DNA of 64,000 nt, from positions 21,970,501 to 22,034,500 of the forward strand of contig AP031356.1 in the NCBI GenBank assembly GCA_037833965.1, written 5' to 3'. A model generated the notes under the pieces. The model was not told the origin of the DNA. It saw only the letters and a program-made list of their open reading frames with translations, and made no database searches. How positions within the stretch are numbered: position 1 is the stretch's first letter; each line of letters starts with the position of its first letter. Shown here piece by piece: positions 1 through 64,000 of the stretch. Position numbers and translations under genes: made by a program. The stretch comes from Marchantia polymorpha subsp. ruderalis (Eukaryota; Streptophyta; Marchantiopsida; Marchantiales; Marchantiaceae).

Positions 1-499
1 AACTCTACCATGGTACTTGAATGGATGAGCTTGTATGCAACTCCTTATATTTGGAAGTCAATATTTTATCCAGTTTGATCATTAAGTAACAGAATATGCC
101 GGGAGTTACTGCGTTGGGATAGTAACCCCCACCATTATTGTATTAATGGTGGGGGTTACAATAATGGACGAGTACAACTCTTTTGTGATGCAAAATTGTA
201 TTTCAACACTTGTGTATCGAACGGTAGCCAACTTTGCATATACACACCATCCTCAATGAAGAATCTGTCAACATATGCAAACAGGCAGGTCAAGAGCGAC
301 TCCTCTTGACTTAAGAAATGAAGCCGTGACTGAGCAGGCCATTATTTAGAGCATGGCTACCTCAACCTCATCTGTATGAAAAGTTCCAGCTCATTACCTG
401 GTTTCCATTGAGTTCCAGTTTACAGCGAGCCGCATATGCCAGCTGCTCTGACTTTTTGAATGATTTTCCTGTCTTTGACTTTCGGTTGTGTGTTGAAAG
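1..499 (+). other. Intron or 5' part of NAGLU gene; no clear exon
   Basis: This stretch precedes the first exon I can place in the NAGLU gene and ends in an acceptor (AG at 498-499). At 40-54 the + strand can encode TPYIW, which matches a conserved NAGLU core motif. The residues that should follow it (the NFGGN region) are not found before 500, so the match may be chance or a remnant. The stretch also holds the 122-159 hairpin. The true 5' exons probably lie outside the window. Confidence 0.4.
122..159. repeat. Perfect inverted repeat, 16-bp arms
   Basis: Arms GTAACCCCCACCATTA (122-137) and its exact reverse complement (144-159) flank a 6-nt loop. It lies in the presumed NAGLU intron. It is one of many near-perfect hairpins in this window, and I see no gene-related role for it. 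Confidence 0.85.
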
Positions 500-3311
500 G
501 TTGGAGTGGGTATGTGTATGGAAGGGATTGAACATAATCCAGTAGTGTATGAGCTCATGGGGGAAATGTCATTTCGCAGCGAGGCTGTACAGCTGGAGGT
601 AAGACTATTCTGTGGATTTCTGGTGAACCCTTATTTATCATTTGATTCAGTCAATATGTTCTATCTCAACATAGTCCAGACAGCAAGGTAGAGCACATTT
701 GAAATATTGGGACGTTAAAGATAGTGTGCGGCTAGATGCTTCTCGAAAGATATTCGTAGAAACCGATGCTGATCACAAGCGTCTGTAAGTAGTAGGTGTT
801 TGTTAATTCAGATGGTAGTAGAGATGTCATTGCCATTTTTCATAAAAACGATGTGGTTCGAGTCTTTTTTGGTGTTTAAGGGAAGCCTTTTTCCTATGCC
901 GCAGGATTGGATTTCTGATTATAGTTCAAGAAGGTATGGAACAGCTTCTGGAGGAGCTCAAGCAGCATGGAAAGTACTACATCATACCATTTACAACTGT
1001 CAAGATGGAGTCGCTGTAAGTAGTTTTCTGCTTTTTCGGGTTTTTAAAGTCCAAAATCCTAAACTAGAGTTTCTGGAGACTACTCGTCCATACAGGGAAT
1101 AAGTAGATTATTCTTTACCTCTGATAACTGCAGTTGCACTTTACTATTTCTGAGTTAGGCAGATAAGTCTTTGTGCAATGTTTTAAACTTATCCCTCGCT
1201 TGAAGTACAGGGACTACGTTTTTATCCACAATTTGAATGTAGATCAAGGTGATGTCGTTTGTAGAGAAGTGTAGCACAGCAAGTTTTACGATGTGTACTT
1301 GCTCCTGCACATTTTTCTGCTGACCTATCACTGTCTGGTTATTTTCGTGAATTGATGCGTTCAGGACCATAATGGAGACGTGATCGTGGAGTTTCCTGAT
1401 AAAAATCCAGATTTGATGTATGTTACTGGAAATAGAGATTCCCTTAAGCTGAGAGGATCGTTTAGTTTGAGTGGGATTCGTAAGCCAAGAGGAGGGGGGA
1501 AACTTGGGCATAATCCTCACTTATGGTATTCACAAGCAGATGCTGTCAGAGCTCTTGGTTTATTACTTTCATCTGCAGACGAGCTTGGAGAAGGGCTTCC
1601 CTACAGGTTAACGCCTCAAGATTCATGTTATTTACTCCGATTTGCTATCTTTCCGAAGTCTTCGGTAAATTTGAAGTTGTAACTGCTTGTTTGAGATTCG
1701 CCTCCTTGAGTGCATTCTGATTATGCAAGTTTACTGTTTTACTTGCTCCCTTAGATATGACTTAGTTGATTTGACCCGGCAAGTTCTTTCGAAGAGGGCG
1801 AATGAGCTGTATACAAACATACTAGCAGCGTATGGAAGCAGGAAGGTTGAAAATGTACAAAGATTTGGAAACAGTTTGTTGGAGCTATTTTCGGACATTG
1901 ACAAGTTATTGGCATCCTGTGAGGGATTTCTGCTCGGGCCATGGCTAGAAAGTGCCAAAAATCTATCAACAAATCCGGAGGAGAAAATACTAGTAAGCAA
2001 CAGGCTAACGGGACCAAATCCTGCAAGCTTCGACTTGCTTTCGGCATTAATCTCTTAATTACTAGTATTCTGGTCTGCAATTTCTCAAGAACTAAACCTT
2101 CACCTTGTTGTGGCAGTATGAATGGAATGCTCGGACTCAAATTACCATGTGGTTTGATAACACAGACGAAAAGCCGAGTTCTCTACATGATTATGGTACG
2201 TTGACTACCTTGAGAGGGCATCAGTTTGAGTCATCCCACAATTGCTTAACCACATTCAACTTCTCCTGCCTCACTTACAGTGATGCAATTCTATTATTCC
2301 GTGATGATGTTAGAGCTGCTTTTGAAATCGGTCAGGTTACTTTGCCCCAGTTTCCTCGTTTTGAAATCTCCCTAATACCTGTCTTCGTCAAGATGGCAGA
2401 ATGCATGATGGTTAAGACCATATCAGGACCCGATTGTGTCACTCTATTTCTCTGGGCTGCCCATAGGTTACGAAGATAGAAAATTCACAAGAAAAAAAAT
2501 ACAAACAGCATGAGCAAAAGTTCACAAGTAATGACGAATATATCTATCCAGCACAAGAATCCTAGATTTTAAATTTATTACTCCAACAAGGAACATGTAC
2601 TGTCTGAGTGTCGGAAGACACTCTCTCTGGAACATGGCAGATTAAGACGCAAACAGTCTGGAGTAGCACAATTAACAGGAACATTTAACTTCTTCCATTC
2701 TTGTTGAACTTTGGTAACAAGTTGTTGCATTCTGTAAGCGGCGTTAGTTTATGCCTATCAAGTGATAAGTGTATTCATCTGTGGGTTGTTTCCCCTAGTT
2801 TACGTTCCTATGCTTACTAAATGATTATAGTAGTCAACCCATGGTGAATTGGTGGTTTATTCCTCGTTCGAAGCAATACGTTGTTAGATACAGAACCTCA
2901 TAAGAATCAGTTTCACAGTGAGCCACTTGTCTGTAGCCAGTATGAACACTCATGTTTGGTCAACATTTACATCTTTTCAGATGCTATGCAATTACCAAAT
3001 GAACCATTGTAAACGCTCAATCTGAACTGACTTTTCCCTTGTCTACAGCGAACAAAATGTGGAGCGGACTTATCCAGGACTACTATCTTCCTCGGGCAGC
3101 TCTGTACATCAGTTTTTTGGATCATTCGCTACGTGAGAACGCAACCTTTCCGTTTGATATGTGGAGGAAACAGTGGATTCAGTTGACAAATAAGTGGCAA
3201 ACGTCCCATCATTCTTACCCTTCGAAGACTGTAGGGGACAGCCTTCAAATTGTCAAAAAACTGTATATCAAGTACAACGTTCCTTCCAAGCTTTTGGTTA
3301 GTTCTTTATAA
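500..3311 (+). CDS. NAGLU: Alpha-N-acetylglucosaminidase (NAGLU family), C-terminal part
   Basis: This is a glycoside hydrolase family 89 exo-enzyme that removes terminal alpha-linked N-acetylglucosamine; it is lysosomal in animals and vacuolar or secreted in plants. The exons read by phase and splice sites are 500-598, 905-1015, 1365-1606, 1755-1992, 2117-2195 and 3049-3311. The first reads [20 protein letters not shown], a NAGLU signature. Others give RRYG plus [12 protein letters not shown], then [25 protein letters not shown] and [12 protein letters not shown]. The last gives [15 protein letters not shown] and ends [15 protein letters not shown]. The gene is partial at its 5' side because the catalytic N-terminal exons lie before the window. 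The intron 2196-3048 is long (853 bp). An alternative 3' end uses a gttagt donor at 3297 and an acceptor at 3362, adding a short terminal exon 3363-3395. The family call is firm; the exact 3' end is open. Confidence 0.9.
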
Positions 3312-3399
3312 TTGTACAATTGACACAAAGTCTTTTTGGTTTTGGTATCTGTACCTGCTCAGGCCGGAAAGCCAGACAAATTGTGGATCTTCTGAACTA

Positions 3400-5900
3400 T
3401 CAATGATTGAGAAGCATCAGTTTTCTTGAATTAAGCTCGTACAGATGGTACAGCTCTGTGTTGTATTTGCTTGTATGTGCTTCGTTTATAAAAAGAATAC
3501 GGGATGTAGACGGGGGTGTTGGTCTTATTTTAATGTGGGTTTTTATACACAAACGACATTTTGAGAATAAAACCAGAACAGCAATAATATTTTCTGGTTT
3601 AGGAATGAATACACATATGCTTCACTCTCAGTACTGACCTTGCACAATACTGGTTACTGCTCGAACGATGGGTAATTTTTGTGATTGTTGTTTCTCTAAA
3701 TTATTGATAATTTAAAGAATGAGAGAAAGATGATTCACACTGTTTGTTAGATTTCAGACTGAGATTTGATCGAGGCGTCTCACTACTTCCCTCCAGTTTG
3801 CTTGTATTTTGTCAGGTTCTGCAATGAGGTTTAAAAATGGCTGGTCTTTACTGATTTGAGTCCATGGAGGTGACTAATTGTTGAAGGATTTGAGTATTTG
3901 ATATTGCAATGCAAACGGCAATCTAGTTGATGTAATGCCCTGGCAGGTAACACTAGCTTACCAACAATGTACACAATTGATGATGTGAAGACAGAAAATG
4001 TGAGACTCAAAGCAAAATTATGACGCCAAAACATCATAATATCACAACTTTCTACAATAAAAATCCTTTTATGGAAGTGAATTAGAAGCAAATGCTATTG
4101 TCTCCATTCAAGGTTAGGCTATCATCCATTTCCATGAATATGTAGTGAAACAGGAGCATTCGACAAAGTGATATGATCCACCTCACTTATTACAAGGCTC
4201 ACTGGCTTATTGGAGGTCACTCAACTTGTGACATCATCTTGCTCTTAGACTGTCAATATTTCCACCAGAGACATGCATCAAACCAAACATGACTCATGAG
4301 ACTAAAGATAGCAGATTCATTCTTTGATACGAAACATAGTATTGCTCTCATTGACAATTCATTGGGAAAAGCAAAAGCATGATAGAGCAATAAAATCTCC
4401 AGTTCAATATTCTGTAACATGGGTCTCAACTACCCAAGTTCATCACGGTTTTTCGTACAGCCGTTAAAACTAGGACATCCTTTGATAGCACGTAGTGCAG
4501 ATTGAATAGTATGTTATCAACGCAGCTAAAATATCTCATCCTCGTATCATACCATGCAATTTACTTCATAAGACTATAATTCGACTTTGATATATTGTTG
4601 GAGCGATTTGCATAAATTGTTAAAAATTATGTACTTTCTTCATGATGTTGGAAAAAAACATCGTTTAGTGACTTGTTGTTATTAATTATCAAAAGAGTTT
4701 TTTAACATCAAAATCATGTGATTTTCACATTACTTTGATGTTCATTCACTAGTAACAAATAACATTGCTGTTGTACATAATCTTAGTCAAGTCTTAAATT
4801 GATAATTTATTAAATAATGGATTAACACAAAATCAAACTACAATTGGTACAACTCACAAGATTACGCAATATCAATGTTATCAAATCTTTATGCAAAATT
4901 ATTTATTAACTTCTTGCATTGTTCAAAATTAACCAAAAGAAAATTCTACTTTCTTCTCGGTAGAATTATGATAATTTTCTCAACAAGATCACTACCATTT
5001 CAAATGTAAAAGAAGATTTCAAAGTATTGACTTGGATATTGTAATTTTTCTATATTACATCTACTTATTACTTGTCATTACACACATATATATCTTTGAT
5101 CTAAGACCATTGTGCATTTAAAAATCCAATCAAATAGCTTTTTTGGATATTGTTTGTGAATTGGTGTGTGATTTAATGATATATATTTTATAATTGTGAA
5201 TGAAATCAAATGTATTATTTGAATTTTGGTATTTTGATCAATCTATCTATATTTTTTGACACATTTTACTTCATCCACATTTTAATTGTACTCAAAGATA
5301 TATGTTGGACAATTGGTAATACTAACATCATTCGGGATGTGTGATGTAAAATTCAGTATGAAAGAAACAATTTTGCTAAATTCATATGGAATGATAGATT
5401 TTTTTTATCAATATAATAATAAATTATAGGAGCGTCTAGTTATTCCTCAGTTTAGTCTAATTATCCATCACCCTACATACTCTACAAAAGAGAGTTATGT
5501 GATTGGTAAAAGGGAAACAAAAATGCTTGCAATATCATGACAAGACATGGATCGGATGAAAAAATGTTAACGAGACTCAACGTGGGAAACAATTTCTGCG
5601 AAGACAAGTGAAAGAAGGAGAATCAAAATTAGTGCACAACATGAAAGCATGTGTCAACGAGACGAGTGCGCTTTAATTCTCGACATGAAGGAATCCATTG
5701 GATTGAGTGTGAGATAAAGTTGGAATTGACTGGATTACAATCAAAGTGCATGGCAGTATTGAATGTACAATCAATCAAATTTAGCTTTAGTGTGAAATCT
5801 ACTTTTGCGCTAAAGTGAACTGAAGCACGGGGAGTTGTTATAATGCGCAATAGAAGTTAAATACGCAGCTGAGCTCACATGCATGATATAATGCTGATGC
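3400..5900. other. AT-rich spacer after NAGLU
   Basis: The first 250 bases are probably the NAGLU 3' untranslated region. The rest is AT-rich with only short unsupported reading frames. From about 5430 a segment (GGAGCGTCTAGTTATTCC and on to TGATTGGT) resembles one end of the small element at 23785-23962. It may be an end of the MULE relic that follows. Confidence 0.5.
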
Positions 5901-7500
5901 AAATTCATGCAGATTCATGGTTCCAGTTTGCTCTAACGCTTGAGGTTTCCCACACAACATTGGACGTTGCGATATCGGTTGTGCAATCTTCCGCGTTGAG
6001 TCAAGGCTACACCATCGTGATCAAGACCAGACGCATGGTTGATATCAAGAAAAATGGAACTTTCAAAAAATCTGATCTTGTACGTTGAGAGAATCTTCAT
6101 GAACAACCGGTTGTTCATGAAGGTTCTTGCTAACGTAACACATCCAACCGTAACACTAGCTTTAAATTCAAAGCAAAGATCAACAACAGAGTAGTCGGCG
6201 ACAAATCCAACTTGTATGGAAGATGCAAGTCTAATTTGTCAAACATAATCAAGACGCCCTTGCTCATTCCACCCCAATCCGCAAGGACGTGTTATAGGAG
6301 ATCAACGAGAGACAACGTTTATTTTCAATCGTGCAGATGTTACAACCAGTAGATTGTTGCAACACTACGGCAAAATGAAGGTATACTTGCAACGACAAAA
6401 GACATCCGGAACTTAGGCCAAAAGGAGCGCCTTCGGATACTTGCAAATTGGTCTCCGGTTTCTGTATTGCTTGACAATTTAGCCGCTACTGAAAGCACAC
6501 AATATTTTATCCTAACGCGGCTGCTGATCATATTGCCGTCGATAAAGGTAATTTGCAATAAGTATGATGCCGATCACGTCTTTTTACTTGATGCAACATA
6601 CAAAACCAACAAATATGGATTCCTTTGCTGCACATTGTTTTTATGACGGCTATCTGCAACATCTTTATCTCTGACTAATGGTTTTTGCGTCAGGAGAAGT
6701 AGCAAGACTACATGTGGACATTCAGCAAGATTAAAACAATTTTCAACAATTTTGGTATTTCTCTAGTAACTTTTGTCACGTATCGAGAACTTGCATGAAT
6801 AATCGCGATGAACACGTTGTTTTCAGATGTGGATATGCTACTGTGCTACTAATATATCAACAAAAACATATTTGCAAAACAAAAGAGAAACTTTGCGATT
6901 GAAGAACATTTGCAACATTTGTGGATGCTTGGAGTGTGCTGATCAGTTCAACGATCATCGAAGCCTATGACACACAAATTGCTGCGATGCACGACAACTT
7001 TTTGAATTACATCAAATATACTTGGCTTCTTTGGAAGTAAAAGTATGTATTGGTGCAATTTTTGACTCATTGATGCAATATTCATACTTTTGATATAATT
7101 TGATTGTATTAACGCTGTTTTGTTGAATTTTATAAGTTTATCGTTGTGTTTTTGTGCGGTAAGAAGCATTATATACATTCTTCCACCTCGCGCATAGATT
7201 GTGCGGATGTTGTGATGAAAAAATGTTTGAGTTCCTCTTCAAGTGATCTTATGTCAATGTTTACTACGCTATAGCTTGCGTGCAACGGCCAACTTGTAAT
7301 AATAATCGAGCAAAACGCAATAGAGCATATCATCGCGGAGATGCAACTTGGCCATATGTTTCGCAATGTTCTTGGCAAAATTTTAATCGAAGGATTGAAA
7401 CAAGAGTACAAGTAATACAAAATGATCAGTCCACCACCAGCTGAGCAACATGAGTGTCAGCGCATATTGTCAAGCTATAAGCACGCATTTCAGGTTTGTA
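5900..7500 (+). mobile_element. Decayed Mutator-like (MULE) transposase relic
   Basis: Several collinear + strand fragments match the plant MULE/FAR1-type transposase. The N-terminal part is ALSQGYTIVIK (about 5990-6030). Next come VATLRQNEGILATTKDIRN and NWSPVSVLLDNL (6355-6480), then DADHVFLLDATYKTNKYGF (6571-6625), the conserved core around the first catalytic Asp. MWTFSKIKTIFNNFG (6713 on), LCY-HINKNIFAKQ (6840-6885) and a C-terminal STSRID..DVVMKKCLSSSS piece (7185-7245) follow. In-frame stops, for example straight after the core near 6640, and frame changes throughout show it is dead. The normal product is a DDE transposase that moves the element by cut and paste. I could not fix the terminal inverted repeats. 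Confidence 0.75.
6095..6122. repeat. 28-bp perfect palindrome inside MULE relic
   Basis: CTTCATGAACAACC is followed directly by its exact reverse complement with no loop. Four more flanking bases on each side pair after a single mismatch. It falls within the transposase relic, where related proteins have no repeat, so it is a later rearrangement. Confidence 0.85.
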
Positions 7501-7639
7501 CGTTGCCTTTGTCGGTGGACAAGTTTGATGTAGTCTGCACGTGTTCCACGATTTGAGGCACTGCTGACTCTAAATGCTACGCCGCAGACTACAGCTCATG
7601 AATATGCCCACGCAGCTTCACACCGCCATGTCAAATCAG

Positions 7640-8690
7640 TATCTACGGTTGAGATATGAGAGCTTGTGAGCACATCAATGCGCAGCCAACCGACCAATTT
7701 AACATGCAGGCTGACTTTTGAGTTTCAGCACGTTGAGATTATTTACAATATACTTTTTTGAAATTCAAGTTTCAGTAAGTTCTACATATAGTTTAGTGAA
7801 TCTAATAGTCTTTTCAAATACTTGGTTATAATATAGCTATGACAAAGATTAAAGCTACACTGTGGCTTAACTATACATTAATGCTTTTTAATGTACCCTA
7901 AAGTTTAGTATAGTAGTCATAATAGTTGCACTAGTTTTTCTTTCACACAAAAATGGTTGAAACAAATCCATTTATCTACATTTGTTAATATCAAGTATGA
8001 GTAATATTACACATAAAGCAATATGTTGAAGAATATAATGTGTAAGCATATAGATCTATTAAGATTTTTCATATAAGTTATAACATACTGTGTTACACAA
8101 AATATGCTTCTAAGAAAAAGGAATAAATATTGATTGCAAAAAAATTCGTTTATCTTTAATGTAAATGACAAGTTTAGATCATATAATAAAAACACAACGT
8201 TTTGAATTAAGGTCAATTTATATGTAAATAATCAAGATCTTCAAGTTTAGGTCTATGTATCTTAGAATTTAAATTTTGGCTATAAATTTGTAGATGTGGA
8301 TTTTGAAATGCTTGATAGAGCTTAAGCAAGATATCAGCATTTTAGATGGGAGTGTAGTCAATCTTTTTAGCCTACTCTAAACTACTCTAGATACCACTTT
8401 TCTATCAATTTACAAAGAAACACGAGTAGGTTATATACAAAGATGATTAAATATGTTAGATGATGAGGTGTCTGATGTTTATAATCTATTTTTTCGTGTC
8501 TAGCCATTGGTGTTTTCCAGTTTCATAATCGTAAGACTTGATCGGATGTTTAGACCTTTTTTTTAATCATTTTATCATTTTGCGTGGCTCTTATTCCCAT
8601 GTAATTTTACTCCATTTGTGCAGTATTCTCTTGGCCACGGGTTTACTTTCACTGTCCTAAAGAATTACATGTTTAGTTAATAGCTTTGGC
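7640..8690. other. AT-rich spacer without recognisable gene
   Basis: Only short reading frames and A/T runs are present. I see no domain, RNA gene or clean repeat. Confidence 0.5.
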
Positions 8691-8699
8691 CCATTATCC

Positions 8700-9480
8700 T
8701 CGTGAATTCTCGACACACAAAACGAAAATCCACAAAGTATCTCCTTCTAGAGGAGCTATGTCGTCTTCCCATAATATCGTCCTACCTGAACCTACTCCCT
8801 AAAGGCGTAGTACCAATCAATGAAATTTTGTTCACGCCTGATTCACACATCTTCCTGCCTCCCCGACCTCGATGCCAAGCTGAAGCTTTGCTCTACGAAG
8901 CACCGGCCACATCTCACCACTTTCGCACGCTCCGAGTTCGAATCATACCTTGCAAGGTCTGCATGCTGCTGAGCCAAAACACGAGCAAGAAGGCAGGCGA
9001 CTGAAGTTAGAGCCTCAAGCCGAGGACGTCTATTCCATCATGGATATTCATCAGTGCACCGAATTGCCAGAATGCCACGTACCAAATTACATACCTTGAA
9101 TTTGAGTTTAGGAGCGCGGAGCCACGGATCGGAGCACAGCCAAATCGGACAGGAACGTCAGAATCTGCTCAGCATTTGTCGTGAGGAGGAGGGTGCGGGT
9201 GCGGCTGAGAAATCCGACCGAGGAGCAGCGAAGAGCCGGCCCATTGGCACCACGATCAGCGAAGTCGGAAGGCTTCTGGAACCATCCACGAGCTAGGGCC
9301 TCCTCGTCCCACTTCCCGTCCACTCGCGAGGCCGGGGCAATCACGCCTCTCGCAACAGAAATCCAGCCAGCGAGGGGTTTAGGGTTTTGATCTCGCCCCG
9401 TCCCGTCTCTCCCGACCACCCGTGCCTCACCTGCTACAGCAGGTCGTCCGGAATATTCGTGCGCTCCGTACCTTTTTAAA
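8700..9480. other. GC-richer island with telo-box; possible orphan transcript
   Basis: Base composition changes sharply from AT-rich to GC-rich here. Open frames of about 100 codons exist on both strands (8702-9004 + and 9108-9419 -), but neither resembles a family I know and they overlap in part. TTAGGGTTT at 9379-9387 is a telo-box, a promoter element common in plant housekeeping genes. The island could be a promoter with 5' leader, or a small non-conserved gene. I do not assign a product. Confidence 0.35.
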
Positions 9481-9537
9481 ATGCCAGTCCGCTCGCCGGC
9501 CTGTGCTCCATCAAAGATCTAACCTCTAGCATCTCTG

Positions 9538-10119
9538 AAACTCGCCATTTTTCTGGGTAAATTATAATTACTCTCTCGCCAGACCTGAAAATCGAAATTT
9601 TGGGATGCAATAAAATTCTATGCGATATTTCCGACAGATTCGAGATGAATATCTATGGCGAGCTGTTGTATGCGTTTTATTCGCTGATTATATTAACCCG
9701 GAGGTGGGGTTTAGTTTAGTCGAGTTTGTGGAGAAACTCGCCGGTTTTTTGTACTTTTAGGATTTATGCAAAATCTCAATTGAATTCTTGCCAGACCTTA
9801 AAACTCCTACGCGATACAGATACGAGATGAATATCTATGGCTGGCTGTTGTACACGCTACTTTTCTTTATCTGTTTAATTCGCTGCTTAAATCAACCCGG
9901 AGGTGGGGTTTAGTATAGTTGAGTTTATGAAGAAAGTCGCCATTTTTTTTTTTACTGTACCTCTATGGTTTCAGTAACGTATGATTCAATTTCTCGCCAG
10001 ACCTGAAATCAAAATTTTGCGATGCAGTAAAATCGTCGCGATATTTCTAACAGACATGAGTTGAAAATCTATGGCTGGCTGTTATACACGCTACTTTTCG
10101 GTATCTGTTCAATTCGCCG
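9538..10119. repeat. Three tandem ~198-bp repeats upstream of HSP60
   Basis: The units start near 9538, 9735 and 9933. Each contains, in order, a (C/G)TCGCC plus T-run, TCTCGCCAGACCT or a close variant, an AGATGAATATCTATGGC-type segment, and a CCCGGAGGTGGGGTTTAGT-type end. The copies are clearly diverged. They lie 0.9-1.4 kb upstream of the HSP60 start and may be duplicated promoter or leader sequence. Confidence 0.8.
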
Positions 10120-10154
10120 GGTATATTAATCCGGAGCCTCCGGATTAATATACC
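10120..10154. repeat. Perfect inverted repeat, 17-bp arms, 1-nt loop
   Basis: The arm GGTATATTAATCCGGAG (10120-10136) is followed by one C and then its exact reverse complement (10138-10154). The left arm is the end of the third 198-bp repeat unit. The right arm therefore looks like a back-copied inversion of repeat sequence. Confidence 0.9.
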
Positions 10155-10744
10155 GGAGGCATGGCTTGGTTTATTTTATTTTACTTTATTTAGGGAGAAA
10201 GTGCTGGAGCAATTCCACTTGGCGAACGGTATTAGATCAAGCCCGTGGGACCCGAAGGGTCAAAAGTCAAAAAACACAAAACAAATCATCCACTGGCAGC
10301 CAAGAGAGAACCCTCTCTAGAGCACTAGAACGAAGATCGATAAAATTTCTAACATAAGAGACTAAATCGTATATAGAAATTCTGTATACCAACCTTACGA
10401 GCAACTCTAATATCAATATATATGATACAAGTAACAAACACATACTCTTCGTACTCAATATTGTGGCATAAATTGCAAAATCGTTCATTTCTGGCAATAT
10501 TATGCTAACGTCATTGCGAATGGGAAACATGAGAGAATGTCGGTCGAGGGAGGCGGAGGGCAGCCGGTGGCAGCGCGACCCGATGCGCCACAGGGCTTTC
10601 CATTGCTGACCGGGAGGGTTTTAGGGTCGAGGTCCCCCCACCTCCCCCAGCGGAGAGGGAGGGCCTCGGACGAGCAGCGGACTCGGAGAGCCAGGCTGAC
10701 ACGACGACGAAGAGGACGACGACGACGAGAGGAGAGCAGCAGCA

Positions 10745-10757
10745 GAAACTGCTGGAA
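10745..10757 (+). promoter_or_regulatory. Heat-shock-element-like motif, one mismatch
   Basis: The sequence is GAA-AC-TGC-TG-GAA, against the consensus GAAnnTTCnnGAA. It lies about 220 bp upstream of the HSP60 ATG in a GC-rich probable promoter or leader. Heat-shock control of mitochondrial HSP60 is known in plants, but a single imperfect motif is weak evidence. Confidence 0.25.
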
Positions 10758-10977
10758 GACATAGACGCGCGCGTGCGCTCGCTGCCATTTGTTAATGCAG
10801 CTGCTGCCCTTCGATGCCTCTCGTAGTCCAAGCGGCCGCCCTAGACTCTGATCTCTGAGCTCCGGCCCGAGCCCGTTTTTGCAGCACCCCTCGTCGCTCG
10901 CTGCCATCAAAATCCCTCCACTTTTTGCTCCTTCGTCTCTCGACCAGTTCATCTAGTTAGCTAGCGAGCGAGCAATC

Positions 10978-15956
<4,979 letters not shown>

Positions 15957-16800
15957 GATCTGTAGACTACTCGGAACAGCGAATTGAAAGCATGAACGAT
16001 TGATCAGCATCGATTTTCAGGATTAGCACTTTGAAAATTGAGTTTTCAAGCCATACCTCGAAGTGCCCTGGATCCAGGCCCTGGGGTTGGGGGTTATGGT
16101 TCGGCAGAAGTTTACCCCATAGAGCATAGGGAGAATTAGGTTGTAGATCAGAAGTGCCAGTCCCGCTAGGTGTTCGTGACGTAAAATGTAATTAAAGAGA
16201 AAATTTTGTTTTTTTAGCTTGATTCATGCCCTTACTTTAAATAAATCGAATAGAAATCTTAGATGTTGAGCAGCCTTGTACGTACCTTCAGAGCTGCCTT
16301 GTTGGAAAGTTTCATCGAATGGAAGCTGGTTGCTCCGAACTTTCAAGCTGACTACCTCGTACCAGTCAATGGGTATTGCCCCCGAGTGATCTCAGCGAAA
16401 TCGCCCTTCCGAGCTCGTTGACGGTTGTCCACAGCATTTGAGCGCATGTTGTTGTCCACCAACAGAGACGAGATCACACTAAAACTATGTGCATGAGATA
16501 TCGGCTGTGTGTGGACAAAAGAACAGTGGACTCAAGGTGGCTTATCAGTATGGTGGAGTAGAACTTGTGCCTCGATCGAGCCGTGATCGATGTGATTGCC
16601 ACGCATTAGTTACAAACCAGTGGCATTTGTTCATGTATTTCATGCATGCGTACATGAATAGAGTAGATCTCAATGGAATAAAGGCGCATTCAAACCCTTT
16701 CAGATTACTCCCCAAGGGCTGTAAAGTTTGACATATCGTCCATCTTTGAAGCTTGAAGGTTGAATGATACTCTTTGTTTGATACTTCATCTCATAACGAA
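15957..16800. other. HSP60 3' flank
   Basis: The bases after the stop codon probably include the 3' untranslated region to about 16.25 kb, where an A/T-rich run and AATAAA-like sequence occur. The remainder has no supported gene. Confidence 0.45.
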
Positions 16801-18787
16801 ATGTACATGTATGTATAAAGGACTAAAATGAACCAATTAAACTGAATTTTAACCACGGTAAACTCTAAACTTTAAACCATCGCGATGTCTCACTTGTCCC
16901 AATGTTTAGTATGACTATTTGCATTAAATATATGACAAGTTTTGAACAGAATTAAGTTAAGCATCATGTCCAAAACTGATTGAGAGCTAAAACCTCCCAT
17001 GAGATTAGTTATCAACTAAAACGTATAGTCGATACTCTTCTACATTTATCTTAACCAAGTGCGTATATGCGCAAAAGAAGTTACAGTATATACAAGTTAC
17101 GTTTTGAAATAAAATAAATTTACGAATTGCTTCTCGACTATTGATAATAATAGTGTTCATTGTATGTTACATGTATGAAATAATCAAGCTACTATTCTTC
17201 AAACCCTAGGTAAAAAAACTATACAAGCAATATCAGATTATAATGTCAACAAGAAAATCAACGTGAAATTACAGGAAATATGTTTTGAAGTTAATGAAAA
17301 CTTTAGAGAGTCGAATACTAAACCTACAAAATAAACATGCAATTTAGCATTCTATGGTCTTTCAATATACTTAATGAATGGCAAGAGCAATTTTTTTGTT
17401 TAATATAACTTAGTCTTGTATATTTTTTTGAAGTTTATTCATAAGAAGAACTTTAAAAAATAAAATTAAAGTAGTATTGGATAAGAAATTGATTTTGTAG
17501 ATTCACAAATTTTTTTTTCAAAATCATTATCGAACCTTAACATACTATGTTTGATCTTATAGAATTGTTTAAGAAATCATAAGTAATATTTTAAAATAAA
17601 TTAAATCATAATCAATACAATAAATTAGTTTTTTTTTTAAATCTTGATCTTAAATGAATAATTTGTGTTTAAAATTTTTGATACAAATCACATGATAATT
17701 TTGAAGTTTGCTAGATGATAAATTTTTTGCTAGAAGCACAAGAAAATATAATGTTATGTTGAAATGTATATTTTAATAGAATTTCAATTTTTCATATTGA
17801 AAACATTACAACTTTAATCATCTATTTTAACATTCTAGATGTCAATCAATCAATGAAATAAACTCCAGACTAAATTACAAACATTATTATTTTCTAGACA
17901 TGTTATGTTAATCAGTTTAATTTCTTTTGCAAAATTTTACTTGCAGCATTATTGAAAAATTTCACAAAATCATATATTTTGATGCATTAAATATTTTTTT
18001 TTGTTAAAGATGATCATCAAACATACAATTTTTTAACATTGCAATTCAAAAATGTTAGAAGAGCTCAAAAGATAGTTTCTTCAATCAATTGAATTGCATG
18101 TAAGACTATTAATAAATACATTTTTTGTTTCAATGTGCATCATAGGTAAATGTTTACAATGTTTTAAGTATATAAAGATAAAAGCATTATATTTATTCAT
18201 AAATTTTATCAAAGTTCTAATTTTGTTACATGTCTCGCAATTTGCAAAACTTTATCAAGTTTTAAATATTATTTTCAGCAAAATTTTGTCACAAACCTGG
18301 CAGAAGCAATGACGTTAGGTGACAAATAATAACCAAACTTTTACCAACTTTAGAAACTGTGCCAACTTTTCAATTTTAGAGGTTTCTGTTAGCATTCTAG
18401 AGTATAAATAAAGTGTCTCTAGACATTATCCTGCACTACTATACATCATTTGTACATATTTTTATAGTTCGATACAATTTCTAGTATTCTTGCTTCAATT
18501 AATATTACTTCCAGTTTTAAAGCTTCAAGTGCTATTTTAAGTCATGTATGAGACATTGTTTGCAACAGTTTGATGAGATTTAATTATCAAGATTTGCTAA
18601 TTCATTTACTTGTAAAGCTTCAAACATATCAAAATCAAAATGGATGAAACTTCAAACATACAATTGCCATGTTGCAACCGTTACAACAAGAAATTGCCGG
18701 TCTACGAAATGCCATGAAACAACTCCAAGTTGCTCACGCTTCCATGTTTCAGCTCATGAAGCAAATCAAGTTACTCAAGCGTCAAAG

Positions 18788-18839
18788 CTCCGTCAAACTT
18801 CTTTAGCAAGCATTAGCTTGCTAAAGAAGTTTGACGGAG
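18788..18839. repeat. Perfect inverted repeat, 24-bp arms, 4-nt loop
   Basis: The arm begins CTCCGTCAAACTTC and ends TTTAGCAAGC (18788-18811). After the loop ATTA, the exact reverse complement occupies 18816-18839. There is no mismatch, although the surrounding sequence is heavily decayed, so the hairpin is younger than its setting. Confidence 0.92.
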
Positions 18840-21129
18840 TTCGCACAAAAATTCAAAATGTAATCAATCAAATTCATTCTTCATTATATCTCCTATCACA
18901 TAAAATTTTTAACAAAAGAAACACATCTTGGATTAATTTGATCACTAGTTGCTCATTTGAACCACATTGTTTCGGTTTTTGTCACTCTAACAAAATGATT
19001 ATTACTTTATGCAAATTTTGATCAATTCTTAGAAAATTTAGTAGTAGGTTTGAAAAGAGATCAAACTCCTATAACGATAACAAAACTTCAAACATTGCAA
19101 CATGAATCAAGTCGTAGATTTTCAACGACTTGCATATGACTTTCATTAAAACAATATGATTATCATGAACATGTTTGGATGATAATTCTGGAATGATATG
19201 AAAATCTTGATGCTAAACTTGCCCAGATCAACTACTTTGTCAAAATTTATCATTCAAGCAATTGATTGTAACAACCAACTATTTAAGCATCGAGAGTATT
19301 AACAATTGCTCTTTAGTATGTATGAAGACATTCAGAAGTTTATTATAAAGACAAGGATCATGACAATCATTGATGAAGCTGCACACTGCTTCACTATATG
19401 TCAAGTAGCAGAAGTCCATTTTACATATGTCCAAGTCAAAATCTTGGAATTCATTTTTTTCAAGAAGTTCTATTTTGGATCAAAAGAAGATGAAAATAGT
19501 CACTAATTGAAAGAAACATGTTATCGTTCGATAATACAAAACTTTTTTGATTTAGCGACCTTCTATTAAATCTTCATTCAAAACTATTCCAAGAGTGCTA
19601 CTTTGTTGACTTCATTACTAGAAAAAAAAACTCAAGTAAAATGTGAAAGCAAACCAATCATTTAAAACTCGGAAGAAGGAAATTAAAACAACGTCAATTC
19701 CAAAGCATTAGTCATGATGTTCCTCATTGCCATTTTTTCTAAGAAACAAATGCTATTGTAGTTTGTACTTAAAGCAATTTTTTTACAATTCATCGAAGAA
19801 GTACGCCTTCATCATGTCAAATTTGATTTGCAGAAATTTGTTGCTACCGAGATCATTTATGAAATTCTTGTCAATGAACTCTTATTCATTGTTTACTCGT
19901 TCCAAAAATGATTGACATTTTTTCAAAAGATCTCAACATCTCATCATGATCTACACCAATCATAATAACCTTAAGTACTTCATGTTTGCCAAGGTATTGT
20001 AAGATATGTAGTTGTATGTGTGAGTTGTTATTTGAAATAATCAAACTATTCACCATGGTTAGTTTAGTTATGATTAAGTTTAGCTAGGTATGACAAAATC
20101 TAGCTACGAAATCTATACATGACAGATAATTGGAAAATTCTAAAAAATAAATAACTGTACTTTTGTCTTTTATCAAAGTCTACAATTTAAGTATTGAAGT
20201 AAACTTTCACATCACTTAGCTGTCATATCTTCATGCATCATTCGCAAGTACATTTTTGTTGATCATGTTATATTTTCCTCATTAGATATTTGTGTTAGCA
20301 TTCTGATACTTCATGGAACAATTAGGCCTAAATACTACAAAATAACACTTTATAATTTTACTATCTTGTTAACTATGTATGTTACCTCTCTCAATGAATA
20401 CATGATTAAATTGATATTTTATTAATTTTTTTAAATTGATTGGAGATTTAGTTGAATTTTACTTTACTTTATTTCAACCATATATTTAAGGTAATTATAT
20501 ATAGCTCTAATCAAATACAAAATTTTCACAAATTTGAGATGTTTATATTTTTTGTTGATAATTTTTGTTTGTATTCCAAATCTATCAAAATAATTTTGTT
20601 TCTCAATCATTTTTATATACGTAGTAATCTTACTTTAGATAGCATACTTCACATATTAGGTATGTAATATGCAACTGATTTTGATGCTTTTCAATATTTG
20701 CACTTTGAATGTCACATTGGACAGCTTATTTGTAATAAGCATCTTGTTCATTGGGACATATTTATTTTTGAATCAATTCAAGTTTTTTTTCTAAAAAATA
20801 ATATTTTTAAACTTTTGATTCATTGTTGTAGTGCATAAGAATAATTATCAGGTTAAATTTTTGATAAGTGTGTTATATGTCATCAATTTCTGAATACACA
20901 CTGCACAGATTTTATAAAAATATAAAACATTCATGAAACACAAAAATTTAATATTTTACATAGCTTTGATATTGATTTTAAACATTATTTTGAAATTATT
21001 TTTAAGAATCTTGTTCAAAGTAAGACAAATTCAAATGTGAAAAACATTTGGCTGTTGAAGTCAATAATTTGCGGAGATTCTAGTCAATGAAACTTGGATA
21101 ATTCTAAAAAAAAGCTTGAATTTTCAAAT

Positions 21130-21720
21130 TTTGGCATCAGAAGATATTGAGGCCTGATAATCCTTGCCCAAAGTCTGATTTGAGAAGAGCTTGAAACAAC
21201 ACTTCAGAATCTGCTTGAAGAAGATATGACTTTCAGCACAAACTTTGAATTGGAGCTCAAATTTATTACCATTCCATGAAGTAATTACTACGTAAACTAT
21301 TCACTTCGTTCAAGTAAAGAATTGTGAAGATTTAACATAAAAAATAATAACTTTTATCATCTAAGAATATCTGTAATGTACATTTATTATTTTACATTTA
21401 TCTGTAATGTAAAATTTTTATTATTTATGAATTTATATAAAATATTTTTCTGAAATATTAATAATTTGTAATATCTATGAATCTTTATAATCTTGATTTG
21501 TGAAAAAATAATAAATATTATTATCCATGAATCTCTATAATCTATATTCTTGAAAAATTAATAATTTGTAGTATCTATGAATATGTATAATCTATATTTT
21601 TGAAAAATTACAAGTTTGTATTATGTATGAACCTTATTATCTAGACTCGTGAAAATTATTATTTTTTATCATTTATGAGTCTTATTAATATATATTTTTG
21701 AATAATAATAATAAACATTT
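21130..21720 (+). repeat. Dispersed repeat copy with ~50-bp tandem tail
   Basis: The segment shares long collinear similarity with the reverse strand of 46620-46910. Shared pieces include TTCAGAATCTGCT, GATGACTTT or its variant, and TGGAGCTCAA. The 3' part (about 21455-21710) is about five imperfect 50-bp units built around TCTATGAATCT and ATAATCTATATT. The other copy has the first unit only. The TATA-containing, LTR-like structure suggests a solo LTR of an unnamed element, but I cannot classify it. Confidence 0.6.
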
Positions 21721-23784
21721 ATGCATTTTTATCATCTACATTCAGTCTTCAACGAGAAAATCTTTTTTCAAGAAAAATGCCATGTAAATTTAAACATTTG
21801 CTTCATATTAAAAAAATATTGTTACTCAACCATTTAGAAAGATGAGAAGACAAGATTGAGAACATTTGTATGACTGTTATTATTACAAAATTGATACCAT
21901 AAACTTTCAATTGTGACAAACACTAATGCTAGGATTGAACCTCACAACGATCAACATTGAAAATAATATTGAGTTTAAATATAGATATTATCACACATGT
22001 TTATTAGTGCAAAAAAAGCTTCAGCGCTTGAAGACAAAGTTGGTGGTTTTCAATTATGTCAATCAAACTGGAATCATTGATAAATAAGCAGCATCGGAAT
22101 TTTAGTTCCACGTCCAACTATTTCAAAAATTTGGAAGGAGAGAGAAGTCATAAAGAAAGTGGGATTATAATCAAATTAAAATAGGCTTTGAAAAGTTTCC
22201 AAATCGACTCGAGTGCAACTTTTTGTCAACATGGTGCATCTATAACATATCTGCGTTGAGTTCAATGCGTACTTACTTAACTTGACTAGCGAAGTGATCA
22301 TTAACAAGGTTTTTTATTTTGAAACAAGATCTTGCATGAATTTGTGGAATCATATATAATTTCTCTGTACATATTTGTGACGTTGGTTCAAAAAGTATAA
22401 CAACCATGTCTCAACATCTTGCAAGATGAGATACAATGAACATAACAAACTCAACCCCATGCAAATGAATAAATGTTTGCATACAATTTACAAAATGTTT
22501 ATAAATGTATCACTTGAATACATTATCAACTTTGACAAATTGGCTTCACAACATCGCACAATATCATCAAGATCATAGTGCATAGTCAATTTTCATGATC
22601 GTCATGTGAAGCAAAGCATAGAAAAAATCATAGTGATACTCAAAGTTTAGTGAAATATTTACCACTCGTGTTATAGCAAAGAGCTCTCATTTAAATATTG
22701 ATATAATATTTTGATATCATTAAGATGTTCAAAATCATCTCCAATCATCTAACTAAAGCCGTCAAGATACATTGTCTTATATGCACTCGTTGCACAAGTG
22801 CAATTAATTGCCATGAATCTCAATCTCATCTTCTATATATTTCAAGACAACTCATGTTTTTGTCACTCAAAAATTTGAATTTAAACTGATCAATGGAATT
22901 GTTTTTCCAGAATTAGAATTTGTGACTCATCTTTTTTTCCATCACATGCTACTAGCAAATATCAATCTCTTGATAAAACAATCACTCTACCTTTAGGAGC
23001 TTAATTTTGCTGTGCTAAATTAAACCATTCAATGTATGAATATGAAATCTAGCAAGCTACCAAATGTGCATCTTAATTTTGATTAATGATCATACACATC
23101 TATGCAAAATGTTTGGTTGGATCAAATCACCAATATATGATATTGACGAGAATAATATTCCACGATGATTTGTCAAAGGCAATTGTCTTCCTTTGTTAAC
23201 AACATCAATTCTAATCAAGACATTGTTTGATTTGCTCGGAGTTAAATCCAAGTTATCAATGATTTAATGGAATTTTTGCAAAAAAAGTGATTGGATGATT
23301 ATTTCTCAACGTATTTGAATTTTGATGACGCTATTATTGAAAAAGTTGCCGATGATCCAATTGAAATGATGACTTCCAATGCTTCTGGTTATGACAATGT
23401 GGATGATGTTAGCATTGTCAAGTCTTCATTTAAACAACACAATAAACTAAAAAGTGCCAATAATTCAATTAACAATGATGTTGTTTAGATCTCAACTCTA
23501 GTGACCTAACTTTCTCTTTTAATCAACTTTCTCTCCCTTGATTCATCTTGAGCGAGAAAACTTCAAAGTGACTTGCTCTCCAAAATCCAAATAGCTCATA
23601 GTCCATTGATCCATAAAGCTAAGTTGGAATGTTTAAACAATCAATATGTAGCGCAATAAAATACTTTGTTAAAAAATAATTTTGCTAACAAAATATTTTA
23701 CTATAGCAAAAAAAATAAACCTCTAATATAAGCCACTTAAATAAATATATTTAATATTCCTCTTTGTGATATATCATAATATAA

Positions 23785-23962
23785 AGGGAGTAGCTGGTTA
23801 TACACCATTTAGGACTAATTAGCCTCTACTCCAAACTCTTTCTGATTGGTGGATGTAGTGTTATAGGTTACTTGGATGAGTAGCAATCATGATATGGGTG
23901 AGTGTGGTATACTAATCACAAAATCTCGTGAGGTAAGGTATAACTAGCCCTTTCCTATAAGA
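23785..23962. mobile_element. Short MITE-like element next to the gypsy element
   Basis: The left end AAAGGGAGTAGCTGGTTATA and the reverse complement of the right end (AAAGGGCTAGTTATACCTTA) are similar, with an indel. The length is about 180 bp and there is no coding capacity. A related end is seen near 5430, beside the MULE relic, so it may be a non-autonomous MULE derivative. Confidence 0.45.
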
Positions 23963-24029
23963 AATGTAATTCCAAATTATATAATATGAGTAGTGATACC
24001 ATACTATACATTTTGGAAATGTGTCATGT

Positions 24030-24960
24030 GTATCGACGTTGGTGTCGATTTGAATTCAGACACTTTAGATTTGAGTTTGAGCGGAAGACTGGTGAAAGTC
24101 TTCGGGAGGCATACACTCGTATGCGGCGGTTGATCTCAGTTACTCACGGTGTAACTGAGGCGCATGCGGTCCAGTATTGGTACAGTATACTGGACAGAGA
24201 GCTACGGCGGAGGGTTCGGGATGCTACCCTCTTGAGCGATGCGTCACCGACATTGCCCTATGTGTTTGCTCTTTTTGAGAAGATTGAGCTTAACATAGTG
24301 GAGGAGAGAGCGGTGACTTCTTCATTCGCTAAAGACGCAGCCACTACTTCTCGTGTCCCGTAGAGCACGGCACAGTCTAGACCCTTTGGTGGTGGGGGTC
24401 GCGGAGCGCAGACACGACACCAGACGGCCGCTAGAGATACAAGAGCACGTGCACTAGTGCCGTCGTTTGCTGGCCAGCAGCAGGGATCAGCATGTTGAAC
24501 ATGTGGAGGGGATCATCTCCGGAGAGATTGTACAGGAGGCCGGAGGTCGGAGTTCACAGGCCAGACCCCAATCAGCACAGGTGGTGTGTGACCATTGTGG
24601 TCGAGCAAGTCATACTCAAGATCAGTGTTTTGACCTTCATCCAGAGTTGACATCTGGTGGTAGAGGTCGTGGTGGTGATGCTTCCCGAGGCCGAGGTGGC
24701 CGTGCTGGTAGAGATGATCGAGGTGCCGGTGTAGTTGGACGCCCTGTAGCGAGTGCTACTTCGGCCACAGAGAGCGCGATGGTTGCCCGGATTGAGCAAT
24801 TGGAGCAGAGTCTCGATGCTATGGCGAGTTCTGGGGCGAGCACTTCCATCTCTTACGAGGAAGAGGATTTCCCTTATTTAGCGAGTGCAGCACAGGTGAA
24901 GGCATCGGTTGCAGTGACTAGAGGTGCAGCTCGAGCTCTAGAGCCACGCGGGGCAACATG
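24030..24960 (+). mobile_element. Gypsy part: gag with CCHC zinc knuckle
   Basis: The retrotransposon capsid-type segment contains ESLREAYTRMRRLI and a W-Y-S-I-L-D-R-E-L-R run. A downstream CDHCGRASHTQDQC zinc knuckle (near 24590-24630) sits in a Gly/Arg-rich stretch typical of nucleocapsid. The gag start is fused to LTR-derived sequence. Confidence 0.8.
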
Positions 24961-25399
24961 AGAGTTGGACCCTCAGAGGGGTGAGGGTGGACGTCAGGCC
25001 AGACTTCCCAAGTCGTTTTTGTTGTCAGAGGTGGGCAGGACTTCATCCATGAGACCTGTACCACCTAGTGACCTTAGTGGGAGGACTGAGACATCTACGT
25101 CACGTGTTGTGGACACGGACACACCATCTAGTGCAGTGACGCGGATGGCTAGCTTAGTGATGAGATCTTCACTATTTTCAGCTACGGAGCTGATAGACTA
25201 TGGGATTGACTTGGCTCGGGTGTTTCGTTCAGCAGCCAAGTTGTGCGAACGTGGGAGTGTCACTGCTACGAGTGCCGAGATAGGCAAGGCTGTTGTTGAG
25301 GAGCTATCCTCTACGACTACATTGAGCGATGAGTCGACATGGCAGGCGGCAGCGGCGCGGATGGAGTTCTTACTAGCCCGACCAGCCATCGATCGTGAG

Positions 25400-25810
25400 A
25401 GGGTCGTCCCTGGTGTGTGTATGGTGGACAACCGGAGTGGTGTATTTTGTTTGGTGAGTGCTACAGGGCAGGTGTATGTCCCAACCAAAGTGTTGCTCGA
25501 TTCTGGTGCACAGCCCTTGATGTTGGGCAAGACAGCCTGCATTAGTTTGGGAGTTCGGAGGTCCGAGTTGGAGCCTTGTCCGTTCCAGATTCAGACATCA
25601 CTCGGTGGCACAAGCGATATGTCTTACATGATGACCAGAGAGCGCATATCAGTGCAGTTGAGGCATGATCATGCTCAAGATAGCTTGCAGTTTGGAGTTC
25701 GTGCGGTGATTACATCAGCAAAGTCATACAATGTGCTTGTTGGTGGAGCCGTGTTATATCCAATGGATTTTTGGATGGACTGCTGGACGAAGACCGCTGC
25801 CTATTGTCCT
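25400..25810 (+). mobile_element. Gypsy part: aspartic protease
   Basis: VLLDSGAQPLMLGK (near 25492-25530) is the retropepsin active-site strand with its D-S-G triad. The N-terminal strand (VYVPTKVLLDSG) and the later AKSYNVLVGGAVLYPMDF segment match Ty3-type proteases. Confidence 0.82.
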
Positions 25811-26233
25811 GGTTGACAGTCCGGAAATGGACGAATGAGCGAGCTGCCTGTGAGATTTATTTCTCGGGATCGACCTCTGGGATCTTGTCATGCGGTTTTA
25901 GCCTCCGTTGCGAGTTTCAGTGGAGTGCTTACATGGCCTGATGACTTGTTGGAGGGGAACAAGTCAGCCGACGATACTCCAGTTTATGAGAAGGTGGAGG
26001 AGATTGTGAGCCTCGCGGCGACAGTGTCTTCATCTTTGGATGTGCTACTTTGGAGTTCTTGCCATGCATTACAGCTGGAGGCTGATAGGTTGGTGAAGAA
26101 GGCTTAGAGTGAGGCCTCTTTACCAGTAGAGGCAGAGCAAGTCTCAGGTGGTCGGCTAGTATGTGGTCCTAGCACGCTATTACCATTAGTTACTACACTT
26201 ATTGTATGGCAGTATTCCCCAGAGGGTGTTTGT

Positions 26234-27190
26234 TTGCTGGATCTTTTTGCAGCGATCAGCACGGGTTTGGCTGCAGTGTTGCAGTTAGATATTCTTGTAC
26301 GTAGATACTTGTACGTAAAGAAGGACGAGACGGCACGTCGAGTTTCTTCACGACATGTTACACAGTTGATGCAACGTTTTCCTTTGTTGTTGCCGCGATT
26401 AGCTGTTCGAGGATACAAGAAGGCGTTGCCTTCAGACATTTCATTGTTGGGAGCGCCAGACCTTGATCAAGTTGGACATATCAATTTGGTGATTGCGGGA
26501 TGGCCATGTCTAGGGCACACACGCGCTGGGCATGGAGCAGGGTTGCATGACCCCAGATCTCAGATGTTTTGGGAGATGCTACGAGTGTTACGTTATCTCC
26601 AAGAGCAGCAGACACGTTCTCTAGCATACATTCTAGAGAACGTACCATTGTTGGGTGACACTCGGGCTCAGTTGATGACGAGTGTCCATGAGGTCAGGGC
26701 ATGGATTGGATCAGCAGTGTTGTTGGATGCTGCGAGAGTTGGTTCACGTGCTCATTGTGCACGTTTATGGTGGACCAACCTTGTGTCACGAGAGATATTG
26801 CATCATGCGTATGATTCTGTGCATCGCGATCCTACACTCACCGTTGATAGGATCTTGGATGTCTCTCGATACTCTCAGGTGATGAGAGTTGCTGACAGCT
26901 CACCTATGGCGTTCGTGAACCGCGTAGGTCAACCTTGGATGGCTTTACCTACGTTAGTCAGTTATCCGGCATCACATGCATATCGTGATGGTGGACATGG
27001 ATTACTGTGGGACAGTACCGTACATCAATTGGTGGAGCCCAACGCCGACGAAAGAGAGCGTGCGATGGAATTTATGACAGGTGTGACCGCGGTTTCTTCA
27101 GTTTCAGAGGCGTCACGTCGTCAGGTTTTAGGTTAGGCTATGGACCTGAACTGCTTGACATGGATTGTGAGCTTGGGCTTAGCCGAGCAA
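26234..27190 (+). mobile_element. Gypsy part: DNMT3-like cytosine-C5 methyltransferase domain
   Basis: The C5-methyltransferase motifs occur in family order. Motif I is LDLFAAISTGLAAVLQ (26237 on), the AdoMet-binding loop. Motif IV is LVIAGWPCLGHTRAG with the catalytic Pro-Cys (26504-26509). Then comes GLHDPRSQMFWEMLRVL, and motif VI YILENVPLL (ENV at 26636-26644). Motif VIII-like GSRAHCARLWWTNL follows, with a late SEASRRQVLG and MDLN motif X-like end. The spacing, the TGL in motif I and the W-x-N-L after motif VIII are closer to DNMT3/DRM than to DNMT1. It lies between protease and RT in the same strand and composition, so it is part of the element and not a host gene hit by insertion. The known reaction transfers methyl from AdoMet to cytosine C5. 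Confidence 0.85.
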
Positions 27191-27519
27191 CGCCGTTTGC
27201 ACATTGATTTGGTGGTTGTTACACCACTTGTTAGCTCATTGCCTACCGGGACGGTAGTGGCAATGGCTGGGGGCAACAGGCGAGATATTTGTCATCCTTG
27301 GAGTTCATGGGATGTGACGAGAGGACTTGCTAGAGTGACCGCCCATGCAGTTGGAGATGTTGGTCACGTGGAGGTTGCTAGGAAGGAGAGTACGGAGAGC
27401 CCTTCTTTGGAGAATGTGGCATAACAACCAGTGACAGTATCGCTTCCCTCTTGTGTGTCCATGGAGGAGTAGTGGAAGCCATCCATTGGTTCTTAGATCA
27501 CCGGAGGAGAGAGGCGATG

Positions 27520-28890
27520 GTTGACACAATTCCTACGTGACTATAGGAGTTGTTTTGTCTTCAGTATGAATGAGTTGGGTACTTTGATTGGATCCGACAT
27601 ACGGATAGAGTTGGCTAGTGATACGCCAATCTTCTGTCGTCCCTATCGATATAGGGATATGGAAAGGGACTTGATTCGGAGTCGGACGTTGGAGTTATTT
27701 GAGGCTGGGTTAGTGGAGTTGTTGCATGGTGAGTATGCTTCAGCCACTGTTATGCCGGCGAAGAAGTATGTACATGGCAACTACACGGATAGGCGCATGT
27801 GTGGAAATTACCGTCCTATCAATCGGCAGACGAAGGCCGATAAGTATGACATGCCTACACCTGAGGAGATCTTCGATGTGGTGGAACATGCGAGGATGTT
27901 TAGTACTTTGGATCTTCGAGCAGGATACCATCAGTTGCCGATTTGGGAGGAGGACAAGGTCAAGACAGCAGTTTGGGGTGTCAACTCCCACGGCAAGAAT
28001 TGTTTGTATCAATGGCGATTCTTACCCTTTGGGTTGAAGAATGCACCTGTTGAGTTCCAGAGAGTGATGGACAGGAATCTAGCGGGGTTGGATTTTGTCA
28101 GATGTTACATTGATGATAGCTTGGTGTTTAGCGACACGGTGGAGCAACACCAGACACATTTGCAGATTGTGCTTGAGCGGTTGATGGCTCATGGTTTGCG
28201 GTTACATCCTGGGAAGTGTAGGTTCTTCCAGGAGAAGGTGGAGTACTTGGGTCATGTGATCTACCCAGGTGATTTGGCAGTTCAGCAAACAAAGGTGGAT
28301 GCTATTGCGCGCATTCCTCGTCCAGTGGATGTGAGTAGAGTTCGTGCATTCATGGGTTTGGCAAACTATTACCGGAGGTATGTGAAGGGATTCAGTGCTA
28401 TAGCGAAGCCTTTGAACCAGTTGTTGAAGTCGGATCAGGGGTGGCAATGGGGAGATGAGCAGGAGAGAGCTTTTGTTGAGCTCAAGGCCAGGTTGGTGGC
28501 CGCTCCCATCTTGAGGAGACCTATCATAGGTCGTCCATACCAGTTGCACACTGATTGGAGTATGTTGGGACTTGGAGCGGTGTTGACGCAGTGTGATGAT
28601 GAGGGCAAGGAGTTTGTGGTTGCATACGCTAGTCGTTTGAACAATGCAGCAGAGTCGCGGTATAGTTCGTACGAGGGAGAGTGCTTGGCAGCGGTGTGGG
28701 CTGTGGCACACTTCAGGTGTTACTTGTCTGGTACGCAATTTACCCTTGTTACCGATCATCGTCCGCTCAAGTGGTTGATGGAGTCCTACAAGCTCACAGG
28801 GAAGCTTGCACGGTGGGCTCTCATTTTACAGGAGTACGACTTTCAGGTGGTCATAGGCCTGGAGTTGCGAACTTGGATGCCGACGGTTTG
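27520..28890 (+). mobile_element. Gypsy part: reverse transcriptase and RNase H
   Basis: RT blocks seen are CGNYRPINRQT, FSTLDLRAGYHQLPI, FLPFGLKNAPVEFQRVMD, the YIDD catalytic box (28106-28117), GLRLHPGKCRFF and FMGLANYYRRYVKGFS. RNase H follows with YQLHTDWSMLGLGAVLTQ, the SRYSSYEGECLAAVWAV segment and TDHRPLKWL. Confidence 0.93.
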
Positions 28891-28899
28891 AGTCGGAAC

Positions 28900-30290
28900 C
28901 CATGCACTAGCCAGGAGGATGACACTGGAGCTAGATGGCATGGTGAGGTTGATGAGGAGATGGTGCCCGGCTGGCATGCATCTGCCTACATGTGTTGGTT
29001 ACGTGAAGCCTCTAGCAGTGAGTACCACTTGACATCTTACTCTAGTAAGAGAGTAGATTGTCAGTCTTCGGATCCTAAGGTTGAAGATGGCGGTGTGGAT
29101 CAGCGTGATGTTCATGATGATGCGTTGGTGTTGAAATTCCTACGGACCAGTATGGTGCCAGGCACAGTGGGTGCCAAGGAGCGAGATCGTGTTCTCCAGC
29201 AGGCGAAGAGATACCGATTGAAGGGATCACATGTTCTCCGAGTGTGGGAGGACGGTAGGGTACGAGTAGTACCGCATCTAGCTCAGAGAGCACGCATTGT
29301 GAGACATGCTCATGAGGAGTTGGGACATTTTGGAGTGAAGCGTACGTACAGCTTACTCCTTGGTCAGTATTGGTGGCGTGGTATGCATACGCAAGTACAA
29401 CAGTTGGTATCACGTTGCATGGTTTGTGATCAAGTGAGGGCATCGTTCAATGCTCCGACACCAGAGTTACATCCCTTATCTATCATGGGATTGGGTTACC
29501 GTTGGAGTTTGGACTTTGCTGGACCACTACCTTTGACTACACGACATCATCGGTATGTGTTGGTGATGGTGGAGCATTTCTTCAAGTGGATTGAGTTGGT
29601 GGCATTACCTAACAAGGCGAGTGAGGGAGTAGCATATGCTTTTCTTGACAGGGTGCTTAGTCACTTTGGTGCACCAGCTGAGGTGTTGAACGATCAGGGG
29701 ATAGAGTTTCAGGTCTTGTGTGAAAAAACGCTGATTGATCACCGGACTACTTCCCGAGATCATCCAGAGGCAGATGGTTTGGCTGAGCGGATGGTACAGA
29801 TGGTGAAGAGAGCGTTGCGCAAGTATGGCCTACAGAAGGGGCATCTTGGGGACTGGGATATTCAGTTACCATGGCTGGTCATGGAATATCGATTCAGTCG
29901 TCAAGCATCCTTGGCTTCGCTTTCACCATATTTTCTATTGTACGGCCGAGATCCAGATTTGCCTACAGCAATTCGTCGTGATTCTAGCGAGGTGGTGAGC
30001 CTTGATGATCCAAATATGTGGGTGAGAGTGTGTTCTCAACGTGTAGTGCTCTTTCGGAGAGTTATGCCTGCCGCGTTTGAGAACCTTGCGATTGCTCAGC
30101 ACAATGATACGTTGCGATATGCAACCATCCGAGGAGAAGGTTATCAACCATCAATTCGTAGGTTCCGTGTGGGAGACTACCTCCTTTTTACAGCAGACTG
30201 CACCGACTACGTTGGATGTGATGGCAGGACGCACTATCTTGCGAGTGCGAGAGGTTTTACCTTATGGAGTTCTCATGTTGGATGGTCGTG
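28900..30290 (+). mobile_element. Gypsy part: integrase
   Basis: The HHCC zinc domain (H-EELGHFGVKRTY then CMVCDQ, near 29300-29430) is followed by the DDE core. WSLDFAGPLPL carries the first Asp, LNDQGIEFQ the second, and ADGLAERMVQMVKRAL the Glu. A C-terminal strand-rich region with RFRVGDYLLF follows. Confidence 0.9.
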
Positions 30291-30397
30291 AGAGTGCTGT
30301 TTGGAAGGATCATGTGCGCAACTGTGCGCCATGCCACCTCCCAAAAGTGGATGGTAATATGGACCCAAGCTTGGCGATTGTATGTGCCGGATTGAGG

Positions 30398-30538
30398 GTC
30401 ATGTTATGTGGGTCAACTTATCAGGCGGCCCATATGTTGGTGTGTGATAGGTGTTATAGAGGATGACACATGTTGTGCTTGACTCCACCTATCGATGTTG
30501 TTCCTACTGGACGGTGGGTTTGTCCTCGATGTACTTAA
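30398..30538 (+). mobile_element. Gypsy part: PHD-type zinc finger after integrase
   Basis: The Cys/His order matches a C4HC3 PHD finger: an initial Cys near MLCGST, then MLVCDRCYRG, HMLCLTPPIDVV, and the closing GRWVCPRC. In host proteins such fingers read histone H3 tails. At the C-terminus of an integrase polyprotein it could play the targeting role that chromodomains play in chromoviruses. The finger is broken here; the first zinc ligand is the least certain. Confidence 0.7.
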
Positions 30539-30699
30539 GAGGGTAGATGACTTGATCTTCACATGTTATGAATTGCAGATAGGCGACTAACGATGGGGCG
30601 ACATAGCACCCGACCTATTAGTTCGTGCACCCACGAAGGTGCATAGCATGTAGTTATAGATAGGGCTACCTGGGAGTCAGAGGGACCTGACCGCCAGCT

Positions 30700-31205
30700 A
30701 GGGGGGCGAGTTGTGATACCTTTGTGTGTGGACACTCTCGTTCCTTGTGTATATGTGTGAGTTGTGAGTAGAACATGTGAGCGATGTATGATGCATGGCG
30801 ATACCGAATCGCACGACAGCTGTCATGTGTATCGACGTTGGTGTCGATTTGAGTTCAGACACGTTAGATTTGAGTTTGAGGGGAGATATTCGTTGGGACG
30901 CCATGCACGTTGAGACGTTCTACACGTTGGGGTCGACGACCCTGAGTTATATGCGAGGCGAACTCGAAGAACTGTCAATTCTTCGAGTTGAGCCTTAGGC
31001 GTCAGGATTCTTCCCATTAGTTTCGACTCTTATTCTACCTAAGTGTAGTGAGTTTGGCTCGACTAGTGTACCTTGTGTTTTGACTATTATGATATTATGT
31101 TTTTAGTTGTGATAACTTTGTGTGTGTACATTCTCGCTCGTGTATATGTGTGAGTTGTGAATAGAGCATGTAAGCGATGCATGGCAATACCGAGTCGCAC
31201 GACAA
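30700..31205 (+). mobile_element. Gypsy part: polypurine tract and 3' LTR, partly duplicated
   Basis: AGGGGGGCGAG (30700-30710) is a polypurine tract directly before TGTGATACC at 30712, the expected LTR start. A second copy of the LTR start (TGTGATAAC) occurs at 31108. It runs for about 98 bp to 31205 before similarity ends, so the LTR length is about 396 bp if the copies are in tandem. A 64-bp block in the first copy recurs at 24027-24090. Confidence 0.75.
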
Positions 31206-31456
31206 AAGATATACTAATATTTTTAGAATATGTACTGTTTATAAAGTTTTGAAGTTCAATGTGAGTAACGGGAGCATGTCACTCGGTTATACTCTAGATA
31301 ACCTCGCCATATAATTTTATAGTGCATGAGTCGTTGCCAATTGCATCCGGTCTGTCCGTGCGTAGGTAGGACTGATGGTCATGCAGAAAAAACCAGTCCA
31401 ACACACCTGGAGTATGGTGGCGACTAGCGATCCCCTTCTCGTCCCCTGTCATCGGC

Positions 31457-31826
31457 CTAAATCTGAATCGAATCCGGTGGAAGATCTTCTAGATCTAATT
31501 TGAACAGCCGCTCGAGGCGTGCGTAAAGCTCCCCATTTGGACTGCAAGCGAGCGTGGCCAGGGCGGCAAGAAAGGCGGAACGAGAGGTTCCCTTCTTGCT
31601 CTTCGAAGGACCTCGCGAGAGCCACCCTTCCAGTTCATAAATGCGCCGCGTGATCGCTTCCGGGTCTCCGTGGGACAAGCACACGAATCTGCCCGCCAGA
31701 CGATCCCGCCGTTGAGGAGTATCTCAGTGAAATCGTCCGTCTCACAAATTTGGGAGTCGTCGATCGCTTGGGCGGAAAACGTCCAGCAGATGACACGAGA
31801 CCGAAGCGAATTCGATCTCCAAGCAC
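31457..31826 (-). pseudogene. Small divergent reading frame, left copy (unknown product)
   Basis: Reading away from the P450, this strand encodes VSSAGRFPPKRSTTPKF and, in another frame, EAITRRIYELEGWLSRGPSK, AALATLA and LDLEDLP. Equivalent stretches occur in the right arm (SSSGRFSPKWSTT, KAITRRIYELEG, RLDLRDLP). Partial protein-level agreement between old duplicates hints that it once coded. The frame change between the two halves suggests this copy is broken or spliced. I recognise no family. Confidence 0.4.
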
Positions 31827-31966
31827 CGAAACCTTTTTTTATCTAACAGACGTAGCTGACATTATGAACGGAGCCCGTGAAAAAGTTCACTGATTTCTTG
31901 CAGCCCAACACAATTCGCGCGCAGCGGGACTGTTGCAAATGAAATTTATGGGAAGATAAGGAACGT

Positions 31967-31991
31967 GAAGTGTCATGATTCATGACACTTC
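31967..31991. repeat. Short inverted repeat in P450 copy A upstream region
   Basis: GAAGTGTCATGA, one T, then its exact reverse complement. Close sequence recurs in the right arm inside the 152-bp duplication at 45026-45329, where a different 16-bp-arm hairpin dominates. Confidence 0.75.
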
Positions 31992-33247
31992 GGTTCATTC
32001 ATACATGACTCATGAATGAACTTCACTGGAATATTAAATGAATGGAAGACGGCATTGCGTAAGTGGAACCTGCTAAGGAGCAGAAGAACGAGCAGACCGG
32101 CTGTCGTAATGTGAAAGAGTCTGCAAAACGGACGATCGTTACGTCGCGAGAAAGTCTTCCTGCAAGCATAAACTCATTGTCAATCCATAAGAGTCACATT
32201 TCCGTCATTTAGACTTGGCATCTTCATCAGTTGCTATCGAGTGGAAAGGTTTCTTTCTGTTCTAGACCGCTAGGGGCTGAGGCTATCTCGAACTCCGACG
32301 AGCCCAGGTGGAAACGAAGGTTCTTGATCGAGAAGCCGATGACGTTCATGGCGGAGGAAGATTTACAGAAAAGATCGTTCATCTCGAATCCGTGGAGTCT
32401 ACGTCGTGCAGCATAAAACCCTTGATTTCCAGCTGCTGCTACTCCATTCCACGCCGATATTGATTTAGAACTCTGCTTTAGTCACCCAGTCACACCAGAT
32501 TCTTGGTTATCAAAAATCTTCAGATCTGTGATGCCGATTGGGCAAGTCCACTAGAAGAACTTGAACCCACTTCAAAACTCGTCGAAACTTTTGAGATTTT
32601 TGCCAGACATGGAGATTTTACCGCTGGTATTCACTGCGATCGCAACGGTGGGTTTGTACGCTTGCTTCTATCGATGGGTTCAGCACCGGAACCTGAGAGG
32701 TCCCAGAGTATGGCCAATTCTGGGAAGTGTTCTCGACGTGAGCAGAAATCACTGGCGCATGCACGACTACGCCTATGATTACTGCAAGAAGTATTATCCG
32801 ACATACGTCACGAAAATGCCTGGATTCAATTACGTCGTGACAGTAGATCCTGCGAACGTCGAACACGTGTTGAAGACCAATTTCAGTAACTACGATAAGG
32901 TACGCACGCACCCACACGCCCTCGACGTCAGCTCGTCAGCTCATCAGCTCCAAATCCAATTCTCCCGTTTACTTTGCCTTCTCTCGTCCGTGAAGACTCC
33001 ATGCGAGCGTGTGAGCTCCTGGAATATTCCTAGGACTTCTTGCTTTTCATTTCCTGTAGAAGTACGACGATACATGAATTCTCTTGATTCTTCAGTTTCC
33101 GAACACGTGACATATACTTCGTAGGTCTCGAATTCTTCACAATATTTTACCCTTGCCCTTCAATGGTCAACCCCAGATGCAGATGGAGTAGCGCCCCGCC
33201 GCAGATAGTGATTAATCTGGACGATAAATGATTGTCGATGCGAGCGA

Positions 33248-33297
33248 AAGCCCGTACCGACTCTCCCATCGAATATGCAGTGTCGGTACGGGCTTTG
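33248..33297. repeat. Hairpin in intron 1 of P450 copy A
   Basis: AAAGCCCGTACCGAC (33248-33262) and its exact reverse complement (33283-33297) flank a 20-nt loop. Copy B has the same hairpin at 43823-43874 with two mismatches, so it predates or accompanied the duplication. Confidence 0.85.
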
Positions 33298-35790
33298 CCA
33301 GGACCAGATAGAAAGTTCTTCGTGTTCTTAAAATATTGCCTGCTTTTCCGGAGTCTAATCGTCTCAATGATGCTAAGTTGACAGGGTGAAGAGCAACACC
33401 TTCATTTGGGCGATTTGCTCGGGGATGGGATTTTCAACGCTGATGGAGATATTTGGAAAAAGCACCGCAAAGTTGCAAGCTACGAATTTGCGTCGAAAGG
33501 TCTACGAGATCACAGCTTCCATAATTTTAAGAATAATGCTGTCAGACTCTGTCAGATTCTAGATCGAGCCGCAGAGGAGAACAAACCGGTGGACATGATG
33601 GTACAGTGTTCCTTCTTACTGGCACAGTGACCATAAGTTGTGAGAAGATGCAATGATGGTGAAGGATAATTTACACTTTCAGAAGAGAATTTCCATGCAG
33701 TCCTAAATGTACGTGCGTTGAGCATGCGTAATTATGTACAACCGCTGAGTTGCATACTTTGTAAGGGAGTGCAAACAATTTCCATGGGGAATTTGAAGTG
33801 GTAGGCTGTCGAACATGCAGCCGAAGAGAAGAATTACGGGGATATGAAAGCATCTGGTTTTAGGACAGCGAGCTACATCAAAGTCACGTGAACAATTCAA
33901 CACGATGGAGATTTCTTCAACCTGTGAAAATTTGACATTTTCTAAACTTTGCTGCAGGACCTTATGCTGCGCCTCACCTTCTAGTCTATCTGCCAAATGG
34001 TGTTTGGTGTGGACATGGGATTGTTGCATCCGAGTCTGCCAGAAGTCCCCATTGCGATCAGTTTTGACGACGCTACATCACGGTCCTCCGAAAGATTCGT
34101 CGATCCCCTTTGGCAGCTGAAGAAAGCTCTGAACCTAGGTTCAGAAGCTGCCATGAAGAAAGATCTTGAAACTATCAATGATTTCACTCTCAAGCTTGTC
34201 AAGAATCGAAAGAAAGAACTGAAGACCAACAAACAGGTTAGTGAACCACCGTAGCGTCATAACCTGTGGGCAACACGACGTCCTGTTTCGAAGTCGGTTA
34301 ACACGCACTCTTACTTGTGTTCCTACATGTCAACGCTAGAATTGCAGCGGTTTCTAGGAGAGACTACTAAAGTCTTAAATGAATCTCATAGCCCGTGCTC
34401 AGAGACACGGGTAGAAATGGTTGCCTCAAGGATTGGTTTTGTTTGATCTCCTCTTGCTTGTACTTCACGACCGGGGTTTTCCCCTCCATTCGATCTGTGT
34501 ATTTTCGTCACGTTTGAATGTAACGCAACTTGCCGTTGTAGCCACTGACACTCGTCCTTCTCTGTTACGGAACAGGGAAGACCAGATCTTTTATCACGCT
34601 TCGTCGAGGCAATCGAAGAGGAATCCATCACTGCAAATCCGGAGAAAGACCTGCAAGACGTGGTGATCAACTTCATCCTTGCAGGACGTGACACCACAGG
34701 AGTGTCACTAGCATGGTTTCTTTATGAGGTCTCTTGCAACCCCCAAGTGGAAGAGAAGATCGTTTCAGAGCTGCTCCGACTGGAAAGAGACAGGCAAGGG
34801 ATGACTGATTACACAACCTCCTCTGAAGGCGAAATGTCAGACTTCGTCAGGCTGCTTGACTATGAGAATGTCAGCAATATGCACTATCTTCACGCTGCGC
34901 TTTCTGAATCTATGAGGCTTCACGGACCAATCCCCGCTGTAAGTTATATTATTATGAGACTCTTCTACTCGCTAGACAACAGTGTGAATTCTTTTATTCT
35001 ACTCCCAAGTTGTCGTCTCTTCTCTCCTCTACTTTCCATCCTTCTTACACACCGTCTTCTCCACTCAGTCATTCTCTTCGCTCTTACACGTTTCAGCCAG
35101 GATGGGAGGTCTAGGTCTTCAGGCTATGGCAGGAACATACTAAGGACCCTACTCAGCACATAGTATGCTTCAGTCATTCGAATACAGTCATAGATGCACA
35201 GTTTCCGATGATGGACGGTGCGGGTGAGTGAAAGGAGAGAGAGACTTTCAGTATATAAGCCCAAATACCGCATATGCACCGTAGGAGAAGGACTTCAAGG
35301 TAACACGAATTATGTGAGAGAATGTGAAGGGTTTAGCTTTTCTGATCTGTGTTTCATGGAGATGAGGGAGTGTATATTCCCTAACTTGTTGGTGTCTTCC
35401 TTGAGTCGTAAGTACTTCCACAGGAGTTTCGAAAGTAGAGGACCGATATCTTAGGGGTGGTCTTACGAGCTTTTTCTGACTAGGATTCTCGTTGCCTGTG
35501 CAGGATGTCCGAGTGGCTATGAATGACGATGTATTACCATGCGGTACGAGAGTCCACAAAGGAGATTTTTTAATGTACAGTGCCTATGCTCAAGGTCGAA
35601 TGGAGCAGATTTGGGGAAGTGATGTAATGGAATTTAAGCCAGAGAGATGGCTCAAAGACGGTGTTTTCCAGCCAGAGTCTCCGTACAAATACCCTGTGTT
35701 TCACGTGAGTGCTAACAAGTTCTCACCTACCTACAATGTCGACGATTCGCATATGATGAAGATCATAATTTTGGCTTGACACACTGACTC

Positions 35791-35868
35791 CAATATGCTG
35801 ATGCTCAAATTCCTCCATAAGCGGCTCGTAATAGCTGTTTCTGGAGGAGTTTCAGCATCAGCATATTG
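35791..35868. repeat. 78-nt hairpin in intron 5 of P450 copy A
   Basis: The arms begin and end with CAATATGCTGATGCT and its reverse complement, and continue with TCCTCCA pairing. Several mismatches lie near the loop. The equivalent 78-nt hairpin in copy B (41126-41203) is better paired. Confidence 0.85.
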
Positions 35869-36175
35869 TTTCAGCATAAGCTCATGTTTTGAGCTTGTTG
35901 TTAGTATGGGTTGGATGGCTGACTGTCGGACTAACTTGCTGACACAACGAAAATTTTGGCAATTGTACAGGCTGGCCCACGCTTATGTTTGGGTAAAGAC
36001 AGTGCCTACCTTCAAATGAAGATCACGATGGCTGCACTTCTTCGATTCTTCACATTCAAAGTAGTTCCTGGTCATGAAGTAAGATACAAAGTTACTATAA
36101 CTCTACATATGCTCAACGGACTGAAGATGATTGTGCAAAGACGATCGTAAACCAAAGTATAATCTAATGCTTCGT

Positions 36176-36435
36176 CAGATCGCAGTGATTGTATTATATA
36201 TGCTAATATAAATCATTTGACCTAGATGTTAGTTATACTTGGTGTCACATCGCAGCGATTGTATTGTACATGCTAGTATACAAAATTTGACCTAGATGTT
36301 TATTATACTTGGTGTCACATCGCAGCGATTGTACTGTATATGTTAACATAGAAAATTTGACCTAGATGGTAGTTATAATTGGTGTCACATTGCAACTATT
36401 GTACTATATATGCTAATATAGAAAATTTGACATGA
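36176..36435. repeat. 70-bp tandem repeats 3' of P450 copy A (~3.7 units)
   Basis: The units start near 36176, 36246, 36316 and 36386. They contain TCGCAGCGATTGTA, an ATATGCTAATATA-type piece and TTTGACCTAGATG, then GGTGTCA. The right arm has about two units at 40690-40830. Confidence 0.85.
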
Positions 36436-36449
36436 CAACTTAGTTGTCG

Positions 36450-37690
36450 CACTGTCGTCTGGTTTGGTGATCGTCAATTACACTCAAAGTAGCGATAGAC
36501 AAAAGCACAGATGGAAGAAAGAGAAAGAAGTACGAAGTGTCGGCCTGATTCTTGTCATTTTGTCCTACAATTGAATTGATTTACTACCGAATCTACCAAG
36601 TGATCGATATGGAGAAATGAGTCAAAGACTACAAACTGATTCATTAAATTGATGCTTGGATGACAATTCGGGACCTTTAGTAACAAAGTGAAGGCAACAA
36701 TACTCAGAGTATTGTCAAATTTTGGTCAGAACGATTCAATTAAAGAGCAAAAATTTGATTTGACGCTTGGATTGGTTTGGTTTAATTTGAGAAAGTAGAC
36801 TGGACAATAACGGAATGTGTTCATAGTGACAGTTAAATTGCGCTTATTAATCACGTATTTCATTGCATTGCTTAATCGCGCCACATTTCGTTGTCGTGGC
36901 AAAACTTTCATTACGTTCCTACCTGCACTTGAGTACTTGATTTCCGCATGTGACTTCTTCTGAGTTACTCTTGTTCAAGGAGAGACACAACAAGATGATT
37001 ATGGAAAGAAAAACATGAATAGACAACAAGCGCAAGTTTGATCATCAATGTCATCCGATCTAAGCGGTGATGGATTCAAATTTTGATCCCATGAGTTTTT
37101 ATTTTTTGATCATATTTGTGACAAAATTTTCGAAAACTCTTTGAAAAATGAACAATTTTAACGATCTCAAAAGCAACATAAGTGCCAAGGAAGACATCAC
37201 TAGCCGACCTCAACTTATGATTTGGAGAAGAAATGACCAATGGCGGTGAGTAAGCTTTGAATAAGTTGGAGTGATAAATCACTAGTGTTCTTGGGCAAGA
37301 TGCTTAAGCCATCACTCAACAACGTAGAGGATGATGATGATGATGATTGGATTGACATTTAGTATCATACGATGAGTTTTGTGGTATTAAATCTCAAAGC
37401 CCAATATCTTCAAGCAAATGGAATAGATATCAACAGTGACAGATTTGTTTGCAACATTGAGTGAGACATAAGAAGTAGCTCGCAAATAAATTTTACATGT
37501 TTTTGAAGCTCACCCATTTCAAGATGACAGAAGATATCAAGAAGTATAAAAAAACATATATATAAATGAAAAACAAATAAGAAGTAGCTTTTAAATTAAT
37601 TAGTCATGTCTTTGAAAATTATCATCTTCAATATGGCGGATTGTACTTAAACATAAAATCATGTAGTTGTATTCAATAATTTGCTTGTGG
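36450..37690. other. AT-rich spacer, no recognisable gene
   Basis: No domain or RNA gene is seen. A run of GATGATGATGATGATG lies near 37330. Some of it may be the front part of the copia relic that follows. Confidence 0.45.
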
Positions 37691-39405
37691 ATCTTGAAAA
37701 TTTGGAGAAGAGTTAATTTATGAGCAGATAGGAATTTAGTTGTTGAGTTTTTTTCCAATCTCACATTGGTGTTGCTTCATTGTGACAAGGAGACCATCAC
37801 TTAGAATGAAGTTGTTACTATCTTATCCACCAACAACATGCAATAGAAGCTGGTGATTCCAGTGGATTGATCTTTCGGTCAATTCACTTCATCGTCTACT
37901 ATCTTGATAGTCTCTTGTGATACCACGGCTACTAGCGAGGAAGCCAAAAGAAAGACAAATACCAAATCTAAGTCTAAGTATAAATCTAGAGATGATAAGA
38001 ACATCAAGTGTTGAAAATTTGTTGAATCTTATTACATTTGCCAAGATTGTCGTAGTATGGCAACTGATTATACCTCTGCAAACGTGACTGTAAATAGGAA
38101 TTCCAATTATGCTCTTTATAATTCTGATCATGTTGAAAATGAACAAATGAATTTTGGATTTAGCTTGCTTTTATCACATTTGTGATAAATGTTACATTTT
38201 GTTGACTAGTATAGTTTTTGTGGAAAATGATTAACCATGTAAAATTGTTGGTATTGGATTTGTGAAGATTTAATTGTTTGATGAGGTACACCGTACATTG
38301 AAAAACATGCGGCACATCCCTAGCATATGTAACAATTTGATCTCATTTGGAGAAATGGACATGAAAAGATTCATCTTGAGCACCAAAAATGAAATTGTGA
38401 GAGTGTTAGATGATTTTCATATTCTCATGAGGAGCTTAAGGTTGAATAAAATCTAAACATCTTGAGTAAAATTATTTTTTTGAAGAGATTTTGGTACAAT
38501 TCATTGGACCAAATGAGTGAGAAAGATTTGACCATCGTACACAATTAGAGTTTATTGCCCGAAATGAAAAAATTCAAGCTAGAATTCCGTGAGCACTGTG
38601 TATTTAGCAAACAACAAAAACTTCATTTGACGTTGGAGTGCATAGCTCACAATATATTTTTAGTTACATTCATTCTTATGTATGGAACTTTCTAACTCCC
38701 TCATACTTTAAAAAGGTATACTACAATACACATACACAAAATTCACTACATACTACTACATACAAAAAATCTTTGTGAATGATTATTCAAGATTTTTATG
38801 AATTTATTTTATGCAAAAGTCCGAGTTCTTAGAGATTTGTAAGAATTAGAAGGCTCTAGTTAAACCTAAAACGAAAAAAATTGTGAGATTTTTGTGCTCA
38901 GATCACAACGCAAATTAGAACTCCATATAGTTTCAGTTGTATTGCAAAATAGAAAAAATTTCTCGCCATCCAAGCACATCATATACTCTAAAGCAGAATG
39001 ATGTGTCTGAGAGACTCAACCACATTATTGATTCGCTCACAAAGTATGTAGAGTCTTGTTGGTTTATCACATATATTTTGGGCTAAAGCTATGAATATTG
39101 GAACTTTTTGATTTACTTGTCTAGTAATAGCTCTATCAAGTTCAAGACACCGTTTGAATTGTGATACAAGCGGTAAGCTGATTACATTATGTTGAGGATT
39201 TTTTGTTGTGATGCTATATCTTACTCCGAAGGATAATAAAACTAAGCTTGATAGTGTCTTATTTGTGTTTTCAAAGAGGAGTAAAGGTATATAGCTTTTG
39301 GAATGTCAATGCTCACAAACTCATTGTCATGGGAAATGTTTCATTCAATGAATTCAGATCATTGAATAAGGGAAAAAAATTGTAGAATATTGTTACAGTG
39401 GTACG

Positions 39406-39474
39406 ATCAATTTACCCCTCAATGGTGTACAGAGCAAGGGTCTTGTTCCGTACACCATTGAGGGGAAAATTGAT
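39406..39474. repeat. Inverted repeat with 25-bp arms, one mismatch
   Basis: The arms at 39406-39430 and 39450-39474 (core CCCCTCAATGGTGTAC) flank a 19-nt loop. They lie inside the copia relic. Confidence 0.88.
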
Positions 39475-39734
39475 ATTGACATCACACATGGTGGACCGAA
39501 TGATAGTTACACTTGTTGTGAAAGAAGAGGAGCTAATTGGTGGTGAGCCATATTTTGAACTAGCATCAATTGATCAAGTATAATATTTGGAGTGGAGTGT
39601 AACTAAACGTCAAGTTGGTGCTAGATATGGCACTTGGTTTGATTATTTTGTCATTGATAATATTGAAGTTCACGTTGAGGATTTAGATGAAATATTGATT
39701 AATGGAGATGAAGATACATCCGTGATCAATACTT

Positions 39735-39768
39735 GGAGAAAGAAGATGAAGATACATCTTCTTTCTCC
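39735..39768. repeat. Perfect inverted repeat, 14-bp arms
   Basis: GGAGAAAGAAGATG, a 6-nt loop, then the exact reverse complement. It lies inside the copia relic, 260 bp from the previous hairpin. Confidence 0.85.
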
Positions 39769-39969
39769 AAAGCTCCAGCATCTAGTGAGAAGCAAGAGTC
39801 AAGCTTCTGCTAGGTATGACACTTGGTTTGATTCTCTAGTCATTGATGATATTGAAACTGACTTTGAATATCCATGTGACACTTTGATCATGGAAGATGA
39901 AGATTCATGTTCTTTCTTTGAAATTCTAGCTTTCATTGAGAAGCAAGAGTCAACGTGATCAACCCTAAT

Positions 39970-40680
39970 TTTTTGAATTGTGATCAATCCTACTATGCAA
40001 GTATTCAATTGTCTAACTGAAAATGTGTGAAAGATGAATAGTGGAAGAAGCTCGTGATAAGATTTATTTTAACCTTGAAAGCAATTGAAACTATGAAAAT
40101 AGCAAGGCGAATGTGAAAGATTACATATGAAGATGATTGAAAGAGACTAAAGAATTGTTGATTAAAAGAACTTCAAGAGTCAACTCACAATTTGTAGACA
40201 AGTAGATTTGTAAGTTAATCTAGTCAAACAAACATTTTGAAGTCTGATTGGAAATATCTCTTCCAAACTGTTGTTTGAATGTGTTGGTATGCAAATTTAT
40301 ACTGATGTATGCATAGATTTGGTGCACAAACCTTTTCTTGATACCTTGAGAAAACTTCTATACAAAAATAAATTTCCAAATCTTCTTGTAATTATCTGGT
40401 AATGCGTGAGAGTTTACTCTACTTTTATACTTATTTCAGTAGTAGATCCTTTTTATGCTTCAACATATATTCGGTTCGTATATCAATGATAAAACAGTAT
40501 GTAAGTGATACCAATTACAAGTCATGATCCCTTATTATAGAAGTGCAACAAAAAGTAACCAAGCAATGAATCAAAGAGACTGGGAAAATCCCATCCTCTT
40601 TGCAGACGGATGGAAATGGGATAGACCCAACAGCATCACAATGGGAAGTGGAAAATAAGACATTGAGATGTTAGGAAGAC
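39970..40680. other. AT-rich spacer between copia relic and right P450 arm
   Basis: No gene is seen. It may contain a decayed LTR of the copia relic, but no partner copy was found. Confidence 0.4.
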
Positions 40681-40843
40681 ACCGAGTGTAACTAACATCT
40701 GGGTCAAATTTTGTATACTAGCACATATAATACAATCGCTGCGATGTGACATCAAGTATATCTAACATCTAGGTCCATTTTTCTAAATTAGCATATATAA
40801 TACAATCGACGCAATGTGACGAATCTTTAGATTAGACTTTGGT

Positions 40844-43800
40844 TTAAGATCGTTTTCGCACAATCATCTTCAGTCCATTGTGCATATTTAGCGTTAGAGT
40901 AACTTTGTATCTTACTTCATGACCAGGAACTACTTTGAATGTGAAGAATCGAAGAAGTGCAGCGATGGTTATCTTCATTTGAAGGTAGGCACTGTCTTTA
41001 CCCAAACATAAGCGTGGGCCAGCCTGTACAATATCCAAAATTTTCGGTGTGTCAGCAAGTTAGTCCGACAGTCAGCAGTCCAACCCACACTAGCAACAAG
41101 CTAAAAACATAAGCTTATGGTGAAACAATATGCTGATGCTGAAATTCCTCCATAAGCAGCTATCACGAGCCGCTTATGGAGGAATTAGAGCATCAGCATA
41201 TTGGAGTCCGTGTGTTAAGCCAAAATTTATGATCTTCATCATATGCGAATCGTCGACATTGTAGGTAGGTGAGAACTTGTTAGCACTCACGTGAAAAACA
41301 GGGTATTTGTACGGAGACTCTGGCTGGAAAACACCGTCTTTGAGCCATCTCTCTGGCTTAAATTCCATTACATCACTTCCCCAAATCTGCTCCATTCGAC
41401 CTTGAGCATAGGCACTGTACATTAACAAATTTCCTTTGTGGACTCTGGTACCGCATGGTAATACATCGTCATTCATAGCCACTCGGACATCCTGCACAGG
41501 CAACGAGAATCCTAGTCAGAAAAAGCTCGTAAGACCACCTGCTAAGATTTCGGTCCTCTGCTTTCGAAACTCCTGTGTAAGTACTTACGACTCGAGGAAG
41601 ACACCAACAAGTTACAGAACATACACTCCCTCATCTCCATGGAACACAGCTCAAAAAAGCTAAACCCTTCACTTTCTCGCGCATAATTCGTGTTACATTG
41701 AAGTCCTTCTCCTACGGTGTATATGCGGTATTTGGGCTTATATACTGAAAGTCTCTCTCTCCTTGTCACTCATCCGCACCGTCCATCATCGGCAACGGTG
41801 CATCTTATGAATGTATTCGAATAATTGAAGCATACTATGTGCTGAGTAAGCTCCTTAGTATGTTCCTGCCATAGCCTGAGGACCTAAACCTCGCATACTG
41901 GCTGCGAGGCCTGTTAGAGCGAAGGGAATGAATGAGTGGAGAAGACGGTGTGTAAGAAGGATGGAAAGGAGAGGAGAGGAGAGACGACAACTTGGGAGTA
42001 GAATAAAAGAATTCACACTGTTGTCTAGCGAGTAGAAGAGTCTCAGAATAAAATAACTTACAACGGGGATTGGTCCGTGAAGCCTCATAGATTCAGAAAG
42101 CGCAGCGTGAAGATAGTGCATATTGCTGACATTCTCATAGTCAAGCAGCCTGACGAAGTCTGACATTTCGCCTTCAGAGGAGGTTGTGTAATCAGTCATC
42201 CCTTGCCTGTCTCTTTCCAGTCGGAGCAGCTCTGCAACGATCTTCTCTTCCACTTGGGGGTTGCAAGAGACCTCATAAAGAAACCATGCTAGTGACACTC
42301 CTGTGGTGTCACGTCCTGCAAGGATGAAGTTGGTCACCACGTCTTGTAGGTCTTTCTCCGGATTTGCAGTGATGGATTCCTCTTTGAATGCCTCGACGAA
42401 GCGTGATAAAAGATCTGGTCTTCCCTGCTCCGGAACAGAGAAGGACGAGTGTCAGGGGCTACAACCGCAATTGCCTTAAATTCAAACATATGGCAAGTAT
42501 TCAAGCACATGATCAAGGAAAAGGAAGATAAGATAAAAAAAAAAAACCAATCCTTGAGGCAACAAAATCTACCAGTATCTCTGAGCACGGGCTACGAAAT
42601 TCATTTCAGACGGTAGTAGTCTCTCCTAGAAACTGCTGCAATTTTAGCGTTGACATTAAGGAACATAAGTAGGAGTGCTTGTTAACCAACCTAGAAACTG
42701 CTGCAATTTTAGCGTTGACATTAAGGAACATAAGTAGGAGTGCTTGTTAACCAACCTAGAAACTGCTGCAATTTTAGCGTTGACATTAAGGAACATAAGT
42801 AGGAGTGCTTGTTAACCAACTTAAAAACAGGACGTCCTGTTGCGCACAGGTTATGAAGCTACGGTGGTCCACTAACCTGTTTTTTAGTCTCCAGTTCTTT
42901 CTTTCGATTCTTGACAAGCTTGAGAGTGAAATCATTGATAGTTTCAATATCTTTCTTCATGGCAGCTTCCGAACTTAGGTTCAGAGCTTTCTTCAGCTGC
43001 CACAGAGGATCGATGAATCTTTCTGAGGACCGTGATGTGGCGTCTTCAAAACTGATCGCAAAGGGGACCTCTGGCAGACTCGGATCCAACAATCCCATGT
43101 CCACACCAAATCCCATTTGGCAAATAGACTCGAAGGTGAGGCGCAGCATTAGGTCCTGCAGCAAAGTTTAGAACATGTCAAACTTTCACAGGTTGAAGAA
43201 ATCTCCATCATGTTGAATTGTTCACGTGACTTTGATGTCGCTCTTTGTCCTAAAACCAGCTGCTTTCAGATCCCCGTAATCCTTCTCTTCGGCTGCATGT
43301 TCGACAGCCTACCACTTCAAATTCCCCGTGGAAATTATTTGCACTCCCTTATAAAAACTGCAACTTAGCGGCTGTACATAAATACGCATGCTTAACGCAC
43401 GGATATTTAGGACTGCATCGAGTTTCTTTTCTCAAAGTGTAAATTGTACTTCTCTCCAACATTGCAACTTCTCACAACTTATGGTCACTGTGCCAGTAAG
43501 AAGAAACACTGTACCATCATGTCCACCGGTTTGTTCTCCTCTGCGGCTCGATCTAGAATCTGACAGAGTTTGACGGCGTTATTCTTAAAATTGTGGAAGC
43601 TGTGATCTCGTAGAACTTTCGACGCAAATTCGTAGCTTGCAACTTTGCGGTGCTTTTTCCAAATATCTCCATCAGCGTTGAAAATCCCATCCCCGAGCAA
43701 ATCGACTAAACGATGATGTTGCTGTTCACCCTGTCAACTTGGCATCATTGAAACGATTAGACCCCAATTAAAGATAGCAATATTTCGGGAACACGAAGAA

Positions 43801-44499
43801 CTATCTTTTCTATGGTCCTGGCAAAGCCTATACCGACACTGCATATATTCAATGGGAGAGTCGGTACGGGCTTTCCCTCGCATCGACAATCATTTATCGT
43901 CCAGATTAATCACTATCTGCGGCGGGACGATTCTCCATCTGCAACTGGCGTTGACTATGGAAGAGAAGGGGTGAAATGTTCTGTAGAAGAATTCGAGACC
44001 TACGAACTACATGTCACATGCTCGGGAATTGAAGAATCAAGAGAATGAGTGTTGAAGAATCGTCGTACTTCTAAGGGAAATGATAAGTAAGAAGTTCTAG
44101 GAATACTGCAGGAGCTCACAGGCTCGCATGGAGTCTCCACAGACGAGAGAAGACGGGCGAATTGGATTTGGAGCTGATGAGCTGACGTCGAGGTGCGTGC
44201 TTGCGTACCTTATCGTAGTTACTGAAATTGGTCTTCAACACGTATTCGATGTTCGCAGGATCTACTGTCACGACGTAATTGAGTCCAGGCATTTTCATGA
44301 GGTATGTCGGATAATAGATCTTTAAGTTATCCAAGACGTAGTCGTGCATGCGCCAGCGATTTCTGGTCATGTCGAGTATACTTCCCAGAATCGGCCAGAT
44401 TCTGGGACCTCTGTGGTTCCGGTGCAGAACCCATCGATAGAAGCAAGCGTACAAACCTACCGTTGCGATCGCAGTGAAGACCAGCGGTAAAATCTCCAT
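40844..44499 (-). CDS. CYP704-like cytochrome P450, copy B, intact, 509 aa
   Basis: The exons in transcript order are 44499-44209, 43730-43515, 43155-42877, 42424-42062, 41491-41291 and 41023-40844. All introns are phase 0. An N-terminal anchor (LPLVFTAIATVGLYACFY) is followed by RGPRIWPILGS (Pro-rich hinge). Then come LGDGIFNADGDIWKKHRK (C-helix WxxxR), LTFESICQMGFGVDMG, I-helix AGRDTTGVSL, ESMRLHGPIP (ExxR), DDVLPCGTRVHKG, FKPERWLKDGVF and heme loop FHAGPRLCLG with the axial Cys. The DGIFNADG and KDSAYLQMK blocks are typical of CYP704. It is expected in the ER membrane as an NADPH-P450-reductase-dependent fatty acid hydroxylase; the substrate is inferred. It lies tail to tail with the damaged copy A. 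Confidence 0.92.
41126..41203. repeat. 78-nt hairpin in intron 5 of P450 copy B
   Basis: The 32-bp arms (41126-41157 and 41172-41203) pair at 30 of 32 positions around a 14-nt loop. The arms contain CAATATGCTGATGCT and AATTCCTCCATAAGC. The size and pairing resemble a small-RNA precursor, but no expression evidence is available. Confidence 0.9.
42625..42819. repeat. Triplicated 65-bp block in intron 3 of P450 copy B
   Basis: Three essentially identical 65-bp units begin CCTAGAAACTGCTGCAATTT at 42625, 42690 and 42755. Copy A has one diverged unit at the same intron position. The lack of differences between units means a recent expansion or an assembly slip. Confidence 0.9.
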
Positions 44500-45025
44500 G
44501 TCTGGCAAAAATCTCGAGAGTTTGAAGTGGGTTCAAGTACTTCTAGTGGACTTGCCTAATCGGCATCAATCTGAAGATTTTCGATAACCGAGATTTTGGT
44601 GTGACTGGGTGACTAAACTAGAGTTCTGAATTGTTATCGGCGTGGAATGCAGTAGCAACAGCTGGAACTCAAGGCTTTTATGCTGCACGACGGAGTCTCC
44701 ACGAATCCGACATGAACGATCTTCTCTGTTAATCTTCCTCCCCAATCAACTTTTTCGGCTTCTGGGTCAACAACCTGGGCTCCTCTGGGGTTCGAGATAT
44801 TCTCAGCCCCCGCGCGGTCTAGATCAGAAACCCAACTCGATAGCTAGTGATGAAGATGCCGAGTCTAAATGACGGATATGTGACTCTAGTGCGTTGACAG
44901 TGAATTTATAATTGCAGGAAGACTTTCTCGCGTCGTATCGATCGTCCGTTCTGCAGACTCTCTCACATCACGACAGCCGGTCTGCTCGTTCTTCTGCTCC
45001 TTAGAAATTTCCACTTACACAATTC

Positions 45026-45329
45026 CGTCTTCCATTCACTTACTATTCCAGCTCAGAGTCAGTTCAGTCATTCATGAGTCATGTTACATGACTCATGAAT
45101 GAATGAATCGCAGAGTCATGTTTCATGACACTTAGGTCTTCACGTTCCTTCCCTGCCCATAAATTTCATTGGCACCACGTCTTCCATTCACTTACTATTC
45201 CAGCTCAGAGTCAGTTCAGTCATTCATGAGTCATGTTACATGACTCATGAATGAATGAATCGCAGTGTCATGTTTCATGACACTTAGGTCTTCACGTTCC
45301 TTCCCTGCCCATAAATTTCATTGGCACCA
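45026..45329. repeat. 152-bp tandem duplication upstream of P450 copy B
   Basis: Two nearly identical units (45026-45177 and 45178-45329) each carry the hairpin TCATTCATGAGTCATG, TTA, then its reverse complement (45068-45102 in unit 1). Copy A has a single diverged equivalent near 31960-32060. It lies 0.5-0.8 kb upstream of the start codon. Confidence 0.9.
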
Positions 45330-45461
45330 CCCCCGCTGCGCCAGCATCGTGTTGGGCTGCAAGAAATCAGTGAACTTTTTCACCGGCTCCGTCCGTAATG
45401 TCAGCGACGTCTGTTAGATGAAAAAGGTTCCGGTGCTTGGAGATCGAATTTGCTTCGGTTG

Positions 45462-45520
45462 TCTCGTGTCATCAGACAGAAGATGACAGAAGATGACACG
45501 AGACTCTCGTGTCATCTTCT
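45462..45520. repeat. Triple alternating inverted repeat upstream of P450 copy B
   Basis: TCTCGTGTCATC (45462-45473) is followed by an inverted partner and then by AGAAGATGACACGAGA (45488-45503), one C, and its exact reverse complement (45505-45520). The left arm has only one plain copy of this motif (31785-31800). Confidence 0.9.
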
Positions 45521-46030
45521 GGACGTTTTTCGCCCAAGTGGTCGACTACTTCCAATTTTGTGAGACGGAAGATTTCACGAGGACTTCGTCGTGGTAATCT
45601 TCGACGGCGGAATCGTCTGACGGGCACATTCGTGAGCGTGACCGTCGAGTCACGGCCCCATGTCCGTGACTCGACGGTCGCAAGGAGACCGAAAGCGATC
45701 ACGCGACGCATTTATGAACTGGAAGGGCTGCTCTCGCGAGCTCCATCGAAGCGCAAGAGGGGAGCCTCTCGTTCCCCTGTTGCCGCACTGGCCACGCTAG
45801 CAGTCCAAATGGGGACCGTTACGCACACGCAGACTGAACCGGGCCTAAAGCGCCGGTTCAGATTGGATCTACGGGATCTTCCGCCACCGTCTCTCCAGGT
45901 TTGTTGGTCTGGTGGTTTCTGCATGACCGTGAGTCCAAAACCCGACGGACGCACGGACAGACCGGATGTAACTACGCAGCAAGGCATCGGCCATACAAAT
46001 TTTCCCAATCCTGTCTTCCCATTTTTCTGA
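45509..46030 (+). CDS. Small divergent reading frame, right copy (unknown product)
   Basis: This is an Arg-rich open frame of up to 173 codons running away from P450 copy B. It contains SSSGRFSPKWSTTSNFVRRK, then AITRRIYELEGLLSRAPSKR and RFRLDLRDLPPPSLQ. These blocks reappear in the left arm at 31457-31826, which is the only support that it codes. The frame includes the recently gained hairpin at 45640-45679. No family is recognised, and it may be a degraded exon. Confidence 0.35.
   Translation: MSSSGRFSPKWSTTSNFVRRKISRGLRRGNLRRRNRLTGTFVSVTVESRPHVRDSTVARRPKAITRRIYELEGLLSRAPSKRKRGASRSPVAALATLAVQMGTVTHTQTEPGLKRRFRLDLRDLPPPSLQVCWSGGFCMTVSPKPDGRTDRPDVTTQQGIGHTNFPNPVFPFF
45640..45679. repeat. Perfect inverted repeat, 16-bp arms, absent from left arm
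   Basis: GACCGTCGAGTCACGG (45640-45655), an 8-nt loop, then its exact reverse complement (45664-45679). The aligned left arm (around 31670-31700) lacks it. Confidence 0.9.
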
Positions 46031-46620
46031 TTGGTGTAATAAATGCTTGTCTTCCTTATGGAGCAGGTGTTCAACTCTACGTGGCACTTTTCCCGACAAG
46101 TGATCCTCTTGTGGAAGACCGAATGTATACAGTATTCATTCGGTTAAGTCCGCACTTCACAATGCAAAATTCTCGGATCAATTTTCAAGAGTATATTTTC
46201 CAGAAAATCTTCTTGAGCAAAATAAAAGCTGCTATCGACCGTCGTCATCTACAAAACCACCTGCCTATCGCCGAAGCAAGTGTAGAGCTTTATGAAGGCA
46301 GTGAGTGAGTGTGCTGGCGCCCCTCTACCTCCTCACTGGGATACGATCTCAAACCCTGCTCGCAGCAGAGCGGAGGCCACGCCAGGAGGTGGAAGAGGGA
46401 GGATAAACGAGCAGACGCGAACCCTGAACAAGCGGGGTTGATTAGGGTTCTTCAACTTCGGCTTGAGGTTATTGCGTGGGAGATGGAAACCGAAGGCAGG
46501 GTGGGAGGAAGAGAGAAATGAACTGACGCACGTAGGTTGAGAGGAGTTAAGTCCGCACCAGACCTCCCGGATCAAGTTGCAGACTTAAGCGAATGTTTAT
46601 CATATCATGTGTATGTTTAT
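45900..46620. other. Spacer beyond the right arm
   Basis: The sequence is GC-richer with short frames only. I see no domain. Confidence 0.4.
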
Positions 46621-46910
46621 CATGTGTATTCATCGATAATAGAAATTTTTATTATTTTCACGAATATAGATTATAGAGATTCATAGACAATACAAATTGT
46701 TTTTTGTTCACGTTGAATTTTCACAACGCTTTACTTGCTCGAAGCGAACAGTTTATATACTAGTTGCTTCATGGGAATGGTGGCCACAAACTTGAGCTCC
46801 AGTTGAAACCTTGTGCACAAAGTCATCTCTTCGTGCAGGAGCAGATTCTGAATGTGGTGCGTCATGCTCTTCTCATATCAGGCTTTGCATAAGGATTGTC
46901 ACGACTCAAT
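46620..46910 (-). repeat. Second copy of dispersed repeat (see 21130-21720)
   Basis: The reverse strand is collinear with 21130-21460, including a TATATAAAC promoter-like motif and one unit of the 50-bp tail. Confidence 0.6.
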
Positions 46911-47700
46911 ACCTTCCGATTCCAAAAAGCTGAAAATCAGGCTTTGTTTTTAGATTGTCCCAAATCATATCTTATAGTCTCATTGACTAGAATGGTTTCT
47001 TTTTATTCAATATTCATTACAACCATTTACTACAATCGAAGCAATATAGTGAATGGTTCGGCAGAGTTTATTCATATGACAAGACTCATTACGAAAAGGG
47101 AGATTCTACTATTCAGTAATATATAGTTATTCGTAATTTCTCATTAGATTTATTATTGTGGCAGGTTTTTTTTTTTTATCTTTACTTATATATATCATCC
47201 AATATTACATGGAAGCAAAACCTTCTAATAGGCTGGAATTTGGCTTAGCTCATTTTGCAAAATTCTTGAAGGAAAAAATCACATTTCAAAGGTGACGATG
47301 GTTTTACCAATTTGGTAAAGGGATTGTTAAATTCACCCACCGTCGCGCGGAGAATTGTAATGGAAACAAGACATATCAGACTTTGATTTTTCTTCCAGTC
47401 GCGTTTGGTCTCTCTTTTTCATTTTCTTTTCCCAAAAACTTACAACGCAAGCTGATGTAAGTGTTGATGTTTAATATGCATATAGTGGAAACACCTGAAT
47501 TTTTTGCTGTGGTGGAGCTTTTCAATCAAAAGTTCATATTCCAAGCCCATTCTCTTTTACCTTCCACTAGAAAGGCTAAATACATCAACATTTAAATTGG
47601 ACAGCCTTGTTGCATTAAAAAATGCCACGAGGAGTGGGGTCCGGTCAATTTAACAATCTTCTTTGGTAATATATAAAAACAATAATTATTAATACATAGT

Positions 47701-48668
47701 TAAACCTCCCAATAGTGTCACTTTTATGAGTGACATCCTTTCATTAATGACGTAAAATTCCAGAACCATTAATTTGTAACTTGTTAATCTGCTCAATATC
47801 ATGGCAACATTGACATGATACCATTCAATAGTGATAGTGTCAAGTGTAATTTTGGTGGTAAAATTCCTATCATGATCACAATACATAGCAGTGAAAAAGA
47901 AGAATGTGGTATACGTTTATTTAAATGTGTGCAAATGAAGACCATCTTGATATCAAACAACACATTTATAGAATGCATAGAGTTAAACCTCCCAATAATG
48001 ACGTATATTGGTGATAGAATTTCCCGTCACTATTGGAAGCTGACACCCACAAGAGTAAAGTGCGAAACCTTGAGGATAACCTCCTAAAAGTAACATATAT
48101 TGATGTTAGAGTTAGATGTCATTGTTAGGGTTAGATGTCACTATTGGGAGGTCTCACTTATAGAAAAAAAAGCTCATAAACTTCTTATCTTACATTGCAC
48201 CAGTTCTAGGACATTCCATAAATGTGTTGTTTTCAAATCGCCTTCATTTGCACATCTGTGTTGTTCACGATGATTAACTTAGGCACTATAATTACCTTTG
48301 AATTTAGGTTAATACCTAAACATATGAGTGGAATAATTGATGATAATATAAATAGCGAAGTATTTTTTTGAAACCTAGACAGAGTAAATTGTTGAGACAG
48401 ACTTTTCAATAAAGATATGACACGTTCTTTTCTCTCATTGTTATGAATTGCGATCATGATAGGAATTTTAATTCCGAAATTACATTTGTAATTGTCACTA
48501 TTGGATAAAATCATATGACTATTGTCAATAATGACTTATGGTTCTTATTTAAGCAGATTTACAAGTTAAAACTAATCGATAATTAAAACTAAAATTCCAA
48601 AGTTTTAGAATTTTAAGTCACTAATGAGAAGATGTCACTCATAAAAGGTGACACTGTTGGGAGGTTTA
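47701..48668. mobile_element. Fold-back DNA element with 37-bp terminal repeats and long arms
   Basis: The left end (TAAACCTCCCAATAGTGTCA, to 47737) and right end (48631-48668) are inverted and nearly identical over 37-38 bp. Similarity continues inward: 47815-47975 pairs with the reverse of 48220-48514, sharing AAATTCCTATCATGATC and TGTGCAAATGAAG. The loop holds a smaller element with the same end motif (47985-48152). There is no transposase, so it is non-autonomous. The superfamily is not determined; a TTA/TAA-like target site is possible. Confidence 0.85.
47985..48152. mobile_element. Small MITE nested in the fold-back loop
   Basis: The left end AACCTCCCAATAATGAC and right end GTCACTATTGGGAGGT are inverted. 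They belong to the same terminal family as the host element, which suggests insertion of one family member into another. Confidence 0.65.
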
Positions 48669-48732
48669 TTTCCGTATTACGACGTATGTTATATATTATA
48701 AGAAGTCTATACACTTTCTTTTTATAAATAAC

Positions 48733-48868
48733 ATATCCCAATAGTGATATCCAACCCTAACAACAATTTGTGTTATTATTGGGAGGTTATAATCAAAGTT
48801 ACGCACTTTAATAGTGACGGAAAATCCTAGCACCAATGTCTGTCACTATTGAGAGATTCATAGTTGTA
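48733..48868. mobile_element. Related MITE fragments
   Basis: TCCCAATAGTGATATCC and TTATTATTGGGAGGTT form one small inverted pair (48733-48790). A second decayed pair (TAATAGTGACGG and TGTCACTATTGAGAG) follows to 48868. Confidence 0.55.
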
Positions 48869-48901
48869 TAATAATTGTAAATTTAAACTAATAGACGTGA
48901 A

Positions 48902-48975
48902 GGTCGCGTAGCGCAGTGGATTAGCGCGTCAAACTTCGGATCTGAAGGTCGGGGGTTCGAATCCCTTCGTGATCG
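48902..48975 (+). tRNA. tRNA-Arg (anticodon TCG)
   Basis: 74 nt without an intron. The acceptor stem GGTCGCG pairs with CGTGATC using two wobble pairs. The A box is TAGCGCAGTGGATTAGCGC and the B box GGTTCGAATCC. The anticodon loop CTTCGGA gives TCG, reading CGA Arg codons. The anticodon stem TCAAA/TCTGA has one A-C mismatch and the T stem has two wobble pairs, so reduced function is possible. TTTT just after the gene is a Pol III terminator. Confidence 0.82.
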
Positions 48976-48987
48976 TTTTGTCTGGCA

Positions 48988-49195
48988 GTGTGGTTACAGA
49001 CAGTGCTCTTGCAAGTATGGAAATTTCCTGTTCTGGAACCTTCAGTTACCCATTGCGCTTACGCTCATTAATAATCCACGACCATGTACTGTGTGGTTAC
49101 AGGCAGTGCTCTTGCAAGTATGGAAATTCCTGTTCTGGAACCTTCAGTTACCCATTGCGCTTACGCTCATTAATAATCCACGACCATGTACTGGT
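48988..49195. repeat. Two tandem ~103-bp repeats directly after tRNA-Arg
   Basis: The units start GTGTGGTTACAG(A/G)CAGTG at 48988 and 49091 and run through CTCTTGCAAGTATGG and AATAATCCACGACCATGTACT. They share their core with the larger units at 49981-50650. Confidence 0.85.
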
Positions 49196-49770
49196 AGTCG
49201 AGTCGTAAATCAAAGATCTGCTACTATCTGGGACTAGAACTCCTCCCAAAACCAGCTTGAAATGTTTTGTAGATTGGTTCACGACTAAACCCACCCTGAT
49301 GCACCTCAAGCGTAGACTCGGAAATGTACGTACTCCATCGATTTCATGAGGTACGTTCAAAGTCAGGAATTTGTCCTCAACTGGGTTATACATGACATTT
49401 TCGGTTGACAACAGGTCATTGAAACACAATAGGCCTCCATCAGCAGCGACCACTTGCTTGGGCCCAAATGTGATGTACCTTCTGATCTGTCGATCACCAA
49501 AGCAGAAGTAGGCCGTATTGTCAATACTTGCATCATACTAGATAACAGATTCATTCCAGATTTCGTTCCTTAACTCCGGACCATCTATGATTTCCTTCCA
49601 TTTCTTACCAACTGAAGGACATTCCGCAAGAGTGAAAACTGGCAGATCCTGATCTCTGAAAACCTTAATCAGTGTTTCAACAGGTAAGGAGTTCCATAGA
49701 TCTTGAGGTCGATCATGTTCTCTTTCGAATTCCTTTGCAACGAACGAGCTCTGAAGGATGAAATGTATGA
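49148..49770 (-). pseudogene. F-box/kelch-type protein fragment with internal stop
   Basis: The reverse strand encodes an F-box (DLWNSLPVETLIKVFRDQDL then LAECPSVGKKWKEII). This is followed by GGLLCFNDL, VMYNPVEDKF, LVVNQSTKHFKLVLGGV and RSLIYDSTTSTW, the F-box-associated/kelch pattern common in bryophyte F-box proteins. F-box proteins are substrate receptors of SCF ubiquitin ligases. An in-frame TAG at 49538-49540 and loss of the C-terminal kelch repeats, where the frame runs into the tandem repeat, mark it as a pseudogene. A TTCATCCTTCAG acceptor just upstream suggests a lost or unseen 5' exon. Confidence 0.75.
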
Positions 49771-49980
49771 ATGTGCTCTGTAGATCATATCTGGAATATC
49801 TCAGAAGGGACAGTAATCAGTCAATTGCGTGTAAATCTTGGAAATAATCTTACGATCGTTGCCACAGATAGCTCAGATTAGAAAGATCTTATGCTACAAA
49901 AAGGTCATACGTGTTGTCATGATTAGTATGACTGGAATGTGCAGTTCTCACCACTCCTCGCATTATTATTAATTTTGGTT

Positions 49981-50650
49981 GTCTGGCAGTGTGGTATCAG
50001 ACAGGACAGGTCGCTCTTGCAAGTATGGAAAATTTCTGTTCTGGATCCTTCAGTTCCCACTGTGCTTACTCTCATTCTGTGATGACTCATCACAGATGAG
50101 GATAAATGAATGAGTGATGAGGACTGGAATATGCAGTTCTCCACTCGCATTATTATTGGTTTTGGTTTTGTTTGGCAGTGTGGTATCAGACTGGACTATG
50201 CGCTCTTGCAAGTATGGAAAATTTCTGTTCTGGAAAGTTCAGATCCCCATTGCGTTTATACTCATTCTGTGACGAGGATTAGTGTGACTGGAATGTGCAG
50301 TTCTCCACTCCTCCTATTATTATTGGTTTTGGTTTTGGTTTTGTCTGGCAGTGTGGTATCACATAGTACAGTGTGTTCTTGCAAGTATGGAAAAGTTATG
50401 TTCTGGATCATTTAGCTCCCCACTGCGCTTACTCTCATTCTGTGATGAGGATAAGTGTGACTAGCATGTGCAGTTCAACACTCCTCGCGTTATTATTGAT
50501 TTTGGTTTTGTCTGGCAGTGTGGTATCAGACAGGACAATGTGCTCTTGCAAGTATGGAAAATTTCTGTCATGGATCCTTCAGTCCCCCTCTGCGTTTACT
50601 CTCATTCTGTGATGAGGATTAGTGTGACTGGAGTGTGCAGTTCTTCACTC
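49981..50650. repeat. Four tandem ~170-190-bp repeats
   Basis: The units begin GT(C/T)TGGCAGTGTGGTATCA at 49981, 50170, 50343 and 50510. Each runs through CTCTTGCAAGTATGGAAAA, CTCATTCTGTGATGAGGAT and TGTGCAGTTC. They share the core of the 103-bp repeats on the other side of the F-box fragment. Confidence 0.88.
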
Positions 50651-51234
50651 CTCGCATTAGTATCATCCTCCACGCAACACATCGATGACATGGATACGTT
50701 CCTTTCTCCATCGCCCATGTTGTATCAATTTTCTAAGCATCAGGGTTCTCTTTTGCTTATACGGTGATGAGATGGACTGAACTCTTCAATTCTTGTTGTA
50801 TCATTCAATGCATGAATGCTGTATCAATGCTTTTGTTGTAACAGTCTCTACGTAACACAGCGAGAACGAGTTGCATCATTAGTTCACCAATTCTGAATAC
50901 TGCCTCTGCAGGACAAGGACTGATCTATACAATTCTAGATGTCAGGCTCCAAGTCAACCTTAACGCTTGAAAAGCTTTGGGCAGTCCGATCTGAGTACTG
51001 TTGTATCTGCATGGTGCCATATGTTCAGCTTCAGTCAGTAACAAATGAATTCTTCGATAAAGATAGGACGTAGCAAAATTGAGGAAAGAAGATATCAGTC
51101 GTCCTGCAGAAGAGCTGAAAGAATGGACTCTTGCATCAAGTTGAAAGAACTATCTAACAAACTCGAAAATGAGAAATCAATCATCTCTTTTAAAATTTGG
51201 TTATATATTATTTTTTCAGATTGCCACACAACAA

Positions 51235-51306
51235 GCGTTTGTAGTCCAACGGTTAGGATAATTGCCTTCCAAGCAATAGACCCGGGTTCGACTCCCGGCA
51301 GACGCA
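51235..51306 (+). tRNA. tRNA-Gly (anticodon TCC)
   Basis: 72 nt. The acceptor GCGTTTG pairs with CAGACGC. The anticodon stem ATTGC/GCAAT encloses CTTCCAA, giving anticodon TCC, which reads GGA and GGG. The B box is GGTTCGACTCC. All stems pair well. A CAA motif just upstream fits plant Pol III start sites; no strong T-run is seen directly downstream. Confidence 0.95.
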
Positions 51307-51309
51307 TGG

Positions 51310-53630
51310 CGATGACGAATTTAGACACGTGGCAGGTCACCTGGCCTGCCTGTTCCTCAAATAGGAGAAAAAATGTCTGACGAGCCATCCCTTTTGCTGA
51401 ACCACTGTGATTTTGCATGTTTCCCCACAAGCACACAGACCATGCTCCTCCTGGAGCTTTCAGTATTCTCTATCAAGATGAGGCTCGAGAGCACATGTAA
51501 ATGAATGGGACGTGCGTGGATTGGAATGCTACAGCGCACGACATAGAAAAGGTTGAAAAACCTCAGATCAAATAAATTTTGAACTACGTTCCGATTTGTA
51601 CACATTACCTTGCGGAGTTCATCCCACGTCCCGTACTACCTGGTACCTTGAACTTTAAGAGCATTTTATTCATATCTCATCACATGTATTGGTACAGCCC
51701 GGGCATGCTTATATTAGTGGATAGGCGAAGTTAAGTTAATTAGTCTCATCAGTAAAGGATAGGCTGCTGTCAATTTCTCACTAAGAAACTCTTCCAAATG
51801 TCACGCATGGCAACCCAACTACGGGTGGAGACCTAGGATAGGAGTGCCAACATAATTTACTCTTTTGCAGCACAAAGAAACTTGTTTACAGAAAAAAAAA
51901 ACTGGATCTATACTCACAAATAAATTGCATTCAGCGCTACCGTCAAAGCCATCCTAATTACTAGAGTTGCAGCTAGTATTTCTTATAAAAAATCTCAGTA
52001 AGAGGGAAATGGAACTTAACACTTCCAGTGATAAGTTTACAACAGGGCAAAAACATGCAGTTTTATACAACACAGCCCTTACATCTCACATATAAATGCT
52101 TTTAACTATTCCATGACATTCTGAGTCCATATTGCACCATCTTTGCTACGAACCAATGTTATTGTTTTAAGATTCATCTGCAGAGCTATCAATTTGTCCA
52201 CTAAGTTAAATCATCGGTGCACATCAAACAACTCTCTTTGTTTGAGTTCACGACAGGTTTGCGTGAAGTAACCTTTGCATGCAAAGAAACTTTGAAACCA
52301 AAGTCCTAGTTCTCTAAGTTCAATTTGAATCACATCACTTGTCTTGTAGCTTCCAGTTTGCAAGTGAGGCTAGTATCTCCTCTGTAATAGGGCAATAACC
52401 ATTGCCCCTTCGTGAACTTATCACTACAACGTTCAGCAGCGAGATAGTTGAAGTTTATTGCCAGCATTAATTTAGGCGCCAAAACGAGAATACATTTAGA
52501 TAATGTAGGCGATGCGCTATACGATCTTTTAAATTACGCATCCCAGTGGCAGTCGCATTCAAAAGTCTTTCTTTACTTTAGGATTGCATCAATTAAGAGA
52601 CGTGTTTTTTAAATCTGAAACATATTGGCATACAAACTATGCACTTCATCTGTGAAACCGAATTTCAGCATTTTATTCCAGCCATTTTATCTAACTACAA
52701 AAAACATACAATGTAGTATCATACAAAATTCTTGAATAGATACGTATAAAGAATGCAACATGATATGCACTTTGTGAAGTATAAGATAAGGATGTGAGGT
52801 GCTATACTGTTCTATCATTGTCAGCAATCCATACTATATAATGATGAACTTGCTTGCTTTATCACATCCAGTATATCTGTATTGCAAATTGAACACCATA
52901 TACAGAGGATTGTTTACATTAGACAAATCTCAACTCTCATCACACTATTGCCAAGTTGCATTCATGATCACATGACGTACAATTAAGCTCATGCTACTTC
53001 CTCAGTCAATTGTAAAACTTTAATACAAGTAAACTAAAAGATAACATCATTTATACTTTTTTTTATTGATTTTCGTGAGATCTTTTAATGAAAACCTAAA
53101 TCTATGTATTGAAACTATGAGTCATTTGATATTTTATGACGATTCATGATACTAAAGTAAGGTTGGTTCCAAAAGCAATGTCTGAAGTTGCTTCCATAAC
53201 GTTTAATTCAGTGTTTGATGAAGACCTCGAAGACAGAGTTGGGTTGGGACAAACATCCAGTGGTGTTTGAATTTTATGATCAAATACAATTAGTCTCAAG
53301 TCACAAATCATATTTAAAAACTTCAACTTCCGAATATGGTAGACTTTTTTATATTCTCATCTATATTTGAACAATTTATAACTCTTTATAAATCAAATGG
53401 AAAAAATACAGATTTTTTAACTCTAAGTATATTGGAACGATTTAACAAATTGAGCATCAATCGCTATATGTGTTATCAAAAGTTTTCATATTATTTAACA
53501 TGCACAATTTGCAGCACTAATCTAAACTATGCTAAACCAAAGTCAGTTTTACAATACACACAATAAAAATCAAGGAATAAGAATTTTCTCCTCTCTCAAG
53601 AGCAATTAATATAATCAAATGAAAAACATT
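51310..53630. other. AT-rich spacer without supported gene
   Basis: Only short frames without recognisable domains are present. Nothing resembling an RNA gene or repeat block was seen. Confidence 0.5.
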
Positions 53631-53908
53631 CATCTCATTTGCCAAATCCACGAGTGAATGAAACCCCTCTTGAACTGCGATCCAATAAAATAGACCTCAA
53701 AAGAATTGAATCAATGAGGCGATTCGACGGCGTGGCTACGGATTCGTCGACGGGCAGCCATATCCGGTTGCAGAGTCAGCAATTGCCGGGTGGTGGTGAC
53801 TTTGCCAGTCGCGCGTGCCTTCTCGCTCCGTCTGCTGCCTGCGATCGACTGTTTCCGGTCGGCAGAATTTGGGAAATACGAAATCGGACCGCACGAAATT
53901 CGGAAGAA

Positions 53909-56080
53909 ATGCAGAACCTGGTCGCAGCGCCGACGGGGTTGAATTGCACCGCGTGCTTGTCTCAGAAGCAGCGGAATTGCTCCTCTTTTGGAAGCTCGTG
54001 CACGACGCAATGGCCGCAGGCTGATCGATCGGCTCTGAGGTGCCCGAGCACTGACAGCGCCAATTCTGCTGCTCCTCGCTCCACCGTCGTCGTTTCTGCC
54101 TTCTTCGGTCTCGGAGGCAGTAAGAGCAGCTCGGCCAAAGCGGTACGCTCCAGTGCCTGCCTCTCTGTCATTTCGGTTTCGGTTCATTCTCGCCTTTTTC
54201 AAATCGCCCTCTCCGTCGATTTTTTGCTTTTGCCAATGCTTTGACTAAATTAGTCACTGACTAGTTGAGGGAGGGAGGGAGGGAATTGGGTTTCTTGAAT
54301 TCCAAAGCAAAGAAGGTTGTGCGCATTCACATAGATTTGGGTGTTAACGGCACGTCTTGAGGACACTGGCCGTAATTGCTGGAAATTGATTGATTGATTA
54401 ATTAAACGTTTTTTTTTTGGGTGGTATCTTCTCTTCTGCTCAGACTGTTAGCAATAGCTTTTGAAGAATCTCACAACGTATTCCCTGTGTCTTGGATTTG
54501 GCTGCTCTCTCTTTTCAAGGCAGTATCTTTTCTATTTTGGTTCTAACAACAATTGTCTTGGAACACACATATGTGCATTTGAGGTGTAGATTTTAAATCT
54601 CAAAGGGGAAATTCCCTCGATGATGAAGTTATGTCAGAGTCTTAGATTACGTGAATGTATGGAAAGCTGTGAGTTCAGTAGGATCGGACCTCTCAGATAA
54701 AGCATGGCAGGATTATTGAGTATGCCCCGGAGAACGAACCCACCGAAGAGCGGGACTGCAAGAAATAGGGAACTAAATTCCACGGGGCGTGAAACGTGCA
54801 AGCGAGCAAAACCGAGTATTGACAGAGAGCTGAAGGACTCTAGTATCATGCATTTTAACATCAAAATGCAGCAAGATCTTTAGAAGTGACACAAACTCTG
54901 ACCAATAGAGAGCGCTGCAGTGAAGTTAGTTTAGGCCAGATTTCTCTGGGTTGGGTGTTTCCACGGACCTAACTGAGATCTTCAAAGCTGCTGAATTTTT
55001 CAAAATCTGTCAGATTCAGCATTCATCTTTGAAAATAATGTCCACTCCTTATGACACGCTGTTGACGTCTTTAACCGTACTTTTTCCGTCAAAGGATGTA
55101 GCATAAGATATGTGAAGACAGACTTCACTGTCGTCACACACATCCACTAAGCTGGTGGCAGTGCGAGAGTTTCTTTTAGTAACTATCAATCGAATGCGCC
55201 TATCCAAGTCAAGAAGCTGTAAGTTGATCACTCTGCATTCATGCCGAGATCCCGATTAAGAGTTGAAACTCTATATGGAACCAATCTGGGCTGGAAATAT
55301 TTACCTCCAAGAAGAGCTATCCTTCAAGAGAAGAGCTATACTTCAAACTTTCTGTAAAATAATCGTGGTTCATAGGACGCACTGGTGGAATCAACTGAAA
55401 TGGCAGGTTTTGGAATTCTGTGGACGCGGAACTTGTTTGAAAGCCATCCAGTATACTGGTTTTTCTTTAGAATGAAATTGAGGATGTACACTGGAGTCGC
55501 AAGTTATGGAATGAGCTGATTTCGGCTCCTAAGCAGGCTCGTCTGAAATGATTCCTGCAGGGAAAGGGATGCTTCAGTTGTGCAGGAAAAGGCGCCATCG
55601 AGTGCCAAGGCTGCAAGGTATGCTTCTATTTTCACGTGCTCAGATGTACCCTTGTTGCCCGCTTCGCGTGAAGTAGACCTGCAGATCAGTCTTATACAAA
55701 TTTCTAGCTCGGCCTTGCAACTGACATATTGCCGCATTTTTGTGTGTTTAGGGCAGCGGAAAGAACAAGAAGAATGGTAACATGTTTGAGCGCTGGAAGT
55801 AAGCTGTTCCAGATGCCTGATTTGTGCGACTCGTATTAAAAGCTGATCCCAGAGTATTCTCCTAAGTTTCTGCATCTGTGTCGTCGATATCATTCGCCCT
55901 GATTGGCATTTGATTAAACTCGGCGAACATGGTCCCTTGAGTCTCGTGGGAAGCCAACCTCGCATTGACCCGTCCTTTCTTTGTCTCTACAGATGCTATG
56001 ACTGCCAGGGGTTTGGCTTGGTCGGATGCCCCAAGTGCGGAAGTGGGGGGCTAACTCCTGAACAACGAGGAGAACGCTAG
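53909..56080 (+). CDS. DnaJ-type (CxxCxGxG) zinc-finger protein, probably plastid
   Basis: The first exon 53909-54142 encodes a Ser/Ala-rich N-terminus (MQNLVAAPTGLNCTACLS to AFFGLGGSKSSSAKA) of transit-peptide type. The last three exons are clear: 55561-55617, 55752-55798 and 55993-56080. They encode GKGCFSCAGKGAIECQGCKG, SGKNKKNGNMFERWK and CYDCQGFGLVGCPKCGSG, ending LTPEQRGER. Paired CxxC motifs of this kind form the zinc domain of DnaJ-like chaperones without a J domain (BSD2, LQY1 and relatives), which act in photosynthetic complex assembly. The closest member is not certain. A middle exon between 54143 and 55560 could not be placed, so the model may be incomplete. An upstream in-frame ATG at 53716 is an alternative start. 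Confidence 0.75.
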
Positions 56081-56089
56081 TTTTGTAAA

Positions 56090-58300
56090 TACTGTAAAAG
56101 CGCCTCGTTGCAACCGAGTCCTCTCTCAAGAGAGACGAGTGTGTTGAGAAATCTGAGAAATGTAATCCGCCGACTTCAAAGAAATGAGGGGAAGGAAAAT
56201 CTCACTTCCGACCTGAACTGATGAAATACCACATTGTTCATCAACTTTTTAGCGAAGCTCTCGCAAGGAAAGCTACGCAACGCGGGTTGCAATTTAACTC
56301 CACTACGGGGAGTTAAATCTACAATGCAGCTGCAGAGGATAAATAAGTTGATGAGGTAGAGAAAATGTTTCAAGTTCACATGTGTAATGATCTATCTTTA
56401 GACCGCAATGTAAGCCAATTGTATTGGAATGAAGGATGGGCATTGCAGCGAAGAAAATCTTTTCTGACGGTTATCTTCATGCACTTTCTTGATGTTATGA
56501 GCACGATATATGGCACAAAGATTAGTGAGTACGCGTGATTCTTTCCTGCCTCTTTGAACGCACCCATGCCAGTGCCCCATGATAAGATATCTCGTTATTG
56601 ATGGACGATTCAATCCGTATCTCCGGAGACAGGAAAGGGGGTCTGATTCGAAATGACCGATGCGCAACCTTTGGGGATGTCGCTGAGACTTCGCCCTCTC
56701 TTGGCTTTAGCAGACCTTAGAGACATCCCAGTACATTTTCCAGCTCCCTCCGTACCTGTCCCCTGTCACCACACGACATGTTGCATCGTCTTTGCGAGCT
56801 TTGTAACAGGTTTGAACTTACCCAGACAATGCCCTCCACAAACGTCAGGTGTACTCCAAATTATTTGGGCAGTCATTTAGAGTCATTTCAGACCACGTGT
56901 ACAACTGAGGCTCATGAGAAGTCAATGTTTGCATCGCACCTCAATCGACAGATCAGAAGACTTCCAAATGTTGTGAAATTCAAAAGGTACTTTTTCGTTT
57001 CTCTAGAGAATACGAATGATGAAATACCCACATTCTACTTTAGGCTCGTGCTCAAGTTCTATCGAAACACTTCTCAGGACACTCCATCTACCTTTGGATT
57101 GAGCAAATGTGTTTCCAATCTTTACCCTTTCTTTACCCAGATAATTGCAATGGGCCAAGTGGATCGGGATTTCATATCAAGTGGAAAGAAAATATGTCAA
57201 TAAAAGACACAGCTTAAGAAGAATTATCATATGGTGTCCTTGCATATACAGTCTCGCTGTTTAATTATAGCTTGTGTTAAGATACCTTTTCTGTACAGTA
57301 TTAGCTAGTGGCGTATGGATATGCATGCTGACTAAAATATCAATGAACAGCATGCTGTCTAAAATAATCATCCAAAGAAAATGATAAAACCTGCCCCTAC
57401 CATGATAGGCTAGGGGTTCAGAACTGCACAGTCTCATCTTCAGTTTCCCTTTCGTGAAACTCAACTTCAAGTGTCTGGGCCTCCTGTTTTAGAAGTACCT
57501 TCACCGTCAATAAAATGGCTTGATCAAACATTTTATAGGGCGTTCTGTAGATGACAAATGTTCTCAATCATCGCATCCAGTTGCTCGCCGACGGGGCTTT
57601 GTCAGAATGACTTCTACCGAAGATCTCTCCGAGAAGACCGTTCAGTTCAGACCAATTCAAGAGGTAGCGTCCCCCTGACCAATTCAACATAATCTCATGC
57701 TTTTCTCCGCATCGAATTCTTCCCCGCATAGGATCTAGTGCAGCGTGGTAATCAATCGTTCCTGTATCCAGTATTCAATCCAAGAATGAAATCAAACCTC
57801 TGTATCAGTCGGCTCAGAAGACGCCCGATTCCACCACTGCTCTGATAGCAGGCGGTCAAGTCCGTAGGGAATCAATCAATCATCAGCGCAGAGAGATAGT
57901 GCGTGCAAAGGAGAAAAGGATGGTCCATGGATTACGAAACAAGGAAAGACGCAAGCCGATCTAGGACACCGGGTTCGTTCCGACAGTCCATTCGTATTCT
58001 TCTCGTCGCACGCGCTGTGCGCCAGACTTTCATCGCCGGCAGTCGCTGTTCGCTCGGAATCATCGATGTTTTCGCCGAAGACGAGCTCGGTCCTGCTGGA
58101 GTTCGCCGCTCCATGGACGGAGACGGTCGCTCCGTCACATGCCGCAAAAAGTCCGTTCGGTTTGGAAACGTTACCTCCGCTCCGCTCGCTCGTCACATCG
58201 GTCGTAGTTAAGTTCGAGTTTTGTAATTCTCTCGGTCGACGCTCCACAACGGTCGCACACTCGAATCCGCTAGCCGCCCGCTCGGCGTTCAAACGCACAA
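56090..58300. other. 3' flank and region with unassigned open frames
   Basis: The region includes the 3' end of the zinc-finger gene. A 141-codon + frame (56778-57203), with a basic segment and no known domain, is the longest candidate. A GC-rich segment (57876-58300) is open on both strands. None has splice-site, domain or copy support, so no gene is called. Confidence 0.35.
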
Positions 58301-58339
58301 CGGGTGTGGTGAGCCTATGCGCGCCGTGAGATGCTCGAG

Positions 58340-58870
58340 GAACTTGAAGGCTTTAAAGAACGATCTTGGGGGCAACTTTTCATCATTCATTTTTCGACAT
58401 TTGGAGGCTTTGTCCGATACACACAGAGAAACATGGTTCTTGAGTGCGACTTTGGGAACATTTTTTCATCATTAGTTGATCGAGATGTGGAGGCTTAGCG
58501 CGATACACACAGAGAAACACGGCTTTAGAGCAAGATCTTGGGCCAACATTGAATCTTTAGTTGTTTGAGATTTGGAAGCTTTGCGCGATATACATAGAGA
58601 AATAAGGCTTCAGAGTGAGACTTTGGGAACAACATTTCATCGTTAGACGATTGAGATTTGGAGGCTTTGCGGCGATACACATAGAGAAATAAGGCTTCAG
58701 AGTGAAAGTTTGGGAACAACATTTCATCGTTAGATGATCGAGATATGGAGGCTCTGCGGCGATATACACAGAAACATGGCTGTAGAATGAGATTTTCGGG
58801 ACAACATTTCATCATTCATTGATTGAGATTTGGCGGCTTTGCGTGAGAGACACAGAGACGCAGGAGGCAG
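58340..58870. repeat. Tandem array, ~86-bp unit, six copies
   Basis: Anchors (CGATACACA or a variant) fall at 58415, 58501, 58586, 58673, 58760 and about 58845, giving an 85-87 bp period. The unit contains CAGAGAAAC(A/C), a GACTTTGGGAACAACATTTC-type piece and GATTTGGAGGCTTTGCG. The copies are diverged by several changes each. No function is evident. Confidence 0.9.
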
Positions 58871-59280
58871 AGAAGATGTGGTAAAACTATAGTTCGTTTT
58901 CGAATGCATTTGGGGGTTTCAACGGAAACCGATTTTCACAAGGTAAAAGATCTGGTCTCCTTGGCATATGCAAGGAGTACAGAGGAGTAGCTTCGAGAGG
59001 CGGTCATTCGATTCCCAGAAACTCGGAAATATGACCATCTCCTCAATACAACAAGACTATATACCATGCACTCGTAGACTTGGAAGCTGGAGACCTAACA
59101 GGTATACACAAAACAACATGTTTCCTCGTTTTCCGTGTGGAGGACGGACAACTTCCAAACACAATGATGTAATCTTGTAGTGTACAATTTAGCGCTGCGT
59201 GCCTCTAATCCGGCCTGACCATATCCTCGAAGCGCCGCCGGCAGCATCTTTCCGTTAGTGGTGCGCGTGTGGCCGTGGCC

Positions 59281-60275
59281 CTATGACGAAGAAGATTCTG
59301 GCAGCTTTACAACTGTGATCGGGCACGGAGCATTGTTTACCACGTAATTGCTCACACTTCCCAAAAATACCCTGCATTCGGCCAAATTCACCGAGCCCAT
59401 CCGTGTCAGTAGTGGCATGGCAGTGAAGGAGACGGGACAATTTGAGACTTCTCGGGTTCAGATGACTGTACTGCTACCTAGAACTGAATTGATGCTGTAA
59501 TTCGGAATTTGGAGTTTGAGTTGGACTGTACCTCTTCAGACCACCGAGTCCTCTGCTACCCATCACCAGTGCGTCCATGGAGAGGTCAAGAATAGCGTCG
59601 CAGAGTTTCTCTCGTGCGTCTCCGTAGTAGACCTTTCCTAACACCTTGATCTGCGAACGGAGCACGCCACATAGTTAGTGCGGAGATTTTGTCAAGCGGG
59701 TCCTGGTCTGGAAGGGATAGTGAGCACTCTCCTCTGCTATCTACGACAGGTTGAGGAGCAATTGAAAGATGGAATTGAGATTTCTGAGTAGAATTGGAAT
59801 GGAGTGCCCACCTTTTTCTCCTTGAGAGCCTCTGCGACGAGGGTGTTCACCTCTTCGTTGGAATCCAAACCGTAGTTCTTCAAAACATGTGAATCAGTGA
59901 ACTCTACGAAAGGGATCAAAGCTGCAAGGATACATATAACGGGAAGCGTTAGATTCCAAGGGTAAGTCTTCAACAACATACGCCAGGAGAAGGGGCTGCA
60001 ATCAGAAGGGAGGACACGACATACTGTAAAAGAATGCACCGGGACTGCTGGCCAGACGAGACAAGACTCTGCCGTCTGCTGGCAAGTAAAGAGCACTCAC
60101 GAGATCCAGAAACGCCCCACAGATGAATCTTGCTTTCCTCGAGATCGGTGTTCTTGTTGACCAGAATGAGAAACAAAGTGTCGCCATCTCTCACGAGATT
60201 GTCCAAAGCCCACTTGAGCGCATAATTACTGCTAGGGGAGAAGTCCAAGGCAACTCCAATATGTCGTTCGGCCAT
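59281..60275 (-). CDS. Universal stress protein (UspA domain), 164 aa, 4 exons
   Basis: The exons in transcript order are 60275-60101, 59921-59812, 59650-59532 and 59371-59281; phases agree and total 495 nt. The protein begins MAERHIGVALDFSPSSNYAL, with the usual V-x-x-D-x-S strand. It continues KWALDNLVRDGDTLFLI, FVEFTDSHVLKNYGL, GKVYYGDAREKLCDAI and LSMDALVMGSRGLGGLKR. The GSRGLGG...GSVS stretch fits the ATP-binding motif Gx2Gx9G(S/T). It ends CPITVVKLPESSSS. Length and intron number fit plant single-domain USPs, small cytosolic proteins linked to abiotic stress. The ATG was chosen for the family start. Confidence 0.93.
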
Positions 60276-60373
60276 CTTATTCCCTCTCTCGATAGATACG
60301 TGGACTAGCCTGCGACTCCGGCCCAGTCGATCAGTCACCTGTATACACAATCGTCGCACGCTCAGCCAAATTC

Positions 60374-60378
<5 letters not shown>

Positions 60379-60454
<76 letters not shown>
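60379..60454. repeat. (CT)38 microsatellite upstream of the USP gene
   Basis: An uninterrupted 76-bp CT tract about 100 bp upstream of the USP start codon. In the transcript orientation it is (AG)38. GA/CT tracts are common in plant core promoters and 5' leaders. It is pure and long, so highly variable in length. Confidence 0.97.
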
Positions 60455-60460
<6 letters not shown>

Positions 60461-60599
60461 TTGTGCCGATGAGCCTCAAATGTGCGAGGACGCTAGTTTG
60501 AACGAACGTGACCTCAACGATGAAAAAGGACCCAGGAGGAATTGAAACCCCGCAGCGACAAGAGGAATTTTCGAATGATGGAGCTTGAAGTGCATGAAG

Positions 60600-62700
60600 A
60601 TGAACTTGCCAGACCTCTACCGTGTGCCTCTACATAAATGGCTCTCAGAAGGGGGGGTTCACAGAGCGGCGTCGTCGGATGGAACAGGAAGAACTTGACT
60701 TACCCTGAAAGACTGGATCGAGTCAACGATGACGAGATGGACTCCAGGACGAAGCCTTCGTTCTCGTGCGAAACAGATCAAAGGAATCACTGCAGATTTC
60801 CAGCGACTCCTGCTGCGGATGCTCTTCTATTCCTCCCTCCCTCCGCTATTCACTATCTCCCAACAGACAAAAACCACCAACTGCGAGAAGAAGGCTCGGG
60901 CAGATGGCTTCTCGGATTCTCGAGGCACAAGTGTCTCCGATGGGATGGGGTGCCTCACAAGCTCTCTCGCTCGCTCGCAAGGTGGAATGATGGTGGTGGG
61001 TATGATGCTGATGAGGATGGACAACAGCACACGAAGAATCGGAGAAACCTTAGTCTGTAAGATTCCCCGAAGTCTTCGACCGTTCCGGCACCAAATCTTC
61101 TAGAACTGGAGCCAGAAGAGCCAGTGAGGTGGGGCTGCCGAGGACGAGGACGACAACGACAACGACCGAAGCTGGCACCCACAAGACGTCGCCTTGCTCG
61201 CGGTCTCGCCCCTCGACCGAAACCGTCTTATATACACCCCCTGCGGTCTTCGTCGCCCCCTCCCTCAAAACCACTAAAGTAATCGTCTCCAACGTTGCGT
61301 TCGCTTGCGTTCTCCCTTTCTGTATTCCCGCGACTAAACTTTCTCTGGCAGCCAGCGACGCATCCGGCTTCACTCCAGCTGACAGGCGGAAGAAGTCCGA
61401 ACTCCCCCCCACCTTTATGCCTCGCCCGGTCCCCGAAGCTTCTGCTGGGAGCCCTCCCCGGCCTTCCGTCCCTCAATCGCTGCTCGGCCCGTTTACGCAA
61501 GTTCTGGTCCTTCGGCCTCCCCGACGACTGCGCTGGATTGCACGCAGCGGCCCGTAAAATTTCCACGCCCGAGGGCCGAAAGCTGCTCGATCCGATCTCT
61601 ATGGAAGAGGCTGCTGATCTCCTCGGTGCACTCTTCTCGCTCGAGCCAGAGCCGGAGCTTAAACTTCTCCTCCTCCTCCTCGCGGGGCCTTCTCGGGTCG
61701 AAGCTGCAGTCAAAGGCGGATCCGCCGATTCATTAGATCATAGTGTGCAGGGTAGCGCGGAGATCCGGTCATTTAAGTCGATCACCAGTAAAATTCTCCC
61801 GGGAGGAAGATCAGGCCTTTGACTGCACCCCCCGGGGAACGGGGTCGGACCCGCCAAGTGCCATGGTGGGTCCTCACACGTCACTCCAGCTGTTCAACTT
61901 GCTCGTCGCCAAATTTAATACGATCTTCGCTCTGATGACGAGACAAGTCACCTCCATGCGCGCTTTGCGTTGGGGCTGGGCAGGGCTACCGCGCGGCATC
62001 GGTCCCCACTTCTGGTGTCCCCGTCCCTCTTCATCCGGTCCAGCGTGGCAGTGGCAGTCTGTCAGTCGGCCTCCTTCCTTTCATCCTTCCATTCTCTCTC
62101 CCTCTCGTTAGTTCTTTCTTACTTCCTTGTATCGATGCATCTGCTACAGCAGAGTGCGAGTGCGTTTTTATGTTACTCCACACATATCACCGCTTTTCCT
62201 CGCCTCAGACGAGCTGAACGGACGGGGGAAACTACTGCAGGGGATCACTGCTGATTGTATTATTCTGGTCTGGCTCTGAACGGATTATGTTAGTTGGCGA
62301 CTGTTAGTCTGGCCAGGTCGGTCAGGTCTCGAACTGACCTTTGAGGAAGGACAAGACGGTCGATCTGCTGCTTTTTATTTTGAAATTCTATGCTTCACGA
62401 TCCCCTATCTCTGCAGCTGTTATCCCCTGCTGCTGCTGCGGCTGCTGCTACTCCTTTGTCACTACTGTTAGAGGTGGGAACTAGTGCCCATCCCGCCACC
62501 ATCGTCGTCGTTCAGGAGCAACAACAGCAGCAGCTCTTGTCAGATAGATCTGTCTGGCCTGGGCAAGCAGGTGTGCGAAGACCAACACTGAACCCTAAAG
62601 CTCTGCGAGGATGGACTGCTTTTCTCTTCAGGAATCGTTGCCCTGTCTTCTACTCCCATTTTCGAAACGAGGGGAAAAGGTAGGGGGTCGTTTAAAATAG
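60600..62700. other. GC-rich block with overlapping open frames, unassigned
   Basis: Long frames on both strands arise from the GC-rich composition, and none has a recognisable domain. A TATATAAG box on the - strand at about 61228-61235 could start a transcript toward the USP gene, for instance as a far 5' exon. A CTGCTGCTGCGGCTGCTGCT run lies near 62430. This could be a promoter or leader region, or an unspliced conserved gene I cannot identify. Confidence 0.35.
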
Positions 62701-64000
62701 GCATGTAAGATCAGAATTTCTTGTGGAGGGATAGATTGCAAAAGCATAACCTCCCGTCGAAATACGACAAGATCCCATTCACTAAACAGTGCCAACGTCG
62801 TTGAGGGAAGTAAAGCCATGATTGAAGGGATACTCGAGTGCTTAAGAACAAATTTGTTTAGGTCTATAATGAAGGGGAAAGGTAACGCCCGCAACGACAA
62901 TCATCTTTTGACCAGGTGGCTGTAGCAGGGAGGGGGGTTACGGAACACTGTAGTGACGCAGAGCTGAAGCCCACTTGATCCCATTGACAGTCTTCTTCTT
63001 CTTCACAGTCCGAGAGAAAGCTTTTTCCTCTTTTGTCTTTGCAGGGTCTGCAAAGCGAACTCCGATTACGGAACTGCTGGCTGACTCATAGGGACGGCCA
63101 GCTAGTTTCTGGTTCTCAGATGGGACTCATCGGCGACGCACGACTCATGGATGAATGAACTGGAACTCTCCGCCGCACGAGGCTGGACTGAACTTCTTAG
63201 GGTTCGGCACAAAGTAGATGGATGGATGGATATGTAACTCACGTGGTAAGCACCCGTCAACTGTCCCCAGTCGCCTTGCCAAACGACTTCTGTCACTGGG
63301 TAGGTGCCGGTTCTGCCAGACGAGGACTCGGCCCTCGATCTTCTGGACATCGATTAGAGTCAGCGCTCGAGGTGTATTTCATCCGGGTCCATGGATCGTC
63401 CAAATACTATTCGGGCCAGGAACCCACCTGAACTTTTTTTTCTATGACCAGTTCATTTGACATTAGCTTTGCGAGCAGGCCATGCAACGAGGATGACATT
63501 CGAAGGAGTACGTGAGTGTGGTGATGGACCTCATTCGGATGCCGTTTTTCTCACATATGGCATGTTGATTGATGGACCTCCTAGCGATGCTCTCTCACAT
63601 GCGGTCTTGAGATCTTTGGTCTCTCCATGGCAAACTAGATGAACTGATTCGACCAGCGAATCGGATCATGCCAACTTCATGTGACGAAACATCTCCATCC
63701 ATATCTACGTTGACGAGCTAGCATTGTCAACGGATATAGTTGAAGAGGGACATGGACGACCGTTTAGAGCTCTCGGGCCTCGGCTATCCTTGGGAAAATC
63801 TCCTGAAACGCTTGTCTCCATGTCTGGAAAGAGTCACGCATTAGAATTATCTGATGTTTGATCCGTCTACATGTTGGAGAGTATTAAAACATTTCCACGT
63901 TCTGACCAAGTTCACACTCATCTTTTACTCTTTAGATTCCTGAACTCTTTTCTATACTTCACTCAGGCACCCACATGCATTTGTTCCCGTCCCACTTTGA
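62700..64000. other. Window end, no supported gene
   Basis: Only short frames occur. A small ATGGATGGATGGATATG run lies near 63217. No domain, RNA or repeat block is seen. Confidence 0.45.

What the first reader, a model, noticed from the sequence alone, without database searches (positions are those of the whole stretch)
26234..27190. LTR retrotransposon carrying its own DNMT3-like cytosine methyltransferase
Between protease and reverse transcriptase the element holds a domain with C5-methyltransferase motif I (LDLFAAISTGL), catalytic Pro-Cys (AGWPCLGH), ENV and a late SEASRRQVLG end, all in family order. The strand and composition match the rest of the polyprotein. Methyltransferase capture by retrotransposons has been described in dinoflagellates and in the charophyte Klebsormidium (de Mendoza and colleagues, 2018). 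I know of no well-described land-plant case with this layout. Such an element could write methylation on its own or host DNA, the reverse of the usual view that methylation is only host defence.
Basis: partly seen in the sequence, partly recalled or inferred. Interest (0 to 1): 0.92.

Follow-up and report, generated by a model that had tools for sequence, protein, structure and literature searches.

The report
Liverwort retrotransposon carrying a DNA methyltransferase
A large family of apparently young jumping genes in a liverwort carries its own animal-type DNA-methylating enzyme, so these parasites may write the very mark that plants use to silence them, and they can be studied in a plant that is easy to work with.

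Summary
The window holds a decayed copy (24022-31204) of a retrotransposon with a DNMT3-like cytosine methyltransferase between protease and reverse transcriptase. It is not a one-off. The same genome (241 Mb, 9 contigs, Marchantia-like) gave 150 scored methyltransferase matches and 206 copies of the junction next to it. In 20 open-frame copies five motifs are intact; dN/dS between two subfamilies is about 0.1.

Other copies correct and extend the picture. (1) ORF1 is gag-protease-DNMT3. A TAG in a leaky-stop context follows (197 of 206 sites), then RT-RNaseH-integrase-PHD finger in the same frame. DNMT3 would therefore be made at Gag level. (2) It is not an ordinary LTR element: the repeats run A-coding-B-A-B as in DIRS elements, yet ends are TG..CA with 4-bp target duplications (9 of 11 tested), which points to DDE integration. 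(3) Relatives occur in liverworts, Sphagnum and Closterium; a second domain order (RT-DNMT-IN) occurs in unnamed sources.

The nearest known case is KnitGypsy-Dnmt3 of the alga Klebsormidium. Ten open-access paper searches showed no land-plant report. What the enzyme methylates is untested; my best guess is the element's own cDNA. The window copy itself is dead.

The parts
24022..31204 (+). whole element in the window, a decayed and internally deleted copy (left terminus TGTC, right terminus GACA)
   Evidence: repeats and ends; same ends in 10 of 10 fetched pairs of flanks; window flanks AATG / AAAG, 3 of 4 bases alike
24022..24085 (+). left terminal repeat A1, first 64 nt only; joined directly to gag coding sequence (5' leader and gag N-terminus missing)
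   Evidence: 61 of 64 identical to 30821-30884; full-length A1 of 293 nt in copy L027
24073..24961 (+). gag remnant with zinc-knuckle-like CDHCGRASHTQDQC, in two frames, with stops; no Pfam hit
   Evidence: DNA match to intact copies L029 and L021 from 24073 on; gag region of P0126
24965..25816 (+). aspartic protease region (DSGAQP)
   Evidence: weak Pfam matches 0.06-0.11 here; over cut-off in relative P0113, 5.2e-5 but below the curated cut-off in P0145
26234..27136 (+). DNMT3-like C5-cytosine methyltransferase, broken copy (motif I and IV substitutions, stop at 27134; remnant of the last motif runs on to about 27199)
27422..27424 (+). end of ORF1: TAA CAACCA here, TAG CAACCA/CAACTA in the 20 fetched copies (leaky-stop context CARYYA, motif recalled)
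27521..28891 (+). reverse transcriptase and RNase H
   Evidence: PF00078 3.8e-29, PF17919 1.4e-30, PF17917 4.5e-35
28681..30291 (+). integrase (H2C2 zinc-binding and DDE core), shifted frame
   Evidence: PF17921 1.1e-15, PF00665 3.4e-8
30398..30537 (+). remnant of the C-terminal PHD finger, split by a stop at 30464
   Evidence: no Pfam hit on the window fragment tested; by eye it matches intact ORF2 C-termini, which score PF00628 9.4e-11 in L021
30709..30818 (+). internal copy B1 of the right terminal repeat
   Evidence: 82.7% identical to B2
30821..31104 (+). internal copy A2 of the left terminal repeat
   Evidence: junction CGCACGACAGCTGTCATG at 161 sites in the genome, reversed control 0
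31105..31204 (+). right terminal repeat B2, end of element

Best explanation
The feature is a dead copy of a family of Ty3/Gypsy-type retrotransposons of a liverwort that has taken up a DNMT3-type DNA methyltransferase for good. SHOWN from sequence: ORF1 = gag-protease-DNMT3; one in-frame TAG in a CARYYA context; ORF2 = RT-RNaseH-DDE integrase-PHD finger; terminal repeats A-coding-B-A-B with TG..CA ends and 4-bp target duplications; many copies with both ORFs open; purifying selection on the methyltransferase. INFERRED: the family is alive or was until lately; most ribosomes stop at the TAG and make Gag-PR-DNMT3, a minority read through and make the Pol fusion, so DNMT3 is packaged at Gag level in the particle where cDNA is made. 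The internal B-A junction supplies the end sequences that the transcript lacks, the integrase inserts the cDNA, and the PHD finger at the integrase C-terminus reads histone H3 and steers the insertion. The methyltransferase most likely methylates the new cDNA or the DNA at the insertion site, so that a new copy enters the genome already marked and can be kept quiet by host maintenance methylation or escape sensing of unmethylated foreign DNA. Identity and layout: about 0.9. That it acts as a cytosine DNA methyltransferase: about 0.7. That its main target is the element's own cDNA: about 0.45. The single score below is for the whole statement with its stated steps.
For: PF00145 hit and DNMT3 as nearest solved family. 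Family profile against PDB: DNMT3A 1.2e-13; 4onj 'DNA methyltransferase' (a plant DRM, recalled) 3.7e-7; HaeIII 5.2e-5; chains named DRM2 3.2e-4; HhaI 1.3e-3; no chain named DNMT1 or CMT among the 48 at E<=0.01. Motif order I-IV-VI-VIII-X is not rearranged. AlphaFold model of relative P0001 (mean pLDDT 70.4, pTM 0.75): the 50 matches listed are all DNMT3 structures. Methyltransferase: 150 matches scored of 500 candidates, 82-100% identity, the window included. ORF1 open at 1351-1365 codons in 20 of 20 copies (selected for that) and ORF2 open at 1042-1045 in 15 of 20. Five DNMT motifs intact in 20 of 20, PHD pattern in 15 of 15 open ORF2. TAG context 20 of 20, 197 of 206 sites genome-wide, reversed control 0. 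Split repeats in L027, A1=A2 293/293 and B1=B2 119/119; 4-bp duplications in 8 of 10 tested pairs plus L027. dN/dS, three copies against L029: DNMT 0.10-0.12, RT-RNaseH 0.06, PR 0.12-0.14, gag 0.19-0.20.
Against: No activity, expression or methylation data are available here. CpG observed/expected is only slightly lower in the ORFs (0.70-0.74) than in window flanks (0.81-0.83), so there is no strong scar of self-methylation. In de Mendoza 2018 the KnitGypsy-Dnmt3 domain showed no activity in yeast, which the authors call inconclusive (passage). In 10 of the 123 relatives in which motif IV was recognised the Pro of the catalytic Pro-Cys is Glu, unusual for an active enzyme; none of the 20 genome copies has this. 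Not all copies carry the domain: of 13 sampled from the 26 integrase-anchored copies without a listed DNMT, 8 had no ORF1 sequence at the expected place. Two of 10 pairs lacked a target duplication. The left repeat A1 was not found in the 2-2.3 kb fetched upstream of L020, L021, L023 and L025, though A pairs exist for L012 and L022, which share the L021 leader. Within the L029 subfamily dN/dS of the domain is 0.13-0.18 on few changes.
Confidence: 0.7

Rival explanations
1. The domain is conserved but does not methylate DNA: it is a nucleic-acid-binding or structural part of Gag-PR that kept the methyltransferase fold.
For: No activity shown; the KnitGypsy domain was silent in yeast (inconclusive by the authors' own control); CpG depletion is weak; some distant relatives have Glu-Cys instead of Pro-Cys in motif IV (10 of 123).
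Against: In the genome copies PCQ, ENV and motifs I, VIII and X are kept in 20 of 20; across 25 aligned relatives the catalytic Cys is invariant and Pro and ENV nearly so; dN/dS about 0.1. A mere fold would be expected to lose the catalytic loop.
Confidence: 0.15
2. It methylates RNA, for example the element's genomic RNA or a primer RNA, rather than DNA.
For: DNMT2-like enzymes of the same fold act on tRNA (established); Gag-level packaging would place it next to the genomic RNA (inference).
Against: Closest families by sequence and fold are DNMT3 DNA enzymes; the tRNA enzyme scores only 1.8e-3 and is not among the 50 listed fold matches.
Confidence: 0.15
3. The methyltransferase is a separate insertion in this one copy or a captured pseudogene with no link to the element.
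For: The window copy is broken by several stops.
Against: Same place in 20 of 20 chosen copies and 92 of 118 integrase-anchored copies; next to protease or RT in proteins of Sphagnum, Calypogeia, Riccia and Closterium.
Confidence: 0.01
4. The element is an ordinary LTR element and the A-coding-B-A-B pattern comes from tandem or nested copies sharing an LTR.
For: Some loci are tandem or nested (L015, L019, L022); A2-B2 alone looks like a 411-bp LTR with TG..CA ends.
Against: 4-bp target duplications flank A1 on the left and B2 on the right in 9 of 11 copies tested, so these are the true ends; the B-GC-A junction recurs at 161 sites. The same repeat plan is stated for KnitGypsy-Dnmt3 (Fig. 4 legend).
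Confidence: 0.04

Closest known systems
KnitGypsy-Dnmt3 of the charophyte Klebsormidium nitens (de Mendoza et al. 2018, PMC5890265; abstract, sections 9 and 11 and passages read; figures and supplements not seen)
   Same: Gypsy-type coding domains, a non-rearranged Dnmt3 domain in the polyprotein, purifying selection, and terminal repeats arranged as in DIRS elements (text and Fig. 4 legend).
   Different: Here the host is a land plant with 150 scored domain matches; DNMT3 sits in the gag-PR ORF before a CARYYA-type TAG, whereas the paper places it in the Pol polyprotein ORF; a PHD finger ends ORF2 (the word PHD does not occur in the paper's main text); 4-bp target duplications are shown here. 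No K. nitens protein was identified among my hits, so common descent was not tested.
SymbioDIRS-Dnmt3 and SymbioLINE-Dnmt of Symbiodinium (same paper, passages)
   Same: Retrotransposons that took up a cytosine methyltransferase; split repeats in SymbioDIRS.
   Different: Tyrosine recombinase or LINE endonuclease instead of a DDE integrase; SymbioDIRS domains were shown active on CG in yeast, ours is untested.
DIRS/PAT/Ngaro split-repeat retrotransposons (general knowledge, recalled)
   Same: A-coding-B-A-B terminal repeats.
   Different: DDE integrase, TG..CA ends and target duplications instead of a tyrosine recombinase.
Chromoviruses (Ty3/Gypsy with a chromodomain joined to integrase; recalled, also named in a passage of PMC2774666)
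   Same: A chromatin reader at the end of integrase.
   Different: PHD finger instead of chromodomain, plus a DNA methyltransferase.
Animal DNMT3A/3B (methyltransferase with a PHD-like ADD reader; general knowledge)
   Same: Same catalytic family and fold; writer and histone reader encoded together.
   Different: Here writer and reader lie in different ORFs of a retrotransposon; the PHD matches PF00628, and an ADD domain was not looked for.

Membership tests
DNMT3 family of C5-cytosine methyltransferases | PF00145 catalytic domain with motifs I, IV, VI, VIII, X in unrearranged order | tested here: met
   (window copy itself has damaged motifs)
DNMT3 family of C5-cytosine methyltransferases | closer to DNMT3 than to DRM, DNMT1, CMT, DNMT2 or bacterial enzymes by sequence and fold | tested here: met
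   no phylogeny with named DNMT families was built
DNMT3 family of C5-cytosine methyltransferases | de novo methylation of DNA | not testable with these tools
   needs expression and bisulfite or enzymatic methyl sequencing
Ty3/Gypsy retrotransposons | domain order RT-RNaseH-IN with DDE integrase | tested here: met
   no tree with reference Gypsy clades was built
Ty3/Gypsy retrotransposons | identical long terminal repeats at both ends | tested here: not met
   ends are A on the left and B on the right, with an internal B-A
DIRS-like retrotransposons | split terminal repeats A-coding-B-A-B | tested here: met
   L027; A pairs; junction at 161 sites
DIRS-like retrotransposons | tyrosine recombinase and no target duplication | tested here: not met
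   DDE integrase rve in ORF2; 4-bp duplication in 9 of 11
KnitGypsy-Dnmt3 type elements | Dnmt3 in a Gypsy polyprotein plus DIRS-like repeat structure | tested here: met
   compare
KnitGypsy-Dnmt3 type elements | common descent of the methyltransferase and RT with the K. nitens element | not tested
   no K. nitens sequence was recognised; Closterium relatives were (43% identity over 55% of the query)

The most novel reading that the evidence does not exclude
Green plants host an old lineage of retrotransposons that encode an epigenetic writer and reader: DNMT3 made at Gag stoichiometry through a leaky stop, so that cDNA is methylated inside the particle, and a PHD finger at the integrase that chooses chromatin. 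They replicate by a split-end route thought peculiar to tyrosine-recombinase elements but integrate with a DDE integrase. New insertions would arrive pre-methylated, so the parasite, not only the host, decides how its copies are silenced.
Probability: 0.3. Interest if true: 0.92.

Novelty: new variant of a known kind. Interest (0 to 1): 0.76.

Why it matters
DNA methylation is usually seen as the plant's weapon against transposons. A transposon family whose DNMT3 is under purifying selection and is shared by liverworts, Sphagnum and relatives in Closterium points to a benefit for the element. A Marchantia-like genome carries many open, nearly identical copies beside a host DNMT3-like gene, which makes the open question of de Mendoza et al. 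(what is a retrotransposon methyltransferase for?) testable in a genetic model plant. It also affects annotation: some Marchantia and Sphagnum proteins listed under the name DNA (cytosine-5)-methyltransferase (P0008, P0127, P0141, P0173) are transposon proteins. The combination of split repeats with DDE integration and target duplications separates repeat plan from recombinase type.

Tried and rejected
Viral contig scans with the window methyltransferase, the family alignment A1 and the window RT gave no true relative (one 34% match, L001, not followed). A2 could not be used as a scan query. The profile search with A2 was capped at 7,999 candidates and returned 17 hits, some of them bacterial-looking. 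BLAST for a left-hand A repeat failed in L020, L021, L023 and L025 because the fetched 2-2.3 kb upstream did not reach or hold it; L027 and the genome search with A solved it. I first thought the left boundary lay at about nt 659 of the fetched copies; rejected because the leader varies between copies. Self-methylation scar: CpG depletion is weak and does not decide. A zinc-knuckle regex found 0 of 20, but it was written with the wrong spacing, so it says nothing. A tree with native DNMT3, DRM, CMT and DNMT1 was not built for lack of named reference sequences. REM1 of Chlamydomonas (recalled as a possible parallel) could not be read.

Full report
WHAT IS IN THE WINDOW. A 300-aa frame at 26234-27136 (+) matches Pfam DNA_methylase (PF00145, E=1.1e-6) and lies between a protease-like frame and RT/RNaseH and integrase frames. 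Its nearest solved structures are DNMT3A and DNMT3B. The copy is dead: stops interrupt gag, protease, methyltransferase and ORF2, the integrase is in another frame, and conserved motif I and IV residues are changed. It is 91.8% identical in DNA to copy L029 (24073-31204) and 86.2% to L021 (24073-30828); its 5' leader and the N-terminal part of gag are missing.

THE FAMILY IN THE SAME GENOME. The window lies on contig 7 of a 241.5-Mb assembly in 9 contigs. Nine contigs of this size and database proteins of Marchantia polymorpha up to 96.6% identical to ORF1 make it Marchantia polymorpha or a close relative (inference; the assembly is unnamed). PF00145 gave 123 scored matches of 290 candidates, a few of them host genes; the window's methyltransferase gave 150 scored of 500, at 82-100% identity. 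Only the best candidates are scored, so these are lower bounds. I fetched 20 copies chosen because their frame was open for 1351-1365 codons. All 20 have ORF1 open (by selection) and 15 of 20 also have ORF2 open for 1042-1045 codons. ORF1 is gag-protease-DNMT3; in L021 Pfam recognises only the methyltransferase in it (1.4e-9), gag and protease being called from motifs and relatives. ORF2 is RT-RNaseH-integrase-PHD finger (PF00628 9.4e-11 in L021; C4HC3 pattern in 15 of 15 open ORF2). The five methyltransferase motifs tested are intact in 20 of 20.

A LESS BIASED CHECK FOR COPIES WITHOUT THE DOMAIN. Integrase-anchored matches (119 scored of 3370 candidates; 118 without the window) were compared with the methyltransferase places: 92 of 118 have one 1.5-6.5 kb upstream on the same strand (93 less one mistyped entry). 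Of the 26 without, 13 were sampled: 4 carry methyltransferase sequence at the expected place (one of them, L059, only its later part after a deletion), 1 carries gag-protease sequence, and 8 carry no ORF1 sequence there. One of the 8 (L058) shows A-repeat sequence there, seen by eye, and its ORF2 is open for 1140 codons, so ORF1-less derivatives probably exist. The domain is the rule, not universal.

A LEAKY STOP. In 20 of 20 copies ORF1 ends with TAG followed by CAACCA or CAACTA, and in the 15 with an open ORF2 the frame simply continues. Genome-wide, 206 sites match the sequence just after the stop and 197 of them have TAG in front; the reversed control pattern gives 0. UAG-CARYYA is the read-through signal of tobamoviruses (recalled). 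Inference: Gag-PR-DNMT3 is the main product and Pol is made by read-through, which puts the methyltransferase at Gag dosage. The window has TAA at this place. Whether other species share the signal is not known: only their proteins were at hand.

SPLIT ENDS WITH TARGET DUPLICATIONS. Copies end with B1-GC-A2-B2. B1 and B2 are identical over 119-120 nt in 11 of the 20 copies and over 85 nt in L018; L015, L025 and L029 show 97-99.6%; in five copies no second B was found in the fetched stretch. In L027 a second A (293 of 293 identical) lies at the left end, giving A-coding-B-A-B. A search with A found 40 full-length matches and one partial, 40 scored of 538 candidates. From these I chose ten pairs on one strand at 5.6-12.2 kb and fetched only their flanks: 10 of 10 start TGTCAT and end ACGACA, and 8 of 10 have a perfect 4-bp duplication; L027 has TGTG/TGTG. 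By chance each would match in about 1 of 256. The junction CGCACGACAGCTGTCATG occurs 161 times, reversed control 0. The window copy fits: A1 at 24022, B2 end 31204, flanks AATG/AAAG. A Gypsy polyprotein with a DIRS-like repeat plan is the same odd combination that de Mendoza et al. state for K. nitens; the target duplications are added here.

TYPE OF METHYLTRANSFERASE. The family profile finds DNMT3A at 1.2e-13, 4onj (a plant DRM, recalled; named only 'DNA methyltransferase') at 3.7e-7, HaeIII at 5.2e-5, DRM2 chains at 3.2e-4 and HhaI at 1.3e-3. The AlphaFold model of relative P0001 (mean pLDDT 70.4, pTM 0.75) matches DNMT3 structures in the 50 rows listed of 134 at E<=0.001 (TM-score by target up to 0.77). 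The genome also holds a multi-exon, unrearranged DNMT3-like gene at C6:12459429 (L002; best PDB match DNMT3B 8.6e-14), about 32-34% identical over 120-132 aa to element domains in the rows seen, so host and element enzymes coexist. Schmid et al. 2018 (passages) list five Marchantia methyltransferases (MET, two CMT, two DRM) and no DNMT3, while a 2021 review (passages) speaks of DNMT3-type enzymes in bryophytes.

SELECTION. Between L021, L027, L014 and L029 (dS about 0.29 in the domain) dN/dS is 0.10-0.12 for the methyltransferase, 0.06 for RT-RNaseH, 0.06-0.08 for integrase, 0.12-0.14 for protease, 0.15-0.18 for the PHD end (few changes), 0.17-0.24 for the protease-DNMT linker and 0.19-0.20 for gag; with L024 and L028 the domain gives 0.12-0.13, and inside the L029 group 0.13-0.18 (Nei-Gojobori). 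The enzyme is thus kept about as strictly as the protease. The copies were chosen for open frames, which favours low values. The window's domain against L029 gives 0.22, as expected for a decaying copy.

RELATIVES. Named homologues come from Marchantia polymorpha, M. paleacea, Riccia sorocarpa, Calypogeia fissa, four Sphagnum species and Closterium sp.; no named hit is a vascular plant, hornwort or Physcomitrium, but only part of the database bears names, lengths are filtered and only the best candidates were scored. Domain orders by profile: methyltransferase before RT in 21 proteins; RT before methyltransferase in 10 (P0176, P0178, P0179, P0184, P0189, P0190, P0195, P0197, P0200, P0205; unnamed sources); methyltransferase followed by integrase with no RT seen in five more unnamed ones (P0096, P0182, P0188, P0194, P0203) and in P0175, a Marchantia gene model. 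The two orders separate in the RT tree (support 0.999, 17 sequences) and the integrase tree (0.987, 14), and the second order groups in the methyltransferase tree (0.909, 80; two methyltransferase-only proteins included). The association is therefore old; whether the domain moved or was captured twice is open. PHD fingers occur in both orders. In 10 of 123 relatives with a recognised motif IV the Pro is Glu, among them the Closterium proteins; activity may not be the same in all.

HOW IT PROBABLY WORKS. See Best explanation for shown and inferred steps. The choice of cDNA as the main substrate rests on the packaging argument (ORF1) and on the argument of de Mendoza et al. for SymbioDIRS (discussion read); nothing here tests it.

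LITERATURE. Ten full-text searches listed no paper whose title or abstract start reports a methyltransferase-bearing retrotransposon in a land plant. I read passages of five candidates (PMC12344493, PMC6453930, PMC5784723, PMC8566409, PMC2774666) and none described one in the passages shown; most of the 31 papers matching (25 listed) were seen as listing only. PMC12344493 mentions retrotransposon DNMT3s in streptophytes and dinoflagellates with reference to the 2018 paper. The library holds open-licence papers only, so a report elsewhere is possible.

Noticed in passing
L021 with upstream locus L030; G000:C6 about 25233416-25233932 (- strand): The leader upstream of ORF1 in L021 holds an antisense piece of a host-like gene (Pfam Sec63, E=4.5e-34; BRR2/ASCC3-type, recalled). 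L021 and L023 share this leader up to a point inside the piece, and in L021 the gene-like frame runs on past it. Other copies have other leaders, so elements may capture host sequence; that the piece lies between A1 and ORF1 was not checked.
   Followed up: partly
L002, G000:C6:12457929-12461252: Multi-exon, unrearranged DNMT3-like host gene in the same genome, not in the five-gene list quoted by Schmid et al. 2018.
   Followed up: partly
L058, G000:C9:19403150-19406896, and other integrase-anchored copies: Derivatives in which A-repeat sequence stands close before an open ORF2 (1140 codons) with no ORF1 at the expected place, possible non-autonomous partners.
   Followed up: no
P0176, P0178, P0179, P0195, P0197 (unnamed sources): Second architecture with the methyltransferase between RNase H and integrase; P0178 also carries a Tudor-like domain (PF21743) after the PHD finger.
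   Followed up: partly
P0048, P0113, P0115, P0117, P0176, P0179, P0184, P0188, P0201, P0202: Relatives in which the catalytic Pro-Cys reads Glu-Cys; effect on activity unknown.
   Followed up: no
window 31300-32400 and 44694-45971: Inverted repeat pair, 71-78% identical in pieces; the first lies just before a gene region (32.5-35 kb) that looks like a cytochrome P450 gene (recalled; not tested by profile).
   Followed up: no
window 21340-21711: AT-rich tandem array of about 50-bp units.
   Followed up: no
L015, L019, L022: Tandem or nested arrangements of element ends and partial elements.
   Followed up: no
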